Assembly: GCA_947479755.1 (NCBI GenBank)
Contig: CANKAM010000020.1
Location: 1 to 60,968, forward strand
Source of the DNA: Bacteroidota bacterium
GTDB lineage: Bacteria; Bacteroidota; Bacteroidia; SXHM01
Direction of reading: 5' to 3'
Length of the DNA: 60,968 nt
The notes beneath the pieces were generated by a model. It was not told the origin of the DNA. It was given only the letters and a program-made list of their open reading frames with translations, and ran no database searches. Positions within the stretch are counted from its first letter, which is position 1; each line of letters starts with the position of its first letter. The position numbers and the translations under genes were made by a program. This document shows, piece by piece, positions 1 to 60,968 of the stretch.

Positions 1-10
1 AGAGATAAAT

Positions 11-760
11 TTATCCCACATATTTTTTTAATTCCAGTTTTTCGCCATCAAACACCGCATAGGTGTTGTGTGAAATCCAGTCACCCAGATTGATATAAAA
101 ACTATCATTTCCTACATCCATATAGAGCGGCAAATGGCGGTGACCAAAAATAAAATAATTGTAGTGTTCGGTTTTGAGTTTTTCTTTGGCAAATTGCACT
201 AGCCACTCACCATCTTCACCTAAGTATTTTTCATCTTCATTATTGTCGCGGCTTTTGCCCGACCAGAATTGCGCCAACTTTATTCCCCAATCGGGATGCA
301 GTTTTGCAAACATCCATTGGCTCATTTTATTGGCAAATACTTTTTTAATCACTTTAAATCCGTGGTCGCCCGGACCAAGTCCGTCACCATGCCCTATAAA
401 GAATTTCTTTCCTGAATATTCACGGACAATTGGCTCGCGGTGAAGCGAAATGTTTAATTCTTTTTCAAGGTAACCAAACATCCACATATCATGATTGCCG
501 GTAAAAATATGAATGGGAATTCCGGCATCACTTAGTTCTGCAAGTTTGCCAAGAAATCGTGTAAAGCCCCGCGGAACTGCAGTGTCATATTCAAACCAGA
601 AATCAAATAAATCACCAACAAGATAAATTTCGGCAGCATCTGATTTGATTTCTTCCAGCCATTTTACCAATAGTTTCTCGCGCTTTAAACTACTTTCTTC
701 ATTGGGTGCGCCAAGATGAAAGTCGGAAGCGAAGTATATTTTTTTAGTAGTTGCTGTCAC
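11..760 (-). CDS. lpxH: UDP-2,3-diacylglucosamine diphosphatase (LpxH)
   Basis: Calcineurin-like metallophosphoesterase of 249 residues, the usual LpxH length. It removes UMP from UDP-2,3-diacylglucosamine in lipid A synthesis at the inner face of the cytoplasmic membrane. The dinuclear-metal motifs are all visible: DFHLG at 13-17, GDLFDF at 49-54, GNHD at 88-91, GHGDG at 123-127 and FGHRH at 205-209. The start is a GTG that shares its first G with the TAG stop of accA just upstream, so the two genes are translationally coupled and probably one transcript. A related YbbF-type phosphoesterase is possible, but the motif set and the lipid-gene neighbour favour LpxH. Confidence 0.88.
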   Translation of the reverse strand: MTATTKKIYFASDFHLGAPNEESSLKREKLLVKWLEEIKSDAAEIYLVGDLFDFWFEYDTAVPRGFTRFLGKLAELSDAGIPIHIFTGNHDMWMFGYLEKELNISLHREPIVREYSGKKFFIGHGDGLGPGDHGFKVIKKVFANKMSQWMFAKLHPDWGIKLAQFWSGKSRDNNEDEKYLGEDGEWLVQFAKEKLKTEHYNYFIFGHRHLPLYMDVGNDSFYINLGDWISHNTYAVFDGEKLELKKYVG

Positions 761-1716
761 TATCCCTCAACAAAAACACCCATCGAGCTGAACTTTTCAA
801 TGCGTGCTTCAATGCGTTTATCTGCTTCTATTTTTTCCAGTTTAGCAACCTGTTTCAGAATTTCTTTCTTCACATTCTGAAAGCTTTCTTCCTGATTAAC
901 ATGAGCGCCTCCAATTGGTTCTTTTATAATTCCGTCAATGAGTTTTTGTTCCAGCATATTTTCTGCAGTGAGCTTTAATGCGGTTGCAGCCTGCTCTTTA
1001 AAATCCCAGCTGCGCCACAGAATTGAGGAACATGATTCCGGTGAAATAACACTGTACCAGGTGTGTTCCAGCATTAATACTTTATCTCCAATTCCAATTC
1101 CCAAAGCCCCGCCCGATGCACCTTCGCCAATTACAATGCAAATAACAGGAACGGTAAGTTGCGACATTTCTAAAAGATTGCGTGCAATCGCTTCGCCTTG
1201 TCCGCGTTCTTCTGCTTCTAAGCCGGGATGTGCACCCGGAGTATCAATGAGTGTTACAATTGGTTTGTTAAATTTTTCAGCCAGTTTCATCAGGCGCAAT
1301 GCCTTGCGATAACCTTCAGGATTTGCCATTCCGAAATTGCGGTATTGGCGCATCTTGGTGTTAATTCCTTTTTGCTGACCAATCAGCATAAATGTTTTTC
1401 CATCAATACTGCCAAAGCCGCCAATCATAGCTTTATCATCTTTTACGCTGCGGTCGCCATGCAGTTCCTGAAAAGTATTATAGGTCATAGCATTCATATA
1501 CGCCAACACATAGGGTCTCTCAGGATGGCGCGAAACCTGTACTTTTTGCCAGGGTGTAAGGTTGCTGTAAATCTCTTTGCGGGTTTCCTGAATTTTGTTT
1601 TCAAGGTCCGCAATTGTAGTGCTCATATCTACCTTTCCTTTTTCGTGCGTTTGCTTTGCTTTATCAAGCTGCTCCCACAATTCCTGAATAGGTTTTTCAA
1701 AATCTAAAAAAGTCAT
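760..1716 (-). CDS. accA: acetyl-CoA carboxylase carboxyltransferase subunit alpha
   Basis: Alpha subunit of the carboxyltransferase half of acetyl-CoA carboxylase, which with AccD moves the carboxyl group from biotin to acetyl-CoA to make malonyl-CoA for fatty acid synthesis. The protein has 318 residues, matching the family. It has the N-terminal helical segment ([11 protein letters not shown]) and the crotonase-fold core with [15 protein letters not shown] and [12 protein letters not shown]. The ATG at 1716 is the only start that gives the family N-terminus. It overlaps lpxH by one base downstream, which links malonyl-CoA supply to lipid A formation in one operon. accD is not in the window. 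Confidence 0.95.
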
Positions 1717-1763
1717 GTATTCGTTTTTTTTGAATTGGCTGCCAAGTTACATATTTTGAAAGA

Positions 1764-1795
1764 TTGGAAGCAGATTTAGGATTTCAATACATTTG
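1764..1795 (+). promoter_or_regulatory. Bacteroidota-type promoter of ispE
   Basis: TTG at 1764-1766, a 21-base spacer, then TACATTTG at 1788-1795, matching the -33/-7 consensus of the phylum (TTTG and TAnnTTTG). The ATG of ispE lies only ten bases after the -7 box, so the transcript would be almost leaderless. Confidence 0.6.
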
Positions 1796-1805
1796 AGCAG
1801 AAAAT

Positions 1806-2627
1806 ATGCTCTGTTTCCCCAACGCCAAAATAAATATAGGTCTCAACATCGTTGAAAAGCGCGGTGATGGCTTTCATAATATTGAAAGCATCTTTTATCC
1901 GGTGAAATTATGTGATGTGTTAGAAGCTGTTATTGATGAAAATTCAGAAGCAGGAAAAGCGAGATTCACTTCTTCAGGAATTGAAATTCCCGGAAACGCA
2001 GATGACAATCTTTGTGTTAAAGCCTACCATCTTATCAGTAAAGATTATCCTATGCCTGCGATTAAAATTCACTTGCATAAGATAATACCTATCGGTGCAG
2101 GATTAGGAGGTGGTTCTGCTGATGCAGCTTTTTTTATCAATCTGTTGAATGAACTTTTTGAACTCCATCTTGCATGGGGTGAGAAACACCATTATGCCCG
2201 TCAACTCGGAAGTGATTGTCCGTTCTTTATTGCCAACAAGCCTGCTTTTGCTTTTGAACGCGGTGATAAATTGGATTTTCTGGAAGTGGATTTAAAAGGT
2301 TATCACTTAGTACTTGTTCATCCCGGAATTCATGTTTCTACACCATTGGCCTATTCAATGGTTAAGCTTTCAAAATCTGAAACTTCATTAAAGGAATTAA
2401 TTCAGTTGCCGGTTGAAGAATGGAGCACAAAAATTGTGAATGATTTTGAAAAGCCAGTAATGGAAAAGTTTCCTGAAATATCAAGTATAAAGGATGAACT
2501 TTATAAAGCAGGAGCAACTTATGCTTCTATGAGTGGAAGTGGTTCTGCGGTGTTCGGAATTTTCAAAAACAAAACAGAGTTACCGAAATCCCCAGCAAAC
2601 TATTTTGTCTGGCAGGAAGAACTTTAA
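1806..2627 (+). CDS. ispE: 4-diphosphocytidyl-2-C-methyl-D-erythritol kinase (IspE)
   Basis: GHMP-family kinase of the non-mevalonate isoprenoid pathway; it phosphorylates CDP-methylerythritol with ATP in the cytoplasm. It has 273 residues, within the normal range. PNAKINIGL at 5-13 is the family N-terminus, PIGAGLGGGSADAA at 95-108 is the ATP-binding GHMP motif, and SMSGSGSAVFG near the C-terminus is the third motif. It stands alone on the plus strand, diverging from accA, and its last four bases overlap the end of the convergent ftcD gene, so no terminator separates the two. Confidence 0.95.
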   Translation: MLCFPNAKINIGLNIVEKRGDGFHNIESIFYPVKLCDVLEAVIDENSEAGKARFTSSGIEIPGNADDNLCVKAYHLISKDYPMPAIKIHLHKIIPIGAGLGGGSADAAFFINLLNELFELHLAWGEKHHYARQLGSDCPFFIANKPAFAFERGDKLDFLEVDLKGYHLVLVHPGIHVSTPLAYSMVKLSKSETSLKELIQLPVEEWSTKIVNDFEKPVMEKFPEISSIKDELYKAGATYASMSGSGSAVFGIFKNKTELPKSPANYFVWQEEL

Positions 2628-4303
2628 GCAGATATTTTATTGTTTACAATCTTTAAAATTTCTGCTTCCTGTGATTGAGTTTTGTTCTCTATCTCTTGAC
2701 CCTTTGCAAGAATATCTTTTACAAAGTCTTTATCCTCTAAACCGGAAGCATTTATTTTCACATTGAGGAAAGCACCCATCACTGCTGAGCGAGCGCACAA
2801 TGCACCAACTCCCGCATCCGAAACTGAATTAGGATTGCCAGTTTCTGCCATTGCCTTAATAATTTCAAGTGAAGAAAAGGAGAGTTGCATTACTTTGAAT
2901 GGAACCTCCGTTGCATATTTTGTTGCATCCTGAATTGCTTGTGTTCGCGCTTTCTTTTCTTCATCTGTTGCTTTTGGTAAACCAAACGCTGCCATAATTT
3001 TATTGAAGGCGTTAGTGTCTTCGTCCACTAATTTGATAAGCTCATCTTTTATCTTTTGTCCTTTCTCAGCCCAATCCGAAAACTCTTTCCAACGCTCATC
3101 CCATCCTTGTTTATGTGAGGAGAGATTGGCAACCATTGTTCCTAAGGATATACCTAATGCACCAATATAGGCAGCGATGCTGCCACCACCCGGTGCAGGA
3201 CTTTCACTTGCTGTTTCATCTGCAAAGTCCGCAAGGTTCATTCTGATGAGTTTTGCTTTTGAAGGGTCTTTCAGTAAGTATTCAATCACACGTTCCTCTG
3301 ATTTGAAGGGTGCAAGTTCATCCAAACCTAATGATTTTACGGCAATCTTTATCAGTTCTTTTTCTGATACACCGGTGCTGCGTTTCTGTTTTTTCAAAAA
3401 ATATTTTCCTGCATCTAATAAAGAATTCAGTGGAATTAATCCAACCAACTCAGAGCCTGTTGCACGCATACCACGCTCTGTTGCTTTTTTGCTGACTTCA
3501 TCAAACGCAATGTGCACGGGCGTTACGTTGATATTGGTCAGGTTAATAGATATCTGTGCAACACCATATTCTTCAATATACCAACCGATAGCTTTAACAC
3601 TTTTCAATGTTCCGGGAATGGTAACAGGATTTTCGTTTGCATCTTTTACAATTTTGCCTTTCTCGTCTTTTTTTGTGCGACCTGCTTCGCGTACATCAAA
3701 GGCAACAGCATTTGCTCTGCGTGTTGAAGTGGTGTTCAGGTTTACATTGTAGGCAACAAGAAAATCTCTTGCTCCAATTACGGTTGCACCACGCTTTGCA
3801 TCAAATTCAGCAGGACCAAAATCTGGTTTCCATTCGGCAAGCTTTATCTTCTTAAAAAAGCCTTCATACTCACCTGCACGAATAACAGAAAGGTTATTAC
3901 GCGCAGTGTTTTTCTGTGCGCTTTCATACAGGTAAACAGGAATATTTAATTCTTCACCAACTCGCTTTGCCAGTTGTTGAGCATACTTTGCAGTTTCTTC
4001 CATTGTAATTCCTGAAATAGGAATAAATGGACAAACATCGGTAGCTCCCATGCGGGGATGCTCGCCTTTATGTTTGCTCATATCAATCAATTCACCTGCC
4101 TTTCTGATAGCACTGAAAGCCGCTTCCACACAAGCTTCCGGAGTTCCGACAAATGTTACAACGGTTCTGTTGGTTGCTTTTCCAGGATCTACGTTCAGAA
4201 GTTTTACACCTTCTGTTTTTTCAATTTCATCCGTGATTTGTTTTATGATTGACAAGTCATTTCCTTCGGAAAAATTGGGTACACATTCGATTAGTTGATT
4301 CAT
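2624..4303 (-). CDS. ftcD: bifunctional glutamate formimidoyltransferase / formimidoyltetrahydrofolate cyclodeaminase
   Basis: Last steps of the folate-linked branch of histidine degradation: formimidoglutamate passes its formimino group to tetrahydrofolate, then ammonia is released. The 559-residue protein joins a formiminotransferase domain (about 1-300; His82 in the KHKGEHPRMGATD segment aligns with the catalytic His of the mammalian enzyme) to a cyclodeaminase domain (about 345-555, beginning with the SPAPGGGSIAAYIGALG segment). Such fusions occur in animals and in Bacteroidota. hutI lies 1.3 kb upstream on the same strand; hutH and hutU are not in this window. The gene overlaps ispE by four bases tail to tail. 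Confidence 0.93.
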   Translation of the reverse strand: MNQLIECVPNFSEGNDLSIIKQITDEIEKTEGVKLLNVDPGKATNRTVVTFVGTPEACVEAAFSAIRKAGELIDMSKHKGEHPRMGATDVCPFIPISGITMEETAKYAQQLAKRVGEELNIPVYLYESAQKNTARNNLSVIRAGEYEGFFKKIKLAEWKPDFGPAEFDAKRGATVIGARDFLVAYNVNLNTTSTRRANAVAFDVREAGRTKKDEKGKIVKDANENPVTIPGTLKSVKAIGWYIEEYGVAQISINLTNINVTPVHIAFDEVSKKATERGMRATGSELVGLIPLNSLLDAGKYFLKKQKRSTGVSEKELIKIAVKSLGLDELAPFKSEERVIEYLLKDPSKAKLIRMNLADFADETASESPAPGGGSIAAYIGALGISLGTMVANLSSHKQGWDERWKEFSDWAEKGQKIKDELIKLVDEDTNAFNKIMAAFGLPKATDEEKKARTQAIQDATKYATEVPFKVMQLSFSSLEIIKAMAETGNPNSVSDAGVGALCARSAVMGAFLNVKINASGLEDKDFVKDILAKGQEIENKTQSQEAEILKIVNNKISA

Positions 4304-4334
4304 TGAATTTCTTTATTAATCATCCAAATAATTT

Positions 4335-4364
4335 TTGTGAATTGATTTAGAAAAAATACATTTG
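4335..4364 (+). promoter_or_regulatory. promoter of the beta-helix lipoprotein gene
   Basis: TTG at 4335-4337, a 19-base spacer and TACATTTG at 4357-4364, a full match to the Bacteroidota promoter pattern. It lies 31 bases before the ATG at 4396. Confidence 0.6.
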
Positions 4365-4395
4365 CAATGATATTTAATAAATTACAAAATAAATC

Positions 4396-5622
4396 ATGAA
4401 AAAGATATTTTTTTCAAATCCGACATTCATAGCAGTCGCACTGGTGTTTATAGCAACGTCTGTATTAGTTACTTCTTGCAATCCCGAGCCGGATCCAACT
4501 ACCCTTACCCTCACCTGTAGCGACATTGATAATGAAACCGTTTGGGCAGACCGTGGTGATGAAGTTGCAGATTATATTCTGGACTGTGAAATAACAGTAA
4601 ACGGAAAACTTACAATTGCGCCTGGAGTAGTTATACTTTTTGCTTCAGGTTCAGGTATCACTATTGGAAATTCAGGAACATTAGTTGCTTCGGGTACAAG
4701 TGAAAAACCAATCATACTTAAAAGCGATAGCGATATACCGGGCGTGTGGAAAGGGCTTTATTTCAAAAGCAATGATGTGCTCAATGAGTTGAACTATTGC
4801 CAGATTTTAAATGCAGGCAGCGGAAGTTTTGACGGCAATACCACAAAAGTTGCTAATATTAGGGTAGCACTTGATGCTAAAGTGAAGATCACCAATTCTA
4901 CGATTTCTAAAAGCGGCAAGGATGGGATACTTGTAGATGGGTTTGATTCAGATGAGTTAAATCCGATCAGTGTTTTCAGTTCAAATGTTTTTGAAAACAA
5001 CCAGAATTATCCTATTTCAGCGATCGGTACATTGGGAAATGTAATGGATGGAACAGGCTCCACCTTTACAGGAAACGTACATAATAAGGTGTTGATGAGA
5101 GGCGGAAGGTTAGTTGGTAATCACACATGGCAAAAGTTGAATGTTCCGTATTTGGTTCAGGATATTTTATCTGCAGGTTACTATAGCAGTGATGGCAATC
5201 TTACAATTGAACCCGGCACTACAATTGAGTTTGCAGCCGATGCAGGAATTTGCAGCGGTGATTATGCTACCGGTTCATGGCTCAAAATTATCGGTACTTC
5301 TACTGAACGTATTACATTGACAGGCGAAACTGCAGCTCCGGGTGCATGGAAAGGAATTGCTTTTCAAAGCTTAAGCAGCAACAACCAGATTTCTTATGCT
5401 GATATAAGTTACGGAGGATCTTCTTCTTTTACAGGCAATACTTCTCAGGTTGGTAACATTAGAGCGGGAGCATGGAGTGCAGGAAGCTTTACTATAGATA
5501 ATGCAACGGTAAGCAACAGTGCTGCTTATGGAATTTACGTTACCATGCCCTCTCCGACTATTATAGTTCCGGGGTCAGTAATTTATTCTGGAAACGCAAG
5601 TGGTGATTATTTTCAGGAATAA
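4396..5622 (+). CDS. outer-surface lipoprotein with right-handed beta-helix repeats
   Basis: 408 residues with a lipoprotein signal peptide ending in a lipobox (LVTSC, Cys at about 28), so it is probably anchored to a membrane. The mature part has two similar halves. Each holds a segment like GVWKGLYFKS or GAWKGIAFQS followed by a Q/D-I-L/S-N-AG or YGGS turn and a GN-I-R strand. This is the short repeated strand pattern of right-handed parallel beta-helix (pectate-lyase-like) proteins. No catalytic site could be recognised, so a sugar-binding or structural role is as likely as an enzyme. It has its own promoter and lies between the ftcD and hutI genes on the opposite strand. Confidence 0.7.
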   Translation: MKKIFFSNPTFIAVALVFIATSVLVTSCNPEPDPTTLTLTCSDIDNETVWADRGDEVADYILDCEITVNGKLTIAPGVVILFASGSGITIGNSGTLVASGTSEKPIILKSDSDIPGVWKGLYFKSNDVLNELNYCQILNAGSGSFDGNTTKVANIRVALDAKVKITNSTISKSGKDGILVDGFDSDELNPISVFSSNVFENNQNYPISAIGTLGNVMDGTGSTFTGNVHNKVLMRGGRLVGNHTWQKLNVPYLVQDILSAGYYSSDGNLTIEPGTTIEFAADAGICSGDYATGSWLKIIGTSTERITLTGETAAPGAWKGIAFQSLSSNNQISYADISYGGSSSFTGNTSQVGNIRAGAWSAGSFTIDNATVSNSAAYGIYVTMPSPTIIVPGSVIYSGNASGDYFQE

Positions 5623-5643
5623 CGTTTAGCTTCCGGGAAGAAA

Positions 5644-6891
5644 TTACATCACCTTACCTGCAATAATTACTGTTTCTATTGGGATATTTGCGAATGAATA
5701 AGGCAAAAACGAATACGAAGAAATCTCTTTCGTAATAAATATATTCGCTTGTTTGCCTACAGCAATACTGCCATGCGTTTGACTTAACCCCATTGCGTAA
5801 GCAGAATTAATTGTTGCTGCATTAATCGCTTCTTCGGGTGTCATTTTATACTGAATGCAAGCGAGAGAAATCATGAAATTCATGTTGCCGCTTGGTGAGC
5901 TGCCGGGGTTGTAATCACTGGCAATCGCAACAGGCAATCCTGCATCCATCATTTTGCGTGCAGGAGGGAAAGGTTCCTGCAAAAAGAATTGTGCGCCCGG
6001 CAAAATAGTCGGCATGGTTTGAGCATTCATTAATGCAGCTATATCTTCATCATTTACATATTCCAAATGGTCAACACTGATAGCACCAACTTCTACTCCT
6101 GCTTTTACACCGCCCGAATTACTTAATTGTTCTGCATGAACTTTAGGAACTAATCCATATCCTTTAGCAGCGGTGAGAATTTTGATTGTTTCTTCTGCTG
6201 TGAAGTATCCGTTCTCGCAAAAGATATCGCAGTAGTCTGCTAGTTTTTCTGTGGCAATCTGCGGCAGCATTTCATTTATGATTAAAGAAATGTAATCTTC
6301 TTTTCTGTCTTTGTATTCAGCGGGAACTGCATGTGCGCCAAGGAACGTAGCTTTGATTGTAAGCGGTGAAAGCGTTTTCAGTTTCTTTATCACGCGCAGC
6401 ATTTTCAGTTCTGCTTCAAGCGAAAGTCCGTAGCCGCTTTTGATTTCAATGGCGCCTGTTCCCTGCATCATTACTTCGTTCAATCGTTTCAAAGCGCTTT
6501 GCACCAATTCATCTTCACTTGCTTCGCGTAGTTTCTTTGCAGAGTTCAGGATTCCGCCACCGCGTTGTGCAATCTGCTGATAAGTAAGGCCGTTTATCCT
6601 GTCCACAAACTCTTGCTCACGGCTGGCAGCAAAAACAATGTGTGTATGCGAATCACACCAACAGGGAAACACGAGCTTATCTGTTGCATCAATTATCTGT
6701 AAACCACTCCAATCGGTAATTCCCGGAAAGTCATTCATCTTCCCGAAATCAACAATCTTGTCTTCTTCTATGGCAAGCCAGGCATCTCCGATAGAGGGAA
6801 GTATTTTCATGTCAGTGCCAGCAACTTTCAGTCGCGGATTTCCTTCCGCCTGCACTAAGTTTTTTATATTCTTGATTAGCAATTTACTCAC
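5644..6891 (-). CDS. hutI: imidazolonepropionase (HutI)
   Basis: Amidohydrolase that opens the ring of imidazolone-5-propanoate to give formimidoglutamate, the substrate of the pathway that contains FtcD. It has 415 residues, typical for the family. The metal-binding DSHTHIVFAASREQEF segment near residue 78, the KSGYGL substrate loop, the KVHAEQLSNSGG segment and the ASDYNPGSSP aspartate motif are all present. The start is a GTG at 6891, the only codon that keeps the normal N-terminus. An imperfect -7 box (CATCTTTG) sits just upstream. Spacing to ftcD is 1.3 kb with an unrelated gene on the other strand between them. Confidence 0.95.
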   Translation of the reverse strand: MSKLLIKNIKNLVQAEGNPRLKVAGTDMKILPSIGDAWLAIEEDKIVDFGKMNDFPGITDWSGLQIIDATDKLVFPCWCDSHTHIVFAASREQEFVDRINGLTYQQIAQRGGGILNSAKKLREASEDELVQSALKRLNEVMMQGTGAIEIKSGYGLSLEAELKMLRVIKKLKTLSPLTIKATFLGAHAVPAEYKDRKEDYISLIINEMLPQIATEKLADYCDIFCENGYFTAEETIKILTAAKGYGLVPKVHAEQLSNSGGVKAGVEVGAISVDHLEYVNDEDIAALMNAQTMPTILPGAQFFLQEPFPPARKMMDAGLPVAIASDYNPGSSPSGNMNFMISLACIQYKMTPEEAINAATINSAYAMGLSQTHGSIAVGKQANIFITKEISSYSFLPYSFANIPIETVIIAGKVM

Positions 6892-6962
6892 GTTTCAAAG
6901 ATGCAAAAATTTGTCAGTTCAGCACATTTAGCTTTTCTTTGTTCAAACAAAATCTAAAAAAC

Positions 6963-7361
6963 ATGAAAATAAAAACACTTTTACTCATACTTGCTGCCAC
7001 TTTCACAACCTCTTTGGTTTCTGCAAAACCTAAACTCACAGTTAAATGGTCATTTCTTAATATTGTTGAAGGCTATGACCATGATACCAAATGCACTGTA
7101 TTTATTGACGGGAAAGAAGTTGGAACTTCATCAGTAACAAAAGAAAGCCAAGCAAATTCTATTACACTTAAAGTTAAAAAGGGGAAACATAATGTGAAAA
7201 TTATGAATTATGCTTCTTATGAAGGGAAATGGGAAGAGCATACCATTGAGAATACCTATAGTATTGATTGTATCTATGAAAATGAACTGACATTAAAAAG
7301 CAAAAATACTATCACCCTTGTTTTTGATATTGACAGTGGAACTACTGCCACAATAGAATAA
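6963..7361 (+). CDS. small secreted protein of unknown function
   Basis: 132 residues with a clear signal peptide (MKIKTLLLILAATF, cleavage near SLVSA-KP). The mature part is rich in Lys, Thr and beta-branched residues with a regular strand pattern, suggesting a small beta-sandwich in the periplasm or outside the cell. I do not recognise the family. An in-frame TTG at 6939 could extend it by eight residues, but the ATG at 6963 gives a standard signal peptide and was preferred. The gene ends next to the convergent PAP2 phosphatase gene with no gap. Confidence 0.6.
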   Translation: MKIKTLLLILAATFTTSLVSAKPKLTVKWSFLNIVEGYDHDTKCTVFIDGKEVGTSSVTKESQANSITLKVKKGKHNVKIMNYASYEGKWEEHTIENTYSIDCIYENELTLKSKNTITLVFDIDSGTTATIE

Positions 7362-8189
7362 TCAGTTTAGCGGAATAACAACATTAAGCCCTGTAGTATT
7401 GCGAGATACTACGGGGCTTATTTGTACCCCCCAGTTGTTATGGCTGTAAATCAATTTTCCGATGCCATAACCAACAACGGCTCCTATAAAGACATCAGAT
7501 GCCCAATGCCTGTTGTCGTGAATGCGCGAGAGTGATGCAATACCTGCAATAGTGTAAACCAAGGGCGGAATTAGTCTCTTGTCCTTGTATTCACAGGCAA
7601 TAATAGTTGCTATGGAAAAGAAGATAGAAGTATGTCCCGAGAAAAATGATTCGTTCTTCCAGTTTCCGCCAAAGCTGTCGAAGACATAAGGGTTGTCTGT
7701 TGCATCAGGCCTGTGCCGCTGAAAAGCAAACTTCATCACTTGTGTGAATGCACCCGTAAGCACAAATGCTTTTACACCAAGTAATGCAACACGTTTGCTT
7801 CTGTCGTTATTCCAGATTAATCCATGCAGATAAAAACCTGCCATGAGAGGAAGAGAGTACGTTCCTTTACCCCAGGGTTCAAGACCGTAACGAGAAATAT
7901 CATTGGTTAACGGTGTTCTTAGTTTTTGAGAAAGTCTTTTTATCTCATCATCATAGACAAATAAAACGCCTGTTGTTGCACCTATAGCAGCAAGGCTTAT
8001 CCAGTGCGAGGCTTTCCATTTTGCGGGAGCGATAAGTATATCGCGTGTGTCTTTAAAGTAAGAACCGAAATACTGTTTATCAAAACCTGAGCGTGTTAGC
8101 GGACGGAGTTGTTTAGTTTGTGTTGTGTCTTGTGCAAAAGAGGATGTAGAGATTATGGTAAGGAATAAAATCTTTACACAGAGTTGCAC
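7362..8189 (-). CDS. PAP2-family membrane-associated phosphatase
   Basis: Acid phosphatase of the PAP2 superfamily, which removes phosphate from lipid substrates such as undecaprenyl pyrophosphate or phosphatidic acid at the periplasmic face. All three motifs are visible: K-X6-RP (KFAFQRHRP), SGH in FFSGHTSIF, and SR-X5-H-X3-D (SRIHDNRHWASD). The frame stays open to an ATG at 8252 inside mazG. I chose the GTG at 8189 because it gives a plain signal peptide (QLCVKILFLTIISTSSFAQ follows) and avoids the mazG overlap. The bases around this start belong to a dispersed repeat (8175-8213). It is the last gene of the amine oxidase-TPR-mazG run. Confidence 0.8.
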   Translation of the reverse strand: MQLCVKILFLTIISTSSFAQDTTQTKQLRPLTRSGFDKQYFGSYFKDTRDILIAPAKWKASHWISLAAIGATTGVLFVYDDEIKRLSQKLRTPLTNDISRYGLEPWGKGTYSLPLMAGFYLHGLIWNNDRSKRVALLGVKAFVLTGAFTQVMKFAFQRHRPDATDNPYVFDSFGGNWKNESFFSGHTSIFFSIATIIACEYKDKRLIPPLVYTIAGIASLSRIHDNRHWASDVFIGAVVGYGIGKLIYSHNNWGVQISPVVSRNTTGLNVVIPLN

Positions 8190-8213
8190 AGAGGTTGCAC
8201 GGAAGTTCACTGA
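8175..8213. repeat. dispersed 'CACAGAGG' word repeat at the mazG/PAP2 junction
   Basis: A run of near-repeats of the words CACAGAG and TTGCAC. A related run lies at 18640-18680 in the opposite orientation, inside the glycosyltransferase gene. It overlaps the putative PAP2 start. Confidence 0.45.
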
Positions 8214-8220
8214 GAAATTA

Positions 8221-9015
8221 TTAGAGTTCTTTGGCTTTATTCCAATACACATCCATTTCTTCCAGCGTCATATCTTCCAGTGCTCTTCCTTGCTTTCGTG
8301 TTTCATCTTCGAGATACTGAAAGCGCTTGATGAATTTCTTATTGGTCTTTTCCAATGCACTTTCGGGGTCAACATCTATAAAGCGTGCATAGTTAATGAG
8401 CGAGAACAGTACATCACCAAACTCCTGTTCAATTTTTTCTTTGTCTGCTTTATCGGTTTCTATTTCAGCACGCAGTTCACCCAATTCTTCCTGCACTTTT
8501 TCCCATACCTGATTTTTGTTTTCCCAGTCAAACCCAACAGCTTTTGCTTTGTCCTGTATACGTGTTGCTTTAATTAATGCAGGTAATGATTTAGGCACAC
8601 CACCCAGCACTGATTTGTTTCCTTCTTTCAGTTTCAGTTTTTCCCAGTTCTCTTTTACTTGTTGTTCATCTGTTACTTTCACATCACCATATATATGAGG
8701 GTGGCGGCTGATTAGCTTTTCGCAGAGCGAATTAATCACATCGGCAATGTCAAAGCCTGTGGTGAGCGTAGTCGAACCATCTTTGCTTTCAGACGCGATG
8801 CGGGCATAAAAAACAATGTGCAATAGTATGTCGCCCAATTCTTTTTTTATCTCCTTCATGTCCTTGTCAAGGATGGCATCGGCCAGCTCGTAAGTTTCTT
8901 CAATAGTAAGGTGGCGAAGGCTTTCAATGGTTTGCTTCTTGTCCCACGGACATTTTTCACGGAGTTCATCCATGATGTTGAGCAAACGTTCAAATGCTTT
9001 TAGTTTTTCCTGCAT
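8221..9015 (-). CDS. mazG: nucleoside triphosphate pyrophosphohydrolase MazG
   Basis: Hydrolyses (d)NTPs to the monophosphates in the cytoplasm, cleaning the nucleotide pool. 264 residues, essentially the length of the E. coli enzyme, with two tandem MazG helical domains. The N-terminal one carries CPWDKKQTIESLRHL and EETYELADAI; the C-terminal one carries EELGELRAEIE and EFGDVLFSLINYAR, with the acidic E-x2-E and E-x2-D metal ligands. It starts five bases after the TPR gene and runs into the PAP2 gene, so it is part of a leftward operon. Confidence 0.93.
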   Translation of the reverse strand: MQEKLKAFERLLNIMDELREKCPWDKKQTIESLRHLTIEETYELADAILDKDMKEIKKELGDILLHIVFYARIASESKDGSTTLTTGFDIADVINSLCEKLISRHPHIYGDVKVTDEQQVKENWEKLKLKEGNKSVLGGVPKSLPALIKATRIQDKAKAVGFDWENKNQVWEKVQEELGELRAEIETDKADKEKIEQEFGDVLFSLINYARFIDVDPESALEKTNKKFIKRFQYLEDETRKQGRALEDMTLEEMDVYWNKAKEL

Positions 9016-9020
9016 GTTTA

Positions 9021-9632
9021 TTAATTACAAAATCTCGCTAAGTCTTTTCCTGCTTCTTTATTGCCCAGTTCAAAGGCTTTCTTCCAGTCTTCGCAGGCTT
9101 TTGTTTTGTCTTTCATTTTGTAGTGAATTATTCCGCTGTTGTTATAAGCTTCACTGAAAGTTGGTTCAATGGCTACTGATTTCGCAAACATTTCAAGGGC
9201 TAAGGTGTAATCTTTTTTCTCCATGTAAATATTGCCGATGTTATAATAACACTTGAAGCAACCGGGATTGAAGATGATTTCTTTGGTAAAATCTTTATGC
9301 GCTCCTTCCGGGTCGCCTGATTTGTTTTTGATGTTTCCGCGCAGGTAATAGGCTCCGGGAAAATCTCTTTTCATATTGAGTGCTTTGTCAATATCAGTGA
9401 GCGCTTGCGGATATTGTTTCATACTGAAGTAAGCCATAGCCCGGTTGCTGTAATACTCATGGTTAGCGCTGTCGAGTGAAATAGCTTTGGTGAAGCAGTT
9501 GATAGCGGCCACATAATTCAGTGAATCAAAGTGCGTGATACCAAGTCTGTTCAGATTGTCAGCTGTTTTGTTTTGTGCAAAAAGATTTGCAGAAAGCAAT
9601 AATATAATAAGGGTCTGTATTGTGTTTTTCAT
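9021..9632 (-). CDS. secreted tetratricopeptide (TPR) repeat protein
   Basis: 203 residues with a signal peptide (ending LSANLFAQ). About five TPR units follow from residue 27 on, recognisable by A-x3-Y-x2-A-I-x-LD and P-x-A-Y-x-N-G patterns (for example YYNIGNIYMEKKDYTLALE). TPRs form a helical scaffold for protein contacts; no enzyme domain is attached. It lies five bases from both the upstream amine oxidase and downstream mazG, so it is co-transcribed with them. The partner protein cannot be read from the sequence. Confidence 0.8.
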   Translation of the reverse strand: MKNTIQTLIILLLSANLFAQNKTADNLNRLGITHFDSLNYVAAINCFTKAISLDSANHEYYSNRAMAYFSMKQYPQALTDIDKALNMKRDFPGAYYLRGNIKNKSGDPEGAHKDFTKEIIFNPGCFKCYYNIGNIYMEKKDYTLALEMFAKSVAIEPTFSEAYNNSGIIHYKMKDKTKACEDWKKAFELGNKEAGKDLARFCN

Positions 9633-9637
9633 GTCTT

Positions 9638-11014
9638 TTATTCTTTTGAAACTAATTCTTCAACTGCTGTATCAGCAGTTTGTATTGCGCCATGCACTGT
9701 GGCTTCGTGACCTTCTATATTGGTGGCTTCTCCCGCAAAAAATATTTTATCATCTATACTCTGTGCAAGTGTTGACCTACTGTCGCCTGTTCCAACTTTC
9801 TGATAAGAATATGCACCTTTAATAAAAGGTTCTTTGCTCCAATCCATGATGTAACTGGCAATAAGCGAGCCCGAAGCTACACCTGCTCCATACATCTGGT
9901 CGAGTTCGGCAACAACAACATCAATAGCTCCAGCACCAAGGCTGCTAAGGTATTCGGCTTTTTCACCCATCACAAAAGCTGTAAGAGTGTTGTTTTCTGC
10001 ACTTCTTCCAAGCCCTGTTGACCAGAACTCAGGAACATACCCGCTGCCATAAACCGATCCGAGATTGGCAACCCAAAAAGTGGTACTGAATTTTAAAATA
10101 ATCTTCATGCCCGTATTCATTCCAATAGCGCTAATAGCTGATTGTTTTGATGCAGATAGCGAGGGGATAAATTCTATATCTCCACTTTGTAAGATGGCAA
10201 GCGGTACTGTTATAATTACTTTATCAGCTGCATAAGTGTTTCCGTTCTGATCGGTCAATACTACCTGACTGCCTGAGTAATCAATCTTTTTTATCTGTGT
10301 GTTCAATTGAATTTCAGGCAGTATGGCAGCAAATTTTTCTTCAAGCACTGACAGGTAGTGAGAGTTTTTTAACATAAAGTTCTGATCCCCTGCATCCCAT
10401 TTTCGACCTGAGGCAGCTACACCTGCCGCGCCAAGTCTTGTATTTGAAGTTCCGTATTCATTGCCTAGTAATGCATTGCCTATATGACTTACGCGCTGTG
10501 CTATGTTGTTATCAGAAAGATATTGATCCATAGTTTTATCTGCTCCCAAATAATTTTCGATGTTATCTATTAAATCATAAAGGGCATTCAGGTCAGCGTC
10601 ATTGGCAAGTTGTGTTTCGCTTTTAAGGAGGTTATCTATAAAATAAAAACTCTCGTCATCAGCATTTACAAATTCTTTATTAAGCGATGTAATAATATCG
10701 TACCATAACGATTTTTCGCCATGAACTTCTTCAGCGCCCAGCTCAATAGTAAAATCACTGAAACCTTGTAAAGGCCTTATTCTTCCTCCATAAACGGGAG
10801 CTGCTTCAAGAACCGTAACATCAACATCATAATCGTTCAAAAGGTAAGCCGCATACATTCCTGCAGCGCCTGCTCCGATAACTATTGCTTTGCCTGAAAA
10901 TTCAATTTCATCTTTTTTGCAAGAAGCGAGCAATGATGGCATGAGCATTCCTGCAGGTAAAGCAAGAGCAAGATTTTTAAGAAGTTGTCTGCGGTGAATT
11001 GGTAAAGGTTTCAT
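9638..11014 (-). CDS. FAD-dependent amine oxidase-like protein, exported
   Basis: Flavin monoamine oxidase family member of about 458 residues. The N-terminus has a twin-arginine-like signal (HRRQLLKNLALALPAG) with a lipobox (LLASC), so the folded flavoprotein is probably exported by Tat and lipid-anchored. The FAD-binding Rossmann motif VIGAGAAGMYAAYLL follows at once, and the C-terminus has the FAD-contacting FFAGEATNIEGHEATVHGA segment. The substrate is unknown. The ATG at 11014 is preferred to one at 11044 because a TATGTTTG -7 box lies at 11032-11039. First gene of the run with the TPR protein, mazG and PAP2. Confidence 0.82.
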   Translation of the reverse strand: MKPLPIHRRQLLKNLALALPAGMLMPSLLASCKKDEIEFSGKAIVIGAGAAGMYAAYLLNDYDVDVTVLEAAPVYGGRIRPLQGFSDFTIELGAEEVHGEKSLWYDIITSLNKEFVNADDESFYFIDNLLKSETQLANDADLNALYDLIDNIENYLGADKTMDQYLSDNNIAQRVSHIGNALLGNEYGTSNTRLGAAGVAASGRKWDAGDQNFMLKNSHYLSVLEEKFAAILPEIQLNTQIKKIDYSGSQVVLTDQNGNTYAADKVIITVPLAILQSGDIEFIPSLSASKQSAISAIGMNTGMKIILKFSTTFWVANLGSVYGSGYVPEFWSTGLGRSAENNTLTAFVMGEKAEYLSSLGAGAIDVVVAELDQMYGAGVASGSLIASYIMDWSKEPFIKGAYSYQKVGTGDSRSTLAQSIDDKIFFAGEATNIEGHEATVHGAIQTADTAVEELVSKE

Positions 11015-11031
11015 AGAGTAATTCTTAATCG

Positions 11032-11039
11032 CAAACATA
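11032..11039 (-). promoter_or_regulatory. -7 box of the amine oxidase operon
   Basis: TATGTTTG on the minus strand matches TAnnTTTG and would start transcription between the two possible ATGs, which supports the one at 11014. No convincing -33 box at the right distance. Confidence 0.4.
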
Positions 11040-11127
11040 CTCAAAGAAATTAAAAGCCGTTTGTTTAAAATTCATCGGTGGCACGAAAAATGCCTCATAC
11101 TATTCACGTTACTTTTAGCGTTATTAA

Positions 11128-11165
11128 ATAAAAGCCTCACCCTGCCCTCTCCAAAGGAGAGGGTT
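11128..11165. repeat. dispersed hairpin repeat with AAA loop, left copy
   Basis: Pyrimidine-rich lead, then CCCTCTCC-AAA-GGAGAGGG at 11145-11163, a perfect 8-bp stem with a three-base loop. It sits just before the ATG of the GH3 fusion. An inverted relative of the same design lies at 11213-11242. Confidence 0.6.
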
Positions 11166-11175
11166 CATACATACG

Positions 11176-14166
11176 ATGAAAAATTCTTTCTTAAAAATTA
11201 AGTTGTTTCTTTCTCCCCCCCTTTGGGGGAGCCGGAGGGGGCTGCTTTTAATTTTATTAGTGTTCCCGTTGCTGGGAAGTTTTGCTCCAAACAAACTACC
11301 CGAGCAAAAGCTGCCTCCTTTCCTTAACGGCAACAATGATGCATGGGTTGATTCTGTTTTCAATTCGCTTACACCTGATGAAAGATTGGGACAACTCTTT
11401 ATGGTTGCGGCATACTCTAATCGTGACAGCAATCATCTGAAAGAACTCGATTCCCTCGTTTGCAATTACAATATTGGCGGGCTTATCTTTTTTCAGGGCG
11501 GACCGGTGAGGCAGGCAAACATGACCAACTTGCTTCAGTCGTATGCTAAAACACCGCTGCTGATTGCAATGGATTGTGAGTGGGGCTTAGCGATGCGTCT
11601 TGACAGTACCTTTAAATTTCCGCGGCAGATGACGTTGGGTGCTGCCGGAAATGATACACTGGTTTATAAGATGGGCGCTGAAATAGCCCGTCATTTCAAG
11701 CGTTTGGGTATGCACGTAAATTTTGCGCCCAGTGTGGATGTGAATAACAATCCGCTTAATCCTGTTATCGGCAGCCGCTCTTTTGGTGAGAATAAACAAC
11801 GTGTTGCAGAGATGGGCGTGCAATACATGAACGGTATGCAGGACAATGGAATTCTTGCCTGCGCCAAACATTTTCCCGGGCATGGTGATACGGATTCTGA
11901 TTCACATAAAACGCTGCCCATTATCAATCAATCAGCAGAGCGCATGGATACGCTGGAGTTGTACCCGTTTCGCGAGATGATCAGAAACGGTGTGGGAAGC
12001 ATGATGGTGGCACACCTGTATATTCCGGCTTACGACACTACCACCAATCAGGCTTCCACACTCTCATCTAAAGTGGTGAAAGATCTTTTGCAGGATACAC
12101 TTGGTTTTCAGGGATTGATATTTACCGATGCACTGAATATGCAAGGCGTGGCGAAGTTCTATGAACCCGGTGATGTTTCACTACGTGCTTTACTTGCAGG
12201 TAATGATGTGTTGTTGTTTGCAGAGAATGTTCCCGTGGCAATTGAAAAAATAAAACAGGCAATCGTTGAAGGAAAAATAACACAGGAAGAGATTGACCGC
12301 AGGTGCAAAAAAGTATTGCGCACCAAAGCATGGGCAGGCTTGGATAACTACAAACCGATTGCACTTAACAACCTGTATGAAGATTTGAATAACGTACAAT
12401 CAGAGGTGATAAACCGCAAAGCATTTCCGGCTGCACTTACGTTGCTCAGCAATAAAAACAATGTGCTTCCGTTAAAAAATCTTGACAAGCTGAACATCGC
12501 GTGTGTGAGCATTGGTGATACTTCGCAGAACATATTTTTCAGTCGCGCTAATGATTATGCTTCCGTAAAGTGTTTCAACATAAAGCCTGATGCCGACAGC
12601 ACTTTATACATCAAGACTAAAGCTTTGTTGTCGGGTTTTAATGTGGTGCTGGTGAATGTCCAGAACACCAACTCACAGCCGACAAAGAACTTCGGTGTGT
12701 CGCCTCATGCGGTGAAGATGATTAACGCTTTGAATGATGGCAGTCGCAAAGTAGTGCTTAGTGTTTTTGGCAATGCATACACGCTGAACCGCTTGCCGGG
12801 TGCTGAGCTGACTGATGCGCTCATTATGGCCTATGAAGAAAATGCCTATACACTTGACTACACTGCTCAACTGATTTTCGGAGGCATTGGTGCAAAAGGA
12901 AAACTACCCGTTAATGTTAACACCGTGTTCACGATGAACAATGGACTGACCACTCAATCTATCCGAATGTGTTATACCATTCCCGAAATGATGGGCTACA
13001 ACACAAACGATTTTCACAAGGTTGATTCAATTGCTTTAGATGGTATTTCAAAACACGCTTTCCCGGGTTGCCAGATTTTAGTAGCGCAAAAGGGCAAGGT
13101 TATTTACAGAAAGAATTTTGGCGGACATACCTATGAGAGTAACACGCTTCCGGTAAGCAACAACAGTATTTACGACCTTGCTTCAGTAACCAAGATTGCG
13201 GCTACGCTGCCCGTTATCATGCAACTGACGGACAAGAAAGAGATTGATATAAGCAGCAAACTATCTGCGTATTTGCCCGAGCTGTTGCCTACCAACAAAA
13301 AAGATATTGTGCTGCGCGACATGCTTGCCCACCAGAGCGGATTGAAAGCATGGATACCTTTTTATCAGAACACATTGAAGGAAGGAAAACTGGATGATTT
13401 TATTTACAGCACCACGCAGAACGAAACGTTTGCTTACCGCGTTGCCGAGAAACTCTATATCCGTAAACTTTATCCCGAGATGATCTACACGGCTATCAAT
13501 GAATCGGAACTGGGCAAGAAGGAATATGTTTACAGTGACCTTGGCTATTATTACCTGAAGAAAGTAGCTGAAAAATATACTTCACAACCTTTAGATGTTT
13601 ATGTAAAAAACAACTTCTACCGAAAGCTGGGCATGAGCACCACCACGTATCATCCGCGTGATTACTTTGCGCTGGACAGATTAGTGCCAACGGAATACGA
13701 CATGGCTTTCCGCAAGCAATTGGTGCAGGGCGATGTTCACGACCCGGGTGCTGCAATGATGGGTGGAGTTGGCGGCCATGCCGGACTGTTTTCCAATGCC
13801 AACGACCTTGCAAAACTTATGCAGATGTATCTACAAATCGGAGAATACGGAGGCGAACGTTACATCAGCGAAGCAACCTTGAAAGAATTTACCAAATGTC
13901 AGTTTTGTGCCAACGGCAACAGACGCGGTTTGGGTTTTGATAAGCCCGAACAGAACGGTAAATCAGGACCAACCTGTGATTGCGTTTCGTACATGAGCTT
14001 TGGTCATACGGGCTTTACGGGTACCTATGCCTGGAGCGACCCCGACAAGGAGGTTGTTTATATCTTCCTCTCCAACCGCGTGTATCCCGATGCAGAGAAC
14101 AAGAAACTCATTGATATGAATATCCGCACCAAGATACAGGAGGCGGTGTATGAGGTGGTGAGGTAA
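11176..14166 (+). CDS. GH3 NagZ-like beta-N-acetylhexosaminidase fused to a class C beta-lactamase-like serine hydrolase
   Basis: 996 residues. After a signal peptide, residues about 50-400 form a glycoside hydrolase family 3 domain with the NagZ signature KHFPGHGDTDSDSHK and the nucleophile region FTDALNMQG, followed by a GH3 C-terminal domain (about 420-590). Residues about 610-990 form a serine hydrolase domain with SVTK (S-x-x-K), YSDLG in place of Y-x-N and HTG in GHTGFTGT. The family is common in Bacteroidota and is thought to act on peptidoglycan: the first domain would cleave GlcNAc and the second would act on the peptide or an ester. The signal peptide contains an in-frame SPPLWGSRRGLL segment made by a dispersed repeat. 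It has no operon partner. Confidence 0.88.
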   Translation: MKNSFLKIKLFLSPPLWGSRRGLLLILLVFPLLGSFAPNKLPEQKLPPFLNGNNDAWVDSVFNSLTPDERLGQLFMVAAYSNRDSNHLKELDSLVCNYNIGGLIFFQGGPVRQANMTNLLQSYAKTPLLIAMDCEWGLAMRLDSTFKFPRQMTLGAAGNDTLVYKMGAEIARHFKRLGMHVNFAPSVDVNNNPLNPVIGSRSFGENKQRVAEMGVQYMNGMQDNGILACAKHFPGHGDTDSDSHKTLPIINQSAERMDTLELYPFREMIRNGVGSMMVAHLYIPAYDTTTNQASTLSSKVVKDLLQDTLGFQGLIFTDALNMQGVAKFYEPGDVSLRALLAGNDVLLFAENVPVAIEKIKQAIVEGKITQEEIDRRCKKVLRTKAWAGLDNYKPIALNNLYEDLNNVQSEVINRKAFPAALTLLSNKNNVLPLKNLDKLNIACVSIGDTSQNIFFSRANDYASVKCFNIKPDADSTLYIKTKALLSGFNVVLVNVQNTNSQPTKNFGVSPHAVKMINALNDGSRKVVLSVFGNAYTLNRLPGAELTDALIMAYEENAYTLDYTAQLIFGGIGAKGKLPVNVNTVFTMNNGLTTQSIRMCYTIPEMMGYNTNDFHKVDSIALDGISKHAFPGCQILVAQKGKVIYRKNFGGHTYESNTLPVSNNSIYDLASVTKIAATLPVIMQLTDKKEIDISSKLSAYLPELLPTNKKDIVLRDMLAHQSGLKAWIPFYQNTLKEGKLDDFIYSTTQNETFAYRVAEKLYIRKLYPEMIYTAINESELGKKEYVYSDLGYYYLKKVAEKYTSQPLDVYVKNNFYRKLGMSTTTYHPRDYFALDRLVPTEYDMAFRKQLVQGDVHDPGAAMMGGVGGHAGLFSNANDLAKLMQMYLQIGEYGGERYISEATLKEFTKCQFCANGNRRGLGFDKPEQNGKSGPTCDCVSYMSFGHTGFTGTYAWSDPDKEVVYIFLSNRVYPDAENKKLIDMNIRTKIQEAVYEVVR
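11213..11242. repeat. dispersed hairpin repeat inside the signal-peptide coding region
   Basis: CTCCCCC...GGGGGAG around a TTT centre (11213-11231), followed by a purine-rich tail. It is the inverted counterpart of the element at 11128-11165. It is read in frame as SPPLWGSRRGLL between two normal signal-peptide segments. Confidence 0.6.
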
Positions 14167-14200
14167 TTACCGCTCTTATACCCTTGTCAAATCTACAATC

Positions 14201-14610
14201 AGTTGCCCGATGATGGGATTAACGCTGGGGAATCCCCAGCGAGTTGGGGAGCGTTCCGATTAACGTTGGGGAAACCCCAACTATTTCCTGAACGTTCCGA
14301 TTTCCGTTGGCAAATCCCCAAGCCAAATCTCCTTGTTCCGATTATCATTGGCAAAACCCCAACCATTTGCCGAACGATGGGATTAACGTTGGGGAAACCC
14401 CAACGAGTTGGGGAACGTTCTGATTAACGTTGGGGAAACCCCAACCATTTTCGGAACGATGGGATTTGTGTTGGGGAAAATCCCAATGACTTGAGGAACG
14501 TTCGGATTTACGTTGGGGAAACCCCAACCATTTGTCGAACGATGGGATTGATGTTGGGGAAATCCCAAGCTTAATCTGAATAAGGAGATTGACGCTGGGG
14601 AATTTTCATT
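14201..14610. repeat. tandem array of about ten 41-bp hairpin units
   Basis: Units begin at 14216, 14257, 14298, 14339, 14380, 14421, 14462, 14504, 14545 and 14585 (last one partial). The tail of an earlier unit lies at 14201-14215. Each core is GTTGGGG-AAA-CCCCAAC or a decayed form. Odd units end in a tail like GAGTTGGGGAACGTTC, even units in one like CATTTGCCGAACGATG, giving an 82-bp higher-order period. In odd units CCCCAAC can pair with the GTTGGGG on either side. The 41-bp period is not a multiple of three, so frames through it are not genes. It fills the gap between two convergent genes, before a terminator. Confidence 0.85.
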
Positions 14611-14670
14611 GCTACTACCAACCTAAGATTTCTCTTTTGGGCAAAGGCAAAACGCTCATCTTAAAAAAAA

Positions 14671-14698
14671 GAAAGTCCCGCCAAAAGGCGGGACTTTC
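14671..14698. terminator. bidirectional terminator between convergent genes
   Basis: GAAAGTCCCGCC, loop AAAA, GGCGGGACTTTC: a perfect 12-bp stem with A-rich and T-rich flanks. It serves the GH3 fusion on the plus strand and the T9SS protein on the minus strand. Confidence 0.85.
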
Positions 14699-14722
14699 TT
14701 ACTATAGACAGTGGACTTTCTT

Positions 14723-16561
14723 CTATTTAACCATCAACTTCTGTGCCTTAACATCAGCACCAATCTGTGCGTTGATGAAATAAACACCTGAAGCAAAGTT
14801 CTCAACGTTGATATCCAATGAGCTTCTTCCCGCAGGTACTTTATTGCTGTAAGAAGAAATCATCTGACCTCTAACATCGTAAACGTTAACCACTACGTTT
14901 CCTGCTGTGTTTACAGTAAAAGAAACTTTAGTGCTGGTTCCTGTTGGGTTAGGATAAACCGAAAACTCATCAATGATGTTGTGTTGTTCTTCAACTGCAA
15001 CATCAAGCGTAGCAGGAACACACAGGTAAACGATTTCGTTCACATCAAATGCATCTTCATCGCCTCGGGCAGCAAGTCCCGGTTCAAAGTCGCGCTGATA
15101 AACCATAGGAATACAAGTGCCGTCATTGGTTGGCGCAAGAGATGCAAATACGTTCTCAGCAAAATCTTCGAAAGGAGTTACATCATTAGGCAATGACCAT
15201 GTGTCGCCACCATCAGTAGATTTAATAGCATAGATGTGACGGTAGTTCTGGCTTCCGTTGTTCAGGTTATCATGCAAACCTGCGTAGGTAACATAAATAT
15301 CACCGTTATCACTTAATGAAACGCTTGGCATACTGGTAACAGAAACATAATACAAGCCTGCTTCAATAAAGTCAAGAGTTCCGCTGTTATCAGCATCAAC
15401 CGTGAATGCAATTGTGTCGGCAGGTGTTCCTGCGCCCATGCTTTCGTTCCAGTAGCAAAGACCATCACTGAAAGGGAAGTAGGAAGTCTGGTCATCGCCC
15501 AATACATCATTCAATACACGCATTGCTCCCCAGAAAATATGAGCCTCACCGTTATCATCCAGCATAATGGCATAAGAACCGTCACTGGTTACAGGAGTAT
15601 CCAATACCTCAGTAGTAGCTTCGTCAAACATGTCATAAGGAAAATCAAAAACAGTTGTTTTGGTCCAGGTGTCACCGTTGTCAGTAGATTTCATAAGTAT
15701 AACATCTTCAAAGTTGTCACCGATAACAAAAGCAATGGTATCGCCTTGCGATTCAGCCCATGAATAGTTATCACCTGTAAAGCTTGGGTAAAAATTTGAA
15801 CTCAGTTCGGCAGGAACCTCATTAACAATATCCCAAGTAGCTCCACCATCAGTTGAGCGGCTGTAGCAAGGCGCTCCGTCTTGTCCGTTGTAAAGCGTTC
15901 CACCGTTGGCAACAGGATAAGTAACAGAAAGCACGTGCAATGAATTGCCATCAGCACCACCATTGGTCATACGTGGCCACCAGTTACCTGTAGGAATTGG
16001 GCTTGGCAGTTGAGTAATATCTTCGGTCCATGCACCTGTTCCTATTGAAGAACGGTAGGTCAGTTGCAAATCTTCATCAGCTGTGTTATGTGCAATGGTA
16101 TATTCTTTTCCGTTGGCAAGTGTGGTAATAGAAGGCCAGCCTGTTCTCTTAGACTCTAAGCGTCCCGTTGGCTGTGCTCCCCAGCCTCCGCCATTGTTAT
16201 AGTTATATCCGGTACCGCGGTCGGCAGCAGCAAGGTCATTGCTCTCGCTGTAAGTCCAAACAGCAGAAATACCACCGTTAGGGCTTTTGTAAATACGATT
16301 TTGCACCGATGCGTTTGTTTGCAAATCGAAAGTGGTTTGACCGATAATGGCCTCGTTAGGGTCAAGACCCAACGTGCTTGGAGCAGTGTAGGCATTAGGC
16401 TGGCGAAGCAGTTTTCCGATTACTTCAGTTCCGTCATAGTTGCGTGTTGGAACCGAAACAGCTTTGTTTTTCAAATGCTGCGGAATAACAGAAGGTGCGT
16501 TTTGTGCATCAGCTGCTAAAACACCACCCATCAGCATTGAAAAGAGTACAAGTTTTTTCAT
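14723..16561 (-). CDS. secreted sialidase-fold (BNR-like) protein with T9SS type A sorting domain
   Basis: 612 residues. A signal peptide (MKKLVLFSMLMGGVLAADAQ) is followed by a beta-propeller-like region with several Asp-box-like turns (STDGGATWD near 240, STDNGDTWTK near 290, STDGGDTWSLP near 455). The last 80 residues are a type IX sorting domain (FSVYPNPTGTSTKVSF ... GVYFINAQIG ... QKLMVK). It is therefore exported across the outer membrane and attached or released. The catalytic Arg triad of true sialidases could not be found by eye, so it may bind rather than cleave glycans. It has its own promoter at 16606-16635 and shares the terminator with the GH3 fusion. Confidence 0.8.
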   Translation of the reverse strand: MKKLVLFSMLMGGVLAADAQNAPSVIPQHLKNKAVSVPTRNYDGTEVIGKLLRQPNAYTAPSTLGLDPNEAIIGQTTFDLQTNASVQNRIYKSPNGGISAVWTYSESNDLAAADRGTGYNYNNGGGWGAQPTGRLESKRTGWPSITTLANGKEYTIAHNTADEDLQLTYRSSIGTGAWTEDITQLPSPIPTGNWWPRMTNGGADGNSLHVLSVTYPVANGGTLYNGQDGAPCYSRSTDGGATWDIVNEVPAELSSNFYPSFTGDNYSWAESQGDTIAFVIGDNFEDVILMKSTDNGDTWTKTTVFDFPYDMFDEATTEVLDTPVTSDGSYAIMLDDNGEAHIFWGAMRVLNDVLGDDQTSYFPFSDGLCYWNESMGAGTPADTIAFTVDADNSGTLDFIEAGLYYVSVTSMPSVSLSDNGDIYVTYAGLHDNLNNGSQNYRHIYAIKSTDGGDTWSLPNDVTPFEDFAENVFASLAPTNDGTCIPMVYQRDFEPGLAARGDEDAFDVNEIVYLCVPATLDVAVEEQHNIIDEFSVYPNPTGTSTKVSFTVNTAGNVVVNVYDVRGQMISSYSNKVPAGRSSLDINVENFASGVYFINAQIGADVKAQKLMVK

Positions 16562-16605
16562 TTGATTTTCAGTATAAATTAGGATTAAGTATTTGTTAAG
16601 AATTG

Positions 16606-16635
16606 CAAAAATATGTTAAAATCTAAATTATGCAA
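16606..16635 (-). promoter_or_regulatory. promoter of the T9SS BNR-like gene
   Basis: Minus-strand TTG at 16633-16635, 19-base spacer, TATTTTTG at 16606-16613. The ATG is 45 bases downstream. Confidence 0.6.
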
Positions 16636-16645
16636 CACTATTTTT

Positions 16646-17980
16646 TTAAATGACTCCACTTGCGAGAATATAGGCTGCAATTGTGGTTGCGGAGTAAATC
16701 AAGAGCCAGCCCACAGAAGTATAGTGTTGAATGGAAATATTGAGCTTGAATTTAAGGTAAAAGATAAGCAATATCTTTTCCAGTGTAAAGGCAATAAACA
16801 CGCCCCAGGCAACTCCTTCAACACCTGCAAATTGTATCAGTATGATGCTGCAAACTATGTTTGTCAGCGCTTCGGCAAATGAAATCAACATCACCGCATT
16901 TGTTTTCTTCAAGCCAATTAAAATGGTTTGCGGAAATACCATTCTACTTATCACTAATAAAAGATAGATATTAAAGATACCTGCACTCGCTGCAAACGAA
17001 GCATTAAACAAAATAGGGTAAAGCGTTTTGCTCAGCAGCATCAGAACAATGGTAACCGGAAAAAGAAAGTGCATCAACCGCAAAGCAGATTGTTTTATTT
17101 CGGCTAATGATTGTTTCAACTGTTGTGCATCCGAAAACTTAGGCAACATGGCATTGCTGAACGAGTTGGCAAGCAGCATGGCAAGCGGCAACTCTTTAGC
17201 ACCATTGCGGAATATTGCAAACGTTGTATCATCAAAATAATGCTGCACAATAAAACCGTTGATGTATTCAATGGAACCGCTGAGCACAGCGCTTACAATT
17301 AGCGGAGAGCCGATTATCAATAAGGACTTAATGTGTTCTTGATTAACTTTCAGCTCAGCATTTTTGAAAAGAAGAACCAGCAACCAAACAAAACGGAAAG
17401 CTGCTGAAGCTACAACACCGCAGATTGAAAGATGAAAAACATCAAATTCATGACTGGCTCCCTGCCCGAAATAAACAGGTCCTGCTACCAGCAGCAACTG
17501 AACGGAAAAAGAAACAACACCGTAAATGAGAATACTCTTCGGTTTGTTAAACAATAAATAAATGTATTCAACCAGAAAGGCAGGATTAGCCAGCAAGAGA
17601 TAAAATGAAAACAGGTTGACAAGCGTGCTTATTGCTTTGTTATCCGATTCAATAAAACTGCCCGCAGCCACTCTGAATAAAAAAAATGAGAGAACGCTGC
17701 AAAGCATAACAACCACAAAAACACTGAAGAGTTTTTTAGAGCGTTGTCCCTCTTCAATTTTTCCATGCGATGCAAGCAAAGCCTGAATAAACCCCGATAC
17801 CCAGAAGAAGCTGAGAACACTTGCAAAGAAGAGCAGCTTTTCGTACAAGCCAATCAGTTCGGTTGACAAACCAGCCTGCGCAAACAACATACCCGTAACA
17901 AACAACACAGCATACCGCATAACCTGAAAGGTTTGCAGGGCGCGGATGTTGGTAAGATGCTTGTTAATAAAATCGAACAT
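16646..17980 (-). CDS. polysaccharide flippase-like membrane protein (MOP superfamily)
   Basis: 444 residues with about twelve hydrophobic segments spread over the whole length and short charged loops, the pattern of Wzx/MurJ-type lipid-linked sugar flippases. Basic residues mark the cytoplasmic loops. No short signature motif defines the family, so the assignment rests on topology, length and on the membrane glycosyltransferase gene 24 bases upstream on the same strand. The pair probably moves or assembles a surface glycan. The N-terminus (MFDFINKHLTNIRALQTFQVMRY, given here only as position 1-23) has the amphipathic start common in this family. Confidence 0.7.
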   Translation of the reverse strand: MFDFINKHLTNIRALQTFQVMRYAVLFVTGMLFAQAGLSTELIGLYEKLLFFASVLSFFWVSGFIQALLASHGKIEEGQRSKKLFSVFVVVMLCSVLSFFLFRVAAGSFIESDNKAISTLVNLFSFYLLLANPAFLVEYIYLLFNKPKSILIYGVVSFSVQLLLVAGPVYFGQGASHEFDVFHLSICGVVASAAFRFVWLLVLLFKNAELKVNQEHIKSLLIIGSPLIVSAVLSGSIEYINGFIVQHYFDDTTFAIFRNGAKELPLAMLLANSFSNAMLPKFSDAQQLKQSLAEIKQSALRLMHFLFPVTIVLMLLSKTLYPILFNASFAASAGIFNIYLLLVISRMVFPQTILIGLKKTNAVMLISFAEALTNIVCSIILIQFAGVEGVAWGVFIAFTLEKILLIFYLKFKLNISIQHYTSVGWLLIYSATTIAAYILASGVI

Positions 17981-17989
17981 TAATCTATG

Positions 17990-18030
17990 AATGTAAACTG
18001 TGGACTATGGTCTATTGACTATCGACTCAT
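17990..18030. repeat. dispersed 'GGACTAT' word repeat
   Basis: Short near-tandem words (GGACTATGG, TCTATTGACTAT, CGACT) fill the 24-base gap between the flippase and glycosyltransferase genes and reach into the latter, encoding its last residues (ESIVNRP) and stop. Confidence 0.4.
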
Positions 18031-19222
18031 TCTTCCGCAAATCTATAATTCCAATAACAATAGCAGATAAGAAGAGCAAAGAAATAAAAACAGGATTGAA
18101 AATAAACCATGTTTTGTAATGAATAATAAATCCCAAAACCTCATCATCAAAATAAGAAAGCATTTGCATGACTGCTTCAAGGTTAAGTAAATATGCAAGT
18201 GATGAAATTATCAGTATCAGATAGCGTTTTGAAAAGATGGCATACAACCCTGCGAACAGCACTACCGGATGAACATAGCGTTCGTGCATCTGCGTATTAA
18301 AGAAGAAGAAACCTAAAGATATAAGAGCAAAAACAAGGAAAATTTCAGCCAATACTTTTTTGCATTTCATAAAAAGGGAAAGCACAACACCGTAAAACAA
18401 GACTAAGAGAATAATCCCCCATAGTTTGAGAGGAAAAAGAAATGTGATTTGGTCAGAAGTATTCAGCGGGTCGGCAAAAACAAGATGCCAAAAGTTATAA
18501 GCATTGCGCGAAAGCGTTGGATAAAAATCAACCGAAGAGTTAATAAGTGAATAAATAGTCTGCTGAAAGTTTCCTGAAATAATAAACGGTAGAATGATTA
18601 CAAATTGAATGCCTGCTACCACAACCAATGAAATAATAACCTCTGTGTAACTCTGTTTTCTCTGTCCCTCTGTGTTAAAAACTAATATTAAAATCATCGG
18701 CAAAAATACAACCGCCTGCACCTTTGTATTCAGTGCAAGCAACATAAAAACCAAAGCAAGCAAAGGCTTCTTATTAAAAGCGAACAACACCGAAACAAAA
18801 ACGAAAAACGTGTGAATACTATCTACCTGTCCCCAAATAACCGTGTTATACCAAAAGGCAGGATTGAGCAAGAAGACAAGACACAACAAAAGATTGAAGC
18901 TATTTTTCTTCAACAATGAAATAACAACCGCCAGCGTTGCAAAATCAAAAATGATTACAAAACACTTCAGATAATTGATGCTGAAAACATCAATCGTGTC
19001 AGCAGAAAAGAAAAGTGTATACGCTTTCAACAGATAAAGCACCAACGGAAAATTATTCACTTCCGGATTGGAGTAGATGTTCCCTAATCCATTTTCAGCA
19101 ATGTCTTTCGACCAGCTAATCCAGAAGTATTTATCATATCCCGAATCGGGAACAACAAAGCAGAACGCAACAAAAGAAAGAATGAAGAAAAGAAAGAAAT
19201 AGTAAGGCTTTAGCTTAGTCAT
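18005..19222 (-). CDS. polytopic membrane glycosyltransferase (GT-C type, GT87/mannosyltransferase-like)
   Basis: About 405 residues with ten or more transmembrane segments and a first periplasmic loop holding acidic residues (PDSGYDKYFWISWSKDI), the layout of GT-C enzymes that use polyprenyl-phosphate sugars. The WGQVDSIHTFF segment after the third or fourth helix resembles the conserved GQ-D loop of DUF2029/GT87 proteins. The ATG at 19222 is preferred. The frame is open eleven codons further, but those codons are made by the palindrome at 19232-19313. A cytoplasmic loop (NTEGQRKQSYTEV) is encoded by a dispersed repeat at 18640-18680. Probably an operon with the flippase. Confidence 0.72.
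   Translation of the reverse strand: MTKLKPYYFFLFFILSFVAFCFVVPDSGYDKYFWISWSKDIAENGLGNIYSNPEVNNFPLVLYLLKAYTLFFSADTIDVFSINYLKCFVIIFDFATLAVVISLLKKNSFNLLLCLVFLLNPAFWYNTVIWGQVDSIHTFFVFVSVLFAFNKKPLLALVFMLLALNTKVQAVVFLPMILILVFNTEGQRKQSYTEVIISLVVVAGIQFVIILPFIISGNFQQTIYSLINSSVDFYPTLSRNAYNFWHLVFADPLNTSDQITFLFPLKLWGIILLVLFYGVVLSLFMKCKKVLAEIFLVFALISLGFFFFNTQMHERYVHPVVLFAGLYAIFSKRYLILIISSLAYLLNLEAVMQMLSYFDDEVLGFIIHYKTWFIFNPVFISLLFLSAIVIGIIDLRKNESIVNRP
18640..18680. repeat. dispersed 'CTCTGTG' word repeat inside the glycosyltransferase gene
   Basis: Four near-copies of ACTCTGT or CCTCTGTG in tandem. The minus strand reads them in frame as NTEGQRKQSYTEV between two transmembrane helices. Same word family as 8175-8213. 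Confidence 0.5.
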
Positions 19223-19231
19223 ATAAATTCT

Positions 19232-19313
19232 TACCGCTAAGGCGCTAAGGCGCAAAGGGATAATATAAACAACAAATATAATAGACTTGGCGTCTTAGAG
19301 CCTTTGCGGTGAA
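19232..19313. repeat. dispersed imperfect palindrome ('CGCTAAGGCG' family)
   Basis: Left arm 19232-19257 (ACCGCTAAGGCGCTAAGG...) and right arm 19287-19313 (...TCTTAGAGCCTTTGCGG) pair over about 26 bp with five mismatches around a 29-base AT-rich centre. It fills the gap between copA and the glycosyltransferase. Confidence 0.7.
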
Positions 19314-21461
19314 TCAATCCAGTTTCTTCGTCTTCAACCTAATCGAATTCCCAATCACAATAACATCCGAAAAAGCCATCGACAACGCACCCACCATAGG
19401 ATTAAGAAATCCGAATGCAGCTATAGGAATAGCTATTACATTGTAAAAGAAAGCCCAGAAGAGATTTTGCTTAATCGTCTTCAAGGTATGCTGACTAATC
19501 AATAATGCCTCATGCAATTGTTTCATTCCCGAACTGCCCAACAGAATAATACCTGCACTTTGCACTGCCACCTGGGTAGCGTTGCTCAGCGAAATGCCAA
19601 CCTGTGCTTTTGCCAATGCAGGCGCATCGTTAATGCCATCTCCCACCATGGCAATCTTTGAAGTCTGTGATAGTTGGTCAACAATCTCTAACTTCTGTGC
19701 AGGGGTTTGTTCGCTATAAACTTTCTTTATTCCAAGTTTTGCTGCCAGTTCATCACAACGTTCTTTTTTATCACCGCTCAGCATAATGGTTTCTATGCCT
19801 GCTCCGTTCAGCAAGGCAATTGCCTCTTTCGCATAAGGCTGAATTTCATCTTCCAAATCCACTGCTCCTGCAAGCTTTCCGTTAATCAGCAGATAAATGT
19901 TGTGTGTCTTATTCTCCGCTTGATTTTCAGCAATACGGAAAGAACCTGCCTTAATTACATTTCCTTCTTTATCGGTTGCAGAAATCCCTAATCCTTTTTC
20001 TTCTTTCACATTACTCAGAATCAAATCAGCAGCTTTGCTCTTCAGGTTTTCAACCAATGATTTTGCAATCGGATGCGATGAGTTTTTCTCCAAACTATAC
20101 AGCAGGTCAATGATTTTCTGCTCTCCCGTTCCATTGTAAGAAACTATCTTTTTGATGCTGAATTTCCCTGTTGTAAGCGTTCCTGTTTTATCAAACACAA
20201 CCTTTTTCACTTGCGCAAATTCTTCTAATGTTTGACCACCTTTTATTAGAATACCTCTTTTAGCGGCACGTCCCAAGCCCGCCATCACAGCCGTTGGCGT
20301 TGCTAATCCCATTGCACACGGACACGAAATTACCAGCACCGCAATGCTATGCATCAATGAACTTTGCATAGAAAGCCCAGCTGCAAAATAGGAGATAACA
20401 AAAGTCAGCACTGCAATTCCTACCACTGCCGGAACAAAAATTGCACTAACCTTATCACCTAGTTTTTGAATAGACGGTTTTGTGTTCTGAGCATTCTTCA
20501 CCAACTCAATAATATGAGCAAGCACCGTTTCTTTTCCCACTTTCTTTGCCTTTACGCGCAGATTGCCGCTCACTAAAATTGTTCCGCCTGTTACTGCATC
20601 ACCAATAGCCTTCTCTGCCGGAATACTTTCTCCCGTCAGCATTGCTTCATCTACAGAAGCATTACCGCTTACTACTTCACCATCCACAGGAATCCGGTCG
20701 CCTGTATTTACCACCACCACATCATACTTGATGATTTGTTCAATATCCGTTTCCTCTATTTCTTCTTTTCCATCTTTTATAACAACCAGTTTCGCTTTGC
20801 CTTCCTGCAAAGCACTAAGCTCTTTTATAGCAGTGGTGGTTTGCTTTACCGAACGGTGTTCTATAACATTACCTAACAAGACAAGCGTTATAATCGTTGC
20901 AGCAGTTTCATAAAACAGAAAATTACTCACATCAGGCTGTCCGTAATACATAATTGTTCCTGCCAGACTGTAAACAAATGCCGAACCCGCGCCAATCGTA
21001 ATCAGCACATCCATATTAGGCACTCCCGACCTGAGTGAACCCAACGCACTCTTTCCGAAATGATACATACCAACAACAACTACGGGAATACTCAACCCCA
21101 ACTGCACCAATGGATGATGCAGAAAATGAAAGGGTAAAAACATGTGCAGAAAAAGCGGAACAGTAAATATCAGCGAGAAATAAAATAGCTTCTCAACCTT
21201 TGTCCACTCTCTTTTTCCGGTTTCTTCCTTTTTAGAATCAACTACTTTATAGCCTAAGCCTTCAATGTTCCCGACAACAGCTTTAAGTTCAATAGATTTA
21301 TCTTCTATAAAAACAGCTTCACCCGTTGCAAAATTTACGTTTACATCCTTCAACCCAAGTTTGGTAAGGCTCTTCGTAATACCCAACGCACAGCTTGAGC
21401 AGTCCATGCCCTCTACATTCAACGTTATTTTTGCTGTGCTTCCTTCCATAATATTCTTCAC
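19314..21461 (-). CDS. copA: copper-translocating P1B-type ATPase
   Basis: Pumps Cu(I) out of the cytoplasm using ATP. 715 residues in the order: one heavy-metal-associated domain with GMDCSSC at 18-24, transmembrane helices, actuator domain with TGES at 277-280, the CPC metal site at 380-382 within ISCPCAMGLATPTA, the phosphorylated DKTGTLT at 424-430, and the GDGINDAPALA hinge near 620. One HMA domain and a CPC site fit Cu(I) export. There is no adjacent regulator or chaperone. An alternative ATG lies four codons in. The gene ends beside the palindrome at 19232-19313. Confidence 0.93.
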   Translation of the reverse strand: MKNIMEGSTAKITLNVEGMDCSSCALGITKSLTKLGLKDVNVNFATGEAVFIEDKSIELKAVVGNIEGLGYKVVDSKKEETGKREWTKVEKLFYFSLIFTVPLFLHMFLPFHFLHHPLVQLGLSIPVVVVGMYHFGKSALGSLRSGVPNMDVLITIGAGSAFVYSLAGTIMYYGQPDVSNFLFYETAATIITLVLLGNVIEHRSVKQTTTAIKELSALQEGKAKLVVIKDGKEEIEETDIEQIIKYDVVVVNTGDRIPVDGEVVSGNASVDEAMLTGESIPAEKAIGDAVTGGTILVSGNLRVKAKKVGKETVLAHIIELVKNAQNTKPSIQKLGDKVSAIFVPAVVGIAVLTFVISYFAAGLSMQSSLMHSIAVLVISCPCAMGLATPTAVMAGLGRAAKRGILIKGGQTLEEFAQVKKVVFDKTGTLTTGKFSIKKIVSYNGTGEQKIIDLLYSLEKNSSHPIAKSLVENLKSKAADLILSNVKEEKGLGISATDKEGNVIKAGSFRIAENQAENKTHNIYLLINGKLAGAVDLEDEIQPYAKEAIALLNGAGIETIMLSGDKKERCDELAAKLGIKKVYSEQTPAQKLEIVDQLSQTSKIAMVGDGINDAPALAKAQVGISLSNATQVAVQSAGIILLGSSGMKQLHEALLISQHTLKTIKQNLFWAFFYNVIAIPIAAFGFLNPMVGALSMAFSDVIVIGNSIRLKTKKLD

Positions 21462-21507
21462 AAAACTACTTATTAAACAAATGAGGAGTGTTTAAAGTTT
21501 ATTGGTT

Positions 21508-21535
21508 TTGTGGTCAATATATTTTTTTATCTTTG
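21508..21535 (+). promoter_or_regulatory. promoter of tRNA-His
   Basis: TTG at 21508-21510, 17-base spacer, TATCTTTG at 21528-21535, ending 15 bases before the tRNA. The TATCTTTGTCGCCC context resembles that of the cold shock gene promoter at 59639. Confidence 0.7.
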
Positions 21536-21550
21536 TCGCCCTCGAAAAAC

Positions 21551-21625
21551 GGTGGTTGTAGCTCAGTTGGTTAGAGCATCGGTTTGTGGTACCGAGGGTC
21601 GTGGGTTCGAGCCCCATCATCCACC
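21551..21625 (+). tRNA. tRNA-His (GTG anticodon)
   Basis: Cloverleaf visible by eye: D arm AGCTCAGTTGGTTAGAGC, anticodon loop TTTGTGG with GTG, and T arm GTGGG-TTCGAGC-CCCAT. The extra 5' G at 21551 faces C73 at 21625, the identity pair of His tRNA. One T-T mismatch lies in the acceptor stem. CCA is not encoded. A terminator follows seven bases later. Confidence 0.95.
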
Positions 21626-21631
21626 CAAAAT

Positions 21632-21666
21632 AAAAAGTCCCCTCGCGTTAGGCGAGGGGACTTTTT
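21632..21666. terminator. bidirectional terminator after tRNA-His
   Basis: AAAAAGTCCCCTCGC, five-base loop, GCGAGGGGACTTTTT: a perfect 15-bp stem. It serves the tRNA on the plus strand and the SiaC-like gene on the minus strand. Confidence 0.88.
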
Positions 21667-21686
21667 TGTTTTAGCTATCTATGACT

Positions 21687-22091
21687 TTAGTTATACTCCT
21701 TAAACTCAAACGGCAAATCAATCGTCCGTGAGAACACATGGCCCAGGTCCAGAATATCCACATCATCCTCTTCGTAATACCAAAGAACAGTTACCTTTTT
21801 CCCGGCATCACGCATTAGTTTCAGAACTTTCAGAATATCAGTAATACACTTGCTCGAAGGCGTGTTAAAATATTCCAGTTTAAAAAGAAAAGTAGTTTCT
21901 GCCGCAGCATTTTTCGAGTAGCGGTCCAGCCAGTCCAAAACAGGAATATAAAACCCCTTAGCATTCAGCGGAAACGAACGTCCTGTAAGTTCCAGTTTCC
22001 CTGAATTACTATCAAACGACACAAAAGGCGTGTCTTTCCCTGCTTCCATCAGCAAAGGTTGCACAGTATTAATTGAATTATCTTCACTCAT
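21687..22091 (-). CDS. SiaC-family (DUF1987) regulatory phosphoprotein, copy 1
   Basis: 134 residues of the SiaC/DUF1987 family. In Pseudomonas, SiaC is phosphorylated by the kinase SiaB and dephosphorylated by the PP2C phosphatase SiaA, and unphosphorylated SiaC stimulates a diguanylate cyclase. The landmarks are LTGRSFPLNAKGFYIPVLDWL, the YFNTPSSK segment that holds the likely phosphoacceptor Thr/Ser, and the acidic YYEEDDVDILDLG. Those three segments also occur in copy 2 at 30092. No siaA, siaB or GGDEF gene lies nearby, so partners must be elsewhere. It is transcribed away from the POT transporter. Confidence 0.82.
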   Translation of the reverse strand: MSEDNSINTVQPLLMEAGKDTPFVSFDSNSGKLELTGRSFPLNAKGFYIPVLDWLDRYSKNAAAETTFLFKLEYFNTPSSKCITDILKVLKLMRDAGKKVTVLWYYEEDDVDILDLGHVFSRTIDLPFEFKEYN

Positions 22092-22204
22092 AAACTCAAA
22101 GTATTTTAGTCATTCAACATTGCAACAATGATAGCAATTATTTTAATTCAGATAATTCTTGTTAAAAAATTTACATTAGCAGCCTTGTAATTAAACTATA
22201 CAAT

Positions 22205-23920
22205 ATGAGCGAAACAAATTCAGCAAAACATCCAAAAGGGTTATGGGTATTATTCGGCACCGAAATGTGGGAACGCTTTGGTTATTATTTAATGCTCGGC
22301 ATATTCTCACTCTATATGCTCGATGGCTGGAACAATGGCGGCATGGGTTTCTCTCCAGGAAAAAAGTCCGACATCTATGGAACATACCTTGGTTTGGTTT
22401 ACCTCACACCTTTTATTGGCGGCCTCCTTGCCGATAGATTGTTAGGCTACCGAAGGTCTATCATCTCAGGCGGTTTAATGATGGCAGCCGGATATTTTTT
22501 ACTCTCCGTTCACAGCAACACAACTTTTTTCATCGCCCTGTTTTTGATCATTCTCGGCAATGGTTTTTTCAAACCAAATATTTCAACCCTTGTTGGAAAT
22601 CTCTACAGCACCGATGAACTGAAAGACAAAAAAGATTCAGGCTACAATATCTTTTACATGGGTATAAACCTTGGAGCCTTCATCTGCAATTTTGTTGCAG
22701 CCTACATGCGCATCAATTATGGTTGGGGATATGCTTTTGCAGCAGCCGGTGTAGGAATGTTAGTAGGAGTAACTATTTTTATTCTGGGCACAAAACACAT
22801 TAAACACGTTGATGTAATTAAACCCGTAAAAGACGGTGATATGTCAACCCTCAAAATTCTTGGATTAACCGTTCTGCCCATGTTTGTCTTTGGCATTTTA
22901 GGTTATTTAATTCCCGGAAATTTCCTTGGCACCGATACCAACGATGCATTCATTGCAGGCTGCATCCCCGTAATAGGCTTCTTCATTTATTTAGCCTTTA
23001 CATCCGAAGCAAAAGAGAGCCGTGCCATCAAAGCATTGCTGGCCGTTTTCTCCTGTGTTATTTTATTCTTCGCCATCTTCCACCAAAATGGTGATGCGTT
23101 GACTGTCTGGGCCGAAGACCACACCGACCGTAAAATGTCCGAAAGCGTTTCAGGCATTGCCAACGAAATAGGAATGGCACAGGTAGTTGTAAACAACGAT
23201 ATTGTTTCTGCCGACCAACCAACCTTTGATTCTGAAATCTCCGCCATGCGCGAAACAGAAAAAAACATGCCTGCACAAACCTTGGAAGAACTAACCGCAA
23301 AAGCTGCATACGGCAACCAAATCGGACAATTAGAAAAATCAAGAAAATATTTTGAAACACTTCCACCTGCTGATGTTCCGCCAAAAGGCTCTGACCTTAA
23401 ATTATATTCAACAGAATTATATCAATCTATCAATCCGTTTTGGGTAGTAGTGCTTACACCTTTAGTAGTAGGCGTTTTTGGTTTGTTACGAAACAGGAAA
23501 AAAGAACCAAGCACCCCTACTAAAATTGCAATCGGATTAGTAATAACTGCCCTTTCAGCATTGGTAATGGTGGGTGCTGTTTCTGCCAGCCATGATTTAG
23601 CATCAAAAGCAAGTTCATGGTGGTTGATTGCTTCGTACGGAGTAATAACAGTCGGTGAATTATGTTTATCACCAATGGGTTTATCATTGGTTTCCAAACT
23701 TTCACCGCCAAGGATTACTGCATTAATGATGGGCGGATTTTTCCTCGCAATATCTGTAGGAAATAAATTATCAGGAATGCTCTCCGGCTTATGGGAAACC
23801 ACCGAAGACAAAAAAGATTTCTTCCTCCTCAACTTCGGTTTAGTATCAGTTGCAGCTGTATTATTATTCCTGATGCTGAAATGGCTGAACGGTGTTATGA
23901 AAGAAAATAATGTTCAATAA
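22205..23920 (+). CDS. POT/PTR2-family proton-coupled oligopeptide transporter, copy 1
   Basis: 571-residue inner-membrane symporter for di- and tripeptides. PTR2 landmarks: GTEMWERFGYY near 18-28 (E-x-x-E-R helix), the GxxLADRxLGYR loop, FKPNISTLVGNLY and FYMGINLGAF. About 14 hydrophobic helices are present. A charged stretch of about 100 residues (around 300-395) with few hydrophobics interrupts the second half, which is longer than in copy 2. A similar gene follows after 87 bases that consist mostly of a 61-bp palindrome, so the pair looks like an old tandem duplication. Confidence 0.9.
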   Translation: MSETNSAKHPKGLWVLFGTEMWERFGYYLMLGIFSLYMLDGWNNGGMGFSPGKKSDIYGTYLGLVYLTPFIGGLLADRLLGYRRSIISGGLMMAAGYFLLSVHSNTTFFIALFLIILGNGFFKPNISTLVGNLYSTDELKDKKDSGYNIFYMGINLGAFICNFVAAYMRINYGWGYAFAAAGVGMLVGVTIFILGTKHIKHVDVIKPVKDGDMSTLKILGLTVLPMFVFGILGYLIPGNFLGTDTNDAFIAGCIPVIGFFIYLAFTSEAKESRAIKALLAVFSCVILFFAIFHQNGDALTVWAEDHTDRKMSESVSGIANEIGMAQVVVNNDIVSADQPTFDSEISAMRETEKNMPAQTLEELTAKAAYGNQIGQLEKSRKYFETLPPADVPPKGSDLKLYSTELYQSINPFWVVVLTPLVVGVFGLLRNRKKEPSTPTKIAIGLVITALSALVMVGAVSASHDLASKASSWWLIASYGVITVGELCLSPMGLSLVSKLSPPRITALMMGGFFLAISVGNKLSGMLSGLWETTEDKKDFFLLNFGLVSVAAVLLFLMLKWLNGVMKENNVQ

Positions 23921-23925
23921 TCTAT

Positions 23926-23986
23926 CGTCATGCTGAACTTGTTTCAGCATCTCTTCAAAAGACCCTGAAACAAGTTCAGGGTGACG
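23926..23986. repeat. 61-bp dispersed palindrome, copy A
   Basis: Two 26-base arms around a nine-base loop. Each arm is itself an 8-bp hairpin: ATGCTGAA/TTCAGCAT on the left and ACCCTGAA/TTCAGGGT on the right, with complementary loops CTTGT and ACAAG. Copy B at 41132-41192 has identical arms and an unrelated loop. Confidence 0.9.
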
Positions 23987-24007
23987 AAAACTAAAAACAA
24001 AACTACC

Positions 24008-25534
24008 ATGCAACAAAACCTCACCTTAGACCAAATCCAAAACTTCGAAGGCAAATACCCTAAACAATTATGGTATTTGTTTTTCAGCGAAATGTGGGAA
24101 CGCTTCTGCTTCTACGGAATGCGCGGAATGCTCACCTTCTTCATGATAAACCAATTATTCATGGACGAGAAAGTTGCCAACTTACAGTATGGCGCTACGC
24201 AAGCATTTGTTTATGCTTTCACTTTCATCGGTGGTTTGTTTGCTGATAAAATTTTAGGCTTCCGTAAATCTCTTTTCTGGGGCGGTTTATTAATGATAAC
24301 CGGCAGTTGCATTTTAGCTGTTGACCCTAAACAATTCTTCTTTCTCGGCATCAGCTTCAATATCATAGGAACAGGTTTTTTCAAACCCAATATTTCTACA
24401 ATGGTTGGCGCGCTTTACAAAAACGGTGATGTAAGAAGAGATGCAGGTTTTTCATTATTCTATTCAGGTATCAATGTTGGTGCTTTGTTGGGAGGTTATG
24501 CTTGTATCGCCATAGGCAAAGGAACTTTTCTTACAAGCATTGTTCCGCCACACCTCACCTGGAACGTAGCGTTTGCTTTGGCAGCCGTTGTAATGACTAT
24601 CAGTTTAATTACGTTCACTTACACCAGAAGGTCAATGGGCCCAATCGGTCTCTCTCCTTTTGAAGCAGCAAATGGTGAGAATGCAGAGAACAGTAAAAAG
24701 TGGTACGAGTATGTGGTTTATCTTGGGGCATTGGCTGTGGTTCCTGTAATCATGAAAATGGTTGCTAACACACAATATACAGATTGGTTTATGTATATCA
24801 TTGGCCCTTTCAGTTTGCTTTATCTCGGCTATGAGATGACAAAGCATACAATGTCAGAAGTAAAAAAACTGATTGCAGCATTGCTGTTTATTTTATTCTC
24901 TGTTGTGTTCTGGGCAATATTTGAACAGGCAGGTGGCTCGCTCAGCATCTTTGCTGCAAACAATGTAGGCGACAAATTATTTGGCGCAATTACCTTAGAT
25001 CCAAATGGTGTAAATAACGCAGCAAACTCTCTGTTTGTAATCATCTTTGCTCCTTTGCTTGGTTTGATTTGGATTGCCATGGCAAAGAAAAAGATTGAAC
25101 CTAACACCGTAGTAAAATTCGGTCTCGGGTTTTTATTTCTGGGCTTTGCATTTTATACATTTTATGCAACCCGCTTCTTTGCCGACCTGCGCGGAATGAC
25201 TTCGCTTGATGTTTTTACAATTGCATATTTTATTGTTACGCTGGGTGAACTTTGTTTATCACCAATCGGCCTTTCCATCATGACAAAATTATCTCCAACC
25301 CGCTTACAAGGGATTATGATGGGAATGTGGTTTCTAGCCAGCGCCTATGGACAATATGTTGCAGGCTTATTTGGTGCAAGCATTGTATCAGATATTGAAA
25401 ATGCAACGGCAATGGACAAACTGATTTCATACACCGAAGGCTACAAAACCTTTGCACTGTATGCAATTATTGCAGGTGTAATTCTCATTGTAATTTCTCC
25501 GCTGATGCGGAAGTTGATGCAGGATGTGAAGTAG
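24008..25534 (+). CDS. POT/PTR2-family proton-coupled oligopeptide transporter, copy 2
   Basis: 508 residues. Same family as the preceding gene: FSEMWERFCFYGMRG near 30, GFRKSLFWGG, FKPNISTMVGALY, and FYSGINVGALLGG. The ATG at 24008 starts the protein; a GTG at 23981 extends the frame only through the right arm of the 61-bp palindrome and was rejected. Compared with copy 1 it lacks the long charged insertion, so substrate range may differ. It ends six bases from the convergent toxin gene with no terminator hairpin seen. Confidence 0.9.
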   Translation: MQQNLTLDQIQNFEGKYPKQLWYLFFSEMWERFCFYGMRGMLTFFMINQLFMDEKVANLQYGATQAFVYAFTFIGGLFADKILGFRKSLFWGGLLMITGSCILAVDPKQFFFLGISFNIIGTGFFKPNISTMVGALYKNGDVRRDAGFSLFYSGINVGALLGGYACIAIGKGTFLTSIVPPHLTWNVAFALAAVVMTISLITFTYTRRSMGPIGLSPFEAANGENAENSKKWYEYVVYLGALAVVPVIMKMVANTQYTDWFMYIIGPFSLLYLGYEMTKHTMSEVKKLIAALLFILFSVVFWAIFEQAGGSLSIFAANNVGDKLFGAITLDPNGVNNAANSLFVIIFAPLLGLIWIAMAKKKIEPNTVVKFGLGFLFLGFAFYTFYATRFFADLRGMTSLDVFTIAYFIVTLGELCLSPIGLSIMTKLSPTRLQGIMMGMWFLASAYGQYVAGLFGASIVSDIENATAMDKLISYTEGYKTFALYAIIAGVILIVISPLMRKLMQDVK

Positions 25535-25540
25535 GATTAA

Positions 25541-25873
25541 TCAGAAAACAATTTTCCTGAACTCCTTTTCTATCAATTGAAATGAGGCGGTTTTAAAAAC
25601 AGAAAGTTTTTTTATCACAAGACTATTGTGAATTGCAAATACTTTATTCAATCTAATTCCGCTTTTTAGTTTCAGCGGAACAACAACGTGAGAATTGCTA
25701 ATGGGAAAGAACATTCCGTCATTATATTCTTTAGATGTTATCTGAAGACAAATTAGATCACCTGTATCATTCACCAATTCAGTTGAAATTATTAGGGCTG
25801 GCCTTAGCTTTGAGCCGCTAAGGTCGGTAAAAGGGAAATCTACAAAAACTATGTCTCTTTGTTTGAACTTCAC
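25541..25873 (-). CDS. PemK/MazF-family toxin
   Basis: 110 residues. Family landmarks: QRDIVFVDFPFTDLSGSKLRPALII at the N-terminus (positions 5-29, with the conserved R-P after a G-x-K turn), LICLQITSK in the centre, and SGIRLNKVFAIHNSLV with the V-D/N-Q-like loop. MazF toxins are sequence-specific RNA endonucleases that stop translation. The gene starts eight bases after the small antitoxin-like gene, the normal antitoxin-first order. It is solitary on this chromosome stretch, so it may be active or degenerate. Confidence 0.82.
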   Translation of the reverse strand: MKFKQRDIVFVDFPFTDLSGSKLRPALIISTELVNDTGDLICLQITSKEYNDGMFFPISNSHVVVPLKLKSGIRLNKVFAIHNSLVIKKLSVFKTASFQLIEKEFRKIVF

Positions 25874-25881
25874 AGAACTAT

Positions 25882-26088
25882 TTATTTTTTATACAACTCA
25901 TCCCAACGTTCATCTTCTTTTGAGTTCCATGCTTCAGCAAGAGATTTTTCTGATATTAATGTTATCTCATCAACTCTTCGTTTACTTTTCTTTTTAGGTT
26001 GTGATGTTTTTACTCCAAGTTCTTTCGCAAGTTGAACAAGTAGACCGATTTTGCTTTTAGAATTTGATGATAAAATTATTGTTTCCAT
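25882..26088 (-). CDS. antitoxin of the MazF-like pair
   Basis: 68 residues, basic in the middle (KKKSKRR at about 33-39) and acidic at the end (KEDERWDELYKK), a form common for antitoxins that bind the toxin with a C-terminal tail. The start METIILSSNSKSKIGLL resembles small Bacteroidota antitoxins annotated only as hypothetical. Its role follows mainly from position: first gene of a two-gene unit with a MazF-family toxin. It lies 30 bases beyond the end of the trifunctional MMPL gene. Confidence 0.68.
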   Translation of the reverse strand: METIILSSNSKSKIGLLVQLAKELGVKTSQPKKKSKRRVDEITLISEKSLAEAWNSKEDERWDELYKK

Positions 26089-26118
26089 TGCAGAATTGTT
26101 TTTTACAAAAATAGAAAT

Positions 26119-29100
26119 TTATTTCCGCAGCACCATCACAATATTAGAAGTCAACTTCGTGTTGTCAATTACTTCTGCATTTAGATTATGCTTTACAGCA
26201 AAGTCTCCTATCTCGTTGCGCGAAATAAAGTGCAACTGATTTTGAGTTTTATTAAAGCCGATAATTTTTGTGGAAAATAATTCTGTGAGTTTTGTTCCTT
26301 TATGCCTTTCCTGCAAATCTCTGTCTCCATCACGGATAATAATCATTCCGTTTTCATTTAAGGCAGCAACACAATTTTCAAGTAAAGATTTTTGTTCTTC
26401 GGGAGTAAGGTAATGCAGCATATCCGCAAGAATAAACACATCACTTTTCTCAAACTTCATTGTTGATGCATCACCACTTACAAAGTTGATGCGCTCTGTT
26501 TTTGCAAAACAAGTATTAGCTACTTCAATTTTTTCTTCATCGTAATCAATGCCCGTAATTTTCCTGTCTTCGCTCAGGTAAAAAAGCATGTAAGATAAAA
26601 AGCCGTAACCGCAGCCTATGTCAGTGATTACAGCCTTCTCAGGAACTAGTTCATTAAACATTTTGTAATCATCTTCCAGCCTTATTTTCACACGCAGATA
26701 CCACTCAAGTACTGGTCCTTTGTAAATGTAATTCTCAATTATTTTTTTGCGATAATAAGAAGGAGTTTCTTCTTGTTTTCTTATCAATGCATATTGTTCG
26801 CGAACATATTCTGTAATCTTTTTTGCCCGCTCACGATGACCAACACCAAAGCGTTCATCACCCGGTTTTATGCGCGGAAGAATGTTTGTGCTTACTGTAT
26901 TTGCTTTGCCGAAAATAGTATGCTTTCTCAAAAATTCTCCTGTTCCCTGGAACAGAATAGGAATTATATCCACCTGCATTTCCTCAGCCATATAAAATGC
27001 ACCTCGATGGAAGCGATGGATTTTGTAATCATACGAACGTGTGCCTTCCGGGAATATGACCAACGAATATCCATCGTTCATTTTTTCTCTCAGCTTTTTC
27101 ATCACTTCTTCCGAACCATCTTCCACATCAAAAAAGTCTGCCATGTGCGCAATAGGACCAAAGTGTGGCGTTTTCATCACCCACTTGTTGGTGAGAAAAA
27201 TCAACTTAGGATAAAGCATTTTTACCAACGGAGTTTCAATGAGCGACATGTGGTTGCAAATCAAAATCGCTGGCTTTTTAAAGTCTTCGCCATGCAGATT
27301 ATTCAGTTTAAATTTCCAGGGGAAAGTGATGTGAATAAATACAGTGGAAGTCTTAAAAAAGAACCATTGATAAATATTTTTTCTGGTTTTAAGCGGAAGG
27401 AATATCAGTGCATAAACAAACGGCCCTATAAGTATCATAAACAGAACACCTGTCATTAAGGTTGTCCATACTGTAATGGTTTTAACAATGCTCTTTGTAG
27501 TCAGTGGATAAATGCCTCTTTCCTTTCTGCTTCCTATCAACCAATTGAATAATAAAGGTTGAATAGTGAACGAAACTATCACCACCGAAACCATTCCGGT
27601 AATAGTAATTGCAGCAATTGATTTTAATGCTGGATGTTCTGCAAAAATTAAAACTCCAATTCCAATAATTGTTGTGAATGCAGAAAGGAAAATAGAAGTT
27701 TTATAAGAAGCTAAATTCTTTCTTCCTGTTCTGTATTCTTCCAGCATTCCGTTCATGGTAAAAATGCTGTAGTCGTCACCCAATCCGAAAATAAATGTGG
27801 AAACAATAATGTTAATGATATTGAATTTCAGTCCGAAAATGCTCATAATTCCGAGTATCCAAATCCAACTTATTGCCATCGGAATAAAGGTGAGTAACGT
27901 CAATTCAATTCTTCCATATGAAACAAGGAAGGTTATAAAAACCAACGCTGACGAAAGCAAGAGAATGGTGTTGAAATCACTTTTAATAATTTCAACAAAA
28001 CGGTCGGTCAGGTATTTTTTATCCAGAATATCAATGTTCTCTTTTTCCTCAAATGCGGCATAAACTTGCGCCTTGTCTTTTTCCTCAACGCTCAGCAAGG
28101 TTATAACCGCAGTCATATCTTCTGTTTCGGAAATATATTCGCGTAGAAATAGTTTTTTTAACGTGTCGCTTTCAGCAGAAGAAAGTTGTTCGAAATTTTT
28201 ATTGAGCTGATTGTAAAATGCTTCAAATGCAGAAGAACTGAACTTGTATTTCGCGGAAGATTGTGCAATGTTACTTTTCAGCAACTCTTTCTTTTCTCCT
28301 GTCCAGAAAGCGTTCCAGCGTTCCAACTTTTTCTGCTGCATTGAATCTGACATCAGCAACAAACCGGGCGTAGCAGCTTTTTTTACTACACCAAGATTTA
28401 TGAGGCTGTCAACTATCGTTCGGTTTTGTTCTCCTGCTTGCAATGCATCTTCAATGTTTTTTCCTGACGAAACAAGGAACACTGATTTCAGCGAATAATT
28501 ATTGACACGGTTGAGATTTTCTTCTGCTTTTTGCAATTTTTCGGGTACGTAATTCATGCGCGTCATGTCGCCTTCAAACTGAATTTCTCCAATGAAAAAA
28601 AATGCAATTACCGTAAACACAGCAACTGCTGCTATCAAAATTTTGTTTTGATGGAAAGGATAAGCGCAAAGCCGGTCAATAAAAGTCTCCTGTTGTTCTG
28701 CGGTTTCTCCTTTTTTGTCAAACAAATGCAATATTTGAGGCAAAACAAATATTGCAAACAAGGCTGAAGTGATAATACTAAGTGCCGCAAACAAGCCCAA
28801 ATCGCGTAATACTTCTGAGTTAGCAAATTGCAGACAAAGAAATGCAGCTGCTGTTGTAAAGCTGCTCATTAACATAGGTTGCGCCACATCTTTTATCACT
28901 CGTTCAACAGAACGTGTATGTCTGTAATGTGTGAAAATGTGTAGCGAGAAATCAATCGTAATTCCCATCAACACAGAGCCAACTCCCAGGGCAATGGCAG
29001 AAACTTTTGTTTTAATTAAAAACAATAAAGCCAATGAAGCCAAACCACCAAAAGCCACCGGCAACAGAATAACCAGAAAAATAAATTTTCTGCGGAAGAA

Positions 29101-29970
29101 CAAACTAATCACCAACACCAGCACAATTGATGCAATGCTTACTGTTAGTGTAATGTCTTTCTTAATTCTTTCAGCATTAGCAACTGCCATAGCAGCGCCA
29201 CCAAAATATTCTGCTCTTACTTCAGGTGTAATTTTTGAAAGACTATCAGCAAGGTTTGCAATTCCTGAAATCAGTATTCCGTTTTCAGATGTTTCGTTAG
29301 AAGGATGAGAAAGAGAAACAAACAGGATAAGATGTTTCATATCACTGCTCATCATATAACCATTGTAAATCTCATAACTGTGGTTGAATTGCAACGACTG
29401 CAAACGCCCCAAAGCAATGTAAGTGAGCCCAAGCGGATCGCGCGAAATATTTTGTTTCAGAAAAGACCCGGTAGGGGAGATGAGTGTTTTGTAATTTTTA
29501 TCCATTACCTCATCCACTTTCTCCGCGACTAACATGCTGTCAATCTTTGCGTAATCTTTTTCTTCCAGAAACAGCGGTAGGTTATTGTAAAAAATACTAT
29601 TCACCTGAAGCATCAAATCTTCGGGAACGGTTGCTGTAATTTCACTGATGTGAGAAGGTTTGTAAATGCTGTCTAATTGCTGAACCAAGGCTTCGGCATA
29701 GGAAGTAAGTTGGTCAGGATTTGCCTCAGCTGCTGTATCAACTTGCGAAATATTTAAAACCAGTCTGTCTGCAAATTTTGAATTACGGAGGATGAAAGAA
29801 GCGCGGTTGGTTTTCTCATCCGTTGGTATCATCCGGCTGATGTCTTCTTCAAATTGCAGGCGACTTGCAAAATAGCCGACTAAAGCAAAAAGAGCTGCAA
29901 CAGTAATAAAGAAAACTGTTTTGTTCCTGCTGAAAAAATGATGTAAGGAAAGAAAAATGCTGCCTATCAT
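26119..29970 (-). CDS. trifunctional MMPL transporter / lysophospholipid acyltransferase / SAM methyltransferase
   Basis: About 1,283 residues in three parts. Residues 1-830 form an RND/MMPL exporter with two sets of six helices (after the first helix and after the TDRFVEIIKSDFN segment), likely moving a lipid across the inner membrane. Residues about 880-1085 are a PlsC-like acyltransferase with NHMSLIE near 903 and FPEGTRS near 972; the catalytic box is H-x4-E rather than H-x4-D. Residues about 1095-1283 are a class I methyltransferase with DIGCGYGFLSY near 1113 and GDASTMKF. This fusion is known from aryl-polyene/flexirubin clusters, but no such genes surround it here. The ATG at 29970 fits the -7 box at 29983-29990. 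Confidence 0.9.
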   Translation of the reverse strand: MIGSIFLSLHHFFSRNKTVFFITVAALFALVGYFASRLQFEEDISRMIPTDEKTNRASFILRNSKFADRLVLNISQVDTAAEANPDQLTSYAEALVQQLDSIYKPSHISEITATVPEDLMLQVNSIFYNNLPLFLEEKDYAKIDSMLVAEKVDEVMDKNYKTLISPTGSFLKQNISRDPLGLTYIALGRLQSLQFNHSYEIYNGYMMSSDMKHLILFVSLSHPSNETSENGILISGIANLADSLSKITPEVRAEYFGGAAMAVANAERIKKDITLTVSIASIVLVLVISLFFRRKFIFLVILLPVAFGGLASLALLFLIKTKVSAIALGVGSVLMGITIDFSLHIFTHYRHTRSVERVIKDVAQPMLMSSFTTAAAFLCLQFANSEVLRDLGLFAALSIITSALFAIFVLPQILHLFDKKGETAEQQETFIDRLCAYPFHQNKILIAAVAVFTVIAFFFIGEIQFEGDMTRMNYVPEKLQKAEENLNRVNNYSLKSVFLVSSGKNIEDALQAGEQNRTIVDSLINLGVVKKAATPGLLLMSDSMQQKKLERWNAFWTGEKKELLKSNIAQSSAKYKFSSSAFEAFYNQLNKNFEQLSSAESDTLKKLFLREYISETEDMTAVITLLSVEEKDKAQVYAAFEEKENIDILDKKYLTDRFVEIIKSDFNTILLLSSALVFITFLVSYGRIELTLLTFIPMAISWIWILGIMSIFGLKFNIINIIVSTFIFGLGDDYSIFTMNGMLEEYRTGRKNLASYKTSIFLSAFTTIIGIGVLIFAEHPALKSIAAITITGMVSVVIVSFTIQPLLFNWLIGSRKERGIYPLTTKSIVKTITVWTTLMTGVLFMILIGPFVYALIFLPLKTRKNIYQWFFFKTSTVFIHITFPWKFKLNNLHGEDFKKPAILICNHMSLIETPLVKMLYPKLIFLTNKWVMKTPHFGPIAHMADFFDVEDGSEEVMKKLREKMNDGYSLVIFPEGTRSYDYKIHRFHRGAFYMAEEMQVDIIPILFQGTGEFLRKHTIFGKANTVSTNILPRIKPGDERFGVGHRERAKKITEYVREQYALIRKQEETPSYYRKKIIENYIYKGPVLEWYLRVKIRLEDDYKMFNELVPEKAVITDIGCGYGFLSYMLFYLSEDRKITGIDYDEEKIEVANTCFAKTERINFVSGDASTMKFEKSDVFILADMLHYLTPEEQKSLLENCVAALNENGMIIIRDGDRDLQERHKGTKLTELFSTKIIGFNKTQNQLHFISRNEIGDFAVKHNLNAEVIDNTKLTSNIVMVLRK

Positions 29971-29982
29971 GTGTGTGCGGGA

Positions 29983-29990
29983 CAAAAATA
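29983..29990 (-). promoter_or_regulatory. -7 box of the trifunctional MMPL gene
   Basis: TATTTTTG on the minus strand. It overlaps an upstream ATG (29985), so that ATG would not be transcribed and the start at 29970 is favoured. The -33 box is unclear. Confidence 0.4.
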
Positions 29991-30072
29991 TGTTTTTAGT
30001 TTTTGGTATTTACGTCAAAATATCCGGATTGAGACTTATATTAAACAAAAATTAATGCTATAAAATAAATAT

Positions 30073-30080
30073 TACATTTG
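30073..30080 (+). promoter_or_regulatory. -7 box of SiaC copy 2
   Basis: TACATTTG, 11 bases before the ATG, suggesting a very short leader. No good -33 box was found. Confidence 0.45.
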
Positions 30081-30091
30081 CATTATAAATC

Positions 30092-30472
30092 ATGGCTTCT
30101 CGTTTTACTATAAAACCAACCTCAAATTCACCATACATTGAATTTGATCCCGAAATCGGTTCACTTACCATTGTGGGGCAATCGCATCCCGAAGATCCAC
30201 AGGAGTTTTATAAGGAATTGGTTGATATAGTTGAGGAGTACTGCCAAAATCCAAAACTTCATACCAAAGTTATTGTAGATCTGGAGTACATGAACACCGG
30301 AACTTCACGTGTTATTTACAATGTATTCAGAAAGCTGGAAACCATTGTTGACGGTAATTGTGAGGTTGAAGTGCACTGGCGATACGAAGACGATGATGAG
30401 GACATGCTTGATGCCGGACAAATTTTCTCTGAACTTACCAAGCTGAAGTTCATAATGATTGGTGTGAACTAA
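30092..30472 (+). CDS. SiaC-family (DUF1987) regulatory phosphoprotein, copy 2
   Basis: 126 residues and the same family as the gene at 21687-22091. It shares the SPYIEFDPEIGSLTIVGQSHP opening (positions 13-33), the YMNTGTSR segment that lines up with YFNTPSSK of copy 1 and so marks the probable phosphoacceptor, and the acidic RYEDDDEDMLDAG. It diverges from the trifunctional MMPL gene and precedes the giant adhesin gene on the same strand. In Pseudomonas this family controls surface attachment, so its position next to an adhesin is suggestive, but no functional link can be read from the DNA. Confidence 0.82.
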   Translation: MASRFTIKPTSNSPYIEFDPEIGSLTIVGQSHPEDPQEFYKELVDIVEEYCQNPKLHTKVIVDLEYMNTGTSRVIYNVFRKLETIVDGNCEVEVHWRYEDDDEDMLDAGQIFSELTKLKFIMIGVN

Positions 30473-30510
30473 TCTAAATCCCCCTTGATTACTTTTTTTT
30501 GAACGTTTTG

Positions 30511-30581
30511 CGATAAATGGTCGTTTATCGAAAATTTAATTCACATTGATTTAATTTGGAATTACGTAGTTTATCGATAAA
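30511..30581. promoter_or_regulatory. paired TTTATCG sites over the adhesin promoter (candidate operators)
   Basis: CGATAAA at 30511-30517 and TTTATCG at 30524-30530 form one inverted pair. TTTATCGATAAA at 30570-30581 is a perfect 12-bp palindrome that overlaps the -7 box. The two sites are about 55 bases apart centre to centre. Confidence 0.45.
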
Positions 30582-30585
30582 TTTG
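30556..30585 (+). promoter_or_regulatory. promoter of the giant adhesin gene
   Basis: TTG at 30556-30558, 19-base spacer, TAAATTTG at 30578-30585. It gives a leader of about 170 bases before the ATG at 30764. Confidence 0.6.
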
Positions 30586-30763
30586 CGCTTTTTATCAATT
30601 AAACCCGAATTAAGTTCGACTAATGCAGAATTTTGCAGAGGTGTATGAACCATATATTTAAAAAACATTCATTAATTAAAGGTGTTCGCAGCAACATTAA
30701 TTTATATATGTCGTTACAAGCCATGTTTTAAAGACAAAAAGTAGTTTGCAAATCAAAAAGAAT

Positions 30764-33700
30764 ATGACAAAAACAAACTCTACCCACAAAAAATCAAACA
30801 TTCTTCAATTAGCAGTGGCAGCCGTCTTGATGACTTTAGGTCTTCAAAATGCTGTTGCCCAGCAATCCAGCGAAATAAGCGCTGATGTAAAGAGTTTGCT
30901 TGAGTTTTATGAAAAACAGATTTACTTTACTGAAAACAAAGGTCAGTGGTCTTCTGATATTCATTACCGCGCTGAATTTTCTTTTGATGATATTAACAAT
31001 ACATTAATTAATACTCCAGTTTCAGGAAATGTATTAACTAACGATAGCGATCCTGACGGTGATAGCTTTACCGTTACAACAAATACTAATCCTTCAAACG
31101 GATCAGTTGTTATTAACCCTGACGGAACTTACACTTATACACCAAACACAGGTTACACAGGTGAAGATACATTCACTTATACTATCTGTGATAATGGTGT
31201 TCCCGGTCCGTTATGTGACGTTGCTACTGTAACTATCCATGTTATTCCTGTAACAACTGAGAATAATCCTCCTATTGCAAACCCTGACAATGCGGTTACT
31301 TTAATAAACGTACCTGTTGGCGGAAATGTATTGGTAAATGATGGTGATCCTGACGGTGATAACATCATCTTGAATACTACTCCTATTTCAAACCCAACCA
31401 ACGGTTCAGTGGTATTAAATCCTGATGGTTCATATATCTACACACCAAACAACAACTTTGTTGGTGTCGATGTATTTACTTATGAAATCTGCGATGATGG
31501 CGTGCCTTCATTGTGCGACCAGACTACTGTTACGATTACTGTTCTTCACAACCCTAATGGTCCTGATAACGACCCTCCTTTTGCTGCTGACGATGCATAT
31601 TTAACGCCTGTTAATACTCCTGTTGGTGGTGATATGTTGGATAATGATTTTGACCCTAACGGTGATCCAATTGCTGTAAACACAACTCCTGTCTCTAACC
31701 CTGCAAACGGTAGTGTTGTGATAAACAGTGACGGAACATTTACTTACACACCTAACCCGGGCTACATTGGTCCTGACCAGTTTGTGTATGAGATTTGCGA
31801 TAACGGTGGTCAAAGCGGACAAGTGCTTTGCGCACAGGGAACTGTTTACATTACTGTTTATCCTGTTATTGATATAACAGTTGTTGCTTCAGATGCTTCT
31901 TGCTTCGGATACAGCGATGGTTCTGTTAACCTTACTGTAATCGGTGGTGTTGCACCATTCACATACGTATGGTCTAACGGTGCTACTACCGAAGATTTAT
32001 CAGGTGTTCCAGCAGGAACTTATTCTGTAACAGTTACTGATGCTTTTGGATTAATACTTTCAGGAAGCGCAACTGTGGGACAACCTGCTCAGGTTATTGT
32101 TTCAGTTGATGCAAACGGGCCAACAGAATTCTGTGCCGGTGGCAGCGTAACATTAACTGCTAACTCAACTTCACAGGGAACTTATCTGTGGTCTAACGGA
32201 GCTACAACGCAATCGATTGTTGTTTCAACATCGGGTGATTACAGCGTGGTATTAACTGACGGAACCGGTTGTTTCGGAACTTCAGCACCTATATCTGTAA
32301 CTGTATTTGAAAATCCTGTTCCTGTTATCTCAGCTGACGGACCAACAGAATTCTGCGATGGCGGAAGTGTTGTTCTCACAGCAAGTGAAGCAGTTATGTA
32401 CGTATGGTCTCCGGGTGGTGAAACTACACAATCAATTTCAGTATCTGCTTCAGGTAGCTACAGTGTTTGGGTAATGGATGCCAACGGTTGCGAAGGAACT
32501 TCGGCTCCTGTTGTTGTAACTGTTTATCAAAACCCTGTTCCTGTTATTTCTGCTGACGGACCAACAACATTCTGCTCAGGCGAAAGCGTAACACTCACTT
32601 CATCTGAAGCTGAAGGTTATCTGTGGTCTCCTAATGGTGAAACTACTCAATCAATTACTGTTTCAACTTCAGGTGTATACACTGTTACTGTATTTGATGA
32701 ATTCGGTTGCCGCGGAACTTCTGCTCCTGCGGAGGTAGTGGTAAACAGCAATCCTGTTCCTCAGGTATCTGCTGACGGGCCAACTACTTTCTGCGAAGGC
32801 GGAAGTGTTACATTAACTTCTTCTGAGGCTGCCGGTAACGTTTGGTCTCCAAACGGGGAAACAACACAATCAATAGTTGTTTCTGTTGCAGGCAGTTATT
32901 TTGTAACTGTAACTGATGAAAACGGTTGTGTTGGTGTTTCAAATCCTCTTGAAATATTTGTAAATCCAAATCCGGTTCCGGTTGTTACTGCTGATGGACC
33001 ATTAACTTTCTGCGCAGGCGAAACGGTAGTATTAACGTCAAGCGAAGCAGCAACGTATGTATGGTCTCCGGGCGGTGAGTTGACACAGTCAATCACTGTT
33101 TCTGCAAGCGGTGACTACAGTGTATGGGTAATGGATGCAAAGGGCTGCGAAGGAACTTCGGCTCCTGTATCGGTTGTTGTAAATAATAATCCAGTTCCTG
33201 TTGTAAGTGCTAACGGACCAACTGAATTCTGTATGGGTGGTAGCGTAGTATTAACTTCTACAGATGCTGCTTCTTATGTATGGTCGCCAAACGGTGAAAC
33301 TACTCAAAGCATTACTGTTGCTGAACAGGGAACATATTTTGTAACTGTAACGGATGCTAACGGATGCGTTGGGATTTCAAATCCTGTTGCAGTAACTGTT
33401 AATCCTAATCCTGTTCCTGAAATTACTGCTGACGGACCATTGACTTTCTGCGAAGGCGGTCAGGTTGCTCTTATTGCAAGCGATGCTGCAAGCTATGTAT
33501 GGTCACCAAATGGTGAAACCACACAGACAATAGTTGTATCTGCTTCAGGTGCTTATTCAGTGGCTGTTATTGATGCCAATGGTTGTTCCGGTGTTTCTGC
33601 CGCAGTAGATGTGGTAGTTAATCCTAATCCTGTTCCTGTTATTTCTGCAAGCGGACCATTATCGTTCTGCACAGGTGGAAGCGTAACACTTACTTCATCT

Positions 33701-35473
33701 GCTTCCGATATGAATATGTGGATGCCGGGTGGTGAAACTACTCAGTCTATCACCGTTTCTGCAAGTGGTGATTACAGTGTGATGGTAATGGATGCAAACG
33801 GTTGCGAAGGCACTTCGGCTCCTGTAACTGTAACTATTGTTGCAGCTCCGGTTCCGGTAGTAAGTATTGATGGGCCTGCTACTTTCTGCGAAGGCGAAAG
33901 TGTAACATTGATTTCTTCTTCTGCAACTGGAAACGTTTGGTCACCAAATGGTGAAACAACACAATCAATTGTTGTTTCGGCTGCGGGAAGCTATTATGTA
34001 ACTGTAACTGAAAACGGATGTGTAGGTGTTTCTGCTCCGATTGATGTGGTGGTTAATCCTAATCCAACTCCTGTAGTTGCTTCTGACGGGCCATTAACTT
34101 TCTGCCAAGGTGGAAGTGTAACATTGACATCATCGCCTGCTGCAAGTTACTTGTGGTCACCAAATGGTGAAACTACTCAGAGTATCACTGTTGCTGATCC
34201 GGGTTCATATTATGTAATTGTGTTTGACGAAAACGGATGTCGCGGTGTATCTGCTCCGGTTAGTGTTATAATCAACAGTAATCCTGTTCCTGTAATTACC
34301 GCAGACGGACCAATAACCTTCTGCGAAGGAGGTAGCGTAACCCTTACTTCTTCTTCTGCTAATGGATATTCTTGGTCAAATGGTGCAACTACTCAGTCTA
34401 TAACTGTAACTTCTACAGGTGATTATAAAGTAACGGTTACTGATGCAAATGGCTGTTCAGGTTCATCTGATATTATACATGTTGAAGTTAACTCAGCTGT
34501 AGTAGTATCAGTAACTGCAAACGGACCTGTTGAATTCTGCGAAGGCGCAAGCGTAACCCTTACTGCAAACGCATCTAATGCTGCTTCTTATCAGTGGTAT
34601 TTGAATGGTGATGCAATTGCGGGAGCAAACGGTACTTCTATAGTTGTAACAAATGCGGGTGATTACTATGTTGTGGCTACAACTCAAAATGGTTGCACAG
34701 GCACTTCACCAATAACACTAGTTCATGTTGGCGAAGTACCGAATGCTTATGCCGGAATGGATGAAATAATTTGTCCGGGCGAAAGCGTAACACTGACTGC
34801 AACAGGAGGAGAAAACTTTCTGTGGAGCAATGGTGCTACAACTCAGTCAATCTCTGTTTCGCCTGAAGAGGCAACAGATTATACGGTGAGCGTAAGCAAT
34901 CCTTTCTGCGGACAAACAGATGTTGATACTGTAAGTGTTAGCGTAGCTGAACTCCCAATTGCTGCTATCCACGCATCTGATAATCCTTCACTTGGAAACC
35001 CTGTGAACTTTACAGATGTTTCGGGTGATAACAGCATCGTGTCATGGTTCTGGGATTTTGGTGATGGCAATAGTGCTGCTACTCAAAATACACACCACAC
35101 GTATGATTTTGAAGATGTGTTCACTGTAATACTTACTGTTGAAAACCAATACGGTTGCTCGGCTTCCGACACTGTTGAGGTTGAAGTAGAACAAATCATT
35201 CTTATCCCGAACATTATCACTCCAAACAATGACGGTTTCAACGATGCGTTGGGTGTGAAAAATAACGGAGTGGATGATTATGGTATCACCATCTTCAACC
35301 GATGGGGACAAATTGTTTACGAACGTGAAGCACGTGAAATCAACTGGGATGGAAGAACCAATTCAGGTGTTGAACTTGAAGAAGGAACTTACTTCTATAT
35401 TCTGAAAGTAAACAACCCAAGCGGAAGTCTTGGAAGTTGGGAACAAACAGGATTTATTACATTGGTTAGATAA
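30764..35473 (+). CDS. giant cell-surface adhesin with cadherin-like and Ig-like repeats and T9SS type B (CHU_C) sorting domain
   Basis: 1,569 residues. Signal peptide, then a short remnant (YFTENKGQWSSDIHYRAEF, about 50-68) like the opening of DUF7948 proteins. Next come three cadherin-like tandem-95 domains (about 75-370: GNVLTNDSDPDGD, GNVLVNDGDPDGD, DMLDNDFDPNGD), an SprB-like repeat (about 375-445), about thirteen Ig-like units of about 73 residues (about 445-1370), a PKD domain (FWDFGDGNS) and the gliding-motility C-terminal domain (ITPNNDGFND ... IFNRWGQIVYE). The DxDxDGD loops suggest calcium binding. T9SS exports such proteins to the surface. The ATG at 30764 was chosen over a TTG at 30746. 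A strong terminator follows. Confidence 0.9.
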   Translation: MTKTNSTHKKSNILQLAVAAVLMTLGLQNAVAQQSSEISADVKSLLEFYEKQIYFTENKGQWSSDIHYRAEFSFDDINNTLINTPVSGNVLTNDSDPDGDSFTVTTNTNPSNGSVVINPDGTYTYTPNTGYTGEDTFTYTICDNGVPGPLCDVATVTIHVIPVTTENNPPIANPDNAVTLINVPVGGNVLVNDGDPDGDNIILNTTPISNPTNGSVVLNPDGSYIYTPNNNFVGVDVFTYEICDDGVPSLCDQTTVTITVLHNPNGPDNDPPFAADDAYLTPVNTPVGGDMLDNDFDPNGDPIAVNTTPVSNPANGSVVINSDGTFTYTPNPGYIGPDQFVYEICDNGGQSGQVLCAQGTVYITVYPVIDITVVASDASCFGYSDGSVNLTVIGGVAPFTYVWSNGATTEDLSGVPAGTYSVTVTDAFGLILSGSATVGQPAQVIVSVDANGPTEFCAGGSVTLTANSTSQGTYLWSNGATTQSIVVSTSGDYSVVLTDGTGCFGTSAPISVTVFENPVPVISADGPTEFCDGGSVVLTASEAVMYVWSPGGETTQSISVSASGSYSVWVMDANGCEGTSAPVVVTVYQNPVPVISADGPTTFCSGESVTLTSSEAEGYLWSPNGETTQSITVSTSGVYTVTVFDEFGCRGTSAPAEVVVNSNPVPQVSADGPTTFCEGGSVTLTSSEAAGNVWSPNGETTQSIVVSVAGSYFVTVTDENGCVGVSNPLEIFVNPNPVPVVTADGPLTFCAGETVVLTSSEAATYVWSPGGELTQSITVSASGDYSVWVMDAKGCEGTSAPVSVVVNNNPVPVVSANGPTEFCMGGSVVLTSTDAASYVWSPNGETTQSITVAEQGTYFVTVTDANGCVGISNPVAVTVNPNPVPEITADGPLTFCEGGQVALIASDAASYVWSPNGETTQTIVVSASGAYSVAVIDANGCSGVSAAVDVVVNPNPVPVISASGPLSFCTGGSVTLTSSASDMNMWMPGGETTQSITVSASGDYSVMVMDANGCEGTSAPVTVTIVAAPVPVVSIDGPATFCEGESVTLISSSATGNVWSPNGETTQSIVVSAAGSYYVTVTENGCVGVSAPIDVVVNPNPTPVVASDGPLTFCQGGSVTLTSSPAASYLWSPNGETTQSITVADPGSYYVIVFDENGCRGVSAPVSVIINSNPVPVITADGPITFCEGGSVTLTSSSANGYSWSNGATTQSITVTSTGDYKVTVTDANGCSGSSDIIHVEVNSAVVVSVTANGPVEFCEGASVTLTANASNAASYQWYLNGDAIAGANGTSIVVTNAGDYYVVATTQNGCTGTSPITLVHVGEVPNAYAGMDEIICPGESVTLTATGGENFLWSNGATTQSISVSPEEATDYTVSVSNPFCGQTDVDTVSVSVAELPIAAIHASDNPSLGNPVNFTDVSGDNSIVSWFWDFGDGNSAATQNTHHTYDFEDVFTVILTVENQYGCSASDTVEVEVEQIILIPNIITPNNDGFNDALGVKNNGVDDYGITIFNRWGQIVYEREAREINWDGRTNSGVELEEGTYFYILKVNNPSGSLGSWEQTGFITLVR
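32095..34950 (+). repeat. about thirteen tandem ~219-bp coding repeats
   Basis: Units encode a VPVISADGPTEFC-like opening, a YVWSPGGETTQSI core and a GCEGTSAPV close. They are similar but not identical in both DNA and protein, so they duplicated some time ago and then diverged. The last two units (from about 34510) are the most divergent. Confidence 0.85.
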
Positions 35474-35490
35474 TAAATCAGGTCTTTAAT

Positions 35491-35534
35491 AAAAACAAAA
35501 AGCCTCCGCAAAATTGCGGAGGCTTTTTGTTTTT
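35491..35534. terminator. bidirectional terminator after the adhesin gene
   Basis: A perfect 20-bp stem centred on AGCCTCCGCA/TGCGGAGGCT with A and T runs at the ends and a four-base loop. It separates the convergent adhesin and M1 peptidase genes. Confidence 0.92.
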
Positions 35535-35547
35535 CAGGCTGGAGAAG

Positions 35548-37968
35548 TTAATTCATCACCTGTTTCACAATTGCAATCTCCCAATCGTTCCATTTCTTTG
35601 AAGCCAGATAATCAGCAATCATTTTGCGGTATTCGTTTTTGGTGTAGAAATATTTCAAGGTCTCAATTGCCGGTGAAGCTAAACGGCTATTACTGCTGAA
35701 AGCTGCATCCAGTGTGTTTTTTAAAGCAGTTTGGTTGAAGTAATCTAATTTGCGCAACGATGCAAAAGCATTTTGGCGTGTCATAAATTCATAAGAAAGG
35801 GCTGTGCGCTCAACAAGTTCATCTGAATATTTTTTGTCGGTAGAAGCAGCAACTTCCAGCCATTTTATTAAAACATTTCTGCCTCTGTAGCCTTCCACAT
35901 TTTTTGTTGCTTCCAGATACTTCTTTGTGTTCTCAGGAAACTGAAGGCTCAGTTTTTCCAATGCCAATGCAACTGTTTCGTACGATAAATCGATTAGCAG
36001 TTTTTCGTATTCGGTGCGCAACGCTGTAGGAATTGTTTTTACATGTTGAATTACACTCTTGCGAACAGCAGCATCTTTATCATTAATTGCATTCTTAATC
36101 AGTTCAAAGCTTTTCGCATCATTTTCATTCACAAGCTGAAAAATTATTTCTGATTTTACCGCTTGGAATTTTTCATTGTTGTAAGCGTTGATAAGTAAAT
36201 CCTGCTTTAGCAAAAGACTGCTGTCGCGCAAACCAAAAATGGCATCATAACGGTCAATCATGTTAGGTGCTTTCAACGCTTGCTCTTTCAACATAGCAAA
36301 CGGCTTTTTGAATTCAAATGATTTCATCACTTCACTGTTTGGGTCAAACAAAATAAAGTTTACTTTTTTGCCTGCTATGTTTTCCACTTTTACTTCGTGG
36401 TGTTTGTTTTCAACCCATACGGTTTTGCTGTCTTTGGTTCCGTCTGTGTAATGCACTTCAAAAATAATTGGCATTTTGAAAAGTCCCACCACATCGCTCA
36501 GTTCATGCTCCTGCGAAACCGAGAAAATAGTTTGTTGTTTTCCATCTTCTGTTTCTTCGCGATAGGTAACAACATAGTGTGGCTCACCTCCGCGGTAAAC
36601 CCATTCTTCCCAGAACCAATCCAAGGATTTACCCAATGTTTCATGAAAAGCAATCAGCAAATCTTCTGAGTCCACATTCTTGTATTTATGGTCTTCGAGA
36701 TAATGTTTAATGGATTTATTGAAGCCTTCACGCCCCACAACATACTTCATCATTTGCAATACAATGGAACCTTTCGGGTAATGACGAGGTGAGCCCGCTT
36801 CACTGTGCGCAATTGGTTTTTTATCAGCCTTTGAAGCCTCCAGCGCTTTGTTTACAGCTTCTCTTCTTGCCCAGTCAAAATGGTCTTGTCCGAAAACTTC
36901 GCGTTCATAAGTTAAGTTGTAATGAGTAGCGAAACTTTCCTGTAGCCAGTGATGAGCTGCACTGCGTTCAGTAAGCAAATCACCAAACCATTGGTGAGCC
37001 AGTTCATGTGCGTTTACTGCAACATAGTTTCGGTCCAGATATCCGCGTTTGTCAACCATAAAAAAATCACCGAAGAGAGTTGCCGTAGTATTTTCCATGG
37101 CTCCATACATAAAATCCTGAACCGGAATTTGCGAGTATGATTCCCAAGCGTAAGGCACACCAATTTCCTTTTCAAAAAAATTAAACATCTCAACCGAATA
37201 ACTGTAAGATGGTTCAACCCTGTCTTTGTGTTCCGGATAATACCACAGATGAATAGGAACACCGCTTGCTGATTTACGTTCCTCAATTTCATACTTGCCA
37301 ATGCCGAGCATCATTAAATACGTTGTGTGCTCGTGTTGCATTTTGTAATGCCATGTTTTGGTGCCGTTGCCATTGTCCTTTTCTTCCAGTTTAGTGCCGT
37401 TAGAAAGTACTTTGTATTCTTTGTCAAATGTTACAATTACCTCTGTGGTCAGCTTGTCGTTGCTCTCGTCATAGCAAGGTATCCAATGACGGTTATCAAT
37501 GCCTTGTCCCTGTGTCCATATTTGTTTGCGGCTTAGATTTTTTGGATCGTTCCAGCCAATGAAATAAATTCCTTTGCGCGGTGTGGCCTCATATTCAATT
37601 GTCAGGTTGTGCGTATTTCCCCAGTGCAAAGTTGAGCCCGGAAAAACGGTAATTCCATTGCCATCGGTTTTGTATTTCGTTATCATATCATCCAGCTTCA
37701 CACTCATAAACTTTATTCCCGGAGCATCTAAAAAAATAGAATCAACTTCGTGCTGAAGAACAATGAAGGTGTGGGTTACTTTTCCTTTTACCAATCCTTT
37801 TTGCGGCTCAAATGCAACTTCCAGTTTCAGATGTTTCATATCCACACTGTGTTCCCGGGGAGCAAGAGCTTTATCGGCAATGTAGGAGCGCGTTGCTACT
37901 TGTGCAGTAGAGCAGAAAATAGAAAACAGGAAATAGAAAATGGGAAACAGAATAAAAATTTTATTCAT
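35548..37968 (-). CDS. M1-family zinc aminopeptidase, secreted
   Basis: About 806 residues. The zinc site HELAHQW-x17-E (the Glu in HHWLQESFATHY) and the substrate-anchoring GAMEN motif (YGAMENTT) identify a gluzincin aminopeptidase that trims N-terminal residues from peptides. A HEAT-like helical C-terminal region follows, as in aminopeptidase N. The ATG at 37968 gives a signal peptide and is one base from the stop of the DUF2341 gene, so the two are an operon. The frame is open eighteen codons further but only into that gene. The signal peptide (FPIFYFLFSIFCS) is encoded by a simple-sequence word repeat. Confidence 0.92.
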   Translation of the reverse strand: MNKIFILFPIFYFLFSIFCSTAQVATRSYIADKALAPREHSVDMKHLKLEVAFEPQKGLVKGKVTHTFIVLQHEVDSIFLDAPGIKFMSVKLDDMITKYKTDGNGITVFPGSTLHWGNTHNLTIEYEATPRKGIYFIGWNDPKNLSRKQIWTQGQGIDNRHWIPCYDESNDKLTTEVIVTFDKEYKVLSNGTKLEEKDNGNGTKTWHYKMQHEHTTYLMMLGIGKYEIEERKSASGVPIHLWYYPEHKDRVEPSYSYSVEMFNFFEKEIGVPYAWESYSQIPVQDFMYGAMENTTATLFGDFFMVDKRGYLDRNYVAVNAHELAHQWFGDLLTERSAAHHWLQESFATHYNLTYEREVFGQDHFDWARREAVNKALEASKADKKPIAHSEAGSPRHYPKGSIVLQMMKYVVGREGFNKSIKHYLEDHKYKNVDSEDLLIAFHETLGKSLDWFWEEWVYRGGEPHYVVTYREETEDGKQQTIFSVSQEHELSDVVGLFKMPIIFEVHYTDGTKDSKTVWVENKHHEVKVENIAGKKVNFILFDPNSEVMKSFEFKKPFAMLKEQALKAPNMIDRYDAIFGLRDSSLLLKQDLLINAYNNEKFQAVKSEIIFQLVNENDAKSFELIKNAINDKDAAVRKSVIQHVKTIPTALRTEYEKLLIDLSYETVALALEKLSLQFPENTKKYLEATKNVEGYRGRNVLIKWLEVAASTDKKYSDELVERTALSYEFMTRQNAFASLRKLDYFNQTALKNTLDAAFSSNSRLASPAIETLKYFYTKNEYRKMIADYLASKKWNDWEIAIVKQVMN
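37906..37966. repeat. word repeat forming the M1 peptidase signal peptide
   Basis: On the minus strand near-tandem words TTCCCATTT, TTCTATTTCC, TGTTTTCTATTTTC supply the hydrophobic core of the signal peptide. It looks like a dispersed low-complexity element rather than ordinary coding DNA. Confidence 0.35.
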
Positions 37969-37969
37969 A

Positions 37970-39250
37970 CTATTGTATAACCAGCTTCTTTTGAAAAAAA
38001 TTGCTGCCATCATTAACTTCAAGACTATACATCCCGGATGAAATTCCTGTCAAGGATATTTTTCCTATTTTTCCTTCAACCATTTCCTGCCACGAAATTC
38101 TTCCTGTTACATCTTTAATCACTGCTTTGTAATGTCCTGTGCTTGGTAAGTTAAGTGTAAAATCACCATACGATGGATTTGGATAAACCTGCATAATTTC
38201 AGCACTAAATTTTTGTATTCCAACAGGTGCTGTTAAATGTTCCGGACTGAATGATGAAGTGGGGAGTATCTCTGCACCCTGCCGAACTTTAATATAGCTG
38301 AGCCCTGAATAACTGCCAAAAAAATCGTTTGCTGATAAACAGAATTTAAAGCCGGATGAGTTTGTTACTCCTGGTAAAGCCATATCAAAAGGACCTGAAG
38401 TAGTTTCACCATTGGTATGGTCTTTAAACAAATGAAACCGCAGCCCCGAAGAAATTAACTCAACATCAACAGAAAGATTATTCATGGTGTTTTGTGCAAC
38501 TGGAATCCATGGAAAATCATTAGCGCCTGGAGCATAAGTACCATTTGATGTTGTATCTGCTAAAGCAATAAGACGTAAGGTGTCGTTAGCATTCCCAATC
38601 GGTCGCTGATAAATTCTAGATAATAAATCATCGGTTGATACATAGCCGAAACTATGCTGGTCGTCATGATAAACACCGGCATCAATCACTACTCTGTTGT
38701 TGAAATCAGCTACAGTATAAACATATTTATATCTTGCAGTAGACTCATAAACGCAGTTGTAGTGAAGTTCACCCCCCGTTTCAGCAAGCAGACTGTAAGT
38801 GCCGAACGTATTCCATTTGGCAACATTAACAGAGTTGTCTTCAAAATCATCAAAGAAAATAAAAGTGGCATCGCCATCAGCAGTGTTGGTTGTGGCTGAG
38901 GCATTGCCATAATAAAGCTGAATAGTGGTGGTTGTATTTGCAGCAATGAAAGGCACCTTTACCCAAATTTTATTTTGGTTGCTTGAAGCAGCACTGTCCA
39001 TATAATAGCTCAATGTATTGCAAGCCATATCTGAAAAGCGCAAGTCGGATGCATCGGAATTTAATTTTCCGGCAAGAATGGCCGCACCTGTTTGAATCGT
39101 GAGACCAGCCTGATAATCTGTAAGTGCAGAGCCACTTGTATTGTCAATGGTAATGTCTCGATAATAATTCCAGCCGGGGTAGCAGGTTTGTGAAAAACTT
39201 AAAACTGGAATTACAAATGCAGCAAGTAAAGTCAATAATTGTTTTTTCAT
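37970..39250 (-). CDS. DUF2341-domain secreted protein with T9SS type A sorting domain
   Basis: 426 residues. Signal peptide (MKKQLLTLLAAFVIPVLSFSQ), then a DUF2341 domain (about 25-115: CYPGWNYYRDITIDN ... LRFSDMACNTLSYYMDS ... IWVKVPFIAANTTTTIQLYYGN), a jelly-roll-like lectin region (about 125-340: FFDDFEDNS ... HSFGYVSTDDLL), and a type IX sorting tail (MQVYPNPSYGDFTLNL ... GMYSLEVNDG ... QKKLVIQ). DUF2341 proteins are thought to bind surface glycans. The ATG at 39250 was chosen because everything upstream in frame (to 39385) lacks a signal and overlaps pcm. Operon with the M1 peptidase. Confidence 0.82.
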   Translation of the reverse strand: MKKQLLTLLAAFVIPVLSFSQTCYPGWNYYRDITIDNTSGSALTDYQAGLTIQTGAAILAGKLNSDASDLRFSDMACNTLSYYMDSAASSNQNKIWVKVPFIAANTTTTIQLYYGNASATTNTADGDATFIFFDDFEDNSVNVAKWNTFGTYSLLAETGGELHYNCVYESTARYKYVYTVADFNNRVVIDAGVYHDDQHSFGYVSTDDLLSRIYQRPIGNANDTLRLIALADTTSNGTYAPGANDFPWIPVAQNTMNNLSVDVELISSGLRFHLFKDHTNGETTSGPFDMALPGVTNSSGFKFCLSANDFFGSYSGLSYIKVRQGAEILPTSSFSPEHLTAPVGIQKFSAEIMQVYPNPSYGDFTLNLPSTGHYKAVIKDVTGRISWQEMVEGKIGKISLTGISSGMYSLEVNDGSNFFQKKLVIQ

Positions 39251-39297
39251 GTTTTTTAGATTAGTTAAAGCGGTGTTTTGTCGGAAATAATTCCCAA

Positions 39298-39305
39298 CAA
39301 ATATA
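39298..39305 (-). promoter_or_regulatory. -7 box of the DUF2341/M1 peptidase operon
   Basis: TATATTTG on the minus strand, about 48 bases before the ATG at 39250. A minus-strand TTG at 39320-39322 is only 14 bases upstream, closer than usual. Confidence 0.4.
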
Positions 39306-39338
39306 CTTTTTTTACGTGACAATTTTTTTGGTTGCCTG

Positions 39339-39986
39339 TTATTTCCCTGCCTTATCTTCCAGCAGCGGCACAAAGCGGAAATCACCGTGTTCCTTTATTT
39401 GCACTTCAGTTGCAGAGATTTTAGTTACAGTCTTCATTACTTGCTCCCTGCCTTCGCCAACAGGAATTACAAGGATACCACCCACTTTCAGTTGTTCAAT
39501 CAGCGCAGGAGGAATGTAGGGCGCACCGGCTGTTACAATAACTTTATCAAATGGAGCGTATCTGGGTAAGCCAAGATAGCCGTCACCATAAAATGTTTTT
39601 ACATTATAGCCAAGTTGTTCTAACAAAGGTCCTGCAGTATCGTGCAATAATTTCTGGCGCTCAATAGAATAAACCCGTGCACCGCACTCGGCCAGCACAG
39701 AACTTTGGTAACCTGAACCGGTGCCTATTTCCAGCACTTTTTCGTTTTTTTTTAGTTCTAATAATTCGGTTTGTTTAGCAACTGTATAAGGTTGTGAAAT
39801 AGTTTGTCCTGCGCCAATGCGAAAGGCCTTGTCTTCATAAGCGTGTTCTTCAAAAGCCTTGTCGAGAAAAAGGTGGCGCGGAATTTTTTCAATAGCATCC
39901 AGCACTGCAGTGTTCTTAATTCCTTTTAGTAGCAGAACACTTTTTAACTGCTTGCGCATCCCTTTGTGGCGGAAAGTATCAATCAT
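39339..39986 (-). CDS. pcm: protein-L-isoaspartate O-methyltransferase
   Basis: Repairs aged proteins by methylating L-isoaspartate residues with S-adenosylmethionine. 215 residues, normal for the family. The N-terminal IPRHLFLDKAFEEHAYEDKA, substrate-site GAGQTISQPY and SAM motif I EIGTGSGYQSSVLA are all present, with YVKTFYGDGYLGL-like motif II (VKTFYGDGYLGLP) later. It ends 89 bases before the DUF2341 start, so its tail carries that promoter. It diverges from the oxidoreductase gene. Confidence 0.93.
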   Translation of the reverse strand: MIDTFRHKGMRKQLKSVLLLKGIKNTAVLDAIEKIPRHLFLDKAFEEHAYEDKAFRIGAGQTISQPYTVAKQTELLELKKNEKVLEIGTGSGYQSSVLAECGARVYSIERQKLLHDTAGPLLEQLGYNVKTFYGDGYLGLPRYAPFDKVIVTAGAPYIPPALIEQLKVGGILVIPVGEGREQVMKTVTKISATEVQIKEHGDFRFVPLLEDKAGK

Positions 39987-40100
39987 GTGTCAATAGTAGG
40001 GATTATCGCAAACAGGCTTTTGAAGCATTCAGGATTGTTTTCAACAACCCGCCTTTAAAAAACGGTTGAGAATGGCAGATAAGCCGCCTGCATAACAACT

Positions 40101-40108
40101 ACTTTTGG
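40101..40108 (+). promoter_or_regulatory. -7 box of the Gfo/Idh/MocA gene
   Basis: TACTTTTG, nine bases before the ATG at 40118, implying a nearly leaderless message. No -33 box at the usual distance. Confidence 0.45.
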
Positions 40109-40117
40109 CCGTATCAG

Positions 40118-41113
40118 ATGGATAAAAAACTAAAAATAGGAGTGTTGGGCGCGGGTCATCTCGGGATGATTCACATCGGACTGCTGAAAGAAATTCCTGC
40201 TTACACCGTTATGGGTTTTTACGACCCTGACCTTGAGCGCAGCGTGAAAGCGCAGGAAACTCATTCGGTAAATAGTTTTAAATCCATGAAAGAACTCATG
40301 GAGCATTGTGATGTGATTGACATTGTAACGCCCACTGTAACGCATTATGATTGTGCAGCAATGGCTCTCCGCAAATCAAAACACGTTTTTATTGAAAAGC
40401 CCGTTACCAATACTCTGGGCGAGGCGCGAAGACTTTCCAACCTTGCCCGTGAAGCAGGAACGGTTGTGCAGATAGGACATGTGGAGCGTTTCAATCCTGC
40501 CTTTTTGGCGGCAAAGCCTTATTGCGGTCAACCCATGTTTATTGAAGCGCATCGGTTGGCGCAATTCAATCCGCGGGGAACAGATGTTCCGGTGGTGCTG
40601 GATTTAATGATTCACGATATTGATATTGTGCTGAATATTGTGAAAGCAAACATCAGACGTATCAGTGCAAGCGGGGTGGCGGTGGTAAGTGATTCGCCAG
40701 ACATTGCCAATGCGCGTATTGAGTTTGACAACGGCTGTGTTGCCAACTTAACTGCCAGTCGCATTTCCATGAAGCAGATGCGAAAAACCCGCATCTTTCA
40801 GCGCGATGCCTACATAGCCATTGATTTTCTGAAAAAGAAAACCGACATCATCCGCCTTTCAAGCATTGAGGGCGAACCTAACCCCGACACCATGTTTATT
40901 GACCTCGGGTTTGGAAAAGGAAAAAAAGCAATTACATTTGAGGCGCCTGAAGTGCCCGACACCAACGCAATAAAAATGGAATTGGAAACATTTGCAAATG
41001 CCATCAACACCAACACAACGCCTGTGGTTACTATTGACGATGGATATAAGGCATTGGAAGTGGCGTACAAAATCATTGATAAGTTTCACATCAGCAGCAC
41101 ACTATTGAAATAA
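40118..41113 (+). CDS. Gfo/Idh/MocA-family NAD(P)-dependent oxidoreductase
   Basis: 331 residues. N-terminal Rossmann fold with VLGAGHLGMIH at 9-19 and the EKPVTNTLGEA motif near 93 (the conserved EKP lysine), then a C-terminal alpha/beta domain with the HDID segment that often carries the catalytic His. Such enzymes oxidise or reduce sugars and sugar nucleotides. A sugar transferase gene 1 kb downstream makes a role in surface glycan sugar supply plausible, but the substrate cannot be told. A 61-bp palindrome follows within twenty bases of its stop codon. Confidence 0.87.
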   Translation: MDKKLKIGVLGAGHLGMIHIGLLKEIPAYTVMGFYDPDLERSVKAQETHSVNSFKSMKELMEHCDVIDIVTPTVTHYDCAAMALRKSKHVFIEKPVTNTLGEARRLSNLAREAGTVVQIGHVERFNPAFLAAKPYCGQPMFIEAHRLAQFNPRGTDVPVVLDLMIHDIDIVLNIVKANIRRISASGVAVVSDSPDIANARIEFDNGCVANLTASRISMKQMRKTRIFQRDAYIAIDFLKKKTDIIRLSSIEGEPNPDTMFIDLGFGKGKKAITFEAPEVPDTNAIKMELETFANAINTNTTPVVTIDDGYKALEVAYKIIDKFHISSTLLK

Positions 41114-41131
41114 TTCTACTCTGAAATTAAT

Positions 41132-41192
41132 CGTCATGCTGAACTTGTTTCAGCATCTTAAATCAAGACCCTGAAACAAGTTCAGGGTGACG
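41132..41192. repeat. 61-bp dispersed palindrome, copy B
   Basis: Arms identical to copy A at 23926-23986 over all 52 arm bases; only the nine-base loop differs. It lies 18 bases after an ORF stop and 24 bases before the next start. Confidence 0.9.
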
Positions 41193-41215
41193 AAATTTGT
41201 CTAAACAGTTGTAAC

Positions 41216-42094
41216 GTGAATTATTTTAAGTTTTTAATCTTTTCTTTTCTTTTTTTCGCGTTGGCTGCTTTGCTGCCTTCCTGCGAAGTCATTAACCCCG
41301 ATGAAGGAATTCCTTCATATATTCAGATTGATACTATTACGGTCTCCGCTGATTATGTAGCGGAAGGATCTGCTTCACATAAAATTACAGATGCCTGGGT
41401 GTATGTGGATGATGAATTGGTAGGAACGTATGAATTGCCGGCTACTGTTCCTGTTTTGAAAAGCGGCAGTCATAAAATTACCATCTATGGAGGAATAAAA
41501 ATGAACGGGATTTCGGCTACCAGAATTCCGTATCCTTTTTATGAGCCTTATGAAATTACCACCGAGCTTTTTCCCGACAGCGCTATTACGCTGCAACCCA
41601 ATGTTCAGTATTATTCAACAACTACGTTTGCATGGAAAGAAGATTTTGAAAGTCCGGGATACACACTTGAAATTACTTCTGTAAGCGACAGCACACTTAA
41701 CCGTGTGAGCGGAACTGACGATGTTTTTGAAGGAAACACTTCAGGCCTTTTTGCTATGCGCAATCCGCCACATGTTTTATTTGAATGTAAAACCATTAAC
41801 GAGTATGCCCTGCCAAAAGGCGGTACTCCCGTTTTTCTGGAATTGAATTACAAATGCAACAATACTTTTCGCATTGGCATTTTTGAAAATGAAGCAGGAG
41901 GTGTAAGCACACAGGTTCCGCAAACTATTTTGATTAACAAAAGCGAGAACTGGAACAAGATTTATGTGAACCTTACCAATGAGGTAAGCCTGTTTGTGAA
42001 TGCAATTAATTACAATGTTTATTTCGGGGTGATACCCGATGAAGGAAATCCGGAGCCGGAAGTGTATGTGGATAATATTAAACTGATTTATTGA
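41216..42094 (+). CDS. lipoprotein of unknown function
   Basis: 292 residues, GTG start. A lipoprotein signal (FLFFALAALLPSC, Cys at about 23) anchors it to a membrane. The mature protein has two beta-rich parts, the first (about 35-130) with an Ig-like strand pattern (AWVYVDDELVGTYELP), the second (about 145-290) like a carbohydrate-binding jelly roll (WKEDFESPGYT ... NKIYVNLTNEV ... VYVDNIKLIY). The closing VYVDNIKL is typical of sugar-binding domains in surface lipoproteins of this phylum. Family not recognised beyond that. Between an oxidoreductase and a sugar transferase. Confidence 0.65.
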   Translation: MNYFKFLIFSFLFFALAALLPSCEVINPDEGIPSYIQIDTITVSADYVAEGSASHKITDAWVYVDDELVGTYELPATVPVLKSGSHKITIYGGIKMNGISATRIPYPFYEPYEITTELFPDSAITLQPNVQYYSTTTFAWKEDFESPGYTLEITSVSDSTLNRVSGTDDVFEGNTSGLFAMRNPPHVLFECKTINEYALPKGGTPVFLELNYKCNNTFRIGIFENEAGGVSTQVPQTILINKSENWNKIYVNLTNEVSLFVNAINYNVYFGVIPDEGNPEPEVYVDNIKLIY

Positions 42095-42097
42095 AAT

Positions 42098-42158
42098 AAG
42101 TTATAAGTTATTGGTTAATAGATAACGTGCCAAACCCAATAACAAATAACATATAACA
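42098..42158. repeat. imperfect palindrome of 'AAGTTATTGG' words
   Basis: GTTATAAGTTATTGG (42100-42114) pairs with the 42136-42157 arm, which carries a seven-base insertion. It ends six bases before the GTG of the sugar transferase. Confidence 0.5.
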
Positions 42159-42164
42159 AAACAA

Positions 42165-43583
42165 GTGAACAAACAACTCCAAACCCTCAAGTACCTCTTC
42201 TTCGACATTGTGTCGGCAGCGGGAGCGTGGAGTTTGTTTTTTGTTTTCCGTAAGGCATTTATTGAGTCGAATAAGTTTGGTGAAAAAATACCGGTTGAGT
42301 TTGATGATAAATTTTTTACCGGACTTGTGCTTGTTCCTTTGTTCTGGCTTGCGCTGTATGCTATTCAGGGAACATACAGTAATATCTACCGCAAGAGCCG
42401 CTTGAAAGAATTAGGACAAACGCTGCTGACTACCTTGATTGGTGTTATTGTAATTTTCTTTGCTCTTATTCTGGATGATGAAATCAATTCTTACAAAAGC
42501 TACTACCAGAGTTTTGTTGCGTTGTTTTTATTGCATTTCTTTTTCACCTATACGTTTCGTGTAATACTGACTACACGCACGGCACACCGCATTCACAACC
42601 GCATTATCGGTTTCCCGACTTTATTGATTGGCAGCAACGAAAAAGCGCTGCAGTTATTCACTGAACTGGAAGGGCAGCGCACTTCAACCGGAAATAAGTT
42701 TGTAGGATTTATTCACGCCAACGGAAATAAAACGGGACATCTGCTGGACGATAAACTTCTGCACCTTGGTGGTGCTGCCGACATCAAAACCATTATTGAA
42801 AAATACGAATTGGAAGAAGCCATCATTGCTTTGGAATCATCGGAGCACAATAAAATTCAGGGAATCATTACGGAGTTTGAAGAGAGCAAAGTAACGCTGA
42901 AAATTATTCCTGATATGTATGATATTCTTTCGGGTTCGGTGAAGATGAATACCATTTACGGCACCCCGCTTATTCTTATTACGCAGGACATAATGCCTGC
43001 GTGGCAAAAGAGTTTAAAGCGTATCGGTGATATTGTTGTTTCGGCTTTGGTGCTTACGTTTTTGTCTCCGGTTTATCTCATCACTGCTATATTGGTAAAA
43101 CTTTCTTCTTCCGGTCCGGTGTTTTACAGTCACGAGCGCATAGGTATACACGGCAAGCCTTTTACGATGTATAAATTCCGCAGCATGGTGCAGAATGCCG
43201 AGAGCGGTAACCCACAACTGAGCAGCGACCACGACCCGCGCATTACCAAATTCGGGAAGCTGATGCGCAAAACGCGGCTGGACGAAATTCCGCAATTCTA
43301 TAATGTATTGATTGGCGATATGAGCCTTGTTGGTCCGCGCCCCGAGCGCAAATATTTTATTGACCAGATAGTGGCTGTAGCCCCGCACTACAAGCATTTG
43401 CACAAAGTTCGCCCGGGCATTACCTCCTGGGGTATGGTGAAATTCGGTTATGCCGAAAATGTGGAACAAATGCTGGAGCGCATGAAATACGATTTGATTT
43501 ATATCGAGAACATGACGCTGGCGGTGGATTTTAAGATCCTTATTTATACTGTTCTTACAGTTATCCGTGGAAAAGGAAAGTAG
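42165..43583 (+). CDS. polyprenyl glycosylphosphotransferase (sugar transferase)
   Basis: 472 residues, GTG start. Five N-terminal transmembrane helices (about 10-135), a Rossmann-like middle domain (about 145-265), a sixth helix and a C-terminal Bac_transf domain with KRIGDIVVSA, YKFRSM, DEIPQ and GDMSLVGPRPE. It transfers the first sugar phosphate from a nucleotide sugar to undecaprenyl phosphate, starting an exopolysaccharide or O-antigen unit on the cytoplasmic face. No other glycan cluster genes follow here; the flippase and GT-C genes lie 23 kb away. Alternative names are WcaJ- or WbaP-like. Confidence 0.92.
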   Translation: MNKQLQTLKYLFFDIVSAAGAWSLFFVFRKAFIESNKFGEKIPVEFDDKFFTGLVLVPLFWLALYAIQGTYSNIYRKSRLKELGQTLLTTLIGVIVIFFALILDDEINSYKSYYQSFVALFLLHFFFTYTFRVILTTRTAHRIHNRIIGFPTLLIGSNEKALQLFTELEGQRTSTGNKFVGFIHANGNKTGHLLDDKLLHLGGAADIKTIIEKYELEEAIIALESSEHNKIQGIITEFEESKVTLKIIPDMYDILSGSVKMNTIYGTPLILITQDIMPAWQKSLKRIGDIVVSALVLTFLSPVYLITAILVKLSSSGPVFYSHERIGIHGKPFTMYKFRSMVQNAESGNPQLSSDHDPRITKFGKLMRKTRLDEIPQFYNVLIGDMSLVGPRPERKYFIDQIVAVAPHYKHLHKVRPGITSWGMVKFGYAENVEQMLERMKYDLIYIENMTLAVDFKILIYTVLTVIRGKGK

Positions 43584-43628
43584 TGCTTCCTTAATAATCC
43601 CTACCTTACGCGTTCTTTAAAAAACACC

Positions 43629-44279
43629 ATGACCACCAACCAACCCGAAACAGGCGATTTTCTTTACCTTAAAGTATTACGTATAAATGCCGATGGCGCA
43701 TCACTTGCGCTGAATGATGACGGGCTGGAGGTTTACGTTCCTCTTTATGAGCAGCGCGGAAAACTGGAAGAAGGCGAAAGCCATGTAGTAGTGTTGCAGG
43801 ACAAAACCGAAAAAGGATTTACGGGCAGCGCCAAGATTGAAGATTTTCTTGACCGCGATGTGAGCGAACTGCAACCTAATCAGGAAGTGGATTTACTTAT
43901 TACGCGCCATACACAGATAGGCATGAGTTGCATTATCAACAGCCGCTATGCAGGACTGCTTTACAGCAATGAAGTTTTTAAAGATATACATCCGGGCGAC
44001 CGTGTAAAAGGCTATATCAAAAAAATAACTGAAGAAGGAAAGGTGGATGTTGCTCTGCAAAAGCAAGGTGTGGCGGCTATTACCGACAACACGGTTGTGA
44101 TATTGGATAAACTGAAAAAGAACAAAGGTTTTCTTCCGCTCACTGATAAATCACAGCCGGGCGAAATTTATGATGCACTGGGCATCAGCAAAAAGCTTTT
44201 TAAAAAAGCCATTGGTACACTTTATAAGTTGAAGCTGGTGGAGCTGAAGGATGATGGAGTGCATCTGGTGGAGAGATAG
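43629..44279 (+). CDS. CvfB/YitL-like S1 RNA-binding protein, short form
   Basis: 216 residues. Two S1-like OB-fold segments (about 10-65 and 72-140, with the RVKGYIKKITEEGKVDVAL core) and a C-terminal winged-helix (about 150-214: SQPGEIYDALGISKKLFKKA) match the tail of CvfB/YitL, RNA-binding proteins that affect virulence genes in Staphylococcus. CvfB is usually near 280 residues with more S1 units, so this copy is short at the N-terminus. No upstream in-frame extension exists because the sugar transferase ends 45 bases before. Confidence 0.75.
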   Translation: MTTNQPETGDFLYLKVLRINADGASLALNDDGLEVYVPLYEQRGKLEEGESHVVVLQDKTEKGFTGSAKIEDFLDRDVSELQPNQEVDLLITRHTQIGMSCIINSRYAGLLYSNEVFKDIHPGDRVKGYIKKITEEGKVDVALQKQGVAAITDNTVVILDKLKKNKGFLPLTDKSQPGEIYDALGISKKLFKKAIGTLYKLKLVELKDDGVHLVER

Positions 44280-44284
44280 AGTGG

Positions 44285-44367
44285 TGGCACAGGGATGACA
44301 CAGATTTGACGGATAAAAACAGATTTAATCCGCGGAAATCAGTCTAATCCGTTTCATCCGTGTGCCA
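44285..44367. repeat. 83-bp dispersed imperfect palindrome ('TGGCACA' family)
   Basis: Ends TGGCACA and TGTGCCA. The arms (GGATGACACAGATT and AATCCGTTTCATCC) pair with several mismatches. It shares the AGATTTAATC and CGCG words with the element at 46576-46661. Confidence 0.6.
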
Positions 44368-44401
44368 TTCCTTTTTTATCTTCGCCCGAAATTTTTAATA
44401 C

Positions 44402-45289
44402 ATGAATATTTCAGTTATAGGTTCAGGCACAATGGGTAATGGCATTGCCCATGTATTTGCACAAACAGGTTTTGCTGTTTCGCTTATTGATATTTCGCAA
44501 CCGGCTTTGGATAAAGCAATAGCTACCATCGGCAAAAACCTTGACCGCATAGTAGCTAAAGGAAATCTTACCGAAGAAGGGAAACAAAAGACCTTAGCCA
44601 ACATAAAGACCTTTACTTCTATTGAAGAAGGTGCAAAGAATGCTGATTTAGTTGTTGAAGCTGCCACCGAAAATCTGGAACTGAAACTGAATATTTTTCG
44701 CGAGCTGGATAAATTCTGCAAAGCCGAAACGATACTGGCGAGCAATACATCTTCTATCAGTATTACCAAAATTGCATCGGTTACCAAGCGTCCGCAACAG
44801 GTAATTGGTATGCACTTTATGAACCCCGTTCCGGTGATGAAGTTGGTAGAGGTTATCCGCGGATATTCTACAACCGATGCAATAACCAAAACTGTTTTTG
44901 ATTTGTCAAAACAATTGGGCAAAGTTCCGGTGGAGGTAAATGATTATCCCGGCTTTGTGGCAAACCGTATTTTGATGCCGATGATCAACGAAGCCATTAT
45001 CACGCTGCACGAAGGCGTTGCCGGTGTTGAAGAAATAGACACGGTAATGAAACTCGGTATGGCTCATCCAATGGGTCCGCTGCAATTAGCTGACTTTATT
45101 GGTTTAGATGTTTGTCTTTCCATTATGCGTGTGCTGCACGATGGGTTAGGCAATCCGAAATATGCACCTTGTCCTTTGCTGGTGAATATGGTTGTTTCGG
45201 GCAACCTTGGTGTAAAATCAGGTAGCGGGTTTTATAAATACACAGCAGGTTCTAAGGACCTGGTGGTGGCAGATAATTTCAGGAAGTAA
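44402..45289 (+). CDS. 3-hydroxybutyryl-CoA / 3-hydroxyacyl-CoA dehydrogenase
   Basis: 295 residues. NAD-binding GSGTMGNGIAHVFAQTG at 7-23, the SSISITKIA substrate segment, the catalytic GMHFMNPVPVMKLVE motif and YPGFVANRILMPMINEA identify the family. It oxidises L-3-hydroxyacyl-CoA to 3-ketoacyl-CoA in fatty acid or butyrate metabolism. It stands alone rather than in a beta-oxidation operon. An upstream palindrome ends 34 bases before the ATG and another begins one base after the stop. Confidence 0.92.
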   Translation: MNISVIGSGTMGNGIAHVFAQTGFAVSLIDISQPALDKAIATIGKNLDRIVAKGNLTEEGKQKTLANIKTFTSIEEGAKNADLVVEAATENLELKLNIFRELDKFCKAETILASNTSSISITKIASVTKRPQQVIGMHFMNPVPVMKLVEVIRGYSTTDAITKTVFDLSKQLGKVPVEVNDYPGFVANRILMPMINEAIITLHEGVAGVEEIDTVMKLGMAHPMGPLQLADFIGLDVCLSIMRVLHDGLGNPKYAPCPLLVNMVVSGNLGVKSGSGFYKYTAGSKDLVVADNFRK

Positions 45290-45379
45290 CGTCATTGCGA
45301 GCATAGCGAAGCAATCTCATAGTCTAATTACTGTATATCATTGTGAAATTGCTTCGGTCGTTCCTCCCTCGCAATGACG
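45290..45379. repeat. dispersed palindrome ('CGTCATTGCGAG' family)
   Basis: Left arm starts CGTCATTGCGAG, right arm ends CTCGCAATGACG; CGAAGCAAT and ATTGCTTCG also pair. The middle 25 bases do not. Both halves hold their own ATTGC/GCAAT hairpin. The left arm begins with the base right after the dehydrogenase stop. Confidence 0.8.
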
Positions 45380-45457
45380 GATATCCATTCACAACTTTTG
45401 TGAATCAATAGCAGCTTATTAAGCGTACCTTCGTGCCATAGATAGCGTAAAATCCAC

Positions 45458-45489
45458 GCTAATCATAACAATCATACTAATCTGCGTTC
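45458..45489. repeat. half copy of the 'AATCTGCGTTC' repeat
   Basis: Matches the right end of the element at 46576-46661 at about 27 of 30 bases. It lies just upstream of the desaturase ATG, while the full copy lies just downstream of that gene. Confidence 0.65.
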
Positions 45490-45496
45490 CATCCAA

Positions 45497-46570
45497 ATGC
45501 TCACCAAACCCAAATTCCCTTCCGTTCAATTTTCTTTTCAGTCAGAACTTAAAAAGCGTGTAAACGCCTACTTTTCCGAGCAGGCAAAGAAAAAAACAGG
45601 TAACTGGAAACTGTATTTAAAGACAGCTATTCTTGCTTTAAGTTTCATTGGCATTTATACTACACTGGTATTCTTCACACCCGGAATATTTATATCCATC
45701 GTGCTTGCAATTATGCTGGGAATAAATGTGGCGGCAATTGGTTTTAACGTAATGCACGATGGATCACACGGCAGTTATTCAAAGCACAGTTTTGTTAATC
45801 AGCTTGCAGCTTCCAGTTTAGATTTCTTAGGTGCAAGTTCGTTCATGTGGAAAATAAAACACAACGTAATTCACCATACCTACACCAACATTGAAGGCTT
45901 TGATGATGATATTGACATAAAGCCCTGGATGCGTATGACCTTAACGCAGAAGAAACATTTTCTCCACCGTTTCCAACATATTTATTTTATTCTGCTGTAT
46001 GCTCTGCTGTATATTTTTTGGGTTGGTTTTACTGATTTTAAGAAATATTTCAGCGGGAAAATTGCAGACATGCCTATACAAAAAATGACTTGGAAAGATC
46101 ACGTTGGTTTCTGGGCAAGCAAAGTTTCTTTCCTGTTTTTCTTTATCCTGCTTCCTGTTTACATGGCAGGTGTTTTGCCTTATCTGTTGGGCTTTTTCAT
46201 CATGATGTTCTCAACAGGTATTTTTATCAGCATGGTGTTTCAGTTGGCACATACGGTTGAAGATTTAGAATTTCCTGAACCTAATCCGGTAAGTAATATT
46301 ATGGAAGACGAGTGGGCCATTCACCAGATAAAAACCACGGCCAACTTTGCAACTAAAAACAAAATTCTTACCTGGCTTTTTGGCGGATTGAATTTTCAGA
46401 TTGAGCATCACTTGTTCCCGAAGGTTAGTCACGTTCATTATCCGGAACTGAGTAAAATAGTAAAGAAAACAGCCGCTGATTTTGGAATTACCTACAACGA
46501 ATTTCCGCGCATGTATCAGGCGGTTTGGGCGCACATTCTGTTATTGAAGAGGGTAGGGGCGGCAGCGTAA
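45497..46570 (+). CDS. membrane fatty acid desaturase
   Basis: 357 residues. Three histidine boxes of the membrane desaturase family: HDGSHG near 91, HNVIHH near 127, and QIEHHLF near 301, which bind the di-iron centre. Hydrophobic pairs of helices lie before box 1 and between boxes 2 and 3. The QxxHH third box marks the front-end/acyl-lipid type (DesA3-like); no fused cytochrome b5 is seen. It introduces a double bond into acyl chains and would tune membrane fluidity. Flanked on both sides by copies of the same dispersed repeat. Confidence 0.9.
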   Translation: MLTKPKFPSVQFSFQSELKKRVNAYFSEQAKKKTGNWKLYLKTAILALSFIGIYTTLVFFTPGIFISIVLAIMLGINVAAIGFNVMHDGSHGSYSKHSFVNQLAASSLDFLGASSFMWKIKHNVIHHTYTNIEGFDDDIDIKPWMRMTLTQKKHFLHRFQHIYFILLYALLYIFWVGFTDFKKYFSGKIADMPIQKMTWKDHVGFWASKVSFLFFFILLPVYMAGVLPYLLGFFIMMFSTGIFISMVFQLAHTVEDLEFPEPNPVSNIMEDEWAIHQIKTTANFATKNKILTWLFGGLNFQIEHHLFPKVSHVHYPELSKIVKKTAADFGITYNEFPRMYQAVWAHILLLKRVGAAA

Positions 46571-46575
46571 AGGAT

Positions 46576-46661
46576 AGAACGCAGATTTTTATGATGGTTA
46601 AGATAAATTAAGATTTAATCTATCTGCGCTAATCATAAAAATCATAATAATCTGCGTTCTG
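46576..46661. repeat. dispersed palindrome ('AATCTGCGTTC' family), full copy
   Basis: AGAACGCAGATTTTTATGAT at the left pairs with ATCATAATAATCTGCGTTCT at the right. It lies between the convergent desaturase and priA ends and may also act as their terminator. Confidence 0.7.
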
Positions 46662-46666
46662 TCACA

Positions 46667-49168
46667 TCACATAGGATCAACATCTACACTCACAATCACT
46701 GATTTAAACTCTTTCTTCAGTTTTAGTTGTGTTATAATCTCTCGCAGTTTTTCTTTGATGCCTGAGGGCGCAACTTCTCTTTCAATCTTTAATAAAAAAG
46801 TTTTTAGGTAAAGTCCTTTAATGCGGGCAACCATGGGGAACTCAGGACCAAGAAGATTTTTTCCGAATGCTTTTCTTCCCTCGCCCGTAACAAAACCGCA
46901 GGCAGTATTGAGTACATCAACGTTTTTATGTTTCAATGTAATTTCAACCAAGCGATAAAACGGAGGATAGTTGAAACTCTTGCGTTCCAGCATTTCGTTC
47001 GCATACATTGCTTCGTAATTATTAGTGATCACCTGCTGGATGATAAACTTCTCAGGGTCGTGTGTTTGTATAATTACTTTTCCTCTTTTCTGTTTTCTGC
47101 CTGCGCGTCCGCTAACCTGTGCCATCAGTTGGTAGCTGCGTTCGTGCGCACGGAAATCAGGGAAGTTTAGCATGCCGTCAGCATTTAAAATACCAACTAA
47201 TCCAACGTTGTCAAAGTCCAGACCTTTAGTAAGCATTTGCGTTCCGACAAGAATATCAATGTTGCCGTCTTCAAAATTTTCAATCAATTGCTGGTGCGCA
47301 TATTTTCCGCGCGTGGTGTCTAAATCCATACGCGCCACTTTTGCATCAGGAAAAAATATGCCTATTTCTTCTTCAATTTTTTCTGTTCCAAAACCCTTTG
47401 CCTGCAAGGCGGTGTCACCACAAGCCGGACAAGTAGCAGGTACCTTTTCGGTATAACCGCAATAGTGGCAACGCAGATGATTTTGATATTTGTGATACGT
47501 TAATGTTACATCACAACTGATGCAATGCTGCGTCCATGCGCAGGTGTTGCATTCCAACACGGGCGAGTAGCCGCGCCTGTTTTGAAAAAGAATAACTTGT
47601 TCTTTGTTTGTAAGCGCAAGTTCCATATTCTCTAAAAGCATGGGCGAGAAATTACATTTCATCAGTTTGCGCTTCTTCGCTTCTTTGATGTCAGCAATAA
47701 AAATTTCAGGCATCAGCACACCACCATACCGCCCGACTAATTTCACCAAACCATACTTATTAATTTCCGCATTGCAATAGCTTTCAATGGAAGGTGTGGC
47801 AGAGCCCATCAGTGTTTTTGCTCCATGAATTCGTGAAAGAATAATCGCAGAATCCCGTGCGCTGTAGCGAGGAGCAGGGTCGTATTGCTTGAATGATGAG
47901 TCATGTTCTTCATCTACAATCACCAGTCCTAAGTTTGTAAACGGCAAAAGCAAAGCAGAACGAGCACCGAGAATAAGTTGGCTGGTGGCAGTAGGCAGTT
48001 TTGAAAGTGTGGTCTTAGGATCATGGACTTTGGACTTGATGATATTATTCCATACTTCCACCCGCTCATTGTCATTGAGTTTGGAGTGATAGACACTTAC
48101 TGCATTACCAAATTTTTTTTGCAATCGTGAAGTGATTTGTGTGGTGAGCGCAATCTCAGGAAGAAGGTACAACGCTTGTTTTCCGGCTTTCAGTGTTTCT
48201 TCAATTAATCGCATGTATATCTCTGTTTTGCCGCTACCGGTAACACCATGCAATAGAACTACATCTTTTGTTTCGTAATGTTTGTGAATGCTTTCAATAG
48301 CAGTTTGTTGTTCTTCACTGAGATTAAGTTCGGGGCTTTTTGCATTCCCGATATCTTTCAATCTTCCGGTTTCCAGCGTTTTAATTCTGAAAATATTTTT
48401 CTTCACCAAGGCAACAAAAGCAGCATTGGAAGAAGGCACTGATTTAAGCAGTGCAGATTTTTTTACAGATAGTTCTTCACCCTGATAACGCCCTGAAAGA
48501 TTAAGCAAGGCAACAAGAAGTTCAGCTTGTTTCTGTGCGCGTTTCAGCGAATCGAAAATCTGTTCTAATTTTTCTTCGCTGAATTTTTCTGATAAATAAA
48601 CAAAGTCTTCCAGTTTGGGTTTGAACTTTTCTTTCAGTTCTTCTTCGCGCACCAACACTTTTTTCTTCACCAGATCGCCAATGATTTTGTCAATGGTTTT
48701 GCGTTCTGTTACCACCATAATATCACTCATCTTCATGGTCGTGTTGTTTTCCAGCGCTTCAACAATCTTTACTTCAATATCGGTAAGGTTAGAAATATCG
48801 CCATCAAAATCAGGGTGCAGGGCAATTACCGTTTCACTTGAAAGTTTTAAGCCGGAAGGCAAAGCAGCATTCATTACCTCGCCTTCGCTGCACATGTAAT
48901 AATCGGCCATCCACTTCCACAATTCCAGTTGCTTTTCGTTCACGCAAATATGTGAATCCGGTAATTCCAGAATGTATTTTGCTTCGTAATTCTGTGGAGG
49001 TTTTTCGTGAACAGCGCCAACAATTCCCGTATAAAGCCTGCTGGCTGCAAACTGAACAATCACGCGATGACCGACACGAATAAGGTCATTCATTTCCAGC
49101 GGTACACGGTAGGTGTATCGTTTGGGAATGGCAAGCGGAAGAATGATGTCGGCAAAAAAGGTTTGCAT
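46667..49168 (-). CDS. priA: primosomal protein N' (replication restart helicase PriA)
   Basis: 833-residue superfamily 2 helicase that reloads the replisome at stalled forks. In order: 3'-DNA-binding domain (about 1-110), winged helix, helicase lobe 1 with Walker A GVTGSGKTEIYMRL and Walker B VDEEHDSSFKQYD, the zinc-binding cysteine cluster (CNTCAW ... CISC ... CHYC ... CPAC), and lobe 2 with QMLTKGLDFDNV and QVSGRAGR. Length and motif order are normal. The start at 49168 is 108 bases from the divergent FtsB-like gene. Confidence 0.96.
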   Translation of the reverse strand: MQTFFADIILPLAIPKRYTYRVPLEMNDLIRVGHRVIVQFAASRLYTGIVGAVHEKPPQNYEAKYILELPDSHICVNEKQLELWKWMADYYMCSEGEVMNAALPSGLKLSSETVIALHPDFDGDISNLTDIEVKIVEALENNTTMKMSDIMVVTERKTIDKIIGDLVKKKVLVREEELKEKFKPKLEDFVYLSEKFSEEKLEQIFDSLKRAQKQAELLVALLNLSGRYQGEELSVKKSALLKSVPSSNAAFVALVKKNIFRIKTLETGRLKDIGNAKSPELNLSEEQQTAIESIHKHYETKDVVLLHGVTGSGKTEIYMRLIEETLKAGKQALYLLPEIALTTQITSRLQKKFGNAVSVYHSKLNDNERVEVWNNIIKSKVHDPKTTLSKLPTATSQLILGARSALLLPFTNLGLVIVDEEHDSSFKQYDPAPRYSARDSAIILSRIHGAKTLMGSATPSIESYCNAEINKYGLVKLVGRYGGVLMPEIFIADIKEAKKRKLMKCNFSPMLLENMELALTNKEQVILFQNRRGYSPVLECNTCAWTQHCISCDVTLTYHKYQNHLRCHYCGYTEKVPATCPACGDTALQAKGFGTEKIEEEIGIFFPDAKVARMDLDTTRGKYAHQQLIENFEDGNIDILVGTQMLTKGLDFDNVGLVGILNADGMLNFPDFRAHERSYQLMAQVSGRAGRKQKRGKVIIQTHDPEKFIIQQVITNNYEAMYANEMLERKSFNYPPFYRLVEITLKHKNVDVLNTACGFVTGEGRKAFGKNLLGPEFPMVARIKGLYLKTFLLKIEREVAPSGIKEKLREIITQLKLKKEFKSVIVSVDVDPM

Positions 49169-49276
49169 TGAGTTGGCGAAGATAAAATCTATTTAACCAC
49201 AGTTTTGAACAAATTGTAGTGAATGAATTTTTATTGCAATAATAGTGTCCACACAAAAAATGAATAGTTTTACATC

Positions 49277-49594
49277 ATGAAAAAGTCTTCCGTTTTCACG
49301 ACAAAAATTCTTCCTGTTATTAAAAACAGATACATCATTGCCATTCTCGCATTCCTGCTGTGGATGACCATTTTTGATGAAAATAGTTTTGTCTCCATCT
49401 ATAAAACACGACAAAAATTACAGGCCCTGGAAAAGGATAAAAAATATTATACCACCGAAATAGCAAACAATAAAGAGAACCTTAACGAGCTAATGAGCAG
49501 CATGGATAATCTTGAAAAGTTTGCCCGTGAAAAATACCTGATGAAACGCGATAACGAGGATGTTTTTGTTTTTGTAGAAGAGGTGAAGAAATGA
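49277..49594 (+). CDS. septum formation initiator family protein (FtsB/DivIC-like)
   Basis: 105 residues: a short cytoplasmic N-terminus, one transmembrane helix (about 20-37, YIIAILAFLLWMTIF), then a coiled coil (about 48-82: KLQALEKDKKYYTTEIANNK is its first part) and a short conserved LEKFAREKYLMKRDNEDVF tail. FtsB/DivIC proteins join FtsL and FtsQ/DivIB in the divisome. The gene overlaps the start of the M42 peptidase gene by four bases (ATGA), so the two are translationally coupled. Confidence 0.88.
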   Translation: MKKSSVFTTKILPVIKNRYIIAILAFLLWMTIFDENSFVSIYKTRQKLQALEKDKKYYTTEIANNKENLNELMSSMDNLEKFAREKYLMKRDNEDVFVFVEEVKK

Positions 49595-50501
49595 AATTAC
49601 TACTCGAACTTTGCTCCATACACGCGCCTTCGGGCAGCGAAAAACCGATGACAGATTTTCTGCTCGGTTATATTAAAAAACATCAAAAAAACTGGAAAGT
49701 AAAACCGAAAATCCATAGTGGTGGAGATTTGCAGGATTGCATTGTTCTTGTTTTTGGAAAGCCGCGCACTGCACTTTTTGCGCATATTGATTCAATCGGA
49801 TTTACCACCCGCTACGAAACAGAACTCGTTAAAATTGGTGGCCCGGTTGTAAAAGAAGGTTGGGAATTAGTGGGAAAAGACAGCAAAGGTTCAATTGAAT
49901 GCACACTGAAAGTTGACAAGGATAAAAATCCTCATTACGCTTACAAACGTAAAATTGACCGTGCAACTACACTCACATTTAAACCTGATTTTCGTGAGAC
50001 AAAAGATTTCGTGCAGTGCTGTTACATGGACAACCGTCTTGGTGTTTGGAATGCATTACAAGTTGCAGAAACGCTTGAAACGGAATAATTGCTTTCTCCA
50101 CGTACGAAGAACATGGGGGCGGAACGGTAGGTTTTCTTGCTAAATATATTTACGAAAAGTTTAAAGTGAAGCAGGCTTTGATTTCCGACATTACCTGGGT
50201 TACAAATGGTGTTCAGGCAGGTAAAGGAGTTGCGGTTTCTATGCGCGATTCGGGAATTCCAAGAAGAACATATTTAGACAGAGTAGTGGCTATTGCTAAA
50301 AAATCTAAAGTCCCTTTTCAGATTGAGGTTGAATTCAGTGGTGGTAGTGATGGCAATCAATTACAGAAAGCACCATATCCTTTTGACTGGTGTTTCGTAG
50401 GTGCTCCCGAAAGCAATGTGCACACACCGGATGAGAAAGTGCATAAAAAAGACATCGCGGCCATGACCGCGATGTATAAAGTTTTGATGAAAGAATTGTA
50501 A
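49591..50501 (+). pseudogene. M42-family metallopeptidase, broken by a one-base frameshift
   Basis: Two frames together make one peptidase of about 303 residues. The first (to 50088) has LCSIHAPSGSE, the zinc ligand AHIDSIGF and CYMDNRLGVWNAL; the second (from about 50081, with no start of its own before 50166) continues with [18 protein letters not shown], the catalytic EE pair, ISDITWV and the last ligand in [10 protein letters not shown]. Adding one A to the AAA at 50078-50080 restores ETLENGIIAF and a single open frame. All metal ligands are intact, so the break is recent or a sequence error. Confidence 0.85.
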
Positions 50502-50504
50502 TTC

Positions 50505-51221
50505 TTAAAACAGGATTTTCAGAAGTTCTTCTTTAGTCTGCAAACCTTTAACTCTAGCTGTTTCGTTTCCGTTTTTATTTACTGTGAAAATCGGAATTTC
50601 AGTTACACCCATTTCTTCGGCAAGTTGCTTGTGCTCGTCAATGTTGATTTTTACAACCTTAATTTTGCCTTCGTTTTCTTTGCTTAACTCTTCCAGCATG
50701 GGAGACATTTTGCGGCATGGCGCGCACCAGGGCGCATAAAAATCAACTAAAACAGGAACATCGGCTGTTACCAATTTCTTAAATTCAGCAACACTCATTG
50801 ACGCTTTTACAGCGCCACTTCCGGGTGTAACATTTAGCCCGGCAGCTTTCCATTTCAAAATACCTCCTTTGAGTTCAATCACATTTTTGAAGCCGGAATT
50901 GCGCATTTCATTTGCAGCAGAAGAACTCCTTCCTCCCGAAAGACAGTAAACAAAAACAGGTTCGTCTTTATCTAATTTTCCTGCTTTCTGGCTAAACTCA
51001 TCAGAATTGTAATTGATGTTGATAGCGCCTGCAATGTAGCCTCCCGAAAATTCTTCAGGTGTGCGAACATCCAGTATTACCGGGTTGTTTTCGCCATGAA
51101 TTTTTTCGCTGAAGGCTTTTGCATCCAATTGTTGACCTGACCCGCTATTGTTGCAGGCAGCTACAAAAAATGTAAAAGCAGCAAAAAACAGATGATTTAT
51201 TTTGTTTACCATATCATGCAT
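50505..51221 (-). CDS. rhodanese-thioredoxin fusion lipoprotein
   Basis: 238 residues. A lipobox (FFVAAC, Cys23) puts it in the periplasm or on the outer membrane. Residues about 33-132 are a rhodanese domain with the active Cys93 in VYCLSGGRS; residues about 142-238 are a thioredoxin with WCAPC at 165-169. Such a protein could move sulfane sulfur and reduce thiols in one chain. The ATG overlaps the TGA of the thioredoxin gene by eight bases; a second ATG (51212) three codons in is also possible. Last gene of the redox operon. Confidence 0.87.
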
Positions 51222-51513
51222 ATTGATTAATGATTTGTTCTAATTGATTTGCCTGTATCACACCTGATTGTCTCCATTTTATTTCACCTTTCTTAAAAAG
51301 AATAAGTGTAGGAACTCCCTGGATTTGATAGGCACTTGCTGCATCGGGATTCCGGTCAACATCAATTTTAATAATGCGTGCTTTGTCGCCAATTTTCTTT
51401 TTCAATTCATCTAAAATTGGTTTCATCATTTTGCAGGGGCCACACCATTCGGCTGAAAAGTCAACCAATACAGGTATTTCGCCTCTTGTTAATTGTTGAA
51501 ATGTTTCGTTCAT
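51214..51513 (-). CDS. thioredoxin
   Basis: 99-residue cytoplasmic thioredoxin with WCGPC at 23-27, the cis-proline segment GVPTLILF and [15 protein letters not shown] before it. It is slightly shorter at the N-terminus than E. coli TrxA. It overlaps the OsmC gene upstream by four bases and the rhodanese-thioredoxin gene downstream by eight, so it is translated as part of the same operon and probably serves those sulfur and peroxide enzymes, not as the only thioredoxin of the cell. Confidence 0.93.
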
Positions 51514-51983
51514 AAAGGTACTGTTGTTTTGTTTGCTACTTCAACTACGGGATTTAAAATCACTTTTGAGTTGATTGAATTGGAGATAAGGCAGGCACTT
51601 TCTGATTTTTGTAATACGCGTTCTGCACGCTCGCGGTCGCTTTCGTTTACAATAGTTACATGAGCATCCAATGTAATTTCAGTCATTCTGAATTTTCCTT
51701 CCACTTGTTCCAGTTTACCTTTTGAGTTGCAATGAAATTCTGAGAATTCTAGTTTTGAATTCTCGGCAATAGCCAGAAAAGTGGTCATAAAGCAACTGCT
51801 TACCGATGCAGTAAACAAATGTTCAGGGGACCAGATGCCCGGAATACCTTTCGGAAACTCAGGAGGTGTAGCTACTTCAATGCAGCCACCTTGGTTTGAT
51901 GTGGCATTCAGTTCGGGTGAGCAGATCATTCCCTGACGGTCGTGTTTCCAGCTGATGTTTACATTGTAATAATGTGGTTCCAT
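51510..51983 (-). CDS. OsmC/Ohr-family peroxiredoxin
   Basis: 157 residues. [16 protein letters not shown] carries the first redox Cys; [14 protein letters not shown] near the end carries the second, at the spacing of OsmC/Ohr proteins that reduce organic hydroperoxides with thiols. Several OsmC-like proteins also work on persulfides, which would fit the adjoining rhodaneses. It overlaps the thioredoxin gene by four bases and begins twelve bases after the rhodanese gene stop. Confidence 0.88.
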
Positions 51984-51995
51984 AGTATTGTTTTT

Positions 51996-52307
51996 TTAAG
52001 AAATTTTATTTTGAAGAGATTGCCAGTTTCCGCCATTGTGAACATCTTTAAAACCATTGCTTTTCAACATCGATTTTGCAGCTCCGCTTCGCATACCTGA
52101 GGCACAGCAGGTAATGATGACTTTATCTTTCTTTAGTTTACTTATATGGCTTGATAACGAATCAACGGGAATATTTTTTGATCCTCTGATGTGGCCTCCG
52201 GCATATTCGCCTTTGCTGCGCACATCAATAATTTCTGCGCATGCTTTCACTAATTCACGGTAGTCAACTGTTTTTATGCCTAGAAGGCTTTTAATTTTTT
52301 CAATCAT
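51996..52307 (-). CDS. single-domain rhodanese
   Basis: 103 residues. One rhodanese domain with the CCASGMRSG active-site loop; Cys68 is the likely sulfur carrier and Cys67 precedes it. There is no signal peptide, so it is cytoplasmic. ELVKACAEIIDVRSKGEY and GHIRGSKNIPV are the family framework. It starts five bases after the DUF2892 gene. Rhodanese plus DUF2892 in one operon recalls YgaP, where both are in one protein, and suggests these two gene products act together at the inner membrane. Confidence 0.92.
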   Translation of the reverse strand: MIEKIKSLLGIKTVDYRELVKACAEIIDVRSKGEYAGGHIRGSKNIPVDSLSSHISKLKKDKVIITCCASGMRSGAAKSMLKSNGFKDVHNGGNWQSLQNKIS

Positions 52308-52312
52308 TGTTA

Positions 52313-52519
52313 TTATTTTTTAAGACAAGTGCTGATCCCGAACGGAAGGTAAAGTGGACAAAATGAAAGGACACTGGTGAGCAGGAAAACTCCTCCCAAT
52401 GCAAGCAATACATATCCTAGAGTTCCTGAAATAGTACCTGTGAAATAGAGTACTGCAATTACAACAGCTACTACAACACGCAGTATTCTGTCAATTGTTC
52501 CCATGTTTGTTTTACTCAT
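52313..52519 (-). CDS. DUF2892 (YgaP transmembrane domain-like) inner-membrane protein
   Basis: 68 residues with two hydrophobic helices (about 14-30 and 34-54) and the family start NMGTIDRILRVVVA and end SFCPLYLPFGISTC. DUF2892 is the membrane part of E. coli YgaP, where it is fused to a rhodanese; here the rhodanese is the next gene, five bases on. The two cysteines near the C-terminus (in SFCPLY and STC) are conserved in the family. First gene of the redox operon, with its own promoter. Confidence 0.88.
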   Translation of the reverse strand: MSKTNMGTIDRILRVVVAVVIAVLYFTGTISGTLGYVLLALGGVFLLTSVLSFCPLYLPFGISTCLKK

Positions 52520-52536
52520 TTTTGTTTGTTTTAATA

Positions 52537-52559
52537 ATGAATTCGTGAGAGAAGTTCAT
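52537..52559. promoter_or_regulatory. palindrome in the leader of the redox operon
   Basis: ATGAA...TTCAT at the ends with a near-symmetric 13-base middle (ATGAATTC and GAAGTTCAT). It lies after the -7 box and before the DUF2892 ATG. It could bind the Crp/Fnr protein encoded upstream, but the half-sites are not a known Crp or Fnr consensus. Confidence 0.3.
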
Positions 52560-52582
52560 TTTCTTTTTTTTAGTTTATGGTA

Positions 52583-52610
52583 CAAAAGTATTTCAACAAG
52601 CAGGGAACAA
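52583..52610 (-). promoter_or_regulatory. promoter of the redox operon
   Basis: Minus-strand TTG (52608-52610), 17-base spacer, TACTTTTG (52583-52590). The DUF2892 ATG is 63 bases downstream. Confidence 0.65.
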
Positions 52611-52623
52611 TCAGCAACTAATG

Positions 52624-53256
52624 TTACATATCGCTCAGCAATTTGATTTGATTACGGTATAAGAGTAGTTTTTTCTGGTTTTCTAATTGCTTCAAAAGGC
52701 GAGAAATCACAACACGTGAAGTGGCCAGTTCATCTGCAATCTGTTGGTGTGTCAGGTTTATTAAAGCCGAGCCGGAGGCTTTTGATTTATCTTTCAGGTA
52801 AGTAACCAATCGTTCATCTAATTTGTGAAAAGCAATGCCATCAATGGTTTTCAATAATTCATTAAAACGCATACGGATGGTGCGCATTACAAAACTTTTC
52901 CAGGTGGGGTGTTTGCTCATCCATTCGTCCATCATTTCAATAGGAATAAGAATGCCTTCTGAATCCTCTTCTGCCACAGCACGTACTTCGCTGGCGTGGC
53001 GCATCATGCAGCAGGTAAAAGTCATCGCACAGGATTCATTGCCGCCAACATAATACAATAACAACTCATTGCCGTTTTCGTTGTTGCGCGTGACTTTCAG
53101 TGAGCCTTTCAGCACAATAGGAACATACAAAACAGGTTGACCAATGCCAAGCAACACCTCACCTTCTTTAAGTTTCAGGTGTTTCGCTTTTTGCCTGATT
53201 TCTTCAAGCAGTTCGGGTTCAAATACGTCTTTGAGAATCGCGAGTTGTTCAGTCAT
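52624..53256 (-). CDS. Crp/Fnr-family transcriptional regulator
   Basis: 210 residues: an N-terminal cyclic-nucleotide-binding beta-roll (about 1-125, with GEVLLGIGQPVLYVPIVLKG), a dimer helix (about 115-145) and a C-terminal winged helix (about 165-200, NLTHQQIADELATSRVVISR as its core). Cysteines in the AMTFCCMM-like segment (TFTCCMMRH near 77-85) might sense metal or NO, but do not match the Fnr Fe-S pattern. It lies upstream of the redox operon on the same strand with a separate promoter between, so it is a strong candidate regulator of those genes. Confidence 0.88.
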   Translation of the reverse strand: MTEQLAILKDVFEPELLEEIRQKAKHLKLKEGEVLLGIGQPVLYVPIVLKGSLKVTRNNENGNELLLYYVGGNESCAMTFTCCMMRHASEVRAVAEEDSEGILIPIEMMDEWMSKHPTWKSFVMRTIRMRFNELLKTIDGIAFHKLDERLVTYLKDKSKASGSALINLTHQQIADELATSRVVISRLLKQLENQKKLLLYRNQIKLLSDM

Positions 53257-53312
53257 TTCTATGCAATGTTAGTTTGTTGTAAAGAAACGGAATATGATTT
53301 TAATCAGTGATT

Positions 53313-54413
53313 CTATTCTACCCAGTCAGCTACAAACGTATTAGTGTTGTGTGTACCTCCATTATTGCGGTTAGAAGAAAAGACAAGCTGTTTGCCATTA
53401 TTGGAAAAAACAGGAAACGCATCAAATACACCATCGTAAGTAATTTGCTCCAATCCTGTGCCATCAAGGTTAATCATAAACAGGTTGAAATGATAACCTT
53501 TTTCGGAAGCATGGTTAGACGAAAAAATAACCTTGTTGCCGGAAGGATGGAAGAACGGAGCCCAGTTTGCTTTGCCGAGTTTGGTCAATTGTTTCAAATC
53601 GCTGCCATCAGCATTGCAGATGAATAATTCCATTTTGGTGGGCATCACCAAGCCTTCTTTTAGCAGGTCTTTATATTCTTTTATTTCTTCTTCAGTTGTT
53701 GGGCGCGAAGCACGGAAAATCAGCTTTGTTCCGTCAGGAGAAAAGAAAGCACCGCCATCATAACCCAATCCGCTGGTAATTTGTTTTACATCAGAACCAT
53801 CAATATTCATAGTGTAAAGTTCAGGGTCGCCAGAGCGCAAGGAAGTGAAAACAATCTTGTCTCCTTTAGGCGAAACGGTTGCTTCTGCATCATAACCGGG
53901 TGAGTTGGTAAGTTGTTTTTTGATGTTGCCTTTAAGGTCGGCAACAAAAATATCGAAGCTGTCATAGATTGGCCACACATATTTGTGGTCGGCACGGGGC
54001 TCTGGCTTTGGAGGGCAGGCATCACCGGTAAGATGCGTGGAGGCATACAGAAAAGTAGTATCGCCCGAAAGAAAATAGGAACAGGTTGTTCGTCCTTTTC
54101 CGGTGCTTACCATCTTGGGTTTGTAACACCAGTCTGCTTTATCTACCTCATAAACAAAAATCTGATCACATTCAGCACCAAGTTTTTCGTTGGTTATCTG
54201 CATTACTAAACTGCTGTCGTCAAAACTCCAATAAGCTTCTGCATTGTCGCCACCAAAAGTAAGTTGACGAACATTGGTCAAATGTTTTTCCTGCGGGTAA
54301 TGAACAGCGCTGTCGGATGGTGTGGTTTGTTGATTAGTTGATTCTTGTTTTTGACCGCAAGAAGAAAAAAGAAGACTGGAAATAATTGATGAATAGATAA
54401 TTTGTTTTGTCAT
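53313..54413 (-). CDS. PD40 (TolB-like) beta-propeller lipoprotein
   Basis: 366 residues. A lipobox (LLFSSC, Cys at 19) follows a short signal. At least five PD40 strands with the D-A-x-x-x-PxG-x-K-I-x-F-x-S pattern follow (DAEATVSPKGDKIVFTSLR, GGAFFSPDGTKLIF, WAPFFHPSGNKVIFSSN, DAFPVFSNNGKQLVFSSN), which form a TolB-like propeller. No catalytic domain is attached. Probably a periplasmic protein-binding propeller. It diverges from the M28 peptidase gene. Confidence 0.82.
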   Translation of the reverse strand: MTKQIIYSSIISSLLFSSCGQKQESTNQQTTPSDSAVHYPQEKHLTNVRQLTFGGDNAEAYWSFDDSSLVMQITNEKLGAECDQIFVYEVDKADWCYKPKMVSTGKGRTTCSYFLSGDTTFLYASTHLTGDACPPKPEPRADHKYVWPIYDSFDIFVADLKGNIKKQLTNSPGYDAEATVSPKGDKIVFTSLRSGDPELYTMNIDGSDVKQITSGLGYDGGAFFSPDGTKLIFRASRPTTEEEIKEYKDLLKEGLVMPTKMELFICNADGSDLKQLTKLGKANWAPFFHPSGNKVIFSSNHASEKGYHFNLFMINLDGTGLEQITYDGVFDAFPVFSNNGKQLVFSSNRNNGGTHNTNTFVADWVE

Positions 54414-54426
54414 GTATTTTTTTGCC

Positions 54427-54459
54427 TTGATGGCATTATGTTTCTAAACCTTAGATTTG
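54427..54459 (+). promoter_or_regulatory. promoter of the M28 peptidase gene
   Basis: TTG at 54427-54429, 22-base spacer, TAGATTTG at 54452-54459. The message would start just before 54477, which decides for that ATG over the frame start at 54402. Confidence 0.55.
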
Positions 54460-54476
54460 CGGCAAATATAAACGCT

Positions 54477-55706
54477 ATGCTTCATAAAGTTTTCCATTTT
54501 ATACTTTTTCTTTTTGCTTCTCAAGTTGGATTTGCGCAGTCTGCTGCTGAAATAATTTCATCACTTAAAACTGACCTCACCTATTTAGCCGATGATAAAT
54601 TAGAAGGTAGAGAGACAGGAACCAAAGGTGGAGAACTGGCTGCAGATTATATCGCAAAAAGATTTGCAGAAATTGGTTTGATGCCTAAAGGTGACAACGG
54701 AAACTTTTTTCAGGTTTTTAATCAGAAACCAAAAGGTGTGCATGGTGAAACACTTTCTGACAGTGTGAAAGATGTGAGTGTGAAAAATGTACTTGGCTAT
54801 ATCGGTAATGGTGCAGCAACAACTATTATAATCGGAGCGCATTACGATCATCTTGGTTTTGGTGATGAAAGCTCGCTTAACACAGGTGCAAAAGCTATCC
54901 ACAATGGAGCCGATGACAATGCCAGCGGCACGGCAGCATTGTTGCAGTTAGCCCATGACCTGAAAGGAAAATATAAGAACAACAACTACTTGTTTATTGC
55001 TTTTTCGGGCGAAGAAAAAGGTTTGTGGGGTTCAGGTTATTATTCCAAAAATTCAACCATTCCTATTTCAACTGTTAATTACATGATTAACATGGATATG
55101 GTAGGGAGGCTTGCAGAAAACAAGTTGGCTATTTATGGAACAGGCACTTCGCCTGTATGGAATGATTTGCTGAAAACAGTAATCCCCGACAGCATAAAAC
55201 TGACTAAAACTGAATCGGGTATTGGTCCCAGCGACCACACTTCATTTTACCTGAAAGATATTCCTGTGCTGCATTTCTTTACAGGGCAACATGAAGATTA
55301 TCATAAACCTTCAGATGATGTAGATAAAATCAATTTCAATGGAATAGTTGTTGTAATTGATTTTATAGAAAAAGTAATTGCCGAATTGAACGATGACGGC
55401 AAACTTGCTTTTACTAAAACCAAGGAAGAAGATAAAGCCAATACGCCTGCATTTAAAGTTACATTGGGAGTTATGCCAGATTACATGTATAGCGGAAAAG
55501 GCATGCAGATAAGCGCAGTGCGCGAAGGAAAACCGGCTGCAAAGGCCGGATTACTTGCCGCTGACATTGTCATCAAAATTGGAAAAACTGATGTTGTAGA
55601 TATGCAAAGCTATATGCAAGCACTGAGCCTTTACAAATCTGGCGATAAAGTAAAAGTGGTTGCCCTGCGAGAAGGGAAAAAGAAAACAGCGAAAGTTGTT
55701 TTTTAA
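54477..55706 (+). CDS. M28-family zinc aminopeptidase with a C-terminal PDZ domain, secreted
   Basis: 409 residues. A signal peptide (MLHKVFHFILFLFASQVGFAQ) is followed by a peptidase domain with all five metal ligands: H in GAHYDHLGF, D in GADDNASGT, EE in FSGEEKGLWGS, D in NMDMVGR and H in SDHTSF (with the CxxH-like GQHEDYHKPSDD after). A PDZ domain (about 305-405: YSGKGMQISAVREGKPAAKAG) may pick C-terminal peptide ends. It cleaves N-terminal residues of peptides in the periplasm or outside. The ATG at 54477 is preferred over an upstream frame start at 54402. Confidence 0.92.
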   Translation: MLHKVFHFILFLFASQVGFAQSAAEIISSLKTDLTYLADDKLEGRETGTKGGELAADYIAKRFAEIGLMPKGDNGNFFQVFNQKPKGVHGETLSDSVKDVSVKNVLGYIGNGAATTIIIGAHYDHLGFGDESSLNTGAKAIHNGADDNASGTAALLQLAHDLKGKYKNNNYLFIAFSGEEKGLWGSGYYSKNSTIPISTVNYMINMDMVGRLAENKLAIYGTGTSPVWNDLLKTVIPDSIKLTKTESGIGPSDHTSFYLKDIPVLHFFTGQHEDYHKPSDDVDKINFNGIVVVIDFIEKVIAELNDDGKLAFTKTKEEDKANTPAFKVTLGVMPDYMYSGKGMQISAVREGKPAAKAGLLAADIVIKIGKTDVVDMQSYMQALSLYKSGDKVKVVALREGKKKTAKVVF

Positions 55707-55735
55707 GATTATTCTGCCACCTTCTTTTATTTTAA

Positions 55736-56422
55736 TCAGTTATTCGGATACCCTGCATCAACCCATGCTTTTATTTTATTGATATTGCAGTTGCTAAGTT
55801 TTGATGTTTGCGGCATAGCCTGTGCCATCCCGTTTTGCGCCACAGAATTATACAATTTACCCGATGCAGCTACAGCTGCTACTCCTGAATAATTACTCAG
55901 ATTAACACCACCTGACGGAGAACTACTGCTGTGACAGCCGTTGCAATTACTTGAAATAATAGGTGCAATATCGTTTGCAAATGACATATTTGAGGTGTTG
56001 CAAGTTGAACTGTCGCCTTCTGTGCATTCATCATTCAATCCTCCTTGTATAATCCATTGTGCAATAATATCTATCTGCTCGTTGGTTAATGGAGTATTTC
56101 CTGCAGGTGGCATCATATCTTCACCATTATTAGTGGTTATAACTTCATATAATTTACTGTCGTTTAAATTGCCTGGGTGTATAGAAGAATATGCTCCAGC
56201 ATGTGTTGAATAATTATATCCTTCTTCATGGGTTATCGCATCGTGGCATCCGCTTTTTGCGCAATTGCTGTTAAGGATGGGAAGTACATCGTTTACAAAA
56301 TAAATGTGATTGGTGTCGCAATTACCGCCACCAATTTCTGTTAGTGGAACAGGTGTTTTATCTTTGGTGCAACCCGAAATAAGTGCCAGTGCTGTTAATA
56401 GAACTATGATATTATTTTTCAT
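55736..56422 (-). CDS. c-type cytochrome-like lipoprotein with two haem-binding sites
   Basis: 228 residues. Lipobox LISGC at 15-19 marks a lipoprotein. Two Planctomycete-cytochrome-C-like modules follow: one with CAKSGCHDA (C-x4-C-H) near 61, the other with CNGCHSS (C-x2-C-H) near 158; the first has an atypical spacing that is common in this family. Such proteins bind haem c and transfer electrons. The ATG at 56422 is preferred, the rest of the upstream frame being inside the DUF5777 gene. Last gene of a YceI-DUF5777-cytochrome operon. Confidence 0.82.
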   Translation of the reverse strand: MKNNIIVLLTALALISGCTKDKTPVPLTEIGGGNCDTNHIYFVNDVLPILNSNCAKSGCHDAITHEEGYNYSTHAGAYSSIHPGNLNDSKLYEVITTNNGEDMMPPAGNTPLTNEQIDIIAQWIIQGGLNDECTEGDSSTCNTSNMSFANDIAPIISSNCNGCHSSSSPSGGVNLSNYSGVAAVAASGKLYNSVAQNGMAQAMPQTSKLSNCNINKIKAWVDAGYPNN

Positions 56423-57350
56423 TTTTTTTCTTTTTAATAACGTTGAAAATTCTTGAGATGTTAAAACCAAGTCGGAACTCGCCTTTGAGCCAGCTTGAGT
56501 GATTTTCGGTAAGGAACTGGCTTTCGATTAAGCCTTTATTATTGCTGAACAGGATATGGAATACGTGTCCGCCTGTTTCAATTTCAAGACCAATACCCAA
56601 CGGGCTGTAGTAGCCGTTTTTTGGTGTGCGCATTTTATCAAACACATAGTAGTAATCGAAAACAATACCCATGCGTTTGGTGAATTTTATTCTTCCGCCT
56701 ATTCCCATTGCAAATAATTCGTTCTTATCGGTATAGTGCACATAATTACGGTGGATATAGGTGGGGAGCAACTCAAGTGAAATGCCGCTGGTTATTTTCC
56801 GGGCGATAATAAGTTGCCCTACATAATTCATGCGGTGCGAAAAATTGTCTTTAAAATAATTGACAGCATAAATATCTTCCGAGCTTTTCATGGTGGTTAA
56901 ACCGGCAATCACGTAGGCAGAAATGGTTAAGGGAAATCCACCGTTTTTGCGCTGCGAAATGATTTTATACTTTGATGAAAAATCAAGAATCTGGCGGTGG
57001 AGGTAGGCTCCTTTGCTGCGGGCAAAGCCCACGCACCAGTTGTCGGTTATTCCATAGTCGAACGAAAGGCGGATGTCAGTAACATTGTCAAATCCGTAGA
57101 GGGTTTGCACACCTCCGGCTTTTCCGGCAATATCATCGAAGTGGTGCGAAATTCGAAAATCAAGTTCGCCATGTTTTACCTGTTCAATGGTTTGTGTATT
57201 GATAAGCCGGGTTGTTTTAAAGGTAGCAATTACAGGTGTTTTTTCTTTTGGTGCTTCTTCTTCACTGAATAAATCACCCAAACTACCTTCCTGCGGAAAG
57301 GCGCTTAATGAAAGCCCTATAAAGAGAAGACTGATTATATGTTTTTTCAT
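56412..57350 (-). CDS. DUF5777 outer-membrane beta-barrel protein
   Basis: 312 residues. After a signal peptide (ends LSLSAFPQ) come an acidic linker and then alternating aromatic/hydrophobic strands of a small outer-membrane barrel (FRISHHFDD, IRLSFDYGITDNWCVGFARS, GKFTVH-like turns not seen). The opening TLINTQTIEQVKHGELDFRI is typical of DUF5777 (TTRLINTQT here). Function unknown. Start and stop overlap the YceI and cytochrome genes, so all three are translated together, a layout repeated in many Bacteroidota. Confidence 0.75.
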   Translation of the reverse strand: MKKHIISLLFIGLSLSAFPQEGSLGDLFSEEEAPKEKTPVIATFKTTRLINTQTIEQVKHGELDFRISHHFDDIAGKAGGVQTLYGFDNVTDIRLSFDYGITDNWCVGFARSKGAYLHRQILDFSSKYKIISQRKNGGFPLTISAYVIAGLTTMKSSEDIYAVNYFKDNFSHRMNYVGQLIIARKITSGISLELLPTYIHRNYVHYTDKNELFAMGIGGRIKFTKRMGIVFDYYYVFDKMRTPKNGYYSPLGIGLEIETGGHVFHILFSNNKGLIESQFLTENHSSWLKGEFRLGFNISRIFNVIKKKKNEK

Positions 57351-57898
57351 TTCGTCTGAGGTTTTGGGATGTAATTGCTTTTTACCGTTATTTCCAGTTC
57401 TTCGGCAATTTTCTTTACCAATAGTGTAGGAATTTCAATGTTGTGGTCAACACATTTTACCTTAAATTTTGAGGACGAAGTGATTTTTCCTTTCTCAACT
57501 ACAATAGTCCCCTGAACGGTGCGCTCTTTTGTAACCCCGTGAACAGTAAATTTCCCGGCTACAGTTACTTCATAAGTGCCATCCTTACTTAGGTCGGGAA
57601 GGTTTTGAATCGTCCCGGTAAAATCTGCATTTGGATATTTTTCGCTTTCTAAATAATTTTCATTAAAGTGTTCTTCCATAAGGGCATCTTCAAATTTAAA
57701 ACTCTCAATTGGTGCTTTAAAAAACACTTCACCCGTTTGCGTATTCAGAGCTGCCTGAGCAGTTTGAGTAACACCTTCAATATTTTCAAGAGGTGCTTCT
57801 GAAAATAGGCGGATGTAGGTATTGCGACTCATCCATACCTGTGAATAGACACTGGTTGTAACGGTTAGCAGCATTGCTGCAAAAAATAATTTTTTCAT
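57347..57898 (-). CDS. YceI-family protein
   Basis: 183 residues with a signal peptide (MKKLFFAAMLLTVTTSVYSQ). The YceI lipocalin-like barrel binds isoprenoid-type lipids in the periplasm. Landmarks are FKFEDALMEEHFNENYLES, YPNADFTGTI and GKFTVHGVTKERTV. It overlaps the DUF5777 gene by four bases, so it is the first gene of that operon. Two palindromes lie 70-105 bases upstream and may hold its operator. Confidence 0.9.
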   Translation of the reverse strand: MKKLFFAAMLLTVTTSVYSQVWMSRNTYIRLFSEAPLENIEGVTQTAQAALNTQTGEVFFKAPIESFKFEDALMEEHFNENYLESEKYPNADFTGTIQNLPDLSKDGTYEVTVAGKFTVHGVTKERTVQGTIVVEKGKITSSSKFKVKCVDHNIEIPTLLVKKIAEELEITVKSNYIPKPQTK

Positions 57899-57965
57899 GG
57901 TTATATATTTTATTGACGGGTAATATCCCTCAGTACAAATTGCGTTATATTTTAGTGATGTGGGG

Positions 57966-58001
57966 CTGATAACAATCAGCAGAAAACATGATTTACATGT
58001 T
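57966..58001. promoter_or_regulatory. two adjacent palindromes upstream of the YceI operon
   Basis: CTGAT-AACA-ATCAG at 57966-57979 and AACATG-ATTTA-CATGTT at 57985-58001, both perfect, in the 151-base gap before yceI. They look like operator half-sites. No TAnnTTTG box was found nearby, so transcription may be activator-dependent. Confidence 0.35.
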
Positions 58002-58040
58002 GTTTATATACTATGAGTAAGAAAGCAAACAACTGTCTAT

Positions 58041-58064
58041 CCAATACTATCAGGATAGTTTTGG
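58041..58064. terminator. short stem at the end of the 58050-58427 gene
   Basis: CCAATACTATC and GATAGTTTTGG pair with one mismatch around an AG loop, straddling the stop codon. It is a weak candidate terminator with no T-run. Confidence 0.3.
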
Positions 58065-58427
58065 TGGCTGCCAGATATCAGATGGGAGGGTAGCAGGTAT
58101 GTGCTCGTTGTAGATGGTGAATTGATTTTTTGCTGTTGTAGCAAAAACGATAAATGAAGTAGTTTCTTTTGCGGGTGTGGCGATGTTAAGTGAAGTTGAC
58201 TGGCTGCGGTCGTGAGATTTAAAGGGCAGTTTCATGTCCTGTTGGTAATCGGAATAGTGGATGTTGCCGCTGAAATAGTGGTGAACAATAAATTGTGTGA
58301 GTGATATGCCCCTTTCATTATGTTGCAAAAAGTGCTTTGCCATAAAAGGCAACTTTTGCAACTGCCGCAATTCTGTTTGTGAAAACAAAATTGTAGCGGC
58401 AAGAATTATGGCGGTAAAGCGTTTCAC
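58050..58427 (-). CDS. small secreted protein of unknown function
   Basis: 125 residues. A hydrophobic N-terminus (MKRFTAIILAATILFSQTE) acts as signal or anchor. The conserved-looking core HYFSGNIHYSDYQQDMKLPFKSHD is rich in His, Asp and Lys (positions about 49-72). Such short His-rich secreted proteins are seen beside metal or cytochrome genes in this phylum, and this one lies upstream of the YceI-cytochrome operon on the same strand. I cannot assign a function. The high His content suggests metal binding. Confidence 0.6.
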   Translation of the reverse strand: MKRFTAIILAATILFSQTELRQLQKLPFMAKHFLQHNERGISLTQFIVHHYFSGNIHYSDYQQDMKLPFKSHDRSQSTSLNIATPAKETTSFIVFATTAKNQFTIYNEHIPATLPSDIWQPPKLS

Positions 58428-58504
58428 AGATGCAAAAATATAGCTATTAAAAAGTCTTAATGGCCATTTTTCGTTAGAATGCCGATAATAACAGGTAAGT
58501 GTTA

Positions 58505-59332
58505 TTACTCTTTATTCTTCACATAAATCAATTTAATCCTGCTTTTTGGATTTGGGTTTGAGCGTTGTTCAATTTCAAATTTTCCGGTAGAATGAATTAG
58601 TGGAGTCAGTTTCTCAAAACCGTAGTTGCGTGAGTCGAAATTGGGTTGTTTCTTCACTAAGAGTGAGCCTACATCACCCAGAAATGCCCAACCGTCTTCT
58701 TCAGCAGCATCTGAAACAGTTGCGGCTATCAGCTTAATTACTTCAGGTGTTATTTTTTCTACTTCATCTTTTTCTTCCTCAACAGAAGCTCGGTTTCCTA
58801 TTGTTGCCGGGCTTAAATCTTTTGTAACCGGTTTTTCAACTGCTGCTGCATGTTTTGATTTGGTTTCCTTTGTTGGAGCTATAAAAGGCCTTGAGCGTTT
58901 TTTAAGAATTTCAATGTAGATGAATTTATCACAGGCTACTATAAAAGGGTTGGGCGTTTTCTTTTCGCCTATTCCAAAAACTTTCATTCCTGCTTCGCGC
59001 AGTCGGGTGGCAAGTCTTGTAAAATCACTATCGCTTGATACGATGCAAAATCCGTTTACCCGTTCAGAGTAAAGAATGTCCATTGCATCAATGATCATAG
59101 CTGAGTCGGTTGAGTTTTTACCGGTGGTGTAGCCATATTGTTGAATAGGAGTGATGGCGTTTTCAAGCAGCACGTTTTTCCAGCGTTCCAAATGAGGTTT
59201 TGTCCAATCGCCATAAATGCGCTTGATAGTAGGGTTGCCATATTTGGCTATTTCTTCCATCATTTCCTTTATGTATGCCGATGGTATGTTGTCACCGTCA
59301 ATAAGCACGGCAAGTTTTAATTCTTTTTCCAT
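58505..59332 (-). CDS. NYN-domain (LabA-like) protein with a C-terminal LOTUS/OST-HTH domain
   Basis: 275 residues. Residues about 6-150 are a NYN/PIN-like nuclease fold with its acidic residues (VLIDGDNI at 9-16, TDSAMIIDAMD near 75, SSDSDFTRLA near 100). Residues about 195-270 are a LOTUS/OST-HTH domain (LIAATVSDAAEEDGWAFLG ... YGFEKLTPLI), an RNA-binding winged helix. The pair is found in putative RNA-degrading or RNA-silencing regulators. A Lys/Glu-rich linker joins them. It lies 82 bases past the cold shock gene with a terminator between, so it is not an operon with it. Confidence 0.85.
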   Translation of the reverse strand: MEKELKLAVLIDGDNIPSAYIKEMMEEIAKYGNPTIKRIYGDWTKPHLERWKNVLLENAITPIQQYGYTTGKNSTDSAMIIDAMDILYSERVNGFCIVSSDSDFTRLATRLREAGMKVFGIGEKKTPNPFIVACDKFIYIEILKKRSRPFIAPTKETKSKHAAAVEKPVTKDLSPATIGNRASVEEEKDEVEKITPEVIKLIAATVSDAAEEDGWAFLGDVGSLLVKKQPNFDSRNYGFEKLTPLIHSTGKFEIEQRSNPNPKSRIKLIYVKNKE

Positions 59333-59355
59333 TGTTTTGTTTGTTAATTCCTGTA

Positions 59356-59390
59356 AAGAAAAAAGCCCTCATTAAGAGGGCTTTTTTCTT
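59356..59390. terminator. terminator after the cold shock gene
   Basis: AAGAAAAAAGCCCTC, five-base loop, GAGGGCTTTTTTCTT: a perfect 15-bp stem. On the minus strand it ends the cold shock message. Confidence 0.88.
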
Positions 59391-59414
59391 CATTAAATGT
59401 GTTTATGTAATTAA

Positions 59415-59606
59415 TTAAGCAAGCTTAACGTTTACTGCATTTAATCCTTTTTTGCCTTCTTGAAGCTCAAAGGTAACTTGGTCATTTTCTCTAACCTCGT
59501 CTTTCAGACCTGTTACGTGCACAAAGTGCTCTTTTCCTGATCCGTCTTCTTTAATAAAACCAAAACCTTTAGCGTTGTTAAAGAATTTTACTGTTCCTGT
59601 GTTCAT
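59415..59606 (-). CDS. cold shock domain protein
   Basis: 63 residues, a single OB-fold. RNP1 KGFGFI at 13-18 and RNP2 HFVHV at 27-31 bind single-stranded RNA or DNA, melting structures at low temperature or rapid growth. The KFFNNAKG start and ELQEGKKGLNAVNV end are typical of the CspA family in Bacteroidota. It is a lone gene with a promoter at 59639 and its own terminator. The upstream leader is short (about 25 bases), unlike the long thermosensor leader of E. coli cspA. Confidence 0.96.
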   Translation of the reverse strand: MNTGTVKFFNNAKGFGFIKEDGSGKEHFVHVTGLKDEVRENDQVTFELQEGKKGLNAVNVKLA

Positions 59607-59638
59607 TTTAATTGTTTGTTAATTGTTAATAATGGGCG

Positions 59639-59646
59639 CAAAGATA
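59639..59646 (-). promoter_or_regulatory. -7 box of the cold shock gene
   Basis: TATCTTTG on the minus strand, 32 bases before the ATG. The context TATCTTTGCGCCC is close to that of the tRNA-His promoter. No good -33 box. Confidence 0.55.
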
Positions 59647-59762
59647 GATTAATATATCATAGGTTTTACATTTATATTTAATAACATCCCGTTTGTGCTA
59701 TTTTTTTTACCATCTGTGGCATTAAATACTGTTTACATTTACAGCCTTGAACTAACAACATT

Positions 59763-60688
59763 ATGAAAAAACAACACTAATTTTTATCATCACCATTTTC
59801 AGCAATTATCTTTGGTCACAAACACGAGAAGCCATTAAAGTAACAGATTTTGGTGAGCTGTATTCAACCTACACGCTTACTGCAAATGACGAGAAGGCAG
59901 TAAAGGAGCAGAGTTCGTCATCTGAACTGGCCAAAATGAAAGATGCTTATACCGAAAGTCAGTGGCCTTCATTAATTAATACATTGGATGGACGAAATGC
60001 TAATCGTGAAAAAATGTATGAATATCATCTTTACAAAGTTGCAGTACTCGAAGGAGGTTCTATAGCTGTAGTTGCCCCGGTTTCCGAAAACAAACATATG
60101 CCTGAGGGTTTTAAATCATCTAAAGACCTTTATTTTGTTGTTGGTGCTTCTGGCTTTGGAGCAAAACAGACTCCACCTGAAAGTAATGATATACCAGGAC
60201 TTTCCTCATTGTATGATGAATACGTTGCTCCGGACTACAGCAGTCTTACAACATTTGATCAGCAGATTAGCGCTTTAATTACTGAGTGTGATGGTGATTT
60301 CGTGAACTTATGGGGTACAGAACTCTTTGAGGATCCTGATGCCATGGAACAATACGAGAGTACTATTTTACCCGAAGGCGCTAATCTTGCCACCATTACT
60401 GCAGATTATGAATACAATTATATATTTTGGGCTAATTACGGAGAGTTTGACAACCAGAGAAGTGCAAAAGAAGCTTATGATAAGCTTGTTGCCAAAATTG
60501 AAAATTCAAACCCGGAATGCTGCTCTCTTGAAAACTTAGGTGAAACAGTAACAGACACACTAACCTTCACTTCTTGGACTGTTGAATACCCTTCTGTTTA
60601 TATTGAAGCACAGATTGGCAAAATAACAGACCCCGCTGATGGCAAGGTTTATTATCCTTTATTCCTTGGATTAAATAAAAATTATTAG
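59763..60688 (+). pseudogene. secreted protein of unknown function, frameshifted after its third codon
   Basis: ATG at 59763 is followed by six A's and a TAA at codon six. Adding one A (seven in all) opens a continuous frame to 60688 that begins with a normal signal peptide (MKKTTLIFIITIFSNYLWSQ) and would encode about 308 residues. Without that the first ATG in the frame is at 59936, inside the mature protein. The product is rich in acidic and aromatic residues and resembles no family I know. An A-run change so near the start could be error, decay or a phase-variation switch. Confidence 0.7.
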
Positions 60689-60722
60689 TCACGAATATTT
60701 TATTGAGACCTCTTGAAAAATA

Positions 60723-60757
60723 AAAAAGGGATAAATCAATTTGATTTATCCCTTTTT
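60723..60757. terminator. bidirectional terminator between the secreted protein and tmRNA
   Basis: AAAAAGGGATAAATCAA and its complement form a 17-bp stem with A and T runs at the ends and almost no loop. It ends the tmRNA on the minus strand and the gene on the plus strand. Confidence 0.85.
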
Positions 60758-60759
60758 AG

Positions 60760-60968
60760 TGGACCCGGAGAGAATCGAACTCTCGTCCAAACAATTGATC
60801 AATGTGCTTTCTACATGTTTATTCTGCTTTTAATTTTCGTCAGACTTTGGCAAGCGGACAGGCCATCAATCTGCTTAGCTTCTTTAGTTTCGTCACACCA
60901 ACGAAGCGTAGTGCAACTATCTCAGCATTTGCGGTGCTCCTGACGGGACGCGGCAGAGAAGAGCTTCC
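60760..60968 (-). ncRNA. ssrA: transfer-messenger RNA, 3' part (runs off the right edge)
   Basis: The minus strand ends in a tRNA-like TPsiC arm and acceptor (GACGAGAGTTCGATTCTC then CGGGTCCA), preceded by the ACATGTAGAAAGC segment and G/C-rich pseudoknot stems, as in tmRNAs of this phylum. Mature RNA ends at A on 60760; CCA is not encoded. The tag-coding part and the 5' acceptor strand lie beyond 60968. tmRNA with SmpB frees ribosomes stalled on broken messages. Confidence 0.88.

Follow-up and report, generated by a model that had tools for sequence, protein, structure and literature searches.

The window analysed here, a stretch of 60,968 nucleotides from a Bacteroidota bacterium of the SXHM01 lineage (assembly GCA_947479755.1, contig CANKAM010000020.1), contains a tandem array of ten hairpin units located between two convergent genes, i.e. 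a gene encoding a GH3 plus beta-lactamase-fold fusion and a gene encoding a BNR-like protein with a Por secretion tail (Table 1). Inspection of the sequence together with a TRF analysis, which retrieved periods of 41 and 82 bp (scores 273 and 381), confirmed the array that had been noticed in the sequence-only reading: units are 41 bp long, with a single unit of 42 bp and a truncated last one, and show an 82-bp higher-order alternation. The 17-base core GTTGGGGAAACCCCAAC is exact four times in the window and elsewhere in this genome occurs only on contig 26, with one mismatch allowed, whereas the reversed, uncomplemented pattern used as control had no match. The two types of tails are also real (A: GAGTTGGGGAACGTTC; B: CATTTGCCGAACGATG), although their alternation is imperfect since units 3, 4 and 9 depart from it. 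As RNA the array folds strongly on either strand, with z-scores of -7.0 on the plus strand and -6.9 on the minus strand. The strong terminator, which had been assigned to the plus strand, was reported by the consensus scan on the minus strand (14669-14700), i.e. for the T9SS-type gene, although by eye it looks bidirectional.

Table 1. Positions in the window of the array units, the flanking genes and other features.
Position	Strand	Feature	Observations
11176..14166	+	GH3 plus beta-lactamase-fold fusion gene	Not a member of the array-linked family
14200..14216	+	Decayed B-type tail of a lost unit 0	CAGTTGCCCGATGATGG against consensus CATTTGCCGAACGATGG
14217..14257	+	Unit 1, A tail	Stem CGCTGGGG-AAT-CCCCAGCG; GCTGGGG/CCCCAGC where other units have GTTGGGG/CCCCAAC, a paired change
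14258..14298	+	Unit 2	Exact core
14299..14339	+	Unit 3	Shortened stem (GGCAAATCCCC); aberrant tail CCAAATCTCCTTGTTCC, conserved at the same place in the other full-length copies
14340..14380	+	Unit 4, B tail	GGCAAAACCCC core
14381..14421	+	Unit 5, A tail	Exact core
14422..14462	+	Unit 6, B tail	Exact core
14463..14504	+	Unit 7	42 bp; the same extra base is present in the copy of another species at another locus (contig 26 of G006)
14505..14545	+	Unit 8, B tail	Exact core
14546..14586	+	Unit 9	Tail CTTAATCTGAATAAGGA, conserved in position in other copies
14587..14640	+	Truncated unit 10 and trailing sequence	GATTGACGCTGGGGAA, ending near 14610; about 45 bp of trailing sequence shared with the contig-26 copy
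14665..14704		Terminator hairpin shared by the two convergent genes	In relative G003 a terminator follows the GH3 stop directly, with no array
14723..16561	-	BNR-like protein gene with Por secretion tail	Not a member of the array-linked family
32296..32874		219-bp tandem repeats	Probably coding for repeated domains of a surface protein

Dispersed copies of the array

The absence of a second array in related genomes, together with a lack of conservation of unit phase or pairing, had been named in advance as the outcome that would reduce the array to an ordinary decaying minisatellite, and our searches of this genome and its relatives clearly contradicted it. A second full array is present on contig 26 of the same genome (hereafter G000), by the signal-recognition-particle gene ffh, and copies of about 400 bp were found in sister species (relatives are designated G001 to G006) at the GH3 locus (G001), the ffh locus (G001 and G005) and an RNase D locus (G006). 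Unit by unit these copies align in the same order, including the odd units 3, 4 and 9, and the G005 copy lacks exactly two units, i.e. one 82-bp step. At the GH3 locus the G003 genome has the empty site, whereas G004 carries an inserted gene with a secretion tail and an ACTAGT-rich array of about 21 bp in place of the 41-bp array; at the ffh locus no array is present in G002, G003 and G004. More distant arrays with core GTTGGCATTTYGCCAAY and the same 41-bp period sit at one orthologous locus in four species. The genomes compared include metagenome assemblies, which limits the claims on synteny. The 100% identity of the window array in G000 and G001 is uninformative with regard to constraint, because it falls in a block of about 2.5 kb that is 100% identical within an 85-90% background; such blocks (window positions 9200-9900, 11000-11400 and 14100-16800) point to recent exchange between species or mixing in the assemblies.

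Among about 85,000 prokaryote species the two-core pattern was found only in this genus, apart from the cyanobacterium Desmonostoc, where the GGGGAAACCCC repeats include two TTGGGGAAACCCCAA hairpins at 41-bp spacing (positions 7580-7670 of the stretch retrieved) in a different flanking unit (GCAGTCGCTCCACTTGGGG) without a long array, a case which we treated as convergence. Searches of virus, phage and plasmid collections yielded neither the array nor the family protein described below. In addition, inverted TGTCATNCCGAATG...GGATCTC dispersed repeats were observed beside the contig-26 array, between the array and its adjacent gene (about 6540-6800 of one of the two retrieved stretches that show them).

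A class of arrays with fixed period

A TRF survey of 1.25 of the 3.9 Mb of the G000 genome identified 43 arrays, 34 of which, mostly intergenic, have periods of 20-22, 41-43, 62-64 or 82-84 bp (i.e. 21, 41 or 42 bp and multiples), about 2.7 per 100 kb; most of the others are coding or one-offs. A 400-kb sample of G003 contributed 12 more, 3.0 per 100 kb, a few of which (collagen-like) are coding. In contrast, none was found in 642 kb of 13 other Bacteroidia genomes, where about 17 were expected at the density of G000. Unit sequences are mostly unrelated between arrays, and orthologous intergenic sites can hold different arrays in different species. The 41- and 42-bp arrays are more palindromic than shuffled units (Fisher p 1e-5 and 1e-4), whereas the 21-bp arrays are not. 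A hidden 21-bp sub-period was sought in the 42-bp arrays and occurs only in some of them, the palindromic ones lacking it. It must be considered that periods were called by TRF and that some of the 21-bp labels were set from its 42- or 63-bp rows. Arrays lie between convergent, divergent or co-directional genes.

Association with an unannotated gene family

The gene adjacent to the contig-26 array (19554-20540 of that contig, downstream of the array) has 19 relatives in this genome and its product, of 329 aa, matches no Pfam, NCBIfam or PADLOC model. In the sampled contigs 13 out of 14 genes of this family have an array beside them. Of 40 distinct family genes, 2 lie too near a contig end to be judged; among the remaining 38, 32 have an array upstream, at 31-557 bp, 2 have it downstream and 4 have none, whereas in general 28 of 876 genes have an array within 600 bp upstream. 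A profile search of 395 genomes of the phylum retrieved a single homologue outside the order, in another class (genome G234), which has twelve 21-bp units 129 bp upstream; this case provides an independent test, since it was not part of the data from which the rule was drawn. On the other hand, about half of the arrays have no family gene next to them, and neither a family gene nor a pseudogene was found near the window array.

The period of the array follows the type of protein. Of the 34 genes with arrays, the 14 with 41-bp arrays fall on one side of a branch with full support (100/100) and the 5 with 42-bp arrays on the other, with 0 of 500 label shuffles doing as well, whereas all 15 genes with 21-bp arrays match only profile positions from 121 on, so they have another N-terminal region and share only the C-terminal domain. 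The sequence of the array does not follow the protein. Within the 41-bp clade, genes 97% identical (G000 contig 18 and G006 contig 175) have stems CCGT-AACGGTT-ACGG and CCGT-GGCGGCC-ACGG, and the same core switch occurs in a second array family (G000 contig 58 against G001 contig 10). In the first family AT/GC changes were paired at pairs +-2 and +-3 in 31 of 33 and 33 of 33 units (18 v 15 split), a result reached by 0 of 2000 shuffles; pairs +-2 and +-3 were complementary in 33 of 33 and 32 of 33 units, although both columns are split about half and half. However, near-identical copies inflate covariation counts, and the switch may represent only two or three events spread by homogenisation. 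Covariation within the window's own family is modest: the window type differs from its GGCA relatives mainly by one covarying pair (12/18), with GGCA/CCCC intermediates that break it, so that the strong case comes from the related families.

An AlphaFold2 model of the family protein (pLDDT 84) predicts two long antiparallel helices of about 60 residues and a C-terminal beta barrel. Foldseek retrieved cupin and jelly-roll domains for the latter and nothing for the helices, and gave no DNA-binding relative, while a sequence search of the PDB yielded only weak hits to Ypd1 helices, with E of 0.045 and above. No nuclease-like domain match was obtained, and the biochemical function of the protein is unknown.

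Other 21- or 42-bp arrays lie beside different small, probably helical proteins, some with Fn3-like C-termini (in G000, contig 7 34289-34777, contig 8 625-1350 and contig 6 20309-21016; in the sampled stretch of G003 contig 1, 56898-57605, 16307-17041 and 389628-390344), which may or may not be the same kind of system and are possibly further branches of it. Two homologous proteins in two species (G000 contig 7 48793-49906 and G003 contig 1 sample 315097-316093) have each an AT-rich palindromic 42-bp array just upstream, being a second gene family that shows the same rule. A search for a second protein family (MTGN..FPTP plus Fn3) found homologues in four families of the phylum outside its own, the flanks of which were not examined. 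Finally, small XRE-like helix-turn-helix genes adjoin 21-bp arrays (G000 contig 3 70891-71286 and contig 6 19340-19657; G003 contig 1 sample 91565-91933), and in two of these cases the array lies between this gene and a family gene.

Discussion

Our analysis shows that the array of the window is an array-only (orphan) copy of a two-part genetic unit of this lineage, consisting of an intergenic tandem array of strictly fixed period placed just upstream of a gene of a paralogous, unannotated protein family, with a predicted N-terminal long helical hairpin and a C-terminal cupin/jelly-roll-like domain. Its nearest gene-linked copy in this genome is that of contig 26, homology to which ends about 45 bp after the last unit, before the gene. 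The period goes with the protein type (41, 42 or 21 bp) while the sequence of the unit is free to change, except that the 41/42-bp units stay palindromic through paired changes. Beyond this point our interpretation is inferential, resting on adjacency, period matching and symmetry: the family protein, or a complex containing it, would assemble along the array DNA, its helical domain setting the spacing (2 or 4 helical turns, so that all sites would face the same side) and each palindrome offering a two-fold symmetric site read by its symmetry or cruciform shape rather than by exact sequence. Next to the gene the array would act as operator or assembly platform, whereas array-only copies such as that of the window would have spread by copying or recombination, and may be extra binding platforms or leftovers; which of the two is open, as is how they were copied. 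We hold this explanation with moderate confidence. No binding of the protein to the repeats was shown, and the palindromes change between orthologues whose proteins are 97-98% identical, which is hard for a sequence-reading protein.

The interpretation put forward in the sequence-only reading is partly supported by these findings. Hairpin units, the 41/82-bp order, conserved phase and the existence of a second array were all corroborated. The proposal that CCCCAAC could pair with GTTGGGG on either side, enabling a switch along the array, is not supported, because the second GTTGGGG of type-A tails is not kept: homologous A tails read GAGTTTTGG, GACTTTAGG, GAGTTAGGG or GAGTTTGGG, and the GGCA-core arrays lack any second copy. 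Nor is the proposal that the array would be carried as a 3' tail of the GH3 fusion transcript, which fails as a general rule given that gene contexts vary in orientation and most gene-linked arrays are upstream of a gene. What could not be seen from the window alone is that the array belongs to a gene-linked class of arrays.

Several alternatives were weighed against this view. It is possible, though less likely, that the arrays are selfish interspersed repeats (REP/BIME- or MITE-like), mobile or spread by recombination without host function, the downstream gene being either the mobility factor of the element or a passenger. The copies with the same unit order at unlinked loci, their presence or absence between species, the empty site, the excess of orphan over gene-linked copies in the GGGG type and the occurrence of Y1 transposase-like genes in all seven genomes are in favour of this possibility. 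However, no unit was found near any of the 15 Y1_Tnp loci of the genus, the family protein has no nuclease-like domain match, and a period following protein clade across very different array sequences is not expected of a passenger. Terminal inverted repeats and target-site duplication were not recognised at the window copy; the G003 empty site shows that the array is extra sequence, but the flanks are too diverged to define its ends, which leaves this criterion without an answer in either direction.

A role at the RNA level, with the transcribed array folding into a chain of hairpins that stabilises, terminates or regulates the neighbouring transcript, would be in agreement with the strong folding scores and with the location of gene-linked arrays where a 5' leader could be, some within 31-60 bp of the start codon, but we regard it as unlikely. 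In the alpha and beta families the central pair departs as T.G and C.A about equally often (5 v 4, 6 v 7), so that the G-U wobble of neither strand is favoured, which fits DNA better than RNA; furthermore, the 21-bp arrays have no hairpins at all, gene contexts vary in orientation, and no Rfam family fits, with only sub-threshold chance matches, all around the terminator. Still less likely are ordinary minisatellites, in which slippage and gene conversion would make and homogenise the arrays, template switching would perfect the palindromes and the period would have no meaning. The loss of one 82-bp step in G005, the decayed end units and the cores homogeneous within an array but different between arrays could be accounted for in this way, but slippage does not explain why nearly all non-coding arrays are 21/41/42 bp, why the other Bacteroidia sampled have none or why the period follows the adjacent protein. 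Protein-coding repeats of 7 or 14 residues, or remains of them, were considered because 21 and 42 are multiples of three and some arrays are open in one frame; this reading was rejected as very improbable, given that 41-bp arrays shift frame at every unit, mismatches show no common codon-phase pattern and many arrays have stops in most frames.

Comparison with described systems revealed partial similarities. REP/BIME elements with RAYT (TnpA-REP) genes (PMC3733652) share with these arrays the short palindromic intergenic units dispersed in the genome, the clusters with alternating subtypes and the orphan copies away from a gene that is flanked by the repeats. They differ in that here a head-to-tail 41-bp period is fixed over about ten units, many unrelated unit sequences exist per genome and the linked gene does not encode a Y1/HUH protein; by eye, neither a GTAG nor a CGTC tetranucleotide was seen at the stem foot of the unit consensus GATTAAC-GTTGGGGAAACCCCAAC. 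The BrickBuilt MITE with minisatellite of Porphyromonas gingivalis (PMC4596501), in the same phylum, also comprises intergenic tandem arrays of about two helical turns (23 bp), with varying unit number and dispersed copies, but it is one sequence family with leader, tail and terminal inverted repeats, and we found no linked gene family described for it, whereas here many sequence families with periods of 21/41/42 bp are linked to a paralogous gene family. CRISPR arrays likewise combine regularly spaced, partly palindromic repeats with a linked protein family, but in the window array all 41 positions repeat without unique spacers, and the linked protein had no hit to PADLOC models. In iteron or centromere-like arrays (plasmid origins, parS/parC) direct repeats about two helical turns apart lie next to the gene of the protein that binds them; phased repeats next to the gene of a putative cognate protein were indeed observed here, but as dozens of chromosomal arrays with different sequences, and the protein is not a known Rep or Par family. 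Each of these systems fails or lacks at least one defining feature, and our search of the open-access literature, which did not extend to subscription papers, found no description of the arrays.

It is tempting to speculate, although only tentatively, on a previously undescribed array-protein system of Bacteroidota, in which a fast-multiplying protein family with a helical 'ruler' domain would assemble on its own upstream DNA array, the period being set by the protein while the repeat sequence drifts and only the two-fold symmetry is kept, and detached arrays such as that of the window would serve as extra sites in the chromosome. Tandem repeats in bacteria are usually treated as slippage products. 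Here the repeat period is locked to the type of an adjacent protein while the repeat sequence is free, which points to a DNA-protein assembly with a built-in ruler, found in dozens of copies per genome with no annotation in Pfam, NCBIfam or PADLOC. These findings make a concrete pair, array plus gene, out of two kinds of dark matter, hypothetical proteins and intergenic repeats, and the homologue in another class shows that it is not limited to one genus.
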